This document shows positions 1 to 64,000 of a DNA stretch of 64,000 bases, in pieces (positions within the stretch are counted from its first letter, which is position 1; each line of letters opens with the position of its first letter). This stretch comes from Azorinus chamasolen (taxonomy: Eukaryota > Mollusca > Bivalvia > Cardiida > Solecurtidae), in assembly GCA_963576725.1 (NCBI GenBank), contig OY755244.1, positions 82,145,121 through 82,209,120 of the forward strand. The letters are read 5' to 3'. The notes beneath the pieces are model-generated. The model saw only the letters and a list, made by a program, of their open reading frames with translations. It searched no databases and was not told where the DNA came from. The position numbers were made by a program, and so were the translations under genes.

Positions 1-530
1 CACCAGGATCCAAACTGTTTGACGCTGTTAACAAACTGTTTGACGCTGTTTATCTGTTTTACAAAATGAAAAATGCCCATCCTAAAACAACGACAGCAGA
101 CGAAAATAGTCCGGTTAATGATTAGAGGTTCTTGATGGATGTTCATTAAATTGTATATTGCCAACAAATGTGAACAGATTTAAACAAAAATGCTTTAACA
201 TTTAAGGTCAAGAGTCATAATGTTTTTTAAAAATTTTGTATTAATGAACAGCCACTGATCTATTCTACACATTGCATTAACGAAACACTGCATTATTGCC
301 ATCGAGCTTTTCTCCGACTTGATCAGTCAGCCATTTACGAGGGAGGGCTTATCGGGGGCACCTGGGGTGGGTGATAATTAGGGCACGCGCGTGATAAAAC
401 AATAGGCGGCTATTTAGCCGTATTTCCCTCTCGGTAGCCTCGAACTATATGTATGTACACGCGACTAGATAAGCTTTCTAACTGGAATTTTCTTCGGTTG
501 ATTGAAATGAATTAGAAGAAAATTGATTTC
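1..530. other. Non-coding flank, no gene seen
   Basis: This is AT-rich sequence without a convincing reading frame. A short direct duplication of a 20-odd base phrase (AAACTGTTTGACGCTGTT) lies at about 12-50. The stretch from about 340 to 530 may be the untranslated leader of the DIRS-like element that follows, but no terminal repeat could be matched at its other end. Confidence 0.4.
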
Positions 531-533
531 CCT

Positions 534-1430
534 TTGCCGGATATAATGTCCGATAGGCGGCCTACTGGTGCACGTCTAACACGTGCAGCTATTGCCAGCG
601 TGGTCATTCAGCTCTGGGCTCCTAACTGTATAACACGTGTGTTTTTGTTTGTTTTGTTAACGTGGCCGAAGGTAACAACGATGTACAGAATCAGTTGTCT
701 TGTATTTTATCGGAATTGAACAGTTTGAAGAAGGAGGTTCGCGGTACCAATGTTAACGTCGCAACTGAAGTTAAAAAGTTGAAAACTGAGAAAGACCTGC
801 AGTGGCGGTTTCAAGGTAATGAAACCCACATGACTTTAATGGTGAAATGTTGGACACTGTAAAGCAAGTATTTTGGGCCATGGAGCACGAAAAACTTGAC
901 TATTGTGTAGAACAATTGAGGGAGGCAGAAGAGAAGCTACGCGTGCGTAATAAACACAATCACATTGTTGATACCTCCGCCGGTGGATGGGAAACTGAGC
1001 GACAATATGAATCCAATTTCATTGCTAGCGGGAGTGAAGACGAGTCCAAAATCTACAGGACAGAGACCCTTGCCCTTAAAAAGCGCAAAACTTCACGTGA
1101 CAGGAGCAGCACTCGTACTTCTAACACTGGTGCTGGTACTTCCAATTCGTGGTTTTCTCGAGCATCAACTCCTGGCAGTTTACAGACGTTCGGACGTGGG
1201 CGGGTTTTTGTGGCCAAGCTATACCAACAGCCAAGGAGAACAAGGCTCTGTGCCAACCAGGAACTAAGCAGCTTATTAAAGATGAGTATATTGATTTAGA
1301 CAGGTTTACTCATGATATCTATGAATTCGAACAAGGTCAAAAAAGCTTAATTGTTAGAATTTGGTTAAAAAAGAAAGAATATATCTTTTCGGCGATCTAT
1401 AGGTGCTAGCGATTTTATTCTAGATGTCAT
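534..1430 (+). pseudogene. gag-like ORF of the DIRS-like element
   Basis: Overlapping open frames at 662-862 and 847-1299 join into a gag-like product if a frameshift near 850 is allowed. The first part is hydrophilic and lysine/glutamate rich, with coiled-coil-like spacing (NSLKKEVRG, EVKKLKTEKDLQWRF). The second is charged, with a Ser/Arg-rich tail (KKRKTSRDRSSTRTSNTG) ending in FGRGR, as in DIRS gag proteins that carry basic tails. No zinc knuckle is visible. It lies directly upstream of the reverse transcriptase, which fixes its likely role as the nucleic-acid-binding structural protein. Assignment rests on position and composition, not on a named domain. Confidence 0.55.
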
Positions 1431-1435
1431 AGATA

Positions 1436-3394
1436 ATGGGTATAAGCTTCCACTTTTCACTAAGCCAAACAGATTGTTTTGTAAAAATAACAGATCAGCT
1501 CTTTTTAAATGGATCTTTTGTTTCAGAAGCTATTCAAGATTTACTAGATAGGGTGTTAATTGAAAAATATGAGGATCCACCATACGTGGTGAATCCTTTG
1601 ACCGTTTCTGTACAAAAGAGATTAATTTCAGATCTCAGATAGGTAAACAAGCACTTGTGGAAACAGCCAGTTAAATTTGAGGATATCAATATTGCACTTT
1701 CTTTTATAGAGAAGGGTTATATTCAAATTAAAATTGACTTGACAAGTGCATATCATGTTGTAGAGATTTTTGCTGCTCATACTGAACATCTGGGATTTTC
1801 TTGGCATGATCATAATGGTAATTTGGTATATTACAAGTTTTTAGTTCTTCCGTTTGGTATTTCCAGTGCTTGTTACCTCTTTACAAAATTGACTAGGCCA
1901 TTGATAAACAAATGATGTGGAGAGGGTACACGTGTTACTGTGTTTCTGGTTGATGGGTATGGATGTGGAGAGGGTAAACATGTTACCGTGTTTCTGGATG
2001 ATGGCTATGGATGTTGAGAGGGTACACGTGTTACTGTGTTTCTGGATGATGGATGTGGAGAGGGTACACGTGTTACTGTGTTTCTGGATGATGGGTATGG
2101 ATGTGCTAATAGTTATGACAATACCGTAAATCTTAGCCGAGAGGTTAAAACAGACTTGTTAAAGTCCGGGTTTGTCCCAAATGTATCCAAATCCATTTAG
2201 ATCCCTGTTCAGATGCTTGGAATTTTGGGTGTTCTATTCTTTAAATGGTAAGGTTTCTATCACAGGTAGAATGATTGGTAAGGCTTTAGCCACCATAGAA
2301 AGTATATTTTCGAGCAATAAAGGTCACAGGAGGGTTTGTGTTCGGACAGTTGCGAGTATTGCCAGTCAACTCATTTCTATGAGTGTTGTAATAGGTCACA
2401 TTTCACAGATCATGACTGGATGTTTGAGTATGGATGTACTCACAGCTCACAACTGGGATCAGTTTATACCATTCTCAGATGAGAGTTTGCAGCAACTCAT
2501 CTTTTGGTCAGCGAACCTAAGATCAGTTAATTCTTATTTGAGTTTACAGCAAAGTTGTTTTTCAGATGCCAGTTCGACCGGTTATGCAGGTTATGAAGTT
2601 AACACTTTTAATGGAGTTAGTCATGGCATGTAGTCTGACGAAGAGTCACTTAAGTCCTCAACTTGGAGGGAATTACATGTAGTTGTTGTATACAGAGTGT
2701 TGAACTCATTGGTTGATTTTTTGAAAAATCAAAAAGTTAAGTGGTTCATAGACAACTAAGGTACCAAATCCATTGTGACCAAGGGTCAGAATTGCAATCA
2801 CTTGCTTATAGCATATTTAAGTTGTTTGTTTGTGTTGATGAACGTCCGTTTCTGCTCACTATGGGCTAATTGGACGCCCCAGAGAGAGGGGAGAGAATAC
2901 AGAGACCTACTCTTATTTTCGGCCGAGTTTCTCTGGTTAAGTTGTACATGAGTAACTCGATGTGTCTTCAAGTGGATTCCAAGAACAGACAATGAGAAAG
3001 CAGATTATTTTTCTAGAATTATAGATTATGACGATTGGGGAATCTCATTTGAAGTTTTGAATATTATTCAAAGAGAATTGGCACTTTAGAAGTTGATTGG
3101 TTTGCATCGGAGAGTAATGCAAAATTGCCAGAATTCTATTCTCGGTTTTGGAATCCATCTTCTAAAGGGGTAGATGCTTTCTCAGAGTTTTGGGGAGACA
3201 AAATTGGTTTATTTGTGCCTCCCATTTCTATTATTCACAAAGTTTCGAAGAAAATGCAGGCAGATAATGCTAAGGGAGTTTTAGTCATCTCTGATTGGAT
3301 GTCTGCTATTGTTTTTACCGTTACTTTGTCCCCATTAAAGAAGCACTGCATTGGATATTTTGCCTACACAGAAAGAATTCTATGTGAAATGTAA
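1436..3394 (+). pseudogene. DIRS-like reverse transcriptase - RNase H, broken
   Basis: RT motifs are readable across several frames: a fingers region near 1560-1660 (ending SDLR at a stop), motif A with KIDLTSAYHVV (about 1735), motif B LPFGISSACYLF (about 1850) and motif C as FLDDG. The motif C segment is amplified in tandem (1914-2105). The connection and RNase H region follow (2172-3060); FSDASSTGYAGYEV carries the first RNase H aspartate, and TDNEKADYFSR near 2990 is the RNase H end. The ending VDWFAS...LPEFYSRFWNP (3085-3160) is typical of DIRS/Pao-like polyproteins just after RNase H. At least six stops or frameshifts make this a pseudogene. A poorly matching stretch at 2790-2985 suggests a small replacement or insertion. 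Confidence 0.85.
1914..2105 (+). repeat. 48-bp tandem duplication of the RT catalytic segment
   Basis: Four units of about 48 bp (the third about 7 bp shorter) each contain GAGGGTACACGTGTTACTGT or a variant and encode GEGTRVTVFLDDGYG. The first unit reads FLVDG instead of FLDDG. 48 bp is 16 codons, so most copies keep frame. The duplicated piece is the RT motif C itself. Confidence 0.9.
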
Positions 3395-3540
3395 AAATGG
3401 AAAAGGCATTTTTGAGAATGCAGATCTTCAGTTCAGCATGTTAGCATTGAAATGTGATTTTCAGTGATAGGGCAATGGAAATAACTCTGCTTAGATGTTG
3501 GTAGTATTAAGCAAGAGTTATCTCCCTTTATCTGTTAAGA

Positions 3541-4239
3541 GGTGTTTAGCTCGACTATTCGGCGTCTGCATCACACCTTGGTTAAGGGTTTTGTTAAAGC
3601 CCACCTTTTGCCTTTAACCTTTGGAACAAAGCTTTGAAACTTGGAACACTTGTTCACCACCACAAACTTCATCTGTAAGCAAGAACACATAACTCTGTCA
3701 AGCATTTCGACAGACGTATGGCCCTTTTAAAACAGAATTTTTGGTTAAGGTTTTTGTTAAATTCCACTTATTTACATAACCCTTTGAGATACAGCTTTGA
3801 AACTTGGAACACTTGTTCATCATCACAAGCTTCATCTGTAGGCAAGAGAACATTACCCTGTCAAACATTTTAATAGAATTATGGGCCTTTTTAACTTACA
3901 ATTTTTGGTTAAGGTTTTTATTAAGTCCACTGATTAACATAAGCCTTTGGGATAAAGCTTTGAAACTTGGATCACTTGTTCACCACCACAAACTCATCTG
4001 TAGGCAAGAGTACATAACTCTGCCAAGCAATTTGACAGAGTTATTGCCCTTTTTAACTTAGGTTTTTCTTTTCATTAAAGATTCCAAAGATATCCTACAT
4101 CTTGAATACTATTAAAGATATTTTACTGACACTTTGATTACTTGCTTCTAGTTGGACACCATTTTAGGCCACTATCAAGCATTTTTACACAAACAATTCT
4201 GAGAATAGTCGAGCGCGCTGTCCTGTGACAGCTCTTGTT
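3541..4239 (+). mobile_element. Tandem-core element with subterminal inverted repeat (fourth family)
   Basis: The left end TTTAGCTCGACTATTCG (3544-3560) is answered by GAATAGTCGAGCG (4203-4215). A hairpin GCTGTCCTGTGACAGC and the terminal CTCTTGTT (4232-4239) follow. The core has three ~163-bp units starting near 3620, 3780 and 3945, each with GCTTTGAAACTTGGA and CATAACTCTG-type phrases. It sits inside the DIRS-like element between RNase H and the recombinase. No coding capacity is seen. The end structure resembles Helentron-associated non-autonomous elements (pearl/CvA type of bivalves); this classification is inferred. Confidence 0.7.
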
Positions 4240-4689
4240 TGTGTTTAAATTTATCATATAAAGCAGCAGTGCTATAGCATTATGTAGAGCAGTATTGCTT
4301 TATGTGGGTTTGTGTATAGTGTATAACAACATTGTTCTTATACACTTTTTTGGGGCAGGATTGCCTTGTAATTCAGAAGTATTTGTCTAAAGATTTATGT
4401 ATTTTAGGCAGCATTGCCAGTTATGAGCAAAGTACATTTTACAACCAGACAGCATTGCCGGAATAAAGCAGCATCGCTTTGTTATAACCAGACAGCACTG
4501 TCAAGGGCTTAACCAGATTTGTGAATAGTGGTTTCTTGTATGTATATGTTTGGGTGCTGATTATGCAATACATTGTGCGCTTTGCACGCTTAGTAGGATC
4601 TTTAGTTTATTATAATTTTGTATAGCTCATGTTGTGAGTGTCAATGATTATTTCTTATCAGTCTTTGTTTTTACATATGTTTCTCCAGA

Positions 4690-6031
4690 TCCATGATTCT
4701 GATCTACAAGTATTGCCTGAAGTACTGGTGGACAAGGCGTGCCTTCTTCCGGAGCTGTTATAGAAATCTATAGCCAGCAGTACCACAAAGAAATACGAAA
4801 GTGCTTTTGTAAGGTATCATAAATGGACTTTGTGTAACGGTTTAGGGAGTGGGGACGTTTTGCCTGCTAGGCCTTTAACAGTTGCCATTTATTTGGCTTC
4901 TTTGATACAAACTTCTAATACGAATAGTTTAGTTGTTTCTGCATTTTATGCAATCACGTGGTATCACGATATTTATGGTTTGGAATCTCCTACTGAGTCC
5001 AAACTTGTGCGCAATGTCTTGGAATCAGGGAAGCGAATTTTAGCGAAAAAGACAGTTAAGAAAGAACCCTTCAATATAAACATTATTTCGGCAGTATACA
5101 AAAGACTGTATACAATAGACTGTATCAAGAGGGAAATATCAAGTCATAGCGAGTGATTTGTGCAGTATACAATATACTGTATCAAGAGGGAAATATCAAG
5201 TCATAGCGAGTGATTTGTGCAGTATACAATAGACTGTATCAAGAGGGAAATATTAAGTCATAGCTAGTGATTTGTGCAGTATACAATAGACTGTATCAAG
5301 AGGGAAATATCAGGTCATAGCGAGTGATTTGTGCAGTATACAATAGACTGTATCAAGAGGGAAATGTCAAGTCATAGCAGCGAGTGATTTGTGCAGTATA
5401 CAATAGACTGTATCAAGAGGGAAATATCAAGTCATAGCAGCGAGTGATTTGTGCAGTATACAATAGACTGTATCAAGAGGGAAATATCAAGTGATAGCGA
5501 GTGATTTGTGCAATTTTAATTGGCTATTCTGATTTTATGCATAGTGCCGAATTGTTAAATATTAAAGTTTCGGTTTCAATTCACTTATATGTCCATATTC
5601 ATAGAATGCGGTAAAACTGATTAATACAGTGATAGTTCATGGATCATGATAGCCAAAACGGGGACTAAATTATGCCCTGTGGAAAATGTGTTAAAATGTT
5701 ATTTCCTGGGCTGAGCTAGAGCATGATAACTTTATATTTTGTTACATAATTATGTGCAACCAAATCTGGATATAAAGTTAGGAAGAATCCCGTTAAGATG
5801 TCATACACAAATGTAAGAGAAGTGTTTCTGGAGGCGTTAGTTCCTCATGTTGAAGATATTTCAAAGTTTGCTTTGCACTCGCTACGCTCAGGTGGTGCAG
5901 CAGCCAATAATGGTGTTCCAGACAGAATGGTTAAGAGACATAGTCGTTGGATAAGTTCGAGTGCAAAGGACGGTTATGTTAAAAATAATATACACAAACG
6001 ACTTGCAGTGTCTTTAAATTTGGGACTGTAA
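4690..6031 (+). pseudogene. Tyrosine recombinase of the DIRS-like element, broken
   Basis: The N-terminal, core-binding half is open at 4830-5156 (ARPLTVAIYLASLIQTSNTN...). The catalytic half ends at 5798-6031, where HSLRSGGAAANNGVPDRMVK carries the HxxR box. RWISSSAKDGYVK follows, with the conserved W and the nucleophilic tyrosine context. Between them (5510-5797) shifted frames still show LIGYSDFMHSAELLN and AKTGTKLCPVENVLK, as in DIRS recombinases. A 57-bp tandem array interrupts the middle. The enzyme would integrate circular cDNA by site-specific recombination. The many stops make this copy dead. Confidence 0.85.
5150..5515 (+). repeat. 57-bp tandem array inside the recombinase gene
   Basis: About six to seven copies of a unit containing GTATACAATAGACTGTATCA and AAGTCATAGCGAGTGATTTG follow one another. 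Units are 57 bp (19 codons), some 60 bp with an extra AGC. In the recombinase frame each reads AVYNRLYQEGNIKS, a stop, then RVIC. The last copy joins the downstream recombinase sequence, so an internal helix of the gene was amplified. Confidence 0.9.
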
Positions 6032-6285
6032 CTCTTGTGTTTAAGTTTTATGTATATCTGAATATGGAGTTACGTTGTGTTTAATATCTATTAGATCCAT
6101 TGACAAATGTCTAATTCCCCGTTCTTTTAGTTCATCGGTCACCGTCCAGGTGCTTTAGCGCATTTCAATAAAGGGTATTGAAATAAGTCTGTTGTTGGTC
6201 TTATATTATGGACATGGGAGTTAGTCAAGGGAATGAGTGATTTATGAGAAACTGGCAATAACCCCCACAAACAAAGTGTGTAGGG

Positions 6286-7405
6286 TATACACTCAGCGAC
6301 ACTTATAAGTGTACCTGTATTCGTTTCTTAGCATCTTGATAACGAATTAACCGAATTAAGTCAAACTTTTAGGAGTTGTACTCAAGAGACAAACATTATA
6401 GTGATACAAATTCTATTGAATAACAAGTGGGTGTCTTGCACGCAATGTTTGCAGATATTTCAGTCGTCTGCGGACAGTGAATGCATATTCCTGGCAGTAA
6501 CGACTGCGGTTAGATTTCGTTGCCGTAGATGCGAAGTAACGATGAAATGGTCTTGGGCCAGAGTGGTTACTCTTCCTCGCGGTCTTCTACGTAGATTTTC
6601 AACGCTCCCTGTTGCCATGTACTTGCTTATTTATTCAAATTAGCTGGTAATAGTGTTTTTGTGAACGGCCATTCTTCTAGATCAAATATCGATTTTTTAT
6701 GCACGATTAAACTGTATGGTGAATTCAACGTTAATGTTACTTTACAGTAAACCGACATTTAAATGGAAAGATAAAACAACTATAGATGTCAACATAATTT
6801 TTCCTACACGCTCTATTGAAGCAGTACTTTTTGCATGAATTCATAAATGTTTAAAGATTGTTTTAATGAAATTACAACTCTCTATGTAATCATTGTATTG
6901 TGGAAAATATTAAGCCGTACGGACGGTCAAAAGTACGTTTTTAAGAAATATGGGATATCTACTTTCAAAACCAATTAGACCATTGTGTAAAGCAATAACA
7001 TGCAATTAATTACTGTTGAAATTGGCATTTTAAAACAAATGATTGGTTTGTTAATGTTACAAACAAAACACGTACCTCGCGATAAGAAACATCGGCTTGA
7101 ATTAAGCCCACATTTATAGCACTTTCTTGGCATCTTCTGTTTTTCATATAGAAGTGTGAATTTCTCGTACTGTCGGCCATGTGCGATTTCGTTTCCGGTC
7201 ACAGCTCGATTTTCACGTGCATTTTTAGCTTTTAATTGAATTACGCAATGAAATGTATCCTTGGGTCATTTATTTAAAAATAAAATAGTCTGTTATATCG
7301 ACATAGCTGTATGTAACGAGTGTGCAAAATTTATTTGAAAAATATTAAGGAATAAATAAATGGTATTTTTATACTGGTACACTTATAAGTGTCGCTGAGT
7401 ATATA
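6286..7405. mobile_element. 1.1-kb element with 33-bp terminal inverted repeats
   Basis: TIRs lie at 6286-6320 and 7372-7405. Each contains ACTCAGCGACACTTATAAGT, with the internal palindrome ACACTTATAAGTGT. Inside are two short frames of unknown meaning: 6401-6643 (+), with CTQC and CRRCEV, and 6975-7202 (-), with KCYKCGLNSSRCFLSRG and CFVCN. Both are cysteine-rich but too short to name; a transposase was not recognised. It is probably a non-autonomous DNA transposon. Confidence 0.7.
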
Positions 7406-7408
7406 TGG

Positions 7409-7843
7409 TCAGCTTTGTAGACACGTAAAATGAAAAAAAAAAACGAGAAATGAAAAAATAAAACATATTTCGAATCCCGTTAAGAAAGGAGACAGCATAA
7501 CGAAAAATATTTTTTTTTCAAATTACGTTAAGCAATTTCGGCAATTTAACTTAATTTGAAAACTATTTCAAATTCGGTGGACCCTGTGCCTATCGTATAT
7601 TGTGTTAATTTAAAACAAATTGAAAAAAGTAAATACTTTATAGAATAAATAAGTAGCTGCATATAGATTAAATACAATACTAACAGAAACTACATTATAT
7701 GTATTATTATTTATACATTATACTTTATATTAGTAATAATGAACTAAAACCGACTTATAGTTCAGACACTTCTATGTCACGATGACATGCGATTTGCACT
7801 AGCACAAGAGAAACTAGATGTAGACTGCCTAGCTGTAGATGAA
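7409..7843 (+). repeat. Left arm of a long inverted repeat
   Basis: The arm starts near GTAGACACGTAAAATGAAAA and includes GTGGACCCTGTGCCTATCGT and GCGATTTGCACTAGCACAAG. The same phrases recur in reverse complement at 11900-12250. The left arm is about 90 bp longer through small AT-rich insertions. Confidence 0.85.
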
Positions 7844-7898
7844 TCTGTTTTAAAGCCAGGCTTTAACCTATTTACTTCTGTAACATGGTGAAAAAGTT

Positions 7899-7980
7899 GT
7901 GGCTCGACTGGGACTCGAACCCAGTGTCTTTGGCTTTGGCCTACCATGCCAACACTCTACCGACTGCGCTATCAAACCAC
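7899..7980 (-). tRNA. tRNA-Thr(GGT)-like sequence, probably pseudo-tRNA or SINE head
   Basis: On the minus strand the box A-like TAGCGCAGTCGG and box B GGTTCGAGTCC are intact. The anticodon stem TTGGC/GCCAA closes a 7-nt loop ATGGTAG with anticodon GGT. The T arm CTGGG/CCCAG is perfect. The acceptor stem GTGGTTT/GAGCCAC pairs with several G-T wobbles. The variable region is 11 nt and partly repeats the anticodon stem (AGCCAAAG), which is unusual for tRNA-Thr. No TTTT terminator follows directly. Confidence 0.5.
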
Positions 7981-8379
7981 ACAGTCAACACTTATTAACT
8001 GTTTAACCACAATCTCTACCCGTGTCAGGATGCTAGGTGATGCCCCGATGACAAGACCCAGCTTCAGACCTTTTTAAATATTTCGGGCGTTCCGTGAGGT
8101 GACAATGTCTTGAGCCAAACACAGCACAGGGCTTGAAACTATAAAATTGATGTGGCTGGGCTATGCTAGCCGATGATGATAGTATGGTGTTCTGAGGCTA
8201 CTCTGCCTGAGACAAACACTATGAAAACATGAAATTATATACAAAAACCTATGTTATGGTGATCAACAATACCTCAGCTTTGGGGCCAACAATTAAACAA
8301 TAAACTATAACTGTGAACAACTACTACATGTGGCCCCAAGCCAGCGAGACGGCTGGTCGATGCCTCAACTTCAAAATGG

Positions 8380-8830
8380 TGCTTGGAACAAAATCCTCAA
8401 GCTATATCATGAAACTGTATAAATGTGAGCTATATAACCCTAGACTATGCGAGTTGAGACCCTAAGCATCAAACCCTGTTGAAACCTGTGGTTTGAAGCT
8501 ATCTCAACACTACTGTGACTTCAAACCTACGTATCAGACCCTATGTCTCAAAGCATGTATGTAACCCTACGCTCTGAAACCTATCTTGAGCAGTGTATGA
8601 AACCTGCTTCAAGAAGCTTATAAAACTAACGCTTTGAAGCCTGCCTGCAGTATGTTCCGAGCCCGTGCTCGAAAACACTGCCTCAAAAAGACAGCTTCAA
8701 AAGTATAGCCTCAAAAAGACGGCCTCGGGCAGACGGTTCAGCAACGCTCCGAACCCTGAGCACGGTCTTCAGCAAACCTGCTTCAAACCGAATATAACCC
8801 CAGGCTATATCAGTCTAAACTCAATGCCTC
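8380..8830. repeat. Highly diverged short tandem region
   Basis: Phrases such as CCTATGTCTCAAAGC, CCTGCTTCAAGAAGC and CCTCAAAAAGACAGC recur every ~20-30 bp with heavy divergence. It looks like an old minisatellite. No reading frame is maintained. Confidence 0.45.
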
Positions 8831-10403
8831 AGCTAATTTGAGACCGCTATGAAATAGCAGTATAATATTATTAAAGGCTGGTTGGACAGTTTTCATGCCC
8901 AAAGAGAGAACTCAGAGGACAGTTACTTAGCCCATTCAAAGAACAGGTAACTGCACAATTACGTTGCCCAAGCAGACAATATATTCGCCAGTCTTTAACC
9001 TTAGTGATTGAAATTATATTTTGTCCAATGGCGTTGCAGTATTTTTCAAATTCTCTGGCGATTTATTTTAGTAAATCAGCCGTTACTGGCCATTTATTTA
9101 GTAAGTGTCTATTTACCGAAGTAAGTGACAATTTACTCAATAAGTCGGTCTATTTTATATTGCACCTGCGTTCAGAATCAGTTCAGGGCGGCTAGCGGCT
9201 GAAGCCTGTTGGAGCAAATGAAATTGACATGACGCCTCGATATTCCAGACAGTTTTTTAGCAAATGATGTGGATTCAAGCTTTTGAAATGATTTCAAAGA
9301 AGGGGGATACAAAAGACACAATTATCACAATAAATATTAAAATGATTTTTATAACTCTTGAAGTCATCATGCTGGACGTTAGCATTAAACATACATGTAA
9401 ATGAAAAATAAATTAATAACAGTGATCATTTTTGCTGTCTCTTAACGAAAACAATGTTATATGACACTATCAGAGATTTGAATTACTAAACATTGTGTAA
9501 GTTGGTTGTTTAAGGGGATTTGTGAGTCTTTAGCTATAACTTGGAGCCAGGTCGGTTTGATGCAGTGTTTAGCTCTTTCTCTAAGGAATATTTATAGATC
9601 TACACGAATTGATCAATTCAGGAATATTAATAACCATTCGTTTAATAATGTAAACTTTTCAAGGGAACATTTGGTTTAAAAACTGTAGGATCAGATCAGA
9701 TCTATATACTGTTATACGGAAATAGAGCGAACCCTGATATTAGGCGTCTGTATGGTTTTTGTCTACTATGTTTGCGATAAAGCGTTGATATGAGGGAAAG
9801 GGTTAAGACCAGTGTTTCCTCGATCGAATATAGACAGAGTTGTGTTGCTGCCAATTTTGCTGATGGGGCCACCAAGTTCTGCCTATAGAAGTCGTCTGTT
9901 CTTGCATTTATACAAATAAACTTGTAAACGTTGGTCTACTCTATTTGCAAATGTGCGAAACGCGTTTATATGAAGTAAAGGGTTAAACGATTTGTAGACA
10001 TGTGCATTGACGAAAATGAATAGGTAATCATTCTTGATAATCCAATCGAAATCACGGGAAATCTCTGCAAAGTACAATGTAATCACCTACCGGTTTTATT
10101 AGTGAAATTCTGAAGCGGTTATTGAGAGTTTGAGTTGCCGTGACCTCATGTTTGGACAGTATTGGTTCATACATACAAATGTATTTCAATAAATCAAAAT
10201 CCTCCATTTATAATTCGCTTGAATATCCACTGCTATTCTCGGAAAACTGTAGTGTTGCTGTCGGAAATGTATCGCGTCTCACGTATATACAAGCGTTTGC
10301 CGCACGATACTCTTATGAAAGAGGTGACGGATGGTGACAGGTATGTTTATTACATAGGGCGCGAGACATTTTGTGAACAAAACATAATTTCAATCACTAA
10401 ATT

Positions 10404-10505
10404 GGTTAGTATTTGTTAGTCAGCATTTACAAAATAAATCGGTCGCGGGGCTGCGCCCCGCTAGACCGATTTATTTTTGTAAATGCTGACTAACAAACAC
10501 TAACC
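10404..10505. repeat. Near-perfect fold-back palindrome with GC-rich centre
   Basis: GTTAGTCAGCATTTACAAAA on the left is answered by TTTTTGTAAATGCTGACTAA on the right. The arms continue through AATCGGTC/GACCGATT to the centre GCGGGGCTGCGCCCCGC. Mismatches are very few over about 100 bp. Confidence 0.95.
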
Positions 10506-10972
10506 TATACTTAATGAGTGCAAAACTCTATCAGTCAAAAACCAACGATATAGCTTCTATACATAAGTATATAAAGCTGTCACTGAAAGTTCTATGAATA
10601 TTCAGTGCCCTGATCACAAATAACCAGCAGTGATCGTTGAATAAGCTTGCGCCAGTCTCAGCATTTGTATACAGCTTCCATTAGTTTGAGGTACTTCAGA
10701 AAACTAGCATATAAACATTTTATTCATATTAATTATTTCGATTGACCAACCGCCTCACTCATTAGAATATATACACAGTACTAATTTTTATAAGGTATAA
10801 AACAAACAAAATGAAGTTTAAAAGTGAACTTACTTTTATAAACAACAAATCAATGAAATCTAACTAACAATTAAAAAAGGGAGATAATCCTGTATATACA
10901 AAACTACAGTTAACTCAAATCGCTTACCTAGCGATATACTACAGGTTTTCTTGACAACCCGGCTACACTTCT

Positions 10973-11870
10973 TTTGTAGTTTCCGGATTTTTGCACACCT
11001 AAGTATGCTCAGATCAGTTGAGTTTTCATGTGATCCGGTGTCCGTCCGTCTGTCCATTCATCGTTCAGTCCGTCCGTGCTTTCAACGGCATCTTCTTCAA
11101 ATTCATAAGGCGAAATGTAACCAAACTGTACATAAATGATATTAGTAGCATGGTCTTACAAAACTGCCAACTTATTTTGTTAAACCCTAGTTGTCATGGA
11201 AACCAAAGTAATTTTAAATATAGTATTTCTAAAACCAGTGGCTAGAACTAACGATTTTTGAAAGGAATATTCTTCTAGTGACTTTCTGCCTAAATTGCTG
11301 AACTCATGTTGATATCTCGAAACATATGACATTGAGGGAACTGGGCTAGATTTTCTTTTTTAACTGTATAGAAAACCTTTAACAACCTTCCTCTCCAAAA
11401 CTGGTGTTCCAGTTTGAATGGAATTTGGTAGGAATAGTCGCTTGACAACCTCTTATTAACGTTGTTAAAACCATGCCGGTACCTTAAAAAACAGCACATA
11501 ATGGTCGGGGCTAAAATGCCTTATACGATGAGTACATGTATAGAGAAAAATATCGCTTTCTCCAAAATCGGTGGATAGAAATAGTCCTCTGGTGGCCAAC
11601 TTTCAGAATTACTTAAATTAAGTTAATGTGCAAGACAACATGGCCAACAGGGACAGGGCTAAATTTCCATATGTGTCTGTATTGAAAATGTTTAAAACGT
11701 AATCCAATATTAACAGTCCAATTGAAAGGGTATTCGGCAGGAATAATCCGTTTAAAGCACGGACGGACTGACAGACGAATGGACGGGCGGGCGGATGGAC
11801 ATCGCACAGTGGCAACAAACTCTCAACTGAGCATACTCAAGTGCGCTAAAAAACGGAAACTATAAAAGAA
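10973..11870. repeat. Interspersed repeat with ~110-bp inverted ends and CCGT microsatellites
   Basis: The left end has AGTTTCCGGATTTTTGCAC, AGTATGCTCAGATCAGTTGA and (GTCCGTCC)-rich DNA. The right end gives the reverse complement: CAACTGAGCATACTCAAGTG and AAAACGGAAACTATAAAAG, preceded by (GGACGGAC). The middle contains diverged ~180-bp units (GGGCTAAATTT and similar). Short frames here are microsatellite artefacts. Confidence 0.65.
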
Positions 11871-11899
11871 TGAAATAGCTTAAAACCCATGTCTTAATC

Positions 11900-12250
11900 A
11901 GACTCATATACAGCTAAGCGCTCTATACATCTTGTGCTAGTGCAAATCGCATGTGTATCGTAACATCGAAGTGTCTGAACTATAAGTCGGGTTTAGTTCA
12001 TTATTACTAATATAAAGTACCATGTATAAAAACCAATACCTATAATGTATGTTATTCAAGTGTATGCTGCTGTTTCTTTATTTTATATAAAATGAAATAC
12101 AATATACGATAGGCACAGGGTCCACTCTTTGAACGTGATTTGATAAAAATATTTAATTTCTCGTTGCGATGTCCCCTTTCTTAACGAGATTTGAAATATT
12201 TATTTATTTCTCGTATTTTTTCATTTTACGTGTCTACACAGCTTTGCGGT
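11900..12250 (-). repeat. Right arm of the long inverted repeat
   Basis: This is the reverse complement of 7409-7843: CTTGTGCTAGTGCAAATCGC, AGTGTCTGAACTATAAGTCG, ATACGATAGGCACAGGGTCC and TTTCATTTTACGTGTCTACA all match. Divergence is moderate. Confidence 0.85.
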
Positions 12251-12760
12251 CGGTCAGTCTGTTTACTTTTTTCCCCGCGCGGTTTCTAAGTAAGCGCTAA
12301 CTTTGGTCGGACATCCAATGAAACTTGACATGATGCTGTATCATACAGCTAGAGGACATGCGGATGCAATTATAGTTTTCCAGCTGATTGATTTTATTAC
12401 AAAGGTATGCCCCTTTGTTTATAAGTGTTGTGTTGGTCGGTCGGTCTGTCGACTTTTTATACGCATTTTCTCAGTTACTGCTGACTGGAATCCAATGAAA
12501 CTTGACATGATGCTCTATCATAAAGATGACACGCGCATGCAATTATAGTTTTCCAGCTGATTGATTTTCTTACAAAGTTATGCTTCTTTGTTTAAAAGTT
12601 TTGTGTTGGTCGGTCGGTGTGTTTTTCCCCTTGCAGTTTCTCAGTAACCGCTGACTGGAATCCAATAAAACGTTACACGATACTGTATCATAACGAGGAC
12701 ATTCACATGCAGTTATAATTTTCCAGCTGATTGTTGTTCTTGCAAAGTTATGCCACTTTC
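12251..12760. repeat. ~170-bp tandem units, three copies
   Basis: CCAATGAAACTTGACATGAT or a variant recurs near 12316, 12494 and 12661, each followed by TTTTCCAGCTGATTG and a GGTCGGTCGGT segment. This is a tandem-core repeat without coding potential. Confidence 0.8.
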
Positions 12761-13040
12761 ACCTGAGCTAAAGGCTCAAGGTGACCGTCTGTCCGTTCAC
12801 TTTTATTATACCCCAGCGAACGATTATTTTTTTGGGGGGGGGTATACTGGAGTCACCACGTCCGTCCGGTTGTCCGTCCGTTCGTCCGTCCGTCCGGTTC
12901 ATCACTTCCAAGGTATAAGCGCTATTGACTTCAAACTTCATATACAGATAGATCACATTGACCGCAAGTGCAGTGCACAAGATTTGTAACTCTGTCTTCA
13001 GTATTTAAGGAGTTATTGCCCTTTGTTATTTTTCTAAACA
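12761..13040. repeat. CCGT-rich repeat fragment with TATACCCC/GGGGTATA ends
   Basis: Here lie AAGGCTCAAGGTGACC, TTATACCCCAGCGAACG, a G-run with GGGGTATACTGGAGTCACC, then a (GTCCGTCC) microsatellite and AGGAGTTATTGCCCTTTG. Reading frames in it are microsatellite artefacts (VRPSVRPV-type). Confidence 0.65.
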
Positions 13041-13920
13041 TCTGGAGTTTTCCGGAGTTTTTAGCTCAGGATGAGCTATTGTGACCGCGATGTGTCCGGC
13101 GTCCGACCTCTGTCCGTCCAGATTTTCAAACGACATCTCCTCTGAAACTGCAGACCCAATTTTAACGAAATTTTGTCAGAAGCATCAATGGCTAGGGGGA
13201 ACGAAACGTTGTTCACATTATGACCCCCCGGACCAAAAATGGCCCCGCCCAAGGGATTTTCAGTTTTTCATAGGAAAATCTTTAAAAATCTTCTTCTCTG
13301 AAACTGTAAGGCCTAGACCTTTGATATTTGGTATGTTGCATGATCTTATGGCCCTCTACAAAGATTGTTTAATTTATGACCCGCGGGCTACAAATGGCCC
13401 CGCCCAAGGGCTTATCAATTTTTCATAGGAAAATCTTTAAAAATCTTCTTCTCTAAACCTGTGAGGCCTAGACCTTTGATATTTGGTATGTAGCATGATC
13501 TTATGGTCTTCTACATAGGTTGTTCAAATTATGACCCCGGGCCAAAAATGGCCCCGCCCTAGGGCTTATCAGTCATAGGAAAATCTTTAAAAAATCTTCT
13601 TCTCTGAAACTGTGAGGCCTAGACCTTTGATATTTGGTATGTAGCATGATCTTATGGTCCTCTACAAAGATTGTTCAAATTATGACCTCCGGTCAAAAAT
13701 GGCCCCGTCCAAGGGTTTATCAGTTTTTCATAGGAAAATCTTTAAAAGAATTCTTCTCTTTAACTGTAAGGCATAGACCTTTGATATTTGGTATGTAGCA
13801 TGGCCGTATGGTCCTCTACAAAGATTGTTCAAATTATGACCCTGGACCAAAAATGGCCCCGCCCAAGGGCTTATCAGTTTTTCATAGGAAAATCTTAGTT
13901 TGTATTATGTTACACTACAT
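13041..13920 (+). mobile_element. Tandem-core element, ~154-bp units (GCTCACC-type family)
   Basis: It starts near TTTTTAGCTCAGGATGAGCT, followed by a GTCCGGCGTCC stretch and about five units. Each unit has GACCTTTGATATTTGGTATG and AAAAATGGCCCCGCCCAAGG. The opposite-strand relative is at 60705-62870. It is non-coding. Confidence 0.75.
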
Positions 13921-14280
13921 TGATTTTTAACGGAATTACAGCATTTTGACTTAGAATGTTTTAGGAAATTTCAGGTTTCCGGAGTTTGTTTCTTAACTGT
14001 AGCAGATATTGTAGTGATAGTATGCTGCTTTATTATAATGAGTTACAGATCAGGTTTGAATTTCGTTACGCTTCATTGAATTTGAGTACTGTTGAAAACC
14101 ATCTGAAGTTCTGCACCTGCGATAAAGGTTTTGATTTGTCGCTTCGTGCATGAATGAATGATCTCCCTTTTCGTAATTTAACAAATGAAAATTTAGCGGT
14201 CGGGAGCTTTATTTCTATAACCCCATCTCTGTGTCAAATGTGCTAGTGGGGGGTATTCATCACCTTCAGTGGTAGTTCTA
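13921..14280. other. Unassigned sequence
   Basis: No gene or repeat structure could be supported here. A phrase similar to repeat ends (GGGGGGTATTCATCACC) occurs near 14250. Confidence 0.35.
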
Positions 14281-14700
14281 GTTTCAAATGATTTCTTCCC
14301 CTAAACCACTGGGAGGATTTCAACTAAATTTCACAGAAATGTACCTTTAAAAGCGGTCCTCTATCAAGTTTGTTCGAATCATGACCCGGGCCAAAAATGG
14401 CATCGCCTCACTGCTTATCAGGGTTTTTTTTAATCTTTAAAAATTCTTTTTGATATTTGGTATATAGCATCATCTAATGGTCCTTTACCAAGTTTGTTCA
14501 AATTATGACCATCGGGTCAAAAATGGCCCCGTCCCGAGGCTTGTAAGTTTAACATAGACTTATATAGGAAAACCGTTGAAAATCTTCTTCTCTGAAACCA
14601 AAATACTCTAGAGCTTAGATAGTTGGTATGAAGCATCACCTAATAGACCCCTGGGTTTGTAAAATACCCCGGATCCACTGAAGCGATTCAGTAAAATTGT
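14281..14700. repeat. Diverged copies of the ~154-bp tandem family
   Basis: CAAATTATGACCATCGGGTC, AAAAATGGCCCCGTCC and TTTGATATTTGGTATATAGC match the units at 13041-13920 with more divergence. Confidence 0.65.
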
Positions 14701-14987
14701 TCTACAACAACGCATCAGACGACGTATGTGTTAATTAGACAGCTGCTGGCTTAACCTTTACTTCATGAATATTTATTTAAGAATTCAAGTCTTTAAGAAT
14801 ATTTTATAACGACATATCCAGATAAGTCGAGTCGTTTGACCTGGGTCTTCTCTGTTGGCAAAGGCGTCAAGGAGCGCTTCTAAGTGATAACAGATAACTG
14901 CATGATGAAAGTTATACCGACGTTCCTTTGCGACCTTTCTGAATTACCCCGGGGACCAGATAGGGTTACCATGCACCCACGTCTGAC

Positions 14988-15240
14988 TGTTTTAGCTCAC
15001 CAGAGCACAAAGTGCTCATGGTGAGCTTTTGTGATCGCCTGATGTCCGTCGTCCGTCGTGCGTCGTTCGTCGTCAGTCGTCATCAATTTTAACCTTTAAA
15101 AATCTTCTCCTCTGAATCTACAGGGTTCTTAGCTTTCATCTTTGGCACATAGCATCATCTGTAGGTCCTCTACAAAAGTTATATAAATTATGTCCCTGGG
15201 GACAAAATCGGCCCCGCCCCAGGGCTACATTAGCACATTC
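14988..15240 (+). mobile_element. End of a GCTCACC-type tandem-core element
   Basis: TTTTAGCTCACC is followed by the hairpin GAGCACAAAGTGCTC, GGTGAGCTTTTGTGATCGC and CGTCGTCCGTCGTGCGTC, then one unit with CTTCTCCTCTGAATC. It is a truncated relative of 13041-13920 and 60705-62870. Confidence 0.7.
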
Positions 15241-16640
15241 ATGAATATTAAACAAAAGTAAAGAAATTTATTTTAAAAAAACAACCTGTAGATATGGAGT
15301 TCTTAAAGATCCGTTATGCTCCAAGTACACCGAAACAAGTAAGAGATACATCGAAATATATTTAACAACTTTTAAGTTATGATTTAGCTGGCATTATATC
15401 AAAAGATGATGTCTTTATCCGGTATTTGCTTTTTTGCATATGCGGGTGCGAGTGCGAACCATTCTGGTACGAAAACAATTTAACCATTAAGATACAAATA
15501 ACAGACTGTTTCAATTTCCAAGTATAATATTAAATTTTAAACCACCTTTAAATAAAAAAATTTTTTGAAGGATTAAGATTTATCTAAACCATCCGGCTTA
15601 CTTGCTTATTTATAAATAATGATTCAACAAAATACTGAATCAAGAATTTAAACTTATTAAGTAAACTAAACGTATCATTTGTAGGCTGGCTGGTGTCTCG
15701 GCTCATGTGAATTGTATACATAACTTGCTTGCGTTATCCGCATCAGTACATCACAGCAATGGTGATTGAAAAAATATATTTCTATGAAAAGAATACATTT
15801 TTGAGGAGATGCCAATCTAGTGACTTTTACACTACAATATACCAACAGAAAAAGCAATGAAACGAGGTATGTAAAGAAGAATTAGAATGGACAGAACCAG
15901 AGTGAAATCAGGGCTTAGTGGTGTTTAGCAGGTACATCTCGTGACATACAATTAACTTTGAACTAATCGAAGCATGTATTGTTCAGCATATTTACATATC
16001 ATTGTCGCGTTAGTATACGTACAAAACATGTCACTGAATACCGTGAAGAATGTCTCAGCCGGTTTACAGAAAAAAGACATTTCTGTGTGATACATAAATT
16101 AATCACCATATCTGTCTGTATTCATTGTAATGCAAGCTTAATCCCAAAGATAACAAGTGTCTTCAAAGATCCCTATTCTTTATCTTCTTCATTTGCCTCA
16201 AATTACAGAATGTCTACCATGACTTACGGAGGCAAGTAACCGTAGATTCATAATGGAATGGCCGAAGAACCACATTTACATGGCTCCAGTCATGTGCTTC
16301 TGAGGCTGGGGGTATTACTGGATAGGCTATATGTGAGCCCGTCCAAAATGGCACCTGATAGATGACCCGTTAAATGTGCCGGACTAAGCACGTTCTACAA
16401 GGTGGCACAGATCCCATGTCAATGTTATACAAATCATTAATTAATCTATCTTCGCGCTCCGCCTTAGATTGCAGCGTACATTTTGTATGTGAACGATTCT
16501 TATTCACCAATTAGATCAGCTAAAACATCCAACGTTTCCAAGACTTATTAGTGGAGTTACGAATCTCGGTCTCTTTCCTGGAATCCTTATTTGGTGACAC
16601 ATACCTTTTTGAACTTATTAACAACATGACGTTCTTAATC
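15241..16640. other. 1.4 kb without a supported gene
   Basis: AT-rich DNA with only short open frames on either strand. No splice-bounded exon, tRNA or clear repeat was recognised. A CCGTCCAAAATGGCACC phrase near 16340 may be repeat-derived. Confidence 0.4.
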
Positions 16641-16659
16641 AAAGATCAGTGTATTTATT

Positions 16660-17560
16660 TTATGTTTGGTAACAAAAGTACAAAAATGAGTCATGCAGGA
16701 AACACCACATACAGAACAAACACTCGCCCGAACAGCAACACAAGGAAACAGCAAATGTACATAACTAGAAAAAACAACAAGAGACACACAAAGACAAAAC
16801 AAACATACAATAGGAGGAAGATGGAAGTACCGCCTTGGAACGGTCAGTGACAAAAGTCACTGGGGGGTTAAACCGGTTTATGGGCGCCCAACCTCACTCT
16901 TATTCCATCCCCACCCTAAAAGACAAACAGTGTAAATAAACGTATCCCCTCTCCGACTAAACTACAACAACCGCGACGGCAAATACAATGGTAAAGTGCA
17001 TGTATAACGAAAAAACATTTAATTGAACATACTGTATCCACCTATCGCTAGTGTACTCAATGATTGAGCTGCAAACAGAGTAACTGTAGAAAAGTAATAA
17101 AGGGTACGACAAAAATGAAATAGCACAGATATCCGACGTTCTCCTTCCATTTCTGGATTTAAGAGGTCGCCTTCATAGAGTACTAAACCTTTCTTGTCGG
17201 CGTACATGCAAAGAGGCCAGCGTGATTGCCAACTGTAACAAGTTTGCCATCGCGGTTGTTGTAGATTAGTCGGAGAGGGGATACGTTTATTTACACTGTT
17301 TGTCTTTTGGGGATGGAATAAACTTGTGTGAGGTTGGGCGCCCAAAAACAGGTTTAACCCCCCCCCAGTGACCTTTTGTCACTGACCGTTCCAAGGCGGT
17401 ACTTCCATCTTCCCCCTATTGTATGTTTGTTTTGTCTTTGTGCGTCGCTTGATGTTTTTATAGTTATGTACATTTGCTGTTTCCTTGTGTTGCTGTTCGG
17501 GCGGCTGTTTGTTCTTTATGTGGTGTTTCCTGCTTGACTTATTCTTGTACTTGATACTGT
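16660..17560. mobile_element. Inverted pair of Naiad-type 3' tails
   Basis: From about 17245 down to 16660, on the minus strand, lie the last ~30 codons of a Naiad-type element (LYEGDLLNPE near 17165) and its 3' untranslated tail. From 17246 to 17560 the plus strand carries a second copy of the tail (GGTTGTTGTAGATTAGTCGG, CACTGACCGTTCCAAGGCGG). The two are joined head to head. Inverted or tandem partial copies are a known habit of Penelope-like elements. The 108-residue minus frame at 17019-17345 spans both and is not a gene. Confidence 0.8.
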
Positions 17561-18070
17561 TAGCTACCGGCTCTCAAAAGCCTTGAGATATAATGCTATC
17601 TTCTCCATGCGCTGACGCTATCCGGACGTACGTCTGCTATGGATACTCAAAAACTCTGCAAGAAAACCATTGATGCAAAGCATCAAAGGGTGCGAATGGA
17701 GTTGGATAACAGCAAAGGAGAAATAAAACATGGCATTTACAGTCTGTACTTACAAACCTATTAAAATGTGTAAAAATGCTAGTTTTTGTCACTAAATCAA
17801 TTGCTGTTAATATTTCTATTTTTTATTATTTACTGGTGTACAAACATAGATAATGACAGGAGTTGTTTTCTTTGAACGTTCAAGGAATTAATAGTCCTTT
17901 AATACAGGTTCTACTGTACATTGCAATTTAAATAGGGTGACGAATGTGGTGATCAATTCTGTGGCATAAGTAATCTTTAAGCTGCTAATCAAAATGACAT
18001 CTGCTCCATAACTTGAATGATATCATATTACAATATTGTATTTATTCTTGAATCATATTTGCAATGCAAG
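17561..18070. other. Unassigned 0.5 kb
   Basis: No convincing gene. AT-rich, with AAACATGGCATTTACAG-type unique sequence. Confidence 0.35.
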
Positions 18071-18146
18071 CATCGAACGGTTTAGATCCGGAGGAGACAT
18101 TGAATACACCGATGTGTCATCAGAATCCATACCGTTTACTAAGTAG
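18071..18146 (+). CDS. Possible last exon with a short cytoplasmic tail (tentative)
   Basis: A 76-bp stretch following CAATGCAAG reads, from its second base, IERFRSGGDIEYTDVSSES then IPFTK and a TAG stop. The composition is that of a membrane-receptor tail with a tyrosine motif (EYTDV). The preceding AG has a poor pyrimidine tract. The acceptor phase is the same as that of the tail exon at 38094, which hints at a paralogous receptor, but no transmembrane exon was found upstream. It may be a chance frame. Confidence 0.25.
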
Positions 18147-18469
18147 CCTAACCACACCAAATACGTAATAACAGTACAATGTAACAACTCGAGTTAAGAA
18201 TATACAGTCTCTTTATACACCTGCAGTATTCTACAATTATTCCACCACTAAATGGCTGTCAAACAATTTAGGTCAATACACAACGCAGTTTTGATCCTAA
18301 TCAAAACTCAGAAACTAATCTAGATCAAAACTGATTGCAAAAGTTTACCACGATTTAGAAAATAACGTCCCCGAAATAAAATACATGCTGCTACAATAGC
18401 ACTTTTTCTATTCTAGTTAAAAACACACTTAATACCGCTAAATATATAGTTGGAATTCTTACGATTGCG

Positions 18470-19092
18470 GAGGCTTTACAAAATTTTAGTATTAAATTGT
18501 GTCGAAGAGAACATGTTGAGTCTAATGCTCTTTCTAATTGGAAAAAACTAATTTTTGATATAATTGACAAACGCATTTCTTTTTATAGCTCTAACAAACA
18601 CATTCTTCCACCTAAACCTAGAATTTCTTTTAGACATCTTAAAAAGGGTATACAGGATTTCCATTCAAAATACGTTTTTGTTCCTGCTGATAAGGCATCG
18701 AATAATGTGATTATTATTTGACGATTACATTATACCGATGTCTTGAAGCAGGAAATTATTAATACCAAGTCATACATATTAGTAACTACTGAAGAAAATA
18801 CCATCGTTTCAGACCATGTCAAAAAGTGTGAACAACTTGTGTGAAGTGGAAACGATATTAAAATTACATAACATAAACTTCCTACAATGTATTGGTTACC
18901 TAAACTACATAAAAACCATATAAAGCGCGTTTCATTGCAAAATCTAGCTCCTGTACAACTACTAATTTGTCTATACTTTTGACTTCTTGCTTAACGAAGG
19001 TAAAAGAACATGTAAAATTCTACTGTGATAAGACCTATGAAAATTCTGGAATAAATCTCTTCTGGTCTATTAAGAACTCTTCAGAAGTCTAA
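18470..19092 (+). pseudogene. Naiad RT, N-terminal portion (copy 1)
   Basis: CRREHVESNALSNWKKLIFD then FVPADKASNNVIII, a TGA, and RLHYTDVLKQEIIN follow in one frame. MYWLPKLHKN and TSCLTKVKEHVKFYC appear after frameshifts. These correspond residue by residue to copy 2 (51900-52440). They represent the region between the endonuclease linker and the RT fingers/palm. It is broken by at least two frameshifts and by the tail inserted at 19093. Confidence 0.8.
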
Positions 19093-19410
19093 ACAAACTT
19101 ACCGACGCGGTTGTTGTAGATTAGTCGGAGAGGGGATACGTTTATTTACACTGTTTGTCTTTTAGGGTGGGGATGGAATAAGTGTGAGGTTGGGCGCCCA
19201 TAAACCGGTTTAACCCCCCAGTGACTTTTGTCACTGACCGTTCCAAGGCGGTGCTTCCATCTTGCCCCTATTGCGTGTTTGTTTTGTCTTTGTGCGTCTC
19301 TTGTTTTTATAGTTATGTACATTTGCTGTTTCCTTGTGTTGCTGTTCGGGCGACTGTTTGTTCTGTATGTGGTGTTTCCTGATTGACTCATTTTTGTACT
19401 TTTAGGAACA
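19093..19410 (+). mobile_element. Naiad 3'-tail fragment inserted in the RT of copy 1
   Basis: The piece begins GCGGTTGTTGTAGATTAGTC and ends near CATTTTTGTACTTTTAG. It matches the tail ends at 17246-17560 and 21250-21505. It is a 5'-truncated insertion in the same orientation as its host. Confidence 0.8.
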
Positions 19411-20262
19411 AAAGATATCTTGCATCCACTGTAAGCACGTACAATTTTTCTACTTTATACACAACTCTTCCTCATATTTTAATTAAAGATAAACTGACTA
19501 ACTAAATCCAGAAAGTATTTGCCCGGGAACATCATTTCTGGCATGTAATGCTGAAAAAGCTTTCTTTACTGACGAGCAAATGAAATATTACACCAATTGG
19601 ACTTGCTCAGAAGTTTGCGAATCACTAACCTTTCTTTTGGATAACATATTTGTACGTTATGGGAATGCTATATACCGTCAGATAATTGGTATTCCTATGG
19701 GTACGAATTGTGCACCACTTGTCGCAGGTTTGTTTTTGTACTGCTATGAGAGAGATTTCATGTTACGTTTGAATCCACAATCACAAGATGTTATAAAAGC
19801 CTTCAATGAAACTTGTCGATATTTGGATGATATTTTTAACTTAGATAACCCTTTCTTTGATGCTCTGATTCCTACAATTTATCCTAAAGAACTCAAAATT
19901 GAATAAAGCTAACCCGTCCGACAATTACGCAGCTTTTCTTGATCTAGACTTTAAAATTGATAATATAATTATTTCTTCTAAAATATATGACAAAAGAGAT
20001 GATTTTGATTTTAATATTGTAAATTTCCCTCATCTTGACGGAGATGTTCTCCGTGCCCCATCTTACGGGGTTTATATATCTCAACTTATTCGTTTTGCTA
20101 GAGCTTGTTCATCTATTGACGATTTTAACAGTCGAAATCTCATTTTAACTGAAAAGCTGCTTCAGCAAGGATATAGATACCATAAACTAAGAAAAACTTT
20201 CTCTAAATTTACTATCGAAATCTCTCACTTATTGGCAAGTACCAATGTAATCTCAATGAAAA
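19411..20262 (+). pseudogene. Naiad RT palm region (copy 1)
   Basis: Frames at 19580-19906 and 19899-20267 read IIGIPMGTNCAPLVAGLFLY (motif B), CRYLDDIFNLDN (motif C, catalytic YLDD), then AAFLDLDFKID and SYGVYISQLIRFARACSS (thumb). A -1/+1 frameshift lies near 19900. Motif A (STLYTTLPHILIKDKL) precedes at about 19450. This is the reverse transcriptase that would copy the element RNA at the target site. Copy 2 is the near-complete relative. Confidence 0.88.
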
Positions 20263-20805
20263 AGTAGTAAAGTCAAGCAGGCAAAGCCACAAGAAGCAAC
20301 CACCACCAAAACACCGATAGACAGCATGATACACATACACAAACACAGCCACACAACCAAACGCACACTCACACACGAGATGAACACAGAAAACACCAAA
20401 AGACACACAAGAACCAGAGACAAACGTTCCACACAAGAACAAAATCACAAGCACAAAGGCGCAAGGCAAACAAAATGAAGGGTGCCAAAGAGAGTACCGC
20501 CTTGGCACGGTCAGTAGCAAAAACACCACTGGGGGTTTAAACCGGTTTACGGACGTCCTAACCTCACACTTCTCTCAAAGTCACCCTAGCTTTACAAATA
20601 GTGTAAATAAAGGTATCCCCGCTGGACTTACCCACAACATAGACGACGGTGAACACAGGACAACATGTAAAACATAGCATAATAACTGTGACAATCCGTC
20701 AAATATGTACTCAATGACTTTGCTGAAGTCAGAACACCTGCAGGTAAGCCTTTAAGGGCACGACAGGGAAAAAGTAATACATGAGTCTGGTAAGCTCATC
20801 CTGTA
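20263..20805 (-). mobile_element. Antisense 3' tail of the copy-2 Naiad family, inserted
   Basis: The reverse complement matches 53630-54190: GCCGTGCCAAGGCGGTACTC-type, GGTTTAAACCCCCAGTG, TCATTGAGTACATATTTGAC and the GT-rich end. It starts after AATCTCAATGAAAA of the host RT and ends before GCACTTCTGCGACACGG. Confidence 0.88.
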
Positions 20806-21505
20806 TCAAGGCACTTCTGCGACACGGTATTTCACATCCTGAATTTTATGGTGATGTGAATTACAAACTTCGTAAAATTATTGGACATACCCATTTTCTC
20901 ACTTTGTTCATCAAATAGGTTAAAAAATTCATTAAAAAGGGATATGATCCTATAGTACTACAACATACTGCATGCTTGGTTGTGAACCCTTTTACAGTTG
21001 GCAATCACGCTGGCCTCTTTGCATGTACGCCGACAAGAAAGGTTTAGTACTCTATGAAGGCGACCTCTTAAATCCAGAAACGGAATGAGGACGTCGGATA
21101 TCTGTACTATTTCGTTTTTGTCGTACCCTTAATTACTTTTCTACAGTTACTCTGTTTGCAGCTCAATCATTGAGTACACTAGCGATAGGTGGATACAGTA
21201 TGTTCACTTAAATGTTTTCGTTATACATACCACTTTACCACTGTATTTGCCGTCGCGGTTGTTGTAGTTTAGTCGGAGAGGGGATACGTTTATTTACACT
21301 GTCTTTTAGGGTGGGGAAGGAATAAGTGTGAGGTTGGGCGTCCATAAACCGGTTTACCCCCCCCCCCCAGTGACTTTTGTCACTGACCGTTCCAAGGCGG
21401 TACTTCCATCTTCCCCCTATTGTATGTTTGTTTTGTCTTTGTGCGTCTCTTGATGTTTATATAGTTGTATGTGGTGTTTCCTGCATGACTCATTTTTGTA
21501 CTTTT
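20806..21505 (+). mobile_element. C-terminus and 3' tail of Naiad copy 1
   Basis: HGISHPEFYGDVNYKLRKII, then PIVLQHTACLVVNPFTVG-like sequence, then in a shifted frame LVLYEGDLLNPETE and a TGA near 21088. The untranslated tail has GAGGTTGGGCGTCC, TAAACCGGTTTA, CAGTGACTTTTGTCACTG and ACCGTTCCAAGGCGGT. Confidence 0.82.
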
Positions 21506-22721
21506 ACACTTTTATAGTGTAAACTGTACGCTGGTGTCATGAATATTTCAGTATCTCATGGTAATAAATAGGTTAATTGTCCTGGAAGAGCAGAAAGGAC
21601 CCTACCTGTTTAACGGAGGTCACTCCGCAAGAAAGAACTATTTTAATTGCTAGTGTAACTATGCTACTTGCACAATATTTAAATGAATTTATCTATCTAT
21701 CTATCTAACATTCACTTCGCCCTCCTCTGCAAAAATAGCAATAAAAGAAAAACTGTTGAACAGCTATTATTTTACTTAACCATTTCCCCCATACAAGATA
21801 CAAGAAGCTTTATTTAGAGTCGGTTGTGTAGAATATAATAACATTAGCTTTATAGCTATTTTCCGACAAACAGAGCAAATAAAAGTAACAATCACCAAAT
21901 AAAAGAACAACACATATACCACATGCTAAACATTTGAAGAATATAGATGGTATGGTCTCAAGATTTGAAGTAGATAATTTTGTTTAGTGAAAAAATTGTA
22001 TTATGGCAAAAAGATAAACAGCATTTTCATCTGTAAATAAGAGTTCTCAATCTTTTCCAAAATTTCCAAAAAAATAAAAGTAGCGAAACACTGTACGAAC
22101 GCGTTACCACGCATTGCATAAATAGTAGACCCAGATCAATCAGCTCCTAGAATAGTCGTACATCTGATCAAGGCCTTCTCTATTTGCTTATGAAATTATC
22201 ATAGACTCGACTCTAGTTTCTACCAGTACCAAAATAATCCTGTCATTATAAAACAGCAGCTAATAACTATTCATGTTGTCATTTTTTACGTGAATACACA
22301 ACAGGGAAAGGGTTAATGTAATAAACCATAAGCACAAGCTGTTTAGAATAAACGAGCCCCGGACGAGCACCCTCAGTACTTTCTACTGAGTAGTTCTGTT
22401 CTATTTTTAGATTAATGAACTGACTAACGTTCTATTCAATGTTGTATACCATACTGATCATTTATGGTCATTGAAAGCAGCAAGTCAAAAAAGACATTCT
22501 GATCACAGTTTGGTTAGAAACATAATGCACGAAGTATTCAACAACAAATGGCATCAACTTTATTTCTTTCTGTTTCGAAATTGTAAAGCAAAATATGTGT
22601 TGTCGGTTCCGATGAAGTGACACAGATAACGTCAATGACTCCAAGTCGATAGGCCAACCTTTATAAAGCAAATATACGTTATTTCCTAAAACTAGCTTTA
22701 AATCGGCATTAAGACATGTGT
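21506..22721. other. Mostly unassigned DNA with a dispersed GTAGACCCAGATC-type repeat
   Basis: An ATCT microsatellite lies at 21690-21708. From about 22115 to 22320 a dispersed repeat is present, with GTAGACCCAGATCAATCAGC, TTGCTTATGAAATTATCATA and CAGGGAAAGGGTTAATG; relatives lie at 23230-23430, 36945 and 37830-37985. No gene was recognised. Confidence 0.5.
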
Positions 22722-22921
22722 NNNNNNNNNNNNNNNNNNNNNNNNNNNNNNNNNNNNNNNNNNNNNNNNNNNNNNNNNNNNNNNNNNNNNNNNNNNNNNN
22801 NNNNNNNNNNNNNNNNNNNNNNNNNNNNNNNNNNNNNNNNNNNNNNNNNNNNNNNNNNNNNNNNNNNNNNNNNNNNNNNNNNNNNNNNNNNNNNNNNNNN
22901 NNNNNNNNNNNNNNNNNNNNN
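22722..22921. other. Assembly gap, 200 N
   Basis: An exact run of 200 unknown bases; frames drawn through it are meaningless. The round size suggests a gap of unknown true length. Confidence 1.
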
Positions 22922-23670
22922 TTTGTTTGATTGTTTTATTCGAGCAATGTATATTATTGATGTTTAACTTCGAATTTAGAAAAAATATATATAGTTGTTA
23001 AACCTTTAGAAAATGAAACATATACTTGTTAAACCTGTTCTTCATAGAGACGCCTTTTGACGCCATTACAAGATGGTTAAAATGTAATGAAGACATTTGA
23101 TATCATAATCCAGGTTTTTAGTAAAACAAAAATGTCCCCTCCCTCACACACCACAATTTTGAAAAAGAGGAAAGACATTACTAAATATCCATTTATACAT
23201 TAATCCTTTCCTTCATATAAACGCTTCACGTCATAGCAAGCAGAGTAGACTCAGACCAGTCCGATCAGGGTCTGCTCTGTTTGCCTATGAAATTATAATA
23301 AATCTGACTATACAATTCTTCTAATTGATACCGAACTGGCCTGGGTACATCTGTCATTAAAAGTCTGCTATCAGATATTCATGGTGTCATTATTTCTTGT
23401 ATGAATAATCAACAGGGATAGGGTTAATTGTTGACGTTTGCCATTCGAAAAACATATTCTTTTTTTAAATGATGGTATACCTAACTATATGTAGTAAAAA
23501 TGTCATTGAAATATTCTATCATTACAATCTCGTTTTGGGATGGATAAAGGCCCATCATCCATACTGGCCCGATTCAATCGGAACGTCGGCATATGCAAAG
23601 ATGAAGACCTGCAACTGCGTGTGTGCTAAACCTGTCCTTCATAGAGACGCCTTTTGACGCCTAACAAACA
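22922..23670. repeat. Dispersed repeat copies around a short direct repeat
   Basis: AACCTGTTCTTCATAGAGAC (about 23030) recurs as AACCTGTCCTTCATAGAGAC (about 23628), both followed by GCCTTTTGACGCC. Between them, 23225-23430 is a copy of the GAGTAGACTCAGACCAGTCC...GGGATAGGGTTAATTG dispersed repeat. No gene is supported. Confidence 0.6.
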
Positions 23671-25010
23671 CAGACAGTCCCAGATCAGTCGGCTCCTGTA
23701 GGAGACAAGACAGTCCCAGATCAGTCGACTCCTGTAGGAGACAAGACAGTCCCAGATCAGTCGGCTCCTGTAGGAGACAAGCAGTCCAAGATCAGTCGGC
23801 TCCTGTAGGAGACAAGACAGTCCAAGATCAGTCGGTTCCTGTAGGAGACAAGGCAGTCCCAGATCAGTCGGCTCCTGTAGGAGACAAGGCGGTTCAAGAT
23901 CAGTCGGCTCCTGTAGGAGACAAGGCAGTCCCAGATCAGTCGGATCCTGTAGGAGACAAGGCAGTCCCAGATCAGTCGGCTCCTGTAGGAGACAAGGCAG
24001 TCCCAGATCAGTCGGCTCCTGTAGGAGACAAGGCAGTCCCAGATCAGTCGGCTCCATTAGGAGACAAGGCAGTTCCAGATCAGTCGGCTCCTGTAGGAGA
24101 CAAGGCAGTCCCAGATCAGTCGGATCCTGTAGGAGACAAGCAGTCCCAGATCAGTCGGCTCCTGTAGGAGACAAGGCAGTTCAAGATCAGTCGGCTCCTG
24201 TAGGAGACAAGGCAGTTCAAGATCAGTCGGCTCTTGTAGGAGACAAGACAGTCCCAGATCAGTCGGCTTTTGTTGGAGACAAGGCAGTTCCAGATCAGTC
24301 GGCTCTGTAGGAGACAAGACAGTCCCAGATCAGCCCTCTTCTGTAGGAGACAAGGCACTCCCAGATCAGTCGGCTCCTATAGGAGACAAGGCAGTTCCAG
24401 ATCAGTCGGCTCCTATAGGAGACACGACAGTGCCAGATCTGTGGGAGACCTGTAGGAGACAAGGCAGACACAGATCAGTCGGCTCCTGTAGGAGACAAGG
24501 CACTCCCAGATCAGTCGGCTTTTGTAGGAGACAAGGCAGTTCCAGATCAGTCGGCTCCTATAGGAGACAAGGCAGTGCCAGATCAGTCGGCTCCTGTAGG
24601 AGACAAGGCAGTCTCAGATGTTTCGGCTCCTGTAGGAGACAAGGCAGTACCAGATCAGGCGGCTCCTGTAAGAGAAAGGCAGTCTCATATCAGTCGGCTT
24701 CTGTAGGAGACAAGACAGTCCCAGATCAGTCGGCTCCTGTAGGAGACAAGGCAGTCCCAGATCAGTCGGCTCCTGTAGGAGACAAGACAGTCCCAGATCA
24801 GTCGGCCCCTGTAGGAGACCTGTAGGAGACAAGGCAGACACAGATCAGTCGACTTCTGTAGGAGACAATGCAGTCCCAGATCAGTCGGCTCCTGTAGGAG
24901 ACAAGGCAGTCCTAGATCAGGAGCCAGTAGGAGACAAGGCAGTCTCAGATCAGTCGGCTCCTGTAGGAGACAATGCAGTCTCAGACCGGTCGGCTCCTGT
25001 AGGAGCTGTC
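23671..25010. repeat. 36-bp minisatellite, ~37 copies
   Basis: The unit reads GGCAGTCCCAGATCAGTCGG followed by CTCCTGTAGGAGACAA, with frequent single changes and a few indels. Because 36 is a multiple of three, several frames on both strands stay open and give 12-residue repeats (EPTDLGLPCLLQ). Those frames switch at every indel and have no gene signals. Confidence 0.95.
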
Positions 25011-25413
25011 TAATTAGGTTATGCTCTGGTTGTTTATGGAATAATATAGATCTGATCCTACAGCTTTAAAACGTCCCTTGTTTGTGACGCCATAATAAAG
25101 TTCAGCTTATTAATATTCATTTAATAACTAATTCTGACACGGATTTTCATGAGGGAAAGGGTAACGCAGATTCCCTGACTGTAATATTGTCCATATTTCA
25201 AAATAGTATTATGAGTGTTTGTATAGGGCTACACAAATGGCAATGTAACTTATAGTGCGGCGTGTTAAACTCTGGTATGGCCATTGGGCACGACAATACA
25301 CATATTAACATTTCAATAACACTTGTTATAAACTACAGTGTAGATCCTATTCAGGTGCCATGCTGTGGCTCTGAAGCAAGTCTACACATTTGGCAAAATC
25401 ACAGACGATACTA
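25011..25413. other. Unassigned flank of the minisatellite
   Basis: It contains the tail of the dispersed repeat (TTCATGAGGGAAAGGGTAAC) at about 25145. No gene seen. Confidence 0.4.
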
Positions 25414-25869
25414 GTTATGCCCCCACAAAGGCGTGGCATATAGGGTAGCTCTTGTCCGTACGTACGTCCGTACGCACATCTAGAAGAACTTGTCCGGGCT
25501 CTTTTTTTGAAAGTATTTGTTCGCTCCTGACCAAACTTTACTCACATGTTTGTGGCCATTATATCTTGGTCAAGTTCGATAGCCATGTAAATCGCTTCAG
25601 TCGTTTAGGAGTTCAAGCATGTCTTGTCCGGACTCTTTCTTGGAAAGTATTTGCCCAATAAACTCCAGACTTTACACACGCGTCTGTCGCCATTATATTC
25701 AAGTTTAATAGCCATTTAAATCGCGTCAGTCGTTTAGGTGTTGCAGCCCTTTATTTGCAAAATTGGCATAAATCGCTGCATTCTTTGTATGCATGATTAT
25801 GGCCCTTACTTTCTGTGACAAAAAAATCTGAAGTCGGGGCATCAGTGTCCTATGGACACGTTTCTAGTT
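25414..25869 (+). mobile_element. ATGCCCCC-type short tandem-core element
   Basis: The left end ATGCCCCCACAAAGGCG is followed by a GTACGTACGTCCGTACG stretch and two ~140-170-bp units (CTTGTCCGGGCTC / CTTGTCCGGACTC). The right end is GGGGCATC, a hairpin GTGTCCTATGGACAC, and TTTCTAGTT. It ends 34 bp before a host exon. Confidence 0.7.
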
Positions 25870-25903
25870 TTATTTGTGTTGCTTGTTTAATGTGTGTTTT
25901 CAG

Positions 25904-26006
25904 ATGACCGCGAGAATATCGGTAGCACTTGGCTTGTGGTCCTAGTCGCCGTGGGTTTCACCTGTGTCGTTATCGTAACAGTTCTTGTGGTTGTCATCTG
26001 CAAAGG
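25904..26006 (+). CDS. Transmembrane exon of an unidentified single-pass membrane protein
   Basis: A 103-bp exon lies between TGTGTGTTTTCAG (acceptor) and GTAAGAA (donor). After two bases that finish a split codon it reads DRENIGSTWLVVLVAVGFTC then VVIVTVLVVVICK, ending with two bases of the next codon (GG). The run of about 24 hydrophobic residues is a classic single membrane span. CK begins the cytosolic side, so the N-terminal part would be extracellular. The start phase is 1 and the end phase 2; the last exon at 38094 has the matching phase. No family can be named from a membrane span, and the upstream ectodomain exons were not found. Confidence 0.75.
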
Positions 26007-26633
26007 GTAAGAACTGAAGTTCTACATTACTTTTTCCAGCATCAACGTACCTTCAGGGGCATACCTTATTGTTATAGATACAGGTATAATAGATAAAGAG
26101 GCATAGCTATAGATAAAGATACACTCACACACGCATGCACGCACACACTGACACCACTAGTGTAACTTTACATTTTTAATCCTAACTGGTTTCATTTTCA
26201 CTCATCAGGGGAATAACAATGCCGCAGTAAAGACGTCTTGACATCATAAAGACGGCGTCAAATGACGTTATTTAAATTCTGTTTAGTTTTATGTTAAACC
26301 AGAAAAGAGCCGCGCTGGCGCGGGCAGACTGTTTGGTACATTCTGATGAAGTGCAAGGTGCAATCACTACAACGCTTTTTCAATATCGTTATTAATTAGA
26401 GAGTAACCGTAAGTTTTAGGTTAAAAATGTTTGGTTTACAGGACAAAATATCGGCGGAAAAGCATAGGTTATGTAAGGGTAAACACTTTATCTTATATAC
26501 TTCTTTACACCATAGTAGATAATGTTATAATAGGACAGAAAAAGACCCGCTCAAGTGCTGCTTATACCAAGATGTACCGGTATTTGAATTTAAATATATT
26601 GTATATAACACAAATATAACATTCAACTCAAAA
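26007..26633. other. Intron sequence with a seed of the 20-bp array
   Basis: At 26085-26122 the phrases ATAGATAAAGAGGCATAGCT and ATAGATAAAGATAC match the large 20-bp array at 33620-35580. The rest shows no gene. Confidence 0.5.
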
Positions 26634-26800
26634 GGGCCTCTGTGGTCAAGTAGTGGGAGTCCCTAAACGACAATTACTTTGCTTGTCATGGCACTAGGTT
26701 TGATCCATGTCTTAGTCTGATCTGTCAAGTAAGGATGTCTTGCAGCTTGTAAGTAAAATGAAATACTACTAACGTCATGTAAAACCAAATAAATGTACCA
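26634..26800 (+). repeat. tRNA-derived SINE-like sequence
   Basis: GGGCCTCTGTGGTCAAGTAG resembles a box A head and GGTTTGATCC a box B. An AT-rich body with CAAATAAATGTACC follows. Bivalve tRNA-derived SINEs begin with very similar GGGCCTCCGTGGCC heads. It is degenerate. Confidence 0.55.
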
Positions 26801-27059
26801 CAAAAATATTAAGAGCACTAATTTAAGTGCCATTTAAAAGCAACGGTTTATAAATTTAGCTGTTATGATTTCTCAAAATACTACTTGGTAAAGAGTAACA
26901 GCTAAATCCGATGTGTTTGGTTTGTAATGAAATAAATGATTGTAATCAATACCTAAAAAAGATTAATTTAGAATTTGGTGGACCTGACGGTAAAGATAGT
27001 AAAGATGCTTATTTAATTTCACAACGAAGAACATATTCCAAAATAGGGAATTAATATAA
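26801..27059. other. Unassigned
   Basis: AT-rich, nothing recognised. Confidence 0.35.
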
Positions 27060-27061
27060 TA

Positions 27062-27346
27062 CACAAATGCTTGAACTGCTCTGATCTAAAATATTATCTG
27101 AGGATATTAGGCTAATGCATGCATGACGTCGTTGCACTCATTTGATGACTTCATTTTGTTGACGTCATGACATTTTAAATAACAACCCAATGTCACCATG
27201 ACGCTGGATCAACATTATTCTCTTTGATTTTATGGCTGAATGCATGTAACAAAAATGTGACGTGTATTTTGACATGATAATCTTTGAAAAAGGCCCTTAG
27301 TGGTCGAAATATTTAGATCAGAGCAGTTCAAGTATTTATGTATTTA
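27062..27346 (+). mobile_element. Penelope-like terminal (pseudo-LTR) fragment with inverted ends
   Basis: The ends are inverted: TGCTTGAACTGCTCTGATCT versus AGATCAGAGCAGTTCAAG. Inside lie GCATGCATGACGTCGTTGCA, GTCACCATGACGCTGGATCA and TGAAAAAGGCCCTTAGTGGTCGAAATATT-like sequence, the last resembling a degenerate hammerhead core. The same segment follows the Penelope-like endonuclease remnants at 31770-32090 and 45870-46240. Confidence 0.65.
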
Positions 27347-27930
27347 ATTTCAAGAAATGTCCTTATTGGTTTTTGTTACAGTTTTTGTTATTGGTTTTAG
27401 TCGTAATTTCAGCTTATTTAGTTCCTTATAAATGTAATTGATATTATGATACTGTGAAAATGAATGAATTTAAAAACAATTTTGTAGGCAAGTAACAGTC
27501 TTATTTCAACAAAAAAGCCTTTATTCACCAAGAATTTCTCTTTCAGAACGGTACACCCTATACCACATTTTCCAGATTCTAATAAATGCTTTAAATATCA
27601 TTCGACAGTCGTGCATTTTTATCAGTGATTCTGTAAAGTATATAATATGCAAACACGTCGAAGTCAGTCTAAAGAGTAAACTCCGTCTAAATGAAGCAAC
27701 GGACAGTATTGTTTGCATGTTCAACTAGAACTGTAAGCCAAAGGCTAACGAATACCCCCCCCCCCCCCCCCCCCACCTGTCTGCTTGTCAGAACACCTAT
27801 CATCAATCTGAACATATGTGCATACAGAAACGTGAAGAGATTTAAAAACAATACATGCCCCAACCCAATTTATGTAATAAAAATGAAGAATAATTCAGAG
27901 AATATAATATAAGACCCCTTCATGAGGTTT
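27347..27930. other. Unassigned; contains a C-run
   Basis: A run of about 19 C at 27756-27774 follows CGAATA. No gene. Confidence 0.4.
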
Positions 27931-28715
27931 TTGTCAAATCCAAAGTTCTAAAGCTAGGTACCTTTTCAGAAAAACATTAAGTTCAAGGACCATAACTCTG
28001 ACAAAAAATTATTCAACCAGACCGATATTTGAACTTAAGCTGTATCTCATCTAGATTTATTTTTATGTCAAATATGAAGTTAATATCTGCAACCACTTCC
28101 AAAGAAAGACCGGAAAATTGAAAATTTGACAAAAAAATAAAGTTCAAGGCCCATAACTCTGGCAAAAATTATTCAAACAGACTGAGATTGGGAATTAAGC
28201 TGTAAATCATCTAGAGTAAGCTTTATGCCAAATATAAAGTTAATATCTGCAATCACTTCCAAAAAAAGTCTGGGAAATCCCAAATTTGAAGAAAAAAATT
28301 AAAGTTCAAGGGCAATAACTCTGGAAATAATTATTCAACCGGACTGAGATTGTAATATAAGCTGTAGCTTATCTAGATTAAGCTTTGTACTAAATATAGA
28401 GTTGATATCTCAAGTCAGTTCCATAAAAAGTCCAGAAAACCGGAAAACATTGGTAGGGGACTAAAAAGGGGAGATAACTCCTGAAGTAGTTGTCCGATCC
28501 TAACGGAAATATGCGGTGCACAGGTTTATATGGTCATATGGCTATATATGAACTTTCAACAAAATTGAAGCAAAACTGTAGAAGAAGAAGGCCGGACAAA
28601 ATTGTGTCCACGGACGGACAGACGGACGGACAGACGGACAGACGGACAGACGGACAGACGGACAACCTGATTCCAGTATACCCCCCCCCCCCCAAACTTC
28701 GTTGTGGGGAGTATA
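27931..28715 (-). mobile_element. Tandem-core element, ~160-bp units, (GGAC) end
   Basis: Three units carry AAGTTCAAGGCCCATAACTC or a variant (about 27980, 28140, 28300). GACGGACAGACGGAC repeats follow at 28610-28665, then CAGTATACCCCCCC and GGGGAGTATAAAAAT. It is non-coding; SVRPSV-type frames come from the microsatellite. Confidence 0.75.
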
Positions 28716-29265
28716 AAAATGGTACTGTATCAGTCTCAGTCTCACTATCTGTGAAAACAGACAACATTATGACCAGTTAGGTGCTGGGGTGATTTGGCCG
28801 AGGGGCGCTTCAGCAAATTCTTCTCCCCGTCTGTCATTCTCGTTGGTACACTTTTGTTAGGAAAACAATAGAATCGATTGCATTAAAAAACAGTAAAAAC
28901 AATTACGGTAACATGTGCATATGGGGTATGCACATAAATGGTAAAATTTAGGCCTTGGGCCGATTTGGCCTAGGACGCATCAGCTTTTTTGCTCTTTGTC
29001 TGTCAATTTATTTCCTACTCATTTGTAAACAAAACAATATAACTATAACGCGGATAACCGTTCGAAAGGCAACGTTTTTGCAGTGTATATATTACCTACG
29101 TTATTGGTAATTAGTATTTCTGTGCAAGCAGCCTGTTTCTCCATATGCGTTCCTAATCTTCTTTTTAATTTTTATTCTTTTTTCAATTATATGTTAATAT
29201 TTTGTTATTAATTATAACATGTTATTATTAATATTTATTGTTGTTTTGTATGGAAAAAAAAAATA
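28716..29265. other. Unassigned, with two diverged copies of a GATTTGGCC phrase
   Basis: GGTGATTTGGCCGAGGGGCGCTTCAGC and GGCCGATTTGGCCTAGGACGCATCAGC-like segments (28785 and 28960) are ~175 bp apart, suggesting an old duplication. No gene. Confidence 0.4.
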
Positions 29266-29267
29266 TT

Positions 29268-29340
29268 GGTCACTGGTTAGAATCGAACTCGAGACCCGTT
29301 ACATGCAAGTCCAGCTACATATCCACTGCACCAAGACAGC
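29268..29340 (-). tRNA. tRNA-like sequence, probably pseudo-tRNA or SINE head
   Basis: On the minus strand TGGTGCAGTGGATA (box A-like) and AGTTCGATTCT (box B-like) are spaced as in a tRNA. Stem pairing is imperfect. It is most likely a SINE head or pseudogene. Confidence 0.4.
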
Positions 29341-29518
29341 TATGTTAAACACTTTGCAGCTTGCTAAGGCTTTTAAAAATAAAGACTCGCCGTATTCGCT
29401 TCGTTTTGTTCACATTAGAGTCGGTCATGTCTTGTTCCAAATTAAGTTGGTCTATCTGTATAAACAGTCGCAACCCGTCTAGTGTTTTGTCAACAAATAA
29501 TAAAGGAGAAACAAAACA

Positions 29519-29645
29519 AACATAAATACTTGAATTGCTCTGATCTAATATTTCGAATACTAAGGGCCTTTTTCAAAGATTATCATGTCAAAATACACGT
29601 CACATTTTTGTTACATGCATTCAGCCATAAAATCAAAGAGAACTA
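29519..29645 (-). mobile_element. Penelope-like terminal fragment
   Basis: ACTTGAATTGCTCTGATCTA, AAGGGCCTTTTTCAAAGATT and TACATGCATTCAGCCATAAA match the outer part of 27062-27346 in the opposite orientation. Confidence 0.7.
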
Positions 29646-30775
29646 GAGGTTTGTTTTTGTCACAAAAACAGATGTCTCCCCCTCCCATCCTCTTTCCAAT
29701 ACACAAGTGTAATGTCTGTAACTCCAAACTTATCAGGGTCTAATTTTTAAGTCATCAGGGGCAATAACTCTAACATTGTCAGGGGAGACAATTCAAAAGC
29801 CCCAGGTACACAAAAAACACATGCTAGTCAACATTCTTGTGAAGTTTGGTGACTCTAGTACTAGTGGTTTCAGAGATACATGTGACACAAAGTAAAGTTT
29901 CTCTTATTTGAAGTCATAAGGGGCAGTAACTCCAAAGTTATCAGGGGGAGACAATTAGATACATAACAACTCATGCTGGTGAACATTCCTGTAAAGTTTG
30001 GTGACTCTAGCCCTACTTGTTTCAGAGATACGTGCAGCACAAAGTTTCTCTAATTTTAAGTTAACATATCAGGGACAGTAACTCAAGAATTATCAGGGGG
30101 AGACAATTAAAAAAAACCAGGTGCACAACAACTCATGCTGGTGAACATTCCTGTGAAGTTTGGTGACTCTAGCCCTAGTGGTTTTAAAGATATGCATGAC
30201 ACAAAGTTTCTCTAATTTAAAGTAATCATATCAGGGGCAATAACTCCAAAGTTATTAAGGGAAGACAATTCAAAAATCCCAGTTGTACAACAACTCATGC
30301 TGCTCGACATTCCTGTGAAGTTTGGTGATTCTATCCCTAGTGGTTTCAGAGATATGCACGACACCAAGTAAAGTTTGTCTAATTTTAAGTCATCAGGGGC
30401 AGTAACTCCAAAGTTAACAGGGGAGACAATTAAAAAAAACCAAGAGCAAAACAACTCATGCTAGTCCTACTGGTTTCAGAGATACGCGCGACACAAAGTT
30501 TGTATAAATTTAAGTATTCATATCAGGGGCAATAACTCAAGAATTATCAGGGGGAGACAATTCAAAAACCATAGGTGCACAACAACTCATGCTGGTGAAC
30601 ATTCCTGTGAAGTTTGGTGACTCTAACCCAACTGGTGTCAGAGATACGCGCGACACAAGTTTGTGACGGACAGACAGACAGACGGACAGACAGACGGACG
30701 GACGGACGGACGGACGGACGGACAGACAACTCTGGCAAAAACAATATTTATCCAGTCACCAGGCTTCTCTAGTGA
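29646..30775 (-). mobile_element. Tandem-core element, ~155-bp units
   Basis: The end AACTAGAG is followed by the hairpin TGTTTTTGTCACAAAAACA and GATGTCTCCCCC. The core repeats GTGAAGTTTGGTGACTCTAG and GGGCAATAACTCC about six times. The far end has a (GACGGACA)n stretch (30664-30727). It is non-coding. Confidence 0.75.
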
Positions 30776-31620
30776 CATAATAAAGGGGGTGCAAATAAAC
30801 TTAGGTTTATTAGGTTACTTCCGGTAGTGGAAGGTTTATTAGGTTAGTAGATAGGCGTAATGATTCTATAACCATGGAACTATTTTAGTTTTCTGTAAAT
30901 ATTCATAAACATGTTGATGGAATAGATCTAACAAATCTATTTGGTCACCAGAAGAATTATTCAAATGAGAAAAAATAAAAATAATTGGCTACAGCTGGAT
31001 TCGAACCCGCGCCTGATCCGACAAAAACTAATTCTAATTGCTCTAGAGACGTCGCCCTTACCGATTACGCCACGGAGGCCACATACAAACTGAAGTTGAT
31101 TTATCAATTTTATTAATTTAATCCACCGCTGGCAAAACCCGTTTTTTAATAAAATCAAACATGGAAGCAAAGATTGACAGATAAATAGTAAATGTTTTCT
31201 TTTCACTCTCATGATTATTTGATTGATAAACTCTTACAGGGGCGGTGATAGTCATAAACCTAAATATAGCCTGTTCAGTTCCATCGATTTCTGAGTGACG
31301 TTAGGTAGAATCTAAAAATAGAAACCGTGACTACGTAACTCGAATTTGACCAAAGAATATAGATCATGTCTGTTTGAAATAACTTATCGACCCTCGATTC
31401 AAATAATCTTATTTTTCAAATTTTCAACCACGTTTCCCTTCTAGTAATACAAGTATCGAAACTATATTCCTCTGCGGTAGCTCATTAGATCTATTTACGT
31501 CTAAATGGAAGTGAAAAGGGAGGGATCCGTTGATCGGAAGACTGCATTTTCAATGTAAATTATTTCAAGAGTGTTATGAGTCTATAAAAAAGACATTTAA
31601 CTATATTGACTGGATAAATC
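30776..31620. other. Mostly unassigned; tRNA-like relic at 30987-31080
   Basis: On the minus strand GGCCTCCGTGGCGTAATCGG and GGTTCGAATCC (30987-31080) make a second SINE/tRNA-like head with a long, poorly pairing middle. GGTTTATTAGGTTA is duplicated at about 30805 and 30828. No gene otherwise. Confidence 0.45.
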
Positions 31621-31759
31621 GAATAATAGGTTAGTGCCGTAGATGGGACGCCTTTATCCGACTCGGAGAGAAAACAGTTGAGGCTCGGCAAGCCTCGCCT
31701 CAACGTTTTCTCCCCTCGTCGGATAAAGCGTCCCATCTACGGCACTAACCTATTATTCT
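31621..31759. repeat. Fold-back palindrome, 139 bp
   Basis: GAATAATAGGTTAGTGCCGT on the left pairs with ACGGCACTAACCTATTATTC on the right. The arms continue to the GC-rich centre CTCGGCAAGCCTCG with about three mismatches or indels. Confidence 0.95.
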
Positions 31760-31929
31760 CTATATCTCCCCATAAATGGGGGAGACATAATAATGTTGAT
31801 CCAGCGTCATGGTGACATTGGGTTGTTATTTAAAATGTCATGACGTCATCAAATGACGTCATGGGTGCAACGACGTCATGCATGCATTAGCGCATTATCC
31901 TCCTTGATGTTACAGCCAAATGGTCTGTA

Positions 31930-32090
31930 AGTTCTCAGCCTCCATATCCAACCAGTTTCATGGATTTGTCTTTCAATTCTACATGTATGGAACACCCGTT
32001 TCAAAACTACAAATCTCACATCATCACTGCTATGACCACCGACAAAACAAACAAATAAATAATATGTTTGTGTCCGTATCGGAATATTCG
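31930..32090 (-). pseudogene. Endonuclease C-terminal segment of a Penelope-like element
   Basis: The minus strand reads CRIERQIHETGWIWRLRTYR then PFGCNIKED. The E...WI..LRT..P.G.N pattern is the end of a GIY-YIG domain, including the catalytic glutamate. A near-identical segment is at 46080-46240 on the same strand, also followed by the GACGTCAT-rich tail. Confidence 0.7.
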
Positions 32091-32259
32091 CCAATCGTCA
32101 CTCACATTGGAAGGTCATTCCCCGTCTATTTTTAGATGGACTATTTCTGTAGGTAGGGGAATTTCTCTGTCTGTATCCAAACTGTTGATATTAATGCTTT
32201 TTCGATGTCAAATAACACAACTTCAATGTGTAAGCTACCCGCACATAACATTATCCAAT

Positions 32260-33041
32260 ATGTACGTTATGCCGTATTTACGGCAAATCTGACAGAAACT
32301 CGAGCTCGTTCTTTTAGTAGTAAAGATACCCTTATAAAATGTTTTTTTTCCATCAGTAAATTCTGAAAGGAGGTGACTGAAACATTATCGGTGTGAAATT
32401 TGTAAAATGGAAAAATGGAAAATTTAGGATTGATATTGCAACACTGGTCTAAATGAAAACTTAACGGTAGTTGTCTTGTTGATGGATCTCTGATTTGTTG
32501 GTCATGCACTGTCCTTCTGTTACGTAATTTGTCTCCAGTCTGACCAATATAAAATTCTCTGCACCCATTACAAATGAGAACATACAGTACATTTCTAAAA
32601 GTACAGTATTTTTTCTTTTACATTTTATTGACATTTTTAAGGTCAATCAGCATATATACAAACACATGAAAATCACAATTCATAAAATATCACAGTAATA
32701 AAGAATTATCAATACGATTAAGAATTTAAGAGTAGCTTTAAGCTATTTTTTCTAGATATATTATTCATGGCCAGCTTATGCATGCATACCTTTAACAATT
32801 TAATATTGTACATGTGCTAAGTAATAAATGCTTATGGCCTATGGATAACCCATTAAGCTAAAAACGTATTTCCATGGAATACTTTGTTATTTAAACAGGA
32901 AGAACCTTCATCTATGCAGCTACAAAGTCCACAGTGGGGTTCTTTGCATTTGTTGACTGATGGACGCAATCCAACTTCTGTAAATTCAGATAGGGTTAGA
33001 AGGCGCTTTAAGTTTGGTGGTTGTCGTTTGCCTTTTATCAC
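32260..33041 (-). pseudogene. GIY-YIG endonuclease with Zn-finger linker, broken
   Basis: On the minus strand, PPNLKRLLTLSEFTEVGLRP is followed by KCKEPHCGLCSCIDEGSSC, a cysteine-rich linker (33041-32853). After AT-rich spacer DNA comes NVLYVLICNGCREFYIGQTG then DKLRNRRTVHD and LPLSFHLDQC. This carries the IYV/YIG pair (LYV...YIGQT), the arginine and the CCHH pattern usual in Penelope-like endonucleases. FPFYKFHTDNVS follows near 32370. The enzyme would nick target DNA to prime reverse transcription. Stops and a gap of about 200 bp inside the domain show that it is decayed. Confidence 0.8.
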
Positions 33042-33045
33042 CCTA

Positions 33046-33560
33046 GTTCTGTGTAATGCGAGTGAAAGGTCTTATTTCTCAAATTTGGGCCAGGAAACTA
33101 AACCAACGAAAATATTCATACTGGGCGATGGTGCGAAATGAGGGAAACCTAAAATTTCATACTAAATGGATAAATGAATCCAGTTCAATTGTCATACCGA
33201 GAAGATTCCATTTTTTTATTTATAATGAAATGAAAACCAACGTCATCTAAGAGACAGAACAGTATTGCATGAATTTAGAACAGAAATTGAAATTGAAAAA
33301 ATAAGAATGGATCTATAGCAAACAAACTTCAAACGAAATGGAACTATTTCTCATAAGAGATGGCTGAACAGTGAAAAGTATGAGGAGGAATTTATAAAAT
33401 CACATGAAAATATAAACCCATTTTTCAAACATTGAAACAGAAAAATTCAACTTCAATCAGTACAAAACCAACGTAAAAAAATATTATACAGACGTTGGTA
33501 GACACGAACCAAAAGGAAGACAAAATGCATCGGGAAGAGACACTTTTTAGTACTTATTAA
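33046..33560 (+). other. Unidentified coding-like relic
   Basis: Plus-strand frames read ISQIWARKLNQRKYSYWAMV then RNEGNLKFHTKWINESSS, and after frame changes TEIEIEKIRMDL and HKRWLNSEKYEEEF. Codon-like composition and charged helices suggest an old coding sequence. I do not recognise a family. It may be part of a transposon or a processed host fragment. Confidence 0.35.
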
Positions 33561-33619
33561 GGCAGTTGTTAAATCAAATGAATGAATCTCCTCAACAAGT
33601 AAGAAGTCAAACAGGAGTA

Positions 33620-35580
33620 AAATAGTTATAGATAAAGAGGAGTAGCTATAGATAAAGCGGTGTAGCTATAGATAAAGAGGTGTAGCTATAGATAAAGAGG
33701 TGTAGCTATAGATAAAGAGGAGTAGATAAAGAGGAGTAGCTATAGATAAATCGGTGTAGCTATAGATAAATCGGTGTAGCTATAGATAAAGAGGTGTAGC
33801 TATAGATAAAGAGGAGTAGATAAAGAGGAGTAGCTATAGATAAAGCGGTGTAGCTATAGATAAAGAGGTGTAGCTATAGATAAAGAGTAGTTATAGATAA
33901 AGAGGAGTAGCTATAGATAAAGAGGAGTAGCTATAGATAAAGAGGTGTAGCTATAGATAAAGAGGTGTAGCTATAGATAAAGAGTAGTTATAGATAAAGA
34001 GGAGTAGCTATAGATAAAGAGGAGTAGCTATAGATAAAGAGGTGTAGCTATAGATAAAGAGGAGTAGATAAAGAGGAGTAGCTATAGATAAATCGGTGTA
34101 GCTATAGATAAATCGGTGTAGCTATAGATAAAGAGGTGTAGCTATAGATAAAGAGGAGTAGATAAAGAGGAGTAGCTATAGATAAAGCGGTGTAGCTATA
34201 GATAAAGAGGTGTAGCTATAGATAAAGAGTAGTTATAGATAAAGAGGAGTAGCTATAGATAAAGAGGAGTAGCTATAGATAAAGAGGTGTAGCTATAGAT
34301 AAAGAGGTGTAGCTATAGATAAAGAGTAGTTATAGATAAAGAGGAGTAGCTATAGATAAAGAGGAGTAGCTATAGATAAAGAGGTGTAGCTATAGACAAA
34401 GAGGTGTAGCTATAGATAAAGAGGAGTAGATAAAGAGGAGTAGCTATAGATAAAGAGGTGTAGCTATAGATAAAGAGGTGTACATGTAGCTATAGATAAA
34501 GAGGAGTAGATAAAGAGGTGTAGCTATAGATAAAGAGGTGTAGCTATAGATAAAGAGTAGTTATAGATAAAGAGGAGTAGCTATAGATAAAGAGTAGTTA
34601 TAGATAAAGAGGAGTAGCTATAGATAAAGAGGAGTAGCTATAGATAAAGAGTAGTTATAGATAAAGAGGAGTAGCTATAGATAAAGAGGAGTAGCTATAG
34701 ATAAAGAGGTGTAGCTATAGATAAAGAGGTGTAGCTATAGATAAAGAGGTGTAGCTATAGATAAAGAGGTGTAGCTATAGATAAAGAGTAGTTATAGATA
34801 AAGAGGAGTAGCTATAGATAAAGAGGAGTAGCTATAGATAAAGAGTAGTTATAGATAAAGAGGAGTAGCTATAGATAAAGAGATGTAGCTATAGATAAAG
34901 AGGAGTAGCTATAGATAAAGAGGAGTAGCTATAGATAAAGAGGAGTAGCTATAGATAAAGAGGAGTAGCTATAGATAAAGAGGTGTAGCTATAGATAAAG
35001 AGGTGTAGCTATAGATAAAGAGGAGTAGATAAAGAGGAGTAGCTATAGATAAAGCGGTGTAGCTATAGATAAAAAGGTGTAGCTATAGATAAAGAGGTGT
35101 AGCTATAGATAAAGAGGAGTAGCTATAGATAAAGAGGTGTAGCTATAGATAAAGAGGAGTAGCTATAGATAAAGAGGTGTAGTTATAGATAAAGAGTAGT
35201 TATAGATAAAGAGGTGTAGCTATAGATAAAGAGGTGTAGCTATAGATAAAGAGGAGTAGCTATAGATAAAGAGGTGTAGTTATAGATAAAGAGGAGTAGT
35301 TATAGATAAAGAGGTGTAGCTATAGATAAAGAGGTGTAGCTATAGATAAAGAGGAGTAGCTATAGATAAAGAGATGTAGCTATAGATAAAGAGGAGTAGC
35401 TATAGATAAAGTGGAGTAGCTATAGATAAAGAGGTGTAGCTATAGATAAAGAGGTGTAGCTATAGATAAAGAGGTGTAGCTATAGATAAAGAGGTGTAGC
35501 TATAGATAAAGAGGTGTAGTTATAGATAAAGAGATGTAGCTATAGATAAAGAGGTGTAGCTATAGATAAAGAGGCATGAC
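33620..35580 (+). repeat. 20-bp minisatellite, ~95 copies, with higher-order structure
   Basis: The unit is TAGCTATAGATAAAGAGGTG with variants (GGAG, TCGG, shortened GAGTAG). A block of variants beginning with two TCGG units at about 33750 recurs at about 34090, giving a higher-order period near 340 bp. Edge units (35570-35725) are diverged and carry GGCATAGC. Confidence 0.95.
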
Positions 35581-35824
35581 TATAGGTGAAGATACATAAC
35601 TATGGGTGAGGAGGCATAGCCATAGGTAAAGAAACATATCTATCTATAAAGAGGCATATCTCTATAAACAGATGTAAAGCTGAAGATACAGGGGCATAAC
35701 TATAGATAATGAGGCACCCCGCAAATTTTATGTTGTTACTACACTTTAGAATCGTCTCGAGAGACATTTCGACGAAGTAATCTCAGCAGGTAGAGAAATA
35801 AAGACGCTATTCTTGAAATTGATA

Positions 35825-36727
35825 CGAAAGAGCGGTGGTGACATTCTAAGTTCCTACTTCATAGTTCCGAGTTCAATGTTCCAAGTTCCATGTTCCGACT
35901 TCCATGTTCCGACTTCCAAGTTCCATGTTCCGACTTTCGACTTCCAAGTACCATGTTCCGACTTCCAAGTACCATGTTCCGACTTCCATGTTCCGACTTC
36001 CAAGTTCCAAGTTCCATCCGACATCCAAGTTCCAAGTTTCATGTTTCGACTGCCAATTTCTATGTTCTGACTTCTAAGTTCCATGTTCCGACTTCCATGT
36101 TCCGACTTCCACGTTCCATGTGTAAACATACGAAAGCCCGGTGGTGACATTCTAAGTTCCTTCTTCGTTGTTCCGGGTTACAAGTTCCAAGTTCCGACTT
36201 CCAAGTTCTTACTTCTTTCTTCCAAGATAATTTGCTATATGGTTATTGTATTTTGTTTACGCCCGAGTTCCAAGTTCCTTCTTCTTAGTTCCGACTTCCA
36301 AGTTCCGACTTCCATGTTCCAAGTTCCGACTTCCATGTTCCAACTTCCATGTTCCAAGTTCCGACTTCCATGTTCGAATTTCCGACTTCCAAGTTCCATG
36401 TTCCAAATTTCATGTTTCAAGTTCCGACTTCCATGTTCCAAGTTCCGACGTCCAAGTTCCAACTTCCATGTTCCAAGTTCCGACTTCCATGTTCGAATTT
36501 CCAACTTCCAAGTGCAAACTTCCATGTTCCAAGTTCCGACTTCCAAGTTCTCACTTCCATGTTCCAAGTTCCGACTTCCAAGTTCCAAGTTCCGACTTCT
36601 ATGTTTCGTGCGTCGCATCACGTGGCACATAGCATAATGCTATTTATATTAGATTTTCCACTTTTTGTCAGAACATGGAACTCGGAACTATGAAGTAGGA
36701 ACATAGAATGTCACCACCGGGCTTTCG
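35825..36727. mobile_element. 0.9-kb element: ~50-bp inverted ends with a minisatellite interior
   Basis: The left end GAGCGGTGGTGACATTCTAA, with TCCTACTTCATAGTTCCGAG, is inverted at the right as CTCGGAACTATGAAGTAGGA and AGAATGTCACCACCGGGCTT. Almost the whole interior is TTCCAAG/TTCCGAC/TTCCATG alternation. A partial internal copy of the left end is at 36128-36165. The long frames on both strands (up to 184 residues) are artefacts of the repeat. Confidence 0.85.
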
Positions 36728-37065
36728 AAAATTAAGGTTTGATTTACGCATCTTAGTCATGCCTTTGTTCAAAGGTGTCCATATTTTATTTATGAAATAT
36801 TCGCTATAACCTTTATCTTTATAAATATTCAAATAAACATTTTAATCGGATGGATTATTATGTATGCATTATGAAAAAGTGAATTTTGAACATGGCAAAA
36901 AACGTTGGAAACTGGAGAATCAAATATATATTATTTCATAAGTAGCAAGAGCAGACCCAGATCAGACAGGAGTCATCTGATCTGGGTATACACTGTTTAC
37001 AAAACGTTATTAGGTAAAGCGTTAGACTAGTCCATATTTGTGGCAATGAATTACCGAACTTGACA
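36728..37065. other. Unassigned, includes a dispersed-repeat copy
   Basis: GCAGACCCAGATCAGACAGG at about 36952 belongs to the GTAGACCCAGATC dispersed repeat. No gene. Confidence 0.45.
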
Positions 37066-37276
37066 GTATTTGCTGATCAAACACCGTATATATACTCTGT
37101 ATAGGAGCTGATCAAACACCGTATATATACTCTGTTGTGGACCTGATCAAACACCGTATATATACTCTGTATAGGACCTGATCAAACACCGTATATATAC
37201 TCTGTATAGGAGCTGATCAAACACCGTATATATACTCTGTATAGGACCTGATCAAACACCGTATATATACTCTGTT
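37066..37276. repeat. ~35-bp minisatellite, six copies
   Basis: CTGATCAAACACCGTATATA followed by TACTCTGTATAGGA repeats, with two units ending TTGTG. Confidence 0.95.
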
Positions 37277-37304
37277 GTGCCAATATTTTGGCAGGCGTCT
37301 CTAT

Positions 37305-37486
37305 CGAGTGAAGCGTTAGATAATGCGTGTCTACTGAACAATGCTACTTGCTGAAGCGTTAGATAATGCGTGTCTACTGAACAATGCTACTTGCTGAAGC
37401 GTTAGATAATGCGTGTCTACTGAACAATGCTACTTGCTGAAGCGTTAGATAATGCGTGTCTACTGAACAATGCTACTTGCTGAAGC
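37305..37486. repeat. 43-bp minisatellite, four copies
   Basis: GAAGCGTTAGATAATGCGTG then TCTACTGAACAATGCTACTTGCT repeat almost without change. Confidence 0.95.
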
Positions 37487-37629
37487 TTGAGTGTGGTTAA
37501 ATATAGCATATTGTCTTTTAATGAACGATGCATAGAGTTTGCTATGTATCTGTTCAAGATCTTAAATATTTGGTTCCGTAATAACAATGGATATCATTTA
37601 TCATTCCCGATCGTTATTTATCAGAACTC

Positions 37630-37745
37630 TTCTTCGCTAGCTGGCCATAACCTATCATTTATAACATACACTTCGCTAGCTGGCCATAACCTATTATTTA
37701 TAACATACACTTCGCTAGCTGGCCATTACCTATCATTTATAACAT
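37630..37745. repeat. 39-bp minisatellite, three copies
   Basis: CTTCGCTAGCTGGCCATAAC then CTATCATTTATAACATACA. The open frame through it (37487-37777) is low in support. Confidence 0.95.
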
Positions 37746-37819
37746 ACATATTGTTTTCAAAACGTTTCATTTTATAGAACGAATATCAGAATTCTCTAAT
37801 CCATAGTTACGCATATTAA

Positions 37820-37990
37820 CGCCTTGCAAACAGTGTAGACCCAGATCAGACTACCCCTGAAGGATATGGGTCAGCTCTGTTTGCTTATGCAACACTATAG
37901 ATCATATTCTACATTTTCTGTCATTGCCAAATGTTCATGTGTTCATATATCTTATAGTTATAATGTCATTATTTTTCACATGAATATTCA
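37820..37990. repeat. Dispersed repeat copy (GTAGACCCAGATC family)
   Basis: GTGTAGACCCAGATCAGACT, CTCTGTTTGCTTATGCAAC and GTCATTATTTTTCACATGAA match 22115-22320 and 23230-23430. Confidence 0.7.
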
Positions 37991-38093
37991 TGAAGTTACG
38001 AATAATACAATGTATAAGTTCCAACCCGAAAACAAAATAAGTTATGTCTCTTTTCGTCTGTTTGAAGTCTATATGTTTTACTTTAAGCTCCAG

Positions 38094-38235
38094 GTCCAAG
38101 ACGTTTGACATAAGAGGGACATATTTGGATGAAAAATGGCCGGAAGTTGTAACAAAGTCGTTGCAAGACCCGATAGGTCCACCGCCATCTTATAAATGTG
38201 TGCAGGACTCTTCCCCGCAATACTCACATCTCTGA
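38094..38235 (+). CDS. Last exon, cytoplasmic tail of the membrane protein
   Basis: After TTTACTTTAAGCTCCAG the frame reads SKTFDIRGTYLDEKWPEVVT then KSLQDPIGPPPSYKCVQDSS and PQYSHL with a TGA stop. The exon begins with the third base of a codon, which fits the phase-2 end of the transmembrane exon at 25904-26006 (GG|G, glycine). PPSY is a PPxY motif of the type bound by WW domains. The terminal YSHL has the YxxL/YxxPhi form used for sorting or SH2 binding. The joined tail would be about 48 residues. Additional exons between the two cannot be excluded, nor can a different partner exon. Confidence 0.6.
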
Positions 38236-38755
38236 CACATTTACTTACGGCAGTTCTACCGATGATGGCACAACGTGTTCTTATAACACATGGGGAATAA
38301 TTCCACCTGCATTCTTCCTAATCTGACATCGTGTGTAACTTTTATTCATTGTCAGCTTGTCGTCGTTGGCTTTTATATTCTCTTATACGGAGGCGACAGA
38401 GGACCCGAAATGCTTTTTTTCCGGGAAGTAATTGCGATAAAGTGACACCCCAACTCATACAGCGCAGTTTCCTCCCTTGACCACCGTCATAAATAAGGAA
38501 TATTTATACAAGAAAAATTATCAAAGTCGCCGGAAGTATGTTTCAACATCATTTTGTGTAAAGATCAGCGCGCTTAAGCCAATCTTTGTACAGCAAACTG
38601 TGTATAAATATATTTAATTGTTTGTTTGTGTTGATAAACAGAACAGAACAGAACGTACTTTTATTCATATATATAATGCCGCGTTAAACTCGGACATGCT
38701 TACAAAGAAATTTATGAAGAAATTGTGAGCATATATGGGGGTTAGCAATGTAATA
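38236..38755. other. Probable 3' untranslated and intergenic DNA
   Basis: No further frame. A canonical AATAAA is not obvious; ATAAATAAGG occurs at about 38490. Several GC-rich phrases (CGTCGTTGGC) appear. Confidence 0.4.
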
Positions 38756-38756
38756 T

Positions 38757-39110
38757 ACAACTGTTTGTAGATGGGCTAAGCGTTTTGCTTCTGGGAGGGA
38801 ACCTTGTGAAAACAACCCTAAAAGTGGCCGAAAGGTCAGCAACAGTACCAAAGTTTCTGAAGCTAAAATACGCGAATTGCTGAAAGAAGATTCTCGGTAT
38901 ACAATTCGCTTGCAGGTGTTTCATTATCAACAGTTAACTTTATTTTGAAAAAGAAGTTTTGCGTTAGGACAACCACAGCTCGCTGGTTACCCCATATTCT
39001 CTCTGATGTGTGAAATGTGCCAGGAAATTATTAAAGCTATGCAAAAATATGGCGAAAATGTTTTTTACCAGATGGTAACTGGTGATGAATCGTGGATTTA
39101 CTTTTTATGG
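38757..39110 (+). pseudogene. mariner transposase, N-terminal part
   Basis: VCRWAKRFASGREPCENNPK then SGRKVSNSTKVSE and KIRELLKEDSRYTIR form the DNA-binding (HTH) part with a GR(P/K)V linker. Shifted frames give LKKKFCVRTTTARWLPHILS. The frame ends ENVFYQMVTGDESWIYFLW, which holds the first catalytic aspartate (TGDES). Sequence stops matching immediately after the W codon, where foreign DNA begins. The rest lies at 40979-41313. Multiple stops show that it is inactive. Confidence 0.85.
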
Positions 39111-40978
39111 CGTTCGGAACGCCATATAGCAGTCGGTCTCTTTACGGCAACGAGTTCACTTGTCTAGTGAACATGCGCAAGACAAAATAGTTTTCTTCAA
39201 GTCTGCACTAGTTTGGTTGTAAAATGTTCATGTATTTGTTTACTCTTCATGTATAATAATAATTCGCTGTGTGAGATAATTACTACTAATCTACACAAAG
39301 ACAAACTTTTTAAAAGTTTTGAATTTTAATAAACTCCAAGTACGTCGATGCTCCAGAGTGGGCCCTGTACTTTAATCGGAAGAAGAAGAAGACGCGAACG
39401 AATATTTTTACCGTAGTTTTCGCAACACCTTGGCGTTCTAAAGCAGAAGGAATATAGCCGAGGTTTCCGATTGCATTTTTATACACATTCGTAACTGATT
39501 AGAATATAGACCTACATCTTCAGCCAATCAAACTGCATTTTGCATCGTATTCGGTCATTTCCGTTTGACCCGTACTCAAAATTAGAAATAGGAAGTTTCA
39601 TAAAGTACAAGGTCAAAGAAATCTAAAATAATCAACCAATGAAATTCGGAATTCCCATATACACATTTATCACGCATCGAACAGCGTGTTTTGACTATGG
39701 CACCCAACCTCAACACAAGTCTAAGTCTTACAAGAAGTAAAACCGTAAAAACACGGGGTTCTATCGGCTTATCAAAGTAAGTATTATCCATAGAAGGTTT
39801 TCAACACATATTCAATCAAATTATATTCCAGTGTCAATAACAACTGTGAAAATAAGAGTCTCTTCTATGTATCGTGTAACCGCCGAGTCGCCGACACTGT
39901 CGTTTGCTCAAGACGTTTGTGTCGTGTAAAAGCGAAAGTAGGTAGCAATTTGTTGAAATGTCTTTCCCAGCTTACAACTCTACTTCAGACTGTAGTTCTG
40001 AATTTGAGTTTCATCAGGTTCCAAACAACTACCGTAATTGTATGTACATGTATGGATCTACTTAGTAATTAAAAATAAAAACACTCTACCTTCAAATTTG
40101 TAAGCAGACTACATTTATTCAAAATAAACGAGTGCTGAACATGGAAAAATAAATGTTATGTGTAAGAATTAGTTGAACAAAAAATGTAGGATTATAGGTA
40201 GCCTTTGTATCATTCTGATGTTGTGCTTCAGTTTTTGCATCAGCTTTGGACATGAAAGCATTAATTGACCCTTTACTTCATGAATATTCATATAAGAAAT
40301 AATGACATCATGAATATAATTAAGATATTCTTTTGTCATAGTAGAAACTAGAAGCATGTCTAGATATAAACAGCAGATCGTGAGATGGCTCCTTTTGCTT
40401 CAGTCTGTCATATTTTTATGCCCCCAATCAAGGGGGGGGGGGGGGGCTGACTTTGTTGGTTTGTTGGCTTGGCTCAAACTTTAATGTTGGCAATAACATT
40501 GTAGCCATTGCACATACATACTTCAAACCTGGCATGCATATGCAACTTACAGAGGCGAACATTTTTTATTTATTTATTTTTTTATTTTTTTTTGGGGGGG
40601 GGGGGGTGTGAGGGGGGGGCTTATTAAAATCAAGGTTATATAACAGTTAAATGTCACATTACGGGTCAAATTTATATTTGTCACAATCAGGGGCATAGTG
40701 TTTCACAAAAATGTGTTGTTATTAATACTGTTACTAATTCCAAGACGTTATTGTTATTAACGTGTACATCAATTTCCCCCCTTACACATAACATCCATAT
40801 CAAACCCGAACGCCATTATGGCCATTCAGGCCTTTGATTTGAGTCTCATCGTTAGATGAGTAATAGGATCTGGACTACAAAGTCAGCTACAAGTCAGCTA
40901 CAATGCCTTGCATGCCAATAGGATCTGGACTACAGAGTCAGCTACAATGCCTTGCATGCCAAAAGGCCAATCAGCCTG
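39111..40978. other. 1.87-kb insertion splitting the mariner gene
   Basis: It starts CGTTCGGAACGCCATATAGC. It includes a region with ATGCCCCCAATC and G-runs (40420-40620), a dispersed-repeat tail (CCCTTTACTTCATGAATATT at 40270) and a 45-bp direct duplication (AATAGGATCTGGACTACA at 40861 and 40917). No gene was recognised; a minus frame at 39582-39791 is unsupported. Confidence 0.55.
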
Positions 40979-41313
40979 CGTAAAATGTTGTACGCAATTT
41001 TCTTTACTGCACGTGGTCAAGCAATACAGGTACCAGTACCAAAGGGGAGAGGTGTTAATGCAAGGTTTTACCGTGACAAAGTTTTAAAAAAAAATGAAAA
41101 AGTACTTATGTGAAGTTCGACCAAAGAGTGGATTGAAACACCTCAAATTGCTTCACGACAATGCGCCATCAAACAAGGCAGCACTTGTAACAGACCTTTT
41201 GCAAAAACAACACGTGACTGTACTGCCACACCCTCCATATTCGCCAGATTTGGCCCCGTCTGACTTCTTTTTATTCTCGAAGTTAAAGAAAATGCTTGCT
41301 AGTAGAATTTTGA
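40979..41313 (+). pseudogene. mariner transposase, C-terminal part
   Basis: KMLYAIFFTARGQAIQVPVP then GRGVNARFYRDKVL, followed by a 1-nt frameshift and LKHLKLLHDNAPSNKAALVT, LLQKQHVTVLPHPPYSPDLA and PSDFFLFSKLKKML. The second and third catalytic aspartates (HDN and PSD) are 34 residues apart, so the element is a mariner of the D,D34D class. The part between TGDESW and KMLYA is missing. It ends abruptly after MLASR. Confidence 0.9.
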
Positions 41314-41319
41314 ACTTTA

Positions 41320-42109
41320 TTTCGTATATAAGGCCACCGGTCCATAAACATATATGTACATAAATAAACAAATACATTTTTAACATATTACTGACCCGCA
41401 AGTACTACTAACATCTATATTAGTAGGCATTAGAATAGGTACTCTACATTACTGTAACGCCTTCTCAACAGATTCATCATTTATCTATGTTTGAACGGTG
41501 AATACATTACACGTATTTATAAATGCTACCCAATTTATTAGTTGTAGTATGCGCTCAGTCCCACTTACATGTATACATCAGCAAAATATAAACATGTTCT
41601 AGGACATCCGCAATGACATAGTACGGTTAACATTGCATACATATACATAATCCTGCACACCCGTATACCTACTGGCGCCTTAACGAAACAAAACTTAAGG
41701 TGCCGTGGGTACTGGGTGTATTGTTAGCTAAAATTTCATCTATGTTATCCTTCTACCATAGCAAAACGAAAATTAAGGTTTTATGTTTACACTATTAAAG
41801 GCAAGGTGAACAGTACTGCATCCGAACACAAGAGAAAATACTTCAGTACGATATACTTTTATCGGGTGTTTCCGTTCAGGTGGATACGTGTCTCAACGGA
41901 AAGGCTCGAAGATGTTATGTACAATTAAACTAGACATGTACAAGTAAGCTAGACATAAACAAACTATCTGAATAGCGCAATATACTTCGTAAAGGAACGA
42001 TTTATCTTGCGTGAAGCGGTGACCATTCTAGCACAGGATACGTTAAGATTGCTGCAAGTGGAACCCTTTGACCGAGGACTTTGCTGTTTAACTTTCATTA
42101 TATAACATT
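41320..42109. other. 0.8 kb without a supported gene
   Basis: Ordinary AT-rich sequence; only chance frames. Confidence 0.4.
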
Positions 42110-43430
42110 TTGTTTTACCCTACGGTCCCAAAAACACACCAATCAATCTATCAAACAGGTATTAGCAGGACACATCCACTACAGTGCAATAAAACCTTTC
42201 ATCTGACACTTTTCCTAAATAAAGAAATTATACATTGTTAGTCACTACACTGTAGAGAAAGTATCCTGCAAACAATTTCCACCTCATGGGCCCGTCACAC
42301 CATGACGTTCTGGTCAGTGTTCTCTGGCGTTTGAGGAAACGTTTGTAGTGGCCCATGTTCGCTGGGATAGCGCCAGATGAGCGTTGTGTGAACGTCGGTG
42401 ATCGCCGGGAATCGGCGGAGAACGCTGATCCGGAAATAAAAGTTTTGAACATGCACAAAAGTTCTCACTGAGACCAACGTTCTTCAACGTTTAATTTTAA
42501 ACGCTGAAAAACGTTTAAGCACGTTAATGGAACGTTTTACTAACGTTCGAATATCGTTACTCTAGCGTTACTTGGTTATTACTAATCGTTTGCTTTGCAG
42601 TGAACGACTCACTGGCGACCTGCCAGCGACCGCTGAACGGTCCCCTAGCGCACGCAGCGTGTGACTAAAGTCAAACGAACGCCAAAACGCTATTCCGTCG
42701 TTATTCACACGTTAGTCACACGCTCAACACGCTCGTCTAACGTTCACAATTCGTTCTTTGTGCGCCAGTGGAACGTCAGCACACGCTAATGGTTTTCAGG
42801 GGTATATTACATGGTCGCTGTTACACGCTTCTCGCGCGTAAGACACACGCTAGTCATGCGTTAGGTAGGCCTACACGTTTATTACACGTCAGATATGTCA
42901 TCCTCACTCTAGAACGCTAAGAAATTGAACGATTGAAATGTTCAGAGAACGTTGACCAGACCGTCATGGGTTGACGGCCCCTTCACTGCTATGTGTCATG
43001 ACGATATGTACGACCTTAATATCAAATTCCGTAATCTATACAATCTATCATTTACTTACTGTGTTACTTAATAATCTAGTAATTATGTACTACAGAAACC
43101 GTAACATAAACATCCCAGTCAAAGGATCAATCAGCTGTTAACAAGGCACAAACACTGCAGTGCAATACAACCTTCTATCTAAACACTACCCCATATCTAT
43201 CTAAACACTACCCCATATATATCTAAACACTACCCCATATCTATCTAAACACTACCCCATACGAATAAAAATCATACAATGTTAGCCACTACACTGTAGA
43301 GAATTTGTCCTGCAAACAATTTATCCCTTACTACTACATGCATGTATTAGGCTAGTATTGCCTTTAATATCAAACTCCATAACCTATACAATCTATGCGT
43401 TACCTTACATGTTTAATCTAAAGAATAAAA
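42110..43430. repeat. Direct duplication (~300 bp unit), first copy interrupted
   Basis: CACTACACTGTAGAGAA and TCCTGCAAACAATTT occur at 42244-42280 and 43285-43322. CAGTGCAATA occurs at 42182 and 43158. AATATCAAA(T/C)TCC(G/A)TAA(T/C)CTATACAATCTAT occurs at 43019 and 43367. The first copy carries the inserted element at 42287-42983. The second has a 22-bp minisatellite at 43180-43262 (ATCTATCTAAACACTACCCC, four copies). Confidence 0.8.
42287..42983. mobile_element. 0.7-kb TIR element rich in ACGTT motifs
   Basis: The left end GGGCCCGTCACACCATGACG, with TTCTGGTCAGTGTTCTCTG, is matched at the right by CAGAGAACGTTGACCAGA-type sequence and CCGTCATGGGTTGACGGCCC, inverted. The interior repeats AACGTT/CACGCTA-like phrases. 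No transposase is seen. The superfamily is undetermined, as the target duplication is unclear. Confidence 0.8.
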
Positions 43431-43737
43431 TACTTTAGTGATACCTGAAATTAATCTAAGGAAAAGTCAATATATAATTAATACATGATAGTTGAAAAGG
43501 CTATATCATACTGTTAGAGAACTGTCTTTTAGTCTAGTTAGATAGAGCCGATTTCAACATCAATTTGCGTAAGTTTGTCTTAATTTATTAGCATAGTATA
43601 AATACATTACTAGTTTTCGTAGTAATTCAATATCTGTATTTGCAATCAGCATATACAAAAACTTGCTTAAAGAAAATATTGTAAGAGGAATGTCTCTGGC
43701 TCCGCAATATACCAGTGCCTAATGAGTATATCTAAAA
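43431..43737. other. Unassigned
   Basis: Nothing recognised. Confidence 0.35.
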
Positions 43738-45226
43738 AACAAGAGATGTCACAGTCACGTGACAAATGCCCCCAAAAATTATACCCTGTGACCTTGACCT
43801 TTGACCCATGGACCAGGGAGTTGACACATCGTTTTTGTGTGGTTAAAATTTGTGCCAGGTTCCTTTGAAATCCATTCACAGATTAACAAGTAATTGTACC
43901 CTGTGACCTTGATCTTTGACATATGGACCAGGGAGCTGAACGCGACACATCGTCTTTGTCAGGTGAACATCTGTGCCAAGTTATATTGAAATCCATTGAC
44001 AGATAAAGATGTTACACACCGGACACGAAATTTGTGACAAAGTAATTGTACCCTGTGACCTTGACCTTTGACATATGGACCAGGGAGTTGAAAGCGACAC
44101 ATCATCTTTGTGTGGTGAACATTTGTGCCAAATCATATTGAAATTCATTGATACATAAAGAAGTTACAGACCAGACACAAAATTTGTGACAAAGTAATTG
44201 TACCCTGTGACCTTGACCTTTGACCCATGGACCTGGGAGTTGAACGCGACACATCGTCTTTGTGTGGTGAACATTTGTGGCAAGTTATTTTGAAATCCAG
44301 TGATAGATGAAGAAGTTACAGACCGGAAACGAAATTTGTGACAAAGAAATTGTACCCTGTGACCTTGACCTTTGACCCATGGACCAGGGAGTTGAATGTG
44401 ACACATCGTTTCTGTCTGGTGAACATTTGTGGCAAGTTATATTGCAATCCATTGATAGATGAAGAAGTTACAGACCGGACACAAATCTTTGACAAAGTAA
44501 TTGTACCCCGTGACCTTGACCTTTGACCCATGGACCTGGGAGTTGAACGCGACACATCGTCTTTGTGTGGTGAACATTTGTGGCAAGTAATATTTAAATC
44601 CATTGACAGATGAAGAAGTTACAGACTGGACACGAAATTTGTGACAAAGTAATTGTACCCTGTGACCTTGACCTTTGACCCATGGACCTGGGAGTTAAAC
44701 GCGACACATCGTCTTTGTGTGGTGAACATTTGTGGCAAGTTATATTTAAATCCATTGATAGATGAAGAAGTTACAGACCGGACACGAAATTTGTGACAAA
44801 GTAATTGTACCCTGTGACCTTGACCTTTGACCCATGGACCTGGGAGTTGAACGCGACACATCGTCTTTTGTGTGGTGAACATTTGTGGCAAGTTATATTG
44901 AAATCCATTGATAGATGAAGAAGTTACAGACCGGACACGAAATTTGTGACAAATTGTACCCTGTGACCTTGACCTTTGACCGATGGACCTGGGAGTTGAA
45001 CGCGACACATCGTCTCTGTCTGGTGAACATTTGTGGCAAGTTATATTGAAATCCATTGATAGATGAAGAAGTTACAGACCGGACACGAATTCTGGACGGA
45101 AGGACAGACGGACGGACAGACGGACGGACGGACAGACGGACAGACGGACGGACGGACGGACAGACGGACAGACGGAAGGACGGACAATGCGATTACTATA
45201 TGCCCGCCTTTGGGGGCATAAAAAGA
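43738..45226 (-). mobile_element. Tandem-core element, ~152-bp units, nine copies (ATGCCCCC type)
   Basis: The end AACAAGAG is followed by the hairpin GTCACAGTCACGTGAC and ATGCCCCC. Nine units each contain TACCCTGTGACCTTGACCTT and CGACACATCGTCTTTGTG. Then come (GACGGACA)n (45098-45182), GGGGGCAT and AAAAAG. Frames of 80-145 residues on either strand only trace the repeat and have no gene signals. Confidence 0.85.
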
Positions 45227-45339
45227 CTACATCCGGGCCTTTCATATTGGGCTAAAAATGCTGAAACTTTGCATTCTAGCCAACGGGGACTACTTTGAAG
45301 AGATACACTTAAAATGAGTAAGTTTCATGTTGCTATTTA

Positions 45340-45476
45340 AGAGTTATAGTTATAACATGAGTGACAACATACCGAACAGCTCTCGTACATTAGACAAAGA
45401 GTTACAGTTATAACATGAGTGACAATACATACCGAACAGCTCTCGTACATTAGACAAAGAGTTATAGTATACCATA
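45340..45476 (+). repeat. ~63-bp minisatellite, left part
   Basis: AGAGTTATAGTTATAACATG then AGTGACAACATACCGAACAG and CTCTCGTACATTAGACA, about two units. The same array continues at 46706-46822. Confidence 0.85.
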
Positions 45477-45860
45477 TTCAAATACGCTCCTTCTTTACTT
45501 ATGTAAACTGTACCGGTCACTAAATTACGATAGTGCCCGCTGGAACATTATAGTGCCCGCTACGCTCGGTAAGTTCCGGTAGTTTCCGCGCACACGGAAA
45601 CGCACATACCGGTAAATGAATTGTATAAATAGTATACCTTATCCCAGAGACATATAAATACATATACATATGGCTCTACCTATCCACATACGCTCCTTCT
45701 TTACTTATGTTAAACGTACCGATCCCTAAATTGCAACTGTGCCCACTGGGACACTATATATGGACCGCTGCGCTCGGTAATTTCCGGTGCTCGGTAATTT
45801 CCGCGCATACGGAAACGCACGTTGATGTATTACGTCATTCTAAATTATACATTAATTAAT
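45477..45860. repeat. Two diverged ~190-bp copies with CGCTCGGTAA phrases
   Basis: ATACGCTCCTTCTTTACTTA occurs near 45483 and 45675, each followed by GCTCGGTAA and GGAAACGCAC. Confidence 0.7.
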
Positions 45861-45864
45861 ACAT

Positions 45865-46240
45865 AAATACTTGAATAGCATGATCTAATATTTCGATCAC
45901 TAAGGGCCCTTTTCAAATATTATCGTGTCGAAATACACGTCAAGAATGTTACATGCATTCAGCCACAAAGAAAATAATGTTGATCCAGCGTCGTGGTGTT
46001 TTTACAGATGTCATGACGTCATTAAATGACGTCATTAGCGCAACGATATCATGCATGCATTAGCGCATTATCCTCCTTGATGTTAAGTACTGCCAAACGG
46101 TCTGTAAGTTCTCCATATCCAATCAGTTTGATGGATCTGTCTTTCAATTCTACATGCATTGAACATCGGTTTCAAAACTATAAATCTAACATCATCACTG
46201 TTATGACCACCGACTCCAGTGATGAGTTAGCTACCCGACC
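45865..46240 (-). mobile_element. Penelope-like 3' tail and endonuclease end
   Basis: The minus strand reads CRIERQIHQTDWIWRTYRPF-like sequence at 46080-46170, followed by TGATATCGTTGCGC, TGACGTCATTTAATGACGTC and the AAGGGCCCTTAGTGATCGAA tail. It parallels 31770-32090. Confidence 0.7.
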
Positions 46241-46526
46241 ACGCTCTAGATTGAAAAGATAGATCTACTGGGTTTTGCACATTTCAATCCAAGAAATGTA
46301 TTTAAACAATGCATTTTTCGAAAATAAATTCTGTGTAAAATAATGATTATTATTCAGCTTGAATAAATTGATACTAAAATGTTTTTTAACTTTAGTAAAG
46401 GAAATAGATCTAATTGTAATTTGATTTGCAGATTAATACGGCTGAAGGAAAAACTTATTAAACTGAGGTAATCACGGAGCGACACAGAACTGCTAAAATA
46501 CTTACGTGAACAAAGGAATGCGGTAT

Positions 46527-46712
46527 ACTATAAGAAATAGTACAGCCCACTTCGGGCCTAATTGCATTATAGTGACCTACCAGTCAGCCCGAAAATAGTT
46601 TAAGGCCCTCAGCCTTCGCTTCGGCTTCGGGCCTTAAACTATTTTCGGACTGACTGGTAGGTCACTATAATGCAATTAGGCCCGAAGTGGGCTGTACTAT
46701 TTCTTATATAGT
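46527..46712. repeat. Fold-back palindrome, 186 bp
   Basis: ACTATAAGAAATAGTACAGC on the left pairs with GCTGTACTATTTCTTATATAGT on the right. The arms run through AGTGACCTACCAGTCAG/CTGACTGGTAGGTCACT to a centre rich in TTCGCTTCGGCTTCGG. It is almost perfect. Confidence 0.97.
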
Positions 46713-46822
46713 TATAACATGAGTGACAATACGTACCGGACAGCTCTCGTACATTAGACAAAGAGTTATAGTTATAACATGAGTGACAATACATACCGAA
46801 CAGCTCTCGTACATTAGACAAC
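46706..46822 (+). repeat. ~63-bp minisatellite, right part
   Basis: TATAGTTATAACATGAGTGA and CAGCTCTCGTACATTAGACA, two units. This is the continuation of 45340-45476 beyond ~1.23 kb of inserted DNA. Confidence 0.85.
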
Positions 46823-47275
46823 CCTCCAACAGCCCAAACTAACAAGAGAAGAAAAGGGCAAACAAGTAAATTGAAAAATATGACCCTTGGTCTTATTATA
46901 GCCCTTACAATGGTTAACAAGTACGTGGAGTTAAATTATCTCGAAATGTAAAGAAGTTACGGTCAGGTTTTTCTGTTATTTTTATGTCCGTAAAGGGGAA
47001 TAATTTTGTCAAAAAGCCTTACAGATAGATGGCCATTTATCATTTTGTAGTCCTTATGACGGTAAACAAGTGTGTAAAGTGTCATTAGATTAGATTGAAT
47101 ATTTAAGAGGTTATGGCTAAGGTTAATTTATTTTTCACGACGACGACAGACGCCGACGTTGTCGACGATACTGGAGAAGTAACAGTACCTTAACTGCCTT
47201 TTGAAATGAACGAGCTATAACACCGAAGTATTTCACATACAAAAAGGAAACAAACATTTGCTAGGAGATATGTGA
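46823..47275. other. Unassigned repeat-like DNA
   Basis: CACGACGACGACAGACGCC near 47137 and twice-repeated GGTTAACAAGT/GGTAAACAAGT phrases suggest an old interspersed repeat. No gene. Confidence 0.4.
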
Positions 47276-47325
47276 GAGTACCGCCTTGGAACGGTCAATA
47301 ACAAATACCACTGCTTGTCAAACAT
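47276..47325 (-). mobile_element. Short Naiad 3'-tail remnant
   Basis: GAGTACCGCCTTGGAACGGT is identical to the reverse complement of the conserved tail hairpin region of the Naiad copies. Confidence 0.6.
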
Positions 47326-47439
47326 CAATGTGATTAATTAGCAACTGTGTTACACACTGTCGATTATAAATAGAATGTGTTTGTTTATATTATATAGAAA
47401 CCAATTGCCTTGTAGAGACAGTACTCCCCAGAGGAGTAC

Positions 47440-47560
47440 ATATTCTATGGCAGGAGTCAATATTCTACGGGAGGGGAGTCAATATTCTACGGGAGGGGAG
47501 TCAATATTCTACGGGAGGGGAATCCATATTCTACGGGAGGGGAGTCCAAATTCTACGTAT
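47440..47560. repeat. ~23-bp minisatellite
   Basis: GTCAATATTCTACGGGAGGG is repeated about five times, with GTCCA variants at the end. Confidence 0.9.
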
Positions 47561-48190
47561 AGTATGGACCGGGGAGTATCTTTTATACGTCGAATATGGA
47601 CTTGGGAGTACATATTTTACGGGAGTACAAATTCGTCATTACACCGGCCTACATGCAAACTAGCCCGTTATCATCCTAGGCTTGCTGTTGTAACCCTTAT
47701 CCAGCTATCCGCCACTAGACTCGTTACTTACAAACAGCTTGGAGTAAAACAGTCGAGTAACTTAATGTCTCATCGGAATCACAGCTGTTTGACACTCGGT
47801 CAACATTTTCTTATAAGCTTGATAGAAGTAGAAATAGTCAAACCTGCATCATATCCAGATTTGAGCAGGGTAAAGTGTAGACCCTGTCCATATGTTGCTT
47901 TCAATTGTGGCTGCAGATCCACGTCTACATGGTATGCCGATGTGCAATTGGGATTTATTGCATGCATGCGAAGATAAGTCGAGGGTTGAGTGGGAAACTG
48001 TTGCAAACTGTGGAAAACGTGTTACTCGTACACGCCATGGTGACCTTTGCAAACAGTTTAGATAGAAATGAGACATAGAATAATAACATCATCTCGTCAA
48101 ACATCATCTCGTCACGATGTTAACTGTATGACACGGTGTATTGTTTTAAATGAAAAAGAAAGAAAAAATCAACGTTGACAATGTTAGAAA
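47561..48190. other. Unassigned; possible promoter side of the GST gene
   Basis: Frames at 47375-47977 (+) and 47800-48076 (-) are not supported by splice sites or homology that I can see. No repeat recognised. Confidence 0.35.
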
Positions 48191-48204
48191 AAAGTTTGCG
48201 GTTA

Positions 48205-48363
48205 ATGCTTATAAAGGTTAAATGTTGCAGTTACATGTACTATAGTCTGGACTCAACCCCCGAAATGGGATCACCTGATGTCGGTACAACGTTATCTTAC
48301 ACAAGTACTATACATGTACATGTTATGTTAACTGATGTATTTGACACTAACCGCTGAACAGAC
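48205..48363 (+). promoter_or_regulatory. Putative promoter and 5' UTR of the GST gene
   Basis: TTATAAAG at about 48209 has TATA-box form and lies ~150 bp before the ATG. Several ACATGTAC palindromes follow (48233, 48312). The transcription start is not determinable. Confidence 0.3.
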
Positions 48364-48396
48364 ATGCCGATTTTAGGCTATTGGAAAACAAGAGGG
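48364..48396 (+). CDS. GSTM-like: Mu-class glutathione S-transferase, exon 1
   Basis: ATG opens 11 codons, MPILGYWKTRG, followed directly by a strong donor GTAAGT. Mu-class GSTs start MPxILGYWxxRG; the tyrosine of GYW is the catalytic Tyr that activates glutathione. The exon ends in phase 0 at the same codon (after RG) as exon 1 of vertebrate mu-class genes. Together with exon 2 it gives the start of the thioredoxin-like N-terminal domain of a cytosolic detoxification enzyme that conjugates glutathione to electrophiles. One residue fewer than in mammalian GSTM is seen before the intron. The remaining exons are beyond the window. Confidence 0.88.
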
Positions 48397-48418
48397 GTAA
48401 GTGCACCTGCATTTGTTT

Positions 48419-48950
48419 TGATCAGTGGGTATTTGACCAGTGGATATTTGACCAGTGGATAATCATTTGGTTCATTGTGTTTATTAACGTCCGTTTCTGT
48501 CTAATTGGACATACCAGTGGGTAATACCCGCTGTCAAATAGACCAGTGGGTATTTGACCATTGGGTATTTGACAGTAGGTATTTGACTAGTGGGTATTTG
48601 ACAGTGGGTGTTTGACCAGTATGTATTTGACTGGATATTTGACAGTGGGAATTTGACCAGTGGGTATTTGACTAGAGGGTATTTAACCGGTGGGTATTTG
48701 ACCAGAGGGTATTTCACCAGTGGGTATTTCACCAGAGGGTATTTGACCAGTGGGTAATTCACCTGTGGATATTTGACCAGTGGGTATTAGATCTCTGGGT
48801 ATTAGACATTTGGGTATTTGATCAGTGGGTATTTAACTGGGTATTTCACCAGAGGGTTTTTTACCAGAGGGTGTTTGACCAGTGGGTATATGACCAGTGG
48901 GTATTACACCAGAGTATTTGACCAGTGGGTATTTGATCAGTGGGCATTTT
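48419..48950. repeat. ~15-bp minisatellite next to the GST splice donor
   Basis: ACCAGTGGGTATTTG is repeated some 30 times with variants (AGAGGGTATTTC and similar). The minus frame with KYPLV repeats at 48484-48762 is a by-product. Confidence 0.92.
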
Positions 48951-49129
48951 CTATTTAAATTATATCACTGCATGTGGAACTCATCCTCAGACTTTGGAAA
49001 CTAATTAAATGTATACACTCAGTTCTAAAAGAAAGTGTGCACTTTTTACTTTTAAATACACTTATATTCAATATTTATTAGATATCGCTTTCAATTTTAG
49101 CACACTATATCTCGTGTGTTGCACAATTT

Positions 49130-49600
49130 ACCTCATTTTCAGCTTATTCGGTTAGATTTGATTTTGCCTGATTCGCACCTTCGACGTCGTTTTCAAACAG
49201 CGTCTAGCCCTGCGAGGCAGTACGGTATCAGCAGACAGACATACCGAATTGCGTCGCCTCTGCCAAGATCGGGCACCCGTTCGGGATAGGAATCTCTATG
49301 TGGGACAACACGTTATCGGGCTGTCCGTTTGCAGTGGGCCAGATGTCATTTCTGTTGGGACAACAGCAGTGGGCTCGAGTTCTATGATGACCATGATGGC
49401 CGCACGCAGGTTTTAGGTGATGGGTAGAACGTTTTTAGGATTGTTGTCTCATGGAGAGGGATATATTTGGGATTTTATGGTTCGATGGGATTATGGGAAG
49501 CAAGCAGGAAAACAAATTTTATTTTTGTAGGCGGCGACATCAATGCTCACGGCTATTTAGACTAGATTCTGAAGCAGTTCCTTTCCTACAAAGATATGGG
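49130..49600 (+). pseudogene. Tc1-like transposase relic
   Basis: Shifted plus frames read LQWARCHFCWDNSSGLEFYD then DHDGRTQVLGDG, and after further decay IFVGGDINAHGYLDQILKQF. These match the middle of Tc1-family transposases (the WARxHxxW segment, and the VGGxxNAxxYxxxIL segment after the second catalytic aspartate). An earlier part near 49230 reads YQQTDIPNCVASA. No intact frame or inverted repeats are visible. It lies inside GST intron 1. Confidence 0.7.
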
Positions 49601-50075
49601 CCTGCTATTTTAATAGCATGAATACGATATATGTTATGGTATGCTACTCTCTTCCCCTAAGTTAGACTATCCTGGAAGTTTTCGGGGGATTCCCGTAGAC
49701 GCCCGGGGTCCCGTATACGCCCGAGGGGTCCCGTAGACTGCCACATAAACATATACTTTACCGCATACGGCAAGTGCGAGATTAATATATGCTCATATTC
49801 CTTCTCTTCCAGGACGCCATATTGAAAAGCTGAGTTGACTACCGCCTTCCAACTTTTTTAATAGTTTGCACCTGCCTAACAAATAAAACATTACATTTAT
49901 CCTGTTCATATTGTGTATTTTGTTTTCTTTGAACTGTGTAATACAATTTATTGTCTTTATTCATTTCTTTTTACTTGTATTAGCGGTTTTAAGTTAGCGT
50001 GGGTTGACACGCCATGCCGCTTGATTGTAAGAGCCAGTCTTCCGGGACATGTGGTCACGTTAAAGAGGAAGTCCC
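49601..50075. other. Unassigned intron DNA
   Basis: A short tandem phrase CCCGTAGACGCCCGGGGT/CCCGTATACGCCCGAGGGGT occurs at 49692-49740. No gene. Confidence 0.4.
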
Positions 50076-50470
50076 TACAATGAACGCATATTTTCAATAA
50101 TATTATAACACTTGGTATGTGTTAGGTTTAATCATTTTTATGAAGATTGTCAATTTCTACTTATATAGAAAAATGCCCCGTGTTACAAAATAAACCGATT
50201 TCATCATTACTAATATTTTTTGTTCTACAACAAAGTATTATTGGCATTTTCTGTTCAAATTTTCACCCGATCCCTACTTTATTTACGTAACAGCCTTTCT
50301 CGTAAGTGGTCGGAGAGACGCGAATAGCGCGAACAGATACGAAACTAAAACCCAGCCCGAATAAAACTGAAAATCGGGGAATAAAACCGGGATCTATGAT
50401 ATCAAAACATGGGTGTTTTGCCATGTTCAACGTTTATTTGATAGGTTTTCTTGCTATATACTACTTTTCA
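50076..50470. repeat. ~360-bp repeat, first copy
   Basis: AACGCATATTTTCAATAATA, AACTTATATAGAAAA-like sequence, AATAAACCGATTTCATC and TTTTCTTGCTATATA correspond in order to 58103-58440. The copy borders the Naiad element and could be part of its 5' leader or an independent repeat. Confidence 0.65.
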
Positions 50471-50482
50471 GTATAAAAACAA

Positions 50483-53400
50483 ATGGGTAATTTCCAATCA
50501 CTACAGCCGTCAGTTTGTATTAAACCTCTAAAATTGTTTTCTGCTTCATCTTTTCATTTTCCTTCTTCTGCTATTAATAACATTTTTCATAATGGACCTA
50601 AAATCGTTCTGTCTCCTTTAAAGCAATCTATCCTTCGTTATAGTAAAGTCCATCTAAATTCACATTATTTTAACAAAAAACATAGGGTGTATCCAATAAT
50701 TACTAAGTGCAATAGTAAGAGGTGTATGTGTTGCAATTTCATTTCTACTAGATCAACAATTAAATCTCTTGTTAATGGTAGAGTGTTTAGTGTGAAGATT
50801 AATTCTGATTTAGACTGAAACTCATCTAATATTATATATGTTCTTACATGAAATGCGCCACGTTGTGGCATTCAATATGTAGATCAGACAGGACGTACTT
50901 TAAAAACTAGGTTTCGTGAACACAGTTACCATTGCCGGATAAAAAAAATACGCAATTTTCTTTACCAACATTTTCGTCATACAGGACATTCTTTCAAATA
51001 TGTTTCTGTTCAACCAGTAGAACAAATTTATTATGATTCTAAAACTACTGGTAGTTTAAAATCTAAAGCTCGTGTTATCACAGAGCTAGACTGGATAAAG
51101 AAGTTACAGACACATTTTCCTTTAGGCCTTAATGATATCATTTCCCAAAGAGGCAACATTTCTAAAGATCCAAGCATCGATATTTTCTCTATATTTTCTA
51201 TTCGAAAACGTAAAAGTAGATCACATGGCAGACGTAGAAATGGTAATATTAAGCGTAAATTACGTCGTAATATGTCTATTCATGATTTACATACCATTTT
51301 AAAACAAACTGGTAAACATTCTATGTTATCTTGTTTATCGTCTTTACCCTTTTCCTGTCTCAAGTCCATAGACGAAGAGGCTGATAAAATCTATATGCGT
51401 ACAGATCCGTTAATTAATACTGCCTCACTTATACAAAGTTACACACAGCATGTTCTTCGTCCACGTATTGATAAAGAATCTGAACATAAAAGACATTTTC
51501 TGAAACTTCAGTTCCTAAATAAAGGTATCGATTTTATTGATATTCAAAGTATATTTCGTGATAAGAATGTAATCGATACTATTCCCAAATATTTCATCAA
51601 CTCTGAATCACCTATCATCTGTTATAAATATGATAAACCTATTAGAAATGTTATTTTTAACTACAATAAAATTGTCTCTGACTTAAATATTGATGTTAAT
51701 ACCCCTATTTCTTGAGATTGTAGCATTTCTAGCTTTTTCTATAAACCAGTTGGTCATGTCATTACTGGTAATTTTGATATCATTAAGGATAAACGTCTCA
51801 GGACCCTCCTAACTAAAGGACCTAAATATAGATTACCTTCCCTTATTGATTTTGACGCTTGTCGAACTCATATTGCGGAAGCTATTCAAGAATTCTGCAT
51901 CAAATGGTGTCGACGAGAACATGCTGATGTTAATGCCCTTTCGGATTGGAAGAAATGTATTTTTGATATTATTGATACGCGTATTACTTTTTACAAATCA
52001 AATTACCATCTTTTACCACCTCGACCTAGAGTTACATTTCGCTATTTGAAGAAAAACATTTCTAATTTTCATTCAAATTATGTTCTTGTTCCTGCTGACA
52101 AGGCATCAAATAATGTAATCATTATTTGAAGATTGTATTATGTTGATGTTTTAAAGAACTGATTCAAAACCTTATATAACAGTTCAAACACCTGAAAAAG
52201 ATATAGTCTCGGAACATGTAAAAATGTGCAATAATTTTAAGTCTGGTCCTAACATAAAACAACATAAAATTTCTACTTTGTACTGGATTCCGAAACTACA
52301 TAAAACCCTTATAAGGCGCGTTTTATTGCCAACTCTAGCTGTTGTACCACTACTAAATTATCTATACTTTTGACGTCCTGTCTTACTACGATCAAAGAAC
52401 ATGTAAAACGCTACTGTGATAAAATATATGAAAATTCTGGTATTAATGTTTTTTGGTCCATAAAAATTTCAAATGATGTTTTAATAAAACTTGAAAATGA
52501 ACAGTATAACATTTCTTTACTGAGCTCTTATGATTTCTCTACACTCTATACTACTCTACCTCACCATCTTATAAAGGATAAACTGATTAAATTAATAGAA
52601 AAAACCTTTGCCAGAGAAAACAAAATGTTCATTGCTTGTAATGTTCAACGTTCATTCTTTTCGAATTCAGAAGTTGAACATTACACAATGTGGACTTGCC
52701 TTGATGTTTGTAGATCTCTTATCTTTCTTTTAGATAATATATTTGTGCGTTATGGAGATACCATATATCGTCAAGTTGTTGGTATACCCATGGGTACAAA
52801 TTGTGCCCCTCTTGTTGCAGATTTGTTTTTGTATTGCTATGAGAGGGATTTTATGCTTAACTTAAAACCTGATACACAGACCGATATTGTTAATGCTTTT
52901 AATAAAACTTCAAGGTATTTAGACGATATTTTGAATTTAGATAATCCTTATTTTGAAACTATGATTTCTTCAATTTACCCAAAAGAACTGTCTTTAAACA
53001 AAGCGAATCAATCTGACATTATAGCTTCATTTTTAGATTTGAATCTTTCAATTACAAATGATAAAGTTTCGTCCAAAATAAAAGAGAATATAAGAGAAGA
53101 TTTTAATTTTAAAATTGTTAATTATCCTTTTCTAGATGGCGATGTGCCACGTTCTACACCTTATGGGGTTTATATTTCTCAACTTATTCGGTTTGCCCGA
53201 GCCTGTTCTTTGCTTGAAGATTTTAACAGACGTAATTTAGTTATAACTGATAAACGTCTTAAGCAAGGTTACAGATATCACAAACTTCGGAAAACTTTTT
53301 CTAAATTTTATGATCGAAATTTACCACTCATTAGTAAATATAATTGCAATCTACGGACGTTACTGCAACAAGGCATTTCTCAACCTGACTTTTATGGGGA

Positions 53401-53634
53401 TGTTATCTACAAACTTAGGAAAATTCGGGGTCATATCCATTTTCATGATTTGTTTATTAAACGCATTAAAACATTTAAAAAGAAAGGTTATGATCCTATT
53501 ATATTGCAACGCACTACATGTTTGGTTATCGACCCTTTTACAGTCGGTAGCTACGATTCCCTCTTTGCTTGCGCGATGACAGGCCGAGGGTAGTACTCTA
53601 TGATGGTATACTCTTAAACCTGGATACAGGATGA
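50483..53634 (+). pseudogene. Naiad polyprotein: GIY-YIG endonuclease - RT, with in-frame TGA codons
   Basis: ATG at 50483. In one frame: KCNSKRCMCC (Zn-finger-like, ~50700), then TGA at 50816 and 50849 flanking NSSNIIYVLT. CGIQYVDQTGRTLKTRFREH follows (YIG motif with G changed to D; catalytic R kept), then ITELDWIKKLQTHFPLGLND (catalytic E). A basic stretch RKRKSRSHGRRR is near 51210. TGA at 51713 makes the first residue of the xDC linker (the CxC motif). WCRREHADVNALSDWKK and VPADKASNNVIII precede TGA at 52127. After frameshifts comes the RT: motif A YDFSTLYTTLPH, motif B VGIPMGTNCAPLVADLFLY, motif C RYLDDILN, and thumb YGVYISQLIRFARACS. The end LLNLDTG and TGA (53632) needs a frameshift at ~53583. 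The protein would nick DNA and reverse-transcribe the element RNA. Confidence 0.9.
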
Positions 53635-54195
53635 GCTTACCAGACTCATGTATTACTTTTTCCCTGTCGTGCCCTTAACGGTTTACCTGCAGGTGCTCTG
53701 ACTTCAGCAAAGTCATTGAGTACATATTTGACGGATTGTCACAGTTATTATGCTATGTTTTACATGTTGTCCTGTGTTCACCGTCGTCTATGTTGTGGGT
53801 AAGTCCAGCGGGGATACCTTTATTTACACTATTTGTAAAGCTAGGGTGACTTTGAGAGAAGTGTGAGGTTAGGACGTCCGTAAACCGGTTTAAACCCCCA
53901 GTGGTGTTTTTGCTACTGACCGTGCCAAGGCGGTACTCTCTTTGTCACCCTTCCTTTTGTTTGCCTTGCGTCTTTGTGCTTGTGATTTTGTTCATGTGTG
54001 GAACGTTTGTATCTGGTTCTTGTGTGTCTTTTGGTGTTTTCTGTGTTCATCTCGTGTGTGAGTGTGCGTTTGGGTGTGTGGTTGTGTGTGTGTGTGTGTG
54101 TGTCATGCTGTCTATCGGTGTTTTGGTGGTGGTTGCGTCTTGTATGTGGCTTTGCCTGCTTGACTTTACTACTTTTCCATTTGTATATTTTAGGT
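53635..54195 (+). promoter_or_regulatory. Naiad 3' untranslated tail with conserved stem-loops
   Basis: Successive palindromes GGACGTCC, TAAACCGGTTTA, CAGTGGTGTTTTTGCTACTG and ACCGTGCCAAGGCGGT are kept in the copy-1 family as GGGCGCCC/GGGCGTCC, TAAACCGGTTTA, CAGTGACTTTTGTCACTG and ACCGTTCCAAGGCGGT. A (GT)n stretch is at 54083-54102. A selenocysteine insertion element was not identified by eye. Confidence 0.6.
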
Positions 54196-54201
54196 ATTTT
54201 T

Positions 54202-56866
54202 GAAGCACGTCAAATGTAGGGACTTCCCCATTAAGGCTAATTGGGATAGGCATTCAAATTGTCTTTCGTGTTGCAAATGTTCGCGTGCCAATCCTTGTGA
54301 TATTTCTAAGGTTTGGAGCGCGGCCATTTGGATGTTTACTCGTCTTCATCCACGAGTTTGAATTCGTCCTCGGACAGTTCACTATCTGGATCCGAAGCGA
54401 GTAAATTACGTGGTAGGAAAGGACAGCGTCGTTCTCCGTACCCCCCCCCCCCCCTCCCCTCAGTCTCGGCGTCGCCGGTCTAGGTCGGGGAGTGAACCCT
54501 CTCGCTCACAGAGCCCACTTTGTCTCGGACCGCTCGCCCACATGACCACCGGTCATTTTTTACCTTGGTCATCGTTTTCCTCCCCCGTTATCTATCGATT
54601 GGGGTTAACTATTTTTGCGCCTTCAGGCGATCCACTCACTCGGGATCAAATACACCTGCCTGTATCTGATTCGGAGGCGAAAGAGGAGGATGTGTATATT
54701 TGCACACGCAGCCAGATTTTTGAGTCTGTTTTCAAAAATCTGGGCGAGGATATGTGTCCTCGACCTTCACCTTCTCAAGTGAAGGGTCCTGACAGTGACG
54801 GAGGCTTTAGTCCGGAAGTTTTTTCCAGACAAAACTCCTTTCAGGGCTCCTACTATACAAGTGCCTATCTCGCAGTCTGTAAGTGCTCGCCTTGCACAAA
54901 TGGAGCCTCACAACCAGACAAGTCTGTCCACTCCCTGGTATGCGCCTGTTCATGTTATAAAGGCTTCGGAGCATACCGGAGTCTTTAGACATCCAGTTCC
55001 CGAGACGTCTTTTGGACTTGATCTGGGTCAGCTTCCACCTCTGGATGCTGACCGTGATCAGGCAAAGCTTTCTATGTCGCCCCGATCGTCTCCTGTAGCA
55101 ATCCAGTTTGGATAGCTAGAGTCCTGGGAACTACGGGAGAGGTATTGTCTCGCAGCTCGATTTCCTCTCGGTCACCTTGTTACAGTTATTAACTGATAAC
55201 AAGAGTACCGCATACGGTACATAATACGCCCACTTGCAAACTTTCTCTGATTCAACATGCCTTATAAGTGTTGACATTTTCTAATCTGTGCTTCAGATCT
55301 TGATTTCCATATTAAGGTGATACTATTTTTTTAAAAAATGAAGTGAATATCTTATTAAATAAAAAAGTTACAGCTAATCCTCATTTTTGCAGATTTTTGT
55401 AAAGTGCAACGGCCATTACTCTGTAAAGACAAACTGAATGAACCTCAAAATAAACTCAGCTTTAAATTTTGTTGCTTAAAACATTTGTGTTAAATTTCAT
55501 TTATATCATTTTAATAGTTTTCCCAGAAAACAACAGACAAACTAAAAGTTGACCGACTAACAAAGCAACGAACACACGAAGTTCAAGGACAATAACTTTA
55601 GAATAAAATGACATATCAAAACCGCCGCAATATATGTGAAAATTCACATTAAGGTTTAACCATATAAAAAAAATTGAAGTAAATATCATTTCAAATGCAA
55701 ATGTTATGGCCATCCTCATATTTGCATATATTTGCATTATATGCAAGTGCCATAACTCCGAAACAACAAGTCAAATGATCCTCAGAATCGACTTGATGCA
55801 TTAAACATGTGTATGAAGTTTCATTAATATCTGTCAAACAGTTTTGCCAGAAAACAGCGGACAAACTATTTGCATATATTTGCATTTTTTAAAGTAAAAG
55901 GGCAATAACTCCGAAACGAAAAATCAAGTAAACCTCATAATCGACTCAGCATCAGATCTTGATGCATTAAACATTTTTGTGAAGTTTCATTAATATCTCT
56001 CAAATAGTTTTCCCAGAAAACAGCGGACAAACTATTTGGATTATTTTTTAAGGACAAGGGCCATAACTCTGAAACGAAAAATCAAATGATCCTCAGAATC
56101 AATTCAGTTTCAGATCTTAATGCATTAAATATTTGTGTGAAGTTTCATTAATATCTCTCAAATAGTTTTCCCAGAAAACAGCGGACAAACTATTTGCATA
56201 CTTTTTAAGGACAAGGGCCATAACTCTGAAATGAAAAATCAAATGAACCTCAGAATCAACTCAGCTTCAGATCTTGATGCATTAAACATTTGTGTGAAGT
56301 TTCATTAATATCTGTCAAACAGTTTTCCCAGAAAACAGGGGACAAACAAAATGTTGACGGACGAACGAACGGACGGACGGACAGGGCCACGACAATGTAC
56401 GACCACCTTTATTAGGTGGGCGTATAAAAAGCAGCGTTCGGACGAGATCATGCGTATTTTGCTTTATCTCGTCCGATCGATCAACAGCCTTGCGGCCAAC
56501 AGTTCTGCAAATCTTGCAGAAATGTTGCGTCGGAGAAGGAGTGAAGTTTTGACTACTTCTCCTTCGGGCTTCTTACTAGCACCATCCCAGAACTGTCTCT
56601 TGACTGCTCCGCTGTCTGCTAGTACGCCCTTTGGTGGTCGAGAGTCGGATGCTCTATCATCCGACAAGGACGATGACATTAGAGCGCTGATTACGTCTAG
56701 GGCTCCAGGTAGTAGGCAACCCTTTAAACGTCCGCTTACAACCCCGCCTGTGCAAGTCCGGGCTGCTAAGAAGAGGAATTCACTTCCTCCTTTTAAGCAA
56801 TCGAAGCCTGGTTTCTCTTCCAGACCTAAAACCTGGAATCGAAAACCAGGTAATAGAACACAGTGA
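54202..56866 (+). pseudogene. gag-like ORF of the second DIRS-like element, interrupted
   Basis: From 54206: KHVKCRDFPIKANWDRHSNC then LSCCKCSRANPC, a Cx..H..C..C..C pattern shared with gag-like N-termini of molluscan and fish tyrosine-recombinase elements. Next is a Ser/Arg-rich region (SRRRRSRSGSEPSRSQSP) after a C-run that breaks the frame at 54440. Then an acidic stretch SDSEAKEEDVYICTRSQIFE and ETSFGLDLGQLPPLDADRD (to 55115). After the nested element the frame resumes at 56410 with RSDEIMRILLYLVRSINSLA and ends in a basic tail (RAAKKRNSLPPFKQ). It is a structural protein by position. Stops and the insertion make it dead. Confidence 0.65.
55198..56430 (-). mobile_element. Tandem-core element, ~158-bp units (ACGCCCAC type)
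   Basis: The end AACAAGAG is followed by the hairpin TACCGCATACGGTA and ACGCCCAC. Units repeat TTTCATTAATATCTCTCAAA, AGAAAACAGCGGACAAACTA and GGCCATAACTCTGAAA. Then (GGACGGAC) at 56360-56385, GTGGGCGT and ATAAAAAG close it. It interrupts the gag of the second DIRS-like element. Confidence 0.85.
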
Positions 56867-56869
56867 AGC

Positions 56870-57985
56870 CCCCCGTACTCAGGACACAGTCCCTAAAGGC
56901 CAACCCCCTCCGTGTCTAGAAATTCCAGCGTGAGCCAGGCTTCTGCACTTCCGGAACATCTTCGTAGATATCGAATCGTTCAAGATGAAAACTACAGCTT
57001 CCATCCGGGCTCCTGCCCAACCTTTTCACTGGGAGGTTTCTTTAGACCTTTCGGACGCATATTTTCACGTCCCTATTCACCCCAGTTTCCGGACACACCT
57101 CCGTTTCGCTTACAATGGCCATTTTATTTTGTATTCAGGGACATCCCTTTCGGAATTTCTACTGCTCCAAGAGCCATAGGGACCTATCTTCGCCTTTGAA
57201 GAAGTTCTGTTCTCCTTCATGGCCTCGATGATTGGCATCTACATCAAGCCAATCGTCAAGCACTGCTACGGGACCTCGAGGCAGGTTGGCAGGAAATTCT
57301 ATCTCTATGTCTTCTTTTAAACTCGGAGAAATCAGATCTCGTGTCGTCTCTACCTTCGACCCATTCAGTTTTATCTGCTGTCTCTCTGGAAGTCTTAACA
57401 CGACAGTCTGTCCGAATCATTCCCATTCGGACAAACCATATAGCTCACCTTCGTTGGTGGCTGGATCTGGTACTTCTCCTGGCGGAAGTCCCTCTGTCAC
57501 CTCCAGAGGCATCGCTTCAACTAGTGACAGACGCCAGTCTATCAGGGTGGGGTGCTCACCTCGAGCCCCTCGGCCTCATGGCATCAGACAGTTGGTCTCC
57601 TTCCGAGACTCAACTCCATGTCAACAACCTCGAGATGCGAGCTGTCTGACTAGTCTGACTAGTCCTGTCTCATTTCAGACAGCACATGTCGAATCAGTGT
57701 GTACTTCTATCGACCGACAACACTGTCGTGCCTCATGTCAAGAAACAAGGGGGTGCTCACTTTCTGTCTCTCTTTTAAGAGACCCAGCTTCTCTTTGCTC
57801 TGTGCTTGGAAATTCAGGTGTCTCTTTTGGCCAAGCCCATCCTGGGCAGACGCAATGTTCTATCAGACGGTCTGTCCCGTCGTCGGCTGATCCAGCTTTC
57901 AGAATGGTCTCTACATCACGAGGTGACAAATCTTATTTTTCTGAGATTAGGTCAGCCGATGGTCGACTTTTCAACAAGACTCAAC
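56870..57985 (+). pseudogene. RT - RNase H of the second DIRS-like element
   Basis: RT motif A SLDLSDAYFHVPIHPSFRTH (about 57040), RFAYNGHF, motif B IPFGISTAPRAIGTYL (57140) and, in a shifted frame, motif C GLDDWHLHQANRQALL (57220-57270) followed by LNSEKSDLVSS. The RNase H part begins LVTDASLSGWGAHLEP (57520), with the catalytic aspartate, and LEMRAV (the glutamate region). Then come STDNTVVPHVKKQGGAH (the second aspartate) and LGRRNVLSDGLSRRR (57850), the usual end. EWSLHHEVTNLIFLRLGQPM and LNHRLPLYISPV follow. Frames change at least five times. It would be the replication enzyme, inactive here. Confidence 0.85.
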
Positions 57986-57987
57986 CA

Positions 57988-58082
57988 TCGGCTTCCTCTC
58001 TATATCAGCCCCGTTCCTCTCTATATCAGCCCCGTTCATCTCTATATGAGCCCCGTTCCTCACTATATCAGCCCCGTTCTTT
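57988..58082 (+). repeat. 21-bp in-frame tandem array at the break of the DIRS-like element
   Basis: Four copies of CTCTATATCAGCCCCGTTC-type units encode PLYISPV each (7 codons). The original single copy is part of the conserved LPLYISPVP segment after RNase H. Confidence 0.9.
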
Positions 58083-58102
58083 CTCGTTTAAAGTGATTGT
58101 CT

Positions 58103-58440
58103 CGACACTAAACGCATATTTTCAGTAACATCATACAACTTGGTATTTTATATGTTCAATCATTTTTATAAAGAGTGTCAATTTGAACTTATATAGAAAA
58201 AATCCTCTGTGATACAAAATAAACAGTTTTCATCGATACTTGTGTTGATTGTTCAACGAAATATTGCCGGCCTTTGTCGAACAAAAGCGCAACCCGAATA
58301 AATAATAACACCAGGTCAATAACACCAGGTCAATAACACCAGGTCAATAACACTTGGACATCAAACACATGAAAGTACCTTCTGCGTTTATTCGGTTTGT
58401 TTTCTTGCTATATATACATGTACTTCTTTTCGTCATATAC
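58103..58440. repeat. ~350-bp repeat, second copy, with a 14-bp expansion
   Basis: It matches 50076-50470 in the same orientation. It differs by an array of CAATAACACCAGGT (about 58306-58355, three to four copies). Confidence 0.7.
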
Positions 58441-60704
58441 CAAATATATCTATATAGGCTTTCGGGGAAACAGTTGATGAAAAATCACAAACAACAAAGT
58501 GCACCCTATATTTTGGAGCAAAGTGTATAGTGGATAAAAATGGATAAGACAGATCTTTTATTCATATCATTGCTCCTATATTAAGCCACTGCCCGTTTTA
58601 AAACCACTTGAGTGACCTCCGTAGACCACTGGTGTTCGAATAGTAGATCTAGTTAATACTATCTCATAATCCTAAGAAAAAACAAATGAAACCCTTTTTA
58701 CATGAGTTCATTGTCTTAAAATAGTGTTTGTGTCGATTTTCTGGCAACTTTTCGACTATATATGTATTACAAGGAAAACAAGTCCGACGGGATCGATCGG
58801 TCAACATTCATATCGGTTAACATCATGTTTCTCTATTTAACGATCTTAATGATCTATATACCACCGTTTAAAGAAAGGATTGGCCTACATTTTATCATTG
58901 CTTGCAATTTGAAGTAATGAAACGAAAAAGTGTCGAAAATATAACTCGGAAACTATCTCGGATAAGCGAACCAAAATAGCTGCGGTGGAATCCTTATATG
59001 TACAAATGAAACCAAACTGTGAGTGTATTTTAGTTCCTTACTTGTTCAACATATTTAGTTGTTGATATTGTTTTAGACTGGCGGAAGACAGTTTTAAGTA
59101 CCGCAAATCGGATTCAACAAATGCCACGTCCGATTTAACATTTTTTGTGTATGAATGCACCATAGGCGGAGTGAGTGAGTTGGGTTTAACGTCCGACCAA
59201 CAGTATTTCAGGCGGATCCATATGTCTAATCGCATATTTTCAAAACAGCAAAATACCACTTTACTACTATTCGAACCAGAACTCTCACTTTTATCATAAT
59301 GAGAGTTATTCGAAGCATTCCTGTATATTTTGAGAAAATGAGCATTGAAATGGTCACGTGAATGACATGATCAAAATGTTTTCAAAACGTTTCACACGCG
59401 CTTGACAAACCTTTCATTCAAAACGAAGTGTGTATTTTGTCAAATTGATTCTTTAAATGTCGTCTTTAAGTGTCGTCTTATTATTTCTATGTTGCAAATA
59501 CTGTCATCAGTAGAATTGTCGTGTTTCTAGAGGGTGATTCTATTAAATACGACACAAGGCTAACCCAGTTTTCAGTATTGCTCTGTTGTATTTACAGACG
59601 TGTATTGTCTGTGTAACTCTGAAATCAGTTTTCATGTAAAGCGATACTGTTTATAAAACCTATGCCTCGGTTACAGATATTTCCAGATAAATATAAGTAC
59701 AGTAGAACCAGTCTCAAGCGACCCTTAAAGGGAGGTGTAACTATGAACCTATAAGGCAGGTGGTAGCTTAATGCAGGTCAGCAGTAATGCAGAAAGCTCA
59801 TATAGGAGCTATCGGCATTACCTTTGCCCTGCAGTAAGCGACCACCTGCTTTTTAAAACTACTATATTCAATAAATTAGTGATCGCTTAAGACAGGTTCT
59901 ACTATAAGGGCTAGTAACTTTTGCGTTTACATTACATACTTCTTTTTCTGTGTAATTTTATGGCAAATTGTGGCATGAAATGCGTTGCAGTTGTCATGCT
60001 GATGTTATAATTTACAGTTGAATAGGAAAACATATTTTTTTTATTATTATTATCATCTCAATTATCACCCATGTTTCCAAGGGAGTCAGTCCGTCCATCC
60101 GTCTGTCTGTCCATCCGTTCGTCCGTGTCACAAACAAAGTGGTGCAGAATTCTTTGCATATTTAAAGGATTTCACATCATACTTACAACAAGTATACGGT
60201 CATACATGTATTCATACACGACAAATAAAGAAATACTTCATTATCGTCAATACATTTTATAACACTGAAACGCTCTACTATAGTGTTCATCACTTAGCTA
60301 TTGTCTACAGTTCATCTGCAACACAGTTCCACTTAGGAAATTCTGTTCTTAGCCTTTTAACACGACACATGGCTAAACTTACACTACACGTGTCCACATA
60401 TTCAATATATATATATCACTGAAAGGTACCTTTAAAATAACTTTCTAGGTGTACATAACACACTCTCTAGGCGTGCTTTACACGATGTACACGATATATA
60501 TATCGGCCAAGCAGTCATGGCTCCATTTAGGACGCTATTACCAAGCCAGTCCTGACAACCTGGACTAAATAAAGTACAACGTACTTTTTACTAACAGTTC
60601 GTGCAGACCAAATATTCATTAAAACCGGACATGGATTAAAGCACATAAAATGGACAAATGCAATTTTGTAAATGCAACAATATACATTCATATAAATATG
60701 GAGA
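58441..60704. other. Unassigned GST intron DNA
   Basis: No gene. At 60085-60125 there is a (GTCCGTCCATCC) repeat-end stretch, and at 60180-60480 ordinary sequence. A possible diverged inverted pair (AGCGACCCTTAAAGG at 59717 and AGTGATCGCTTAAGAC at 59876) surrounds 150 bp. Confidence 0.4.
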
Positions 60705-62870
60705 AACAAGAGGGCCAGAATGACCCTGAAGCGCTCACCAGACAATCAGAGGAGAATATTTTCAAAGTTTTAACTATATGTTTCTATAGAAAACTAGCCT
60801 GCCCTGGGGCTGGGCTAATTTTGACCCAAGAGGCGCAATTTATATAACTTTTGTAGAGGACCTGAACATGATGCTATGTGCCAAATATGAAAGCTAAGAA
60901 CCTTCCAGTTTCAGAGAAAAAGATTTTCAAAGTTTTCACTATATGTTTCTGTTGAAAACTGGCTACCCCTGGGGCGGGGCCAATTTTTACCCCAGGGGCA
61001 TAATTTATATAACTTTTGTAGAGGACCTGAACATGATGCTATGTGCAAAGTATGAAAGCTGAGAACCTCTCAGTTTCAGAGAAGAAGATATTCAAAGATT
61101 TCATTATTTGTTTCTATTGAAAACTGCCCACCCCTGGGGCTGGTCCAATTTTGACCCCGGAGCCATTATTTATACATGTTTTGAAGAGAACCGGAACATG
61201 ATGCTCTGTGCCAAATACCAAAGCTGAGAGCCTTCCAGTTTCAGAGAAGAAGATTTTCAAAGATTTCACTATTTATTTCTATTGAAAACTGCCCACCCCT
61301 GGGGCGGGGCCAATTCTGACCCCGGGGTCATATTTTATATAACTTTTTTAGAAGACCTGAACATGATGCTATGTGCCAAATATGAAAGCTGAGAGCCTTC
61401 CAGTTTCAGAGAAGAAGATTTTCAAAGATTTCACTATTTGTTTCTATTAAAAACTGCCCACCCCTTGGGGGGGGGGGGGGGGCCAATTTTGAGCCCAGGG
61501 CCATATTTTATATAACTTTTGTAGAGGACCTGAACATAATGCTCTATGCCAAATATGAAAGCTGAGAGCCTTCCAGTTTCAGACAAGAAGATTTTCAAAG
61601 ACTTTACTATTTGTTTCTATTGAAAACAAGGCACCCCTGGGGCGGGGCTAATTCTGACCCTGGGGCCATAATTTATATAACTTTTGTAGAGGACCTGAAC
61701 ATGATGCTCTGTGCCAAATATGAAAGCTGAGAGCCTTCCAGTTTCAGAGAAGAAGACATTCAAAGATTTCACTATTTGTTTCTATTGAAAACTGCCCACC
61801 CCTGGGGCGGGGCTAATTTTGACCCCGGGGTCATAATTTATATAACTTTTGTAGAGGACCTGAACATGATGCTATGTGCCAAATATGAAAGCTGAGAGCC
61901 TTCCAGTTTCAGAGAAGAAGATTTTCAAAGACTTCACCATTTGTTTCTATTGAAATTTGCCCACCCCTGGGGCGGGGTCAATTTTGACCCCAGGGCCATA
62001 ATGTATATAACTTTTGTAGAGGACCTGAACATGACGCCATGTGCCAAATACGAAAGCTGAGAGCCTTCCAGTTTCAGAGAAGAAGATTTTCAAAGACTTC
62101 ACTATTTGTTTCTATTGAAAACTGCCCACCCCTGGGGCGGGGCCAATTTTGACCCCAGGGCCATAATGTACATAACTTTTGTAGAGGACCTAAACATGAT
62201 GCTATGTGCCAAATATGAAAGCTGAGAGCCTTCCAGTTTCAGAGAAGAAGATTTTCAAAGACTTCACTATTTGTTTCTATTGAAAACTGCCCAACCCTGG
62301 GGCGGGGTCAATTTTGACCCCAGGGCCATAATTTATATAACTTTTGTAGAGGACCTGAACATGATGCCATGTGCCTAATACGAAAGCTGAGAGCCTTCCA
62401 GTTTCAGACAAGAAGATTTTCAAAGACTTCACTATTTGTTTCTATTGAAAACTGCCTACCCCTGGGGCGGGGCCAATTCTGACCCTGGGGCCATAATTTA
62501 TATAACTTTTGTAGAGGACCTGAACGTGATGCTCTTTGCCAAATATGAAAGCTGAGAGCCTTCCAGTTTCAGAGGAGAAGATTTTCAAAGATTTCACTAT
62601 TTGTTTCAATTGAAAACTGCCCACCCCTGGAGCGGGGCTAATTTTGACCCCGGGGTCATAATTTATACAAATTTTGTAGAGGACCTGAACATGATGCTAT
62701 GTGCCAAATAAGAAAGCTGAATACCTTCTGGTTTCAGAGGAGAAGATTTTCAAAGTTTTACTATATGTTTCTATTGAAATCAAGGCACCCCTTGGGCGGG
62801 GCCAATTTTGACCCAAGGGCCATAATTTATATAACTTTTGTAGAGGACCTCTGAAACCGCATGATAAAAT
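60705..62870 (-). mobile_element. Tandem-core element, ~165-bp units, 13 copies (GCTCACC type)
   Basis: The end AACAAGAG is followed by GGGCCAGAATGACCCT (hairpin) and GCTCACC. Thirteen units carry GTAGAGGACCTGAACATGAT, AGCTGAGAGCCTTCCAGTTT and CACCCCTGGGGCGGGGCCAA. Tandem relatives on the other strand lie at 13041-13920. The far end (CCGT stretch, TTTTAGCTCACC) is missing, so this copy is truncated. Confidence 0.88.
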
Positions 62871-63725
62871 GTAACCGAACTTCAGATAAATGATCTTAGT
62901 ATGAAGCTCTATCAGATTCGCTAGAAGAACCCGGATCTATGAAGAACTCTGGCAACAGAAAGAAACATCTTAAGAAATCTTCTCCAAACCCAGAGCGTCA
63001 GATTTGAATGATACTTGACAGAAATAGTCCTCTAATAAAAACTGTGCCAAAATTTCTATCACAGGAAACGGTATGTGCCATCCACAATCCCAAGATGTAC
63101 TCACATACCAAATTTGGTATTCCTATTTCAAGAAACAAAGGGGATATGGCCCGGGCAATGTTTTTCTCTAACTGAGGTCAGAGATCAAGACACAGGTCAG
63201 AGTGACCAGAAAACGGTACGCGACACTTCCCCATCCAAAGATGCACTCACAGTCTCGTAAAGAGAGAGAGAGAGACAGAGACAGAGAGACACAGAGAGAG
63301 CTTACTGTATGCCACCAGAGTCATAATTTTGTATGCCACCAAATCAAGCTTTGTTGATATAAAACGAAAATGGTTGCTTAAATGCAGAGCGAAAGAGTCC
63401 TGTTTTTAATATCCGCTTAAAACAGGTATTTTTGTGGGTTTTTTGTTTCGTTTGAGACACCAAAACAAAGTGCTCGTTTATTCTCCCCGCCATAGGTATG
63501 AGGGGGTATGGGAGGACCATCTCCCATCATACCTTACAAAAATGTTTAAGACAGGTTTGACTGTAATGCTAAACGATATATATGTTAATGCGTGTCAAAT
63601 ATTATAGATTCGGTTTGGTTATTGACGCAGTCTGTGGTCGTTGTCTACACTGTTTCGCCATTGTAGTGTGGCTCAAATACGATTCGAGTACAGCCTAATA
63701 TAAAGTATTGTTTGTTGTTGTACAG
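62871..63725. other. Intron DNA with a GA microsatellite
   Basis: (GA)n/(GACA)n at 63259-63300. CCAAATTTGG-type repeat sequence near 63110. No exon before 63726 is seen. Confidence 0.45.
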
Positions 63726-63801
63726 CTGGCACAGCCTATAAGACTGCTGCTTACACACGTTGGTGAGGAATTCGAGGATGTCAAATACGAAATGGGAGAC
63801 G
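63726..63801 (+). CDS. GSTM-like: Mu-class glutathione S-transferase, exon 2
   Basis: After TTGTTGTTGTACAG, 76 bp read LAQPIRLLLTHVGEEFEDVK then YEMGD and one base of the next codon, followed by GTGAGT. The 76-bp size and phases (0 in, 1 out) are those of exon 2 in vertebrate mu-class genes, and RGL..PIRLLL...YEMGD is the mu-class signature. In this family the loop after MGD leads to the substrate-domain W/K residues, which are encoded by later exons not in the window. Joined to exon 1 it gives 36 complete residues. No change in key residues is seen in this part. Confidence 0.9.
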
Positions 63802-64000
63802 GTGAGTAGCTCTACACCAATGTAGAAGGTAATTCACGAAGCCTTCTAGGCCGTACAAATCATTTCTTCAGCAGACTCACTCAGGATCCTTGGTCTATGG
63901 TCGTTTAAGATATCAACACAGTCCTCGCTCATCGTTTGTACATGTATCACACCGTGTCTGCAATACATTATTAACCCTTAACTCAATGAATATAGAGGGT
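63802..64000 (+). other. Start of GST intron 2
   Basis: Begins GTGAGTAGC. It ends in AACCCTTAACTCAATGAATAT, the edge of a dispersed repeat seen elsewhere in the window. Confidence 0.6.

Follow-up and report, generated by a model that had tools for sequence, protein, structure and literature searches.

The question raised by this locus is whether a retroelement frame that is closed several times, and each time by the same stop codon, is a dead gene or a gene in which TGA is read as selenocysteine (Sec). The window, by which we mean the whole stretch of 64,000 nucleotides that was analyzed, contains an element (copy 2) whose frame, followed from 50483, is closed four times ahead of a disturbed stretch, at 50816, 50849, 51713 and 52127. 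We could confirm that the stop is TGA each time, and that the first TAA or TAG comes only at 52232, with none through 52231. The stop that follows the fourth TGA, at 52160, lies within the disturbed stretch. Translated with TGA as Sec (U), the frame has U at codons 112, 123, 411 and 549 counted from 50483; both other frames contain dozens of stops over the same stretch. The family of copy 2 is called family 2 below, and a second family, which includes copy 1 of the window, is called family 1. Our analysis indicates that the element is very probably a Naiad-type Penelope-like retroelement, whose endonuclease is N-terminal and whose reverse transcriptase (RT) is C-terminal, and at the same time a selenoprotein gene, a reading drawn from the nucleotide sequence. 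The features used in the argument are the following.

50484..53593, + strand: copy 2, a 5'-truncated, probable Naiad-type element; read-through frame of endonuclease, linker and RT with TAG at 53591-53593; the copy itself is broken
50816..50818, + strand: putative Sec site 1, TGA; codon 112 from 50483 and 137 from the family Met; TGT (Cys) in family 1
50849..50851, + strand: putative Sec site 2, TGA; codon 123 or 148 by the same two counts; aligns with a Cys of the GIY-YIG relative in the window
51713..51715, + strand: putative Sec site 3, TGA; codon 411 or 436; first residue of the U-D-C (CxC) linker; a Cys codon in 2 of 42 copies
52127..52129, + strand: putative Sec site 4, TGA; codon 549 or 574; comes after ASNNVIII, where the RT part begins
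52304..53593, + strand: RT part; 429 codons without a stop, then TAG; motifs GIPMGTNCAPL and YLDD
53592..53654, + strand: SECIS of copy 2; Form 2, with a ministem above the AAA bulge; the basal helix overlaps the TAG stop
18464..21108, + strand: copy 1, decayed, family 1; about the 3' half of the element, broken up by insertions
18719..18721, + strand: TGA of copy 1 at putative Sec site 4
21046..21108, + strand: SECIS of copy 1; Rfam SECIS_1, 29 bits
17122..17184, - strand: SECIS of a third piece (a 3' end); 23.2 bits
32489..32605, - strand: comparator GIY-YIG stretch of another gene or element; has Cys opposite putative Sec sites 1 and 2

The frame of the window copy and its four TGA sites

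One correction concerns the 5' end: the window copy is truncated there, resemblance to the family starts at 50484, and the position of the ATG at 50483 reads CTG in 40 of 42 other family-2 copies. The first in-frame Met of the family, which would be the translation start, lies 25 codons upstream of the beginning of the window copy, and the full family frame counted from it is 1063 codons long. Between about 52155 and about 52302 the frame of copy 2 is disturbed, leaving some 150 bases out of frame; it is back from 52304, after which it continues for 429 codons without a stop to the TAG at 53591. In the window copy the glycine of the YIG-like motif is replaced by Asp; it is Gly in the other full frames read (loci L021, L068 and L072).

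Both window copies lose frame at one and the same short run of A and C that separates PKLHK from PYKARF (52302 in copy 2, 18911 in copy 1), despite belonging to different families. Because of this shared place a programmed -1 frameshift was considered, and it was rejected: no in-frame slippery heptamer is seen, and 21 of the 42 family-2 copies as well as the complete family-1 frame read through the stretch unshifted. The two lesions are private to the window copies or to few copies, and the shared spot, absent from intact copies of both families, may reflect a mutation hotspot or coincidence.

The TGAs had been described as standing at cysteine-like positions. Sites 1 and 2 align with Cys residues of the GIY-YIG stretch at 32489-32605 (- strand; 41 columns, 39% identical), and family 1 has TGT at site 1. 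Site 3 opens a C-x-C motif, which reads U-D-C at 51713-51721 in copy 2 and likewise in the family-1 frame. Site 4, whose TGA is indeed present at 18719 in copy 1, stands in a stretch that is strongly conserved in both families, with Cys being rare there (1 among 100 listed places). The endonuclease has a U/C-x4-C arrangement with a His nearby, and sites 1 and 2 may bind zinc; its single-sequence structure model is too poor to be of use (mean pLDDT of 35). Under a crude point-mutation model that presumes Cys ancestry at the four sites, the chance of all four stops having arisen by Cys-to-TGA change is 1.5e-5 to 5e-5.

Naiads have a CxC linker between endonuclease and RT, a CCHH zinc motif in the endonuclease and an insertion-in-fingers domain, and they are not known to carry a canonical hammerhead ribozyme. 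In our element the endonuclease-like stretch (about 50700-51170) precedes the RT motifs (52700-52950), both in one frame in 21 of 42 copies, and a hammerhead is absent from the Rfam matches of 49500-55500, of the whole window and of L021. The GIY-YIG assignment was made from motifs and from the pairwise match to 32489-32605; a Pfam scan of the element itself gave neither a GIY-YIG nor an RT match. Family-2 copies often lie head to tail in tandem, with a spacing of 4200 nt between the two copies in L021 and of about 4.2 kb between several further pairs (L026 and other genomic places), an arrangement to be expected of Penelope-like elements.

Three further features of the window were recorded as well. 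The comparator stretch belongs to a fragment at 32267-32980 (- strand) that matches Pfam PF01541 with 18.4 bits, under the cut-off of 22.6, and has a Cys-rich stretch about 250 bases upstream; it is possibly another Penelope-like element or an intron-containing host gene. The segments 20331-20811 and 53619-54099 form an inverted pair of 481 bases, 97% complementary: a 3'-end piece resembling that of copy 2 sits within copy 1 in reverse orientation, which looks like a recent insertion of the end of one family into the other. Downstream of copy 2, at 54362-58128, there are long open stretches resembling another retroelement, DIRS-like by eye.

TGA codons in two families and selection on the protein

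The genome (1,723,440,353 bases, 1.72 Gb, in 137 contigs) was scanned with the first 111 residues of the element as the query. The scan gave 3172 candidates, from the best 150 of which, these being the ones scored, 40 stretches spread over the contigs were picked by hand, yielding 42 copies of family 2. If the TGAs were products of random decay, other codons should appear at these sites at a corresponding rate, and this is not seen: TGA is present at sites 1 to 4 in 42, 42, 40 and 42 of the 42 copies, respectively. The only two exceptions among the 168 site-copies, both at site 3, are the Cys codons TGT and TGC. The terminal codon is TAG in all 37 copies that cover it. Half of the copies (21 of 42) have a frame of 1035-1038 codons without TAA or TAG before the terminal TAG and with TGA at the four sites only; the remaining 21 are broken by stops, indels or insertions. 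Over 39,879 family-2 codon cells, with 52139-52303 left out, a stop is the commonest codon only at the four TGA columns and at the terminal TAG, and the stray stops elsewhere amount to 6 TAA, 2 TAG and 2 TGA. Of the patterns made from the exact flanks of the sites, which are biased toward young copies, the site-1 pattern matched 700 places and the site-2 pattern 615; among the 100 listed of each, read by eye, 99 have TGA, the remaining one being TTA at site 1 and TAA at site 2.

These counts establish that the TGA-bearing copies were amplified. They are not counts of independent events, because copies within the family are young and nearly identical (median pairwise identity of 99.2%), and it is family 1 that supplies the independence that near-identical copies cannot. 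A pattern from copy 1, allowing up to two mismatches, was found at 2602 places genome-wide; among 100 of these listed and read by eye, site 4 is TGA in 96 and TTA, TAA, TGT and TGG in one each. We fetched 20 family-1 loci, two of them picked for their TGT (L065) and TGG (L069, an otherwise open stretch) at site 4. One locus, L068, has a complete frame of 1063 codons with TGA at sites 2, 3 and 4 and with TGT (Cys) at site 1. Among the loci that cover each position, site 1 is TGT in 6 of 6, site 2 is TGA in 5 of 6 with one TAA, site 3 is TGA in 16 of 16, site 4 is TGA in 18 of 20 (the others being the two loci chosen for it), and the terminal codon is TAG in 11 of 11. Other stops in the 20 loci (14,148 cells) are 16 TAA, 5 TAG and 4 TGA.

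The proteins of the two families, compared between L068 and the second copy of L021, are 71% identical, with a dN/dS of 0.144 over 1032 codons and a dS of about 1.5. For the four successive segments ahead of, between and behind the TGAs the same comparison, with one copy per family, gives 0.33, 0.08, 0.225 and 0.129; these values are rough because dS, at 1.5 overall and 2.5 in the second segment, approaches saturation. For the RT part of window copies 1 and 2, dN/dS is 0.158 when the codons are read in phase, compared with 1.3 and 1.9 for the two wrong phases. The segment values together with this phase control therefore indicate protein-level selection behind every TGA. Without selection, nonsynonymous changes are expected to outnumber synonymous ones by roughly 3 to 1; the minority codons inside family 2 comprise 347 nonsynonymous and 287 synonymous cases.

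The selection data bear most directly on the idea that the TGA copies are non-coding passengers moved in trans by a helper family that encodes Cys at the sites. Trans-mobilization is commonplace among retroelements, and Cys does occur in single copies, at site 3 or at site 4. We nevertheless consider this very improbable, since the low dN/dS between the families behind each TGA (0.08-0.33) and the minority codons of family 2, well under the 3 to 1 ratio, are signs of a coding element, and a 1063-codon frame with a SECIS is not expected to persist in a passenger. Moreover, among the 64 copies examined, many of them partial and all drawn from the two families sampled, none has Cys at every one of the four sites. 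Two loci reached with a mussel-associated RT fragment (best 150 of 11,893 candidates scored) turned out to be family 2 again and not an all-Cys family; one has all four TGAs plus a private TAG, and the other, covering only site 4, has TGA there.

Ordinary decay of a dead retroelement, with TGAs chancing on cysteine codons, is slightly less probable still. The condition of the window itself speaks for it, with copy 2 truncated and disturbed in frame and copy 1 decayed with mixed stops, as do the few copies that have TAA, TTA or TGG at the sites. However, decay would hardly account for the presence of TGA in 42, 42, 40 and 42 of 42 copies at the respective sites, for three of the four TGAs being common to the second family across a nearly saturated dS, for stops elsewhere that are mainly TAA (22 TAA, 7 TAG and 6 TGA in both families), or for a SECIS being in place.

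The SECIS hairpin at the end of the gene

Inspection by eye had found no SECIS element; one does exist, at 53592-53654, overlapping the terminal TAG. The intervals that had been named for a search, 53635-54195 and 21090-21505, each contain only part of a SECIS, since both begin inside the hairpin. In a permissive Rfam scan with 4227 families, SECIS_1 at 53592-53654 is the sole match in 49500-55500 (24 bits, E 0.3). The two best matches in the copy-1 region are also SECIS_1, at 21046-21108 (+ strand; 29 bits, E 0.011) and at 17122-17184 (- strand; 23.2 bits, E 0.44), and in a scan of the whole window with E up to 10 SECIS_1 occurs at these three places only (E 0.14, 3.2 and 5.5). All SECIS_1 scores, 20.8 to 29 bits with E-values of 0.011 to 5.5, are under the Rfam gathering score of 35. 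SECIS_1 was also detected at the 3' ends of other genomic copies of the element.

The three SECIS sequences of the window fold as expected (z -2.0 to -2.4): above a basal helix and an AUGA/GA internal loop comes an upper helix, 9 positions long with 1-2 of them mismatched, followed by an AAA bulge and a ministem of 4 positions. The Asgard eSECIS-like model, as given in excerpts of PMC11227280, asks for an AUGA/GA quartet, unpaired A's, an upper helix of 7-15 bp in which no more than 2 mismatches are allowed, and a ministem of 2-8 bp. The hairpins of the element agree with that model, as excerpted, in quartet, unpaired A's, helix and ministem, yet score below the Rfam cut-off. By the descriptions in the excerpts of PMC3328465 and PMC11227280, the hairpin is a Form 2 SECIS. 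If the Sec reading is right, full-length copies should carry such a structure, and the core of ATGA, AAA and GA is in fact intact in all 35 of the 42 family-2 copies that cover it.

The pairing itself shows compensating changes. When copy 2 is compared with copies 1 and 3, 5 of 19 pairs are doubly changed, a number reached by 18 of 500 shuffles, whereas sliding the partners by 1-3 columns leaves 0 or 1 such pairs. Of the 500 shuffles in this three-sequence test, 2 attain the score, 59 the paired percentage and 433 the count of pair types. When two sequences from other copies in the genome are added, to make five, 10 cells are doubly changed, which 1 of 500 shuffles attains, and the score lies above that of every shuffle; the counts of doubly changed pairs and of pair types, which 284 and all 500 shuffles attain, are not unusual. 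Because only two families are compared, the compensating changes amount to essentially one split. A home-made SECIS descriptor, written with the SECIS already known, gave five matches on both strands of the window, namely the three Naiad 3' ends plus 23287 and 13731, against a background of 0.53 per 64-kb strand (15 shuffles). A covariance model built from the three window SECIS matched only those three places in the window.

Many genes are known to have one UGA that is read through, CUA after the UGA being a read-through context. It could thus be supposed that the UGAs are passed by leaky termination or by insertion of another amino acid, the hairpin being incidental and its score under the Rfam cut-off, but this is as improbable as decay: four leaky stops in series would leave very little product, the bases after the UGAs are AAC, AAT, GAT, AGA or CGA and never CUA, the codon exchanges at the sites include Cys, and the hairpin combines compensating changes with the typical features that the excerpts of PMC3328465 and PMC11227280 give for a eukaryotic SECIS.

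The Sec reading proposed at the outset is thus supported by four fixed TGAs, by a SECIS in place and by Cys at one site in a related family. The UGAs are almost certainly Sec codons because there is a SECIS at the end of the gene and because relatives swap these codons with Cys. The frame, the fixed TGAs, the SECIS with its compensating changes, the exchange of Cys and TGA, the selection around the TGAs and the amplification of the copies can all be read directly from the genome. In the mechanism that we propose, the hairpin, starting inside the stop codon, would draw in the host Sec machinery during translation, presumably through recruitment of SBP2 and EFSec. Sec would be inserted at each of the four UGAs and translation would terminate at the UAG, giving an endonuclease-RT protein of about 1063 residues. 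In this protein Sec would take the place of Cys in three parts: the endonuclease, at its presumed zinc site, the CxC linker and the beginning of the RT part.

Known relatives and meaning for the element and its host

Craig et al. 2021 (Mol Biol Evol 38:5005) reportedly described Naiads of spiders and clams that independently encode selenoproteins with several selenocysteines. The present element has in common with those reported Naiads the N-terminal endonuclease, the CxC-type linker, the C-terminal RT, the tandem copies and the several Sec; its families with four and three Sec sites, the exchange of Cys and TGA in one genome and the SECIS overlapping the stop may be among the cases described there. 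A full-text literature search gave no paper joining Penelope-like elements or Naiads with selenocysteine or SECIS. None of the matches listed by a broader search, judged by titles and abstract openings, was on Naiad selenoproteins, and the passages covered from part of the literature citing Craig et al. 2021 contain no mention of Naiad.

Selenoprotein genes with a Form 2 SECIS, as described in excerpts of PMC3328465 and PMC11227280, share with the element the AUGA...GA core, the unpaired A's, the ministem above the bulge, an in-frame UGA upstream and the exchange of TGA and Cys between relatives. They differ, within the same excerpts, in that the present element is a retrotransposon in thousands of places, that its SECIS begins within the terminal stop and that its Sec sites include presumed zinc-ligand Cys positions and a CxC motif, not a redox active site. 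Canonical Penelope/Poseidon elements likewise join a GIY-YIG endonuclease and an RT in one ORF and occur in tandem copies, but, according to the portion of PMC11167929 used, their endonuclease is C-terminal; here it is N-terminal, with no hammerhead among the Rfam matches.

Database comparisons gave little else. No relative of the element was found in IMG/VR, no match in phage records and none in NCBIfam. Sequence searches of the PDB with the first part of the element gave no match up to an E of 1, and those with the RT part only four weak unrelated matches (E 0.27-0.61). One of two scans of prokaryote genome contigs found no relative; the other found two RT fragments of a related element that do not reach the TGA sites (L001:4805-5141 and L002:2-85), on MAG contigs of Thiodubiliella, a Bathymodiolus symbiont, and Thioglobus, in which the covariance model of the window SECIS had no match. 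The fragments are presumably animal host DNA binned with bacteria. These mussel-associated relatives, the type of element and the size of the genome all agree with a bivalve as host.

The element is a well-supported addition to the known Naiad selenoproteins and not their founding case. Where UGA is annotated only as a stop, frames of this kind are called pseudogenes, and a repeat with thousands of places is taken for dead; at stake here are 3172 candidates by the first 111 residues and 2602 places by the family-1 pattern. We mention as an unlikely but possible consequence of the Sec reading that the full protein with up to four Sec is made only where Sec insertion is efficient, that retrotransposition of this very abundant repeat is thereby gated by the selenium supply of the host, and that transcripts of thousands of SECIS-bearing copies may compete for the Sec machinery. 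The residence of families with four and with three Sec sites in one genome means that the number of Sec shifts through exchange of TGA and Cys, and the two Sec counts provide a natural experiment on the site-wise gain and loss of Sec. The dependence of the activity of a mobile element on selenium would thereby become testable.
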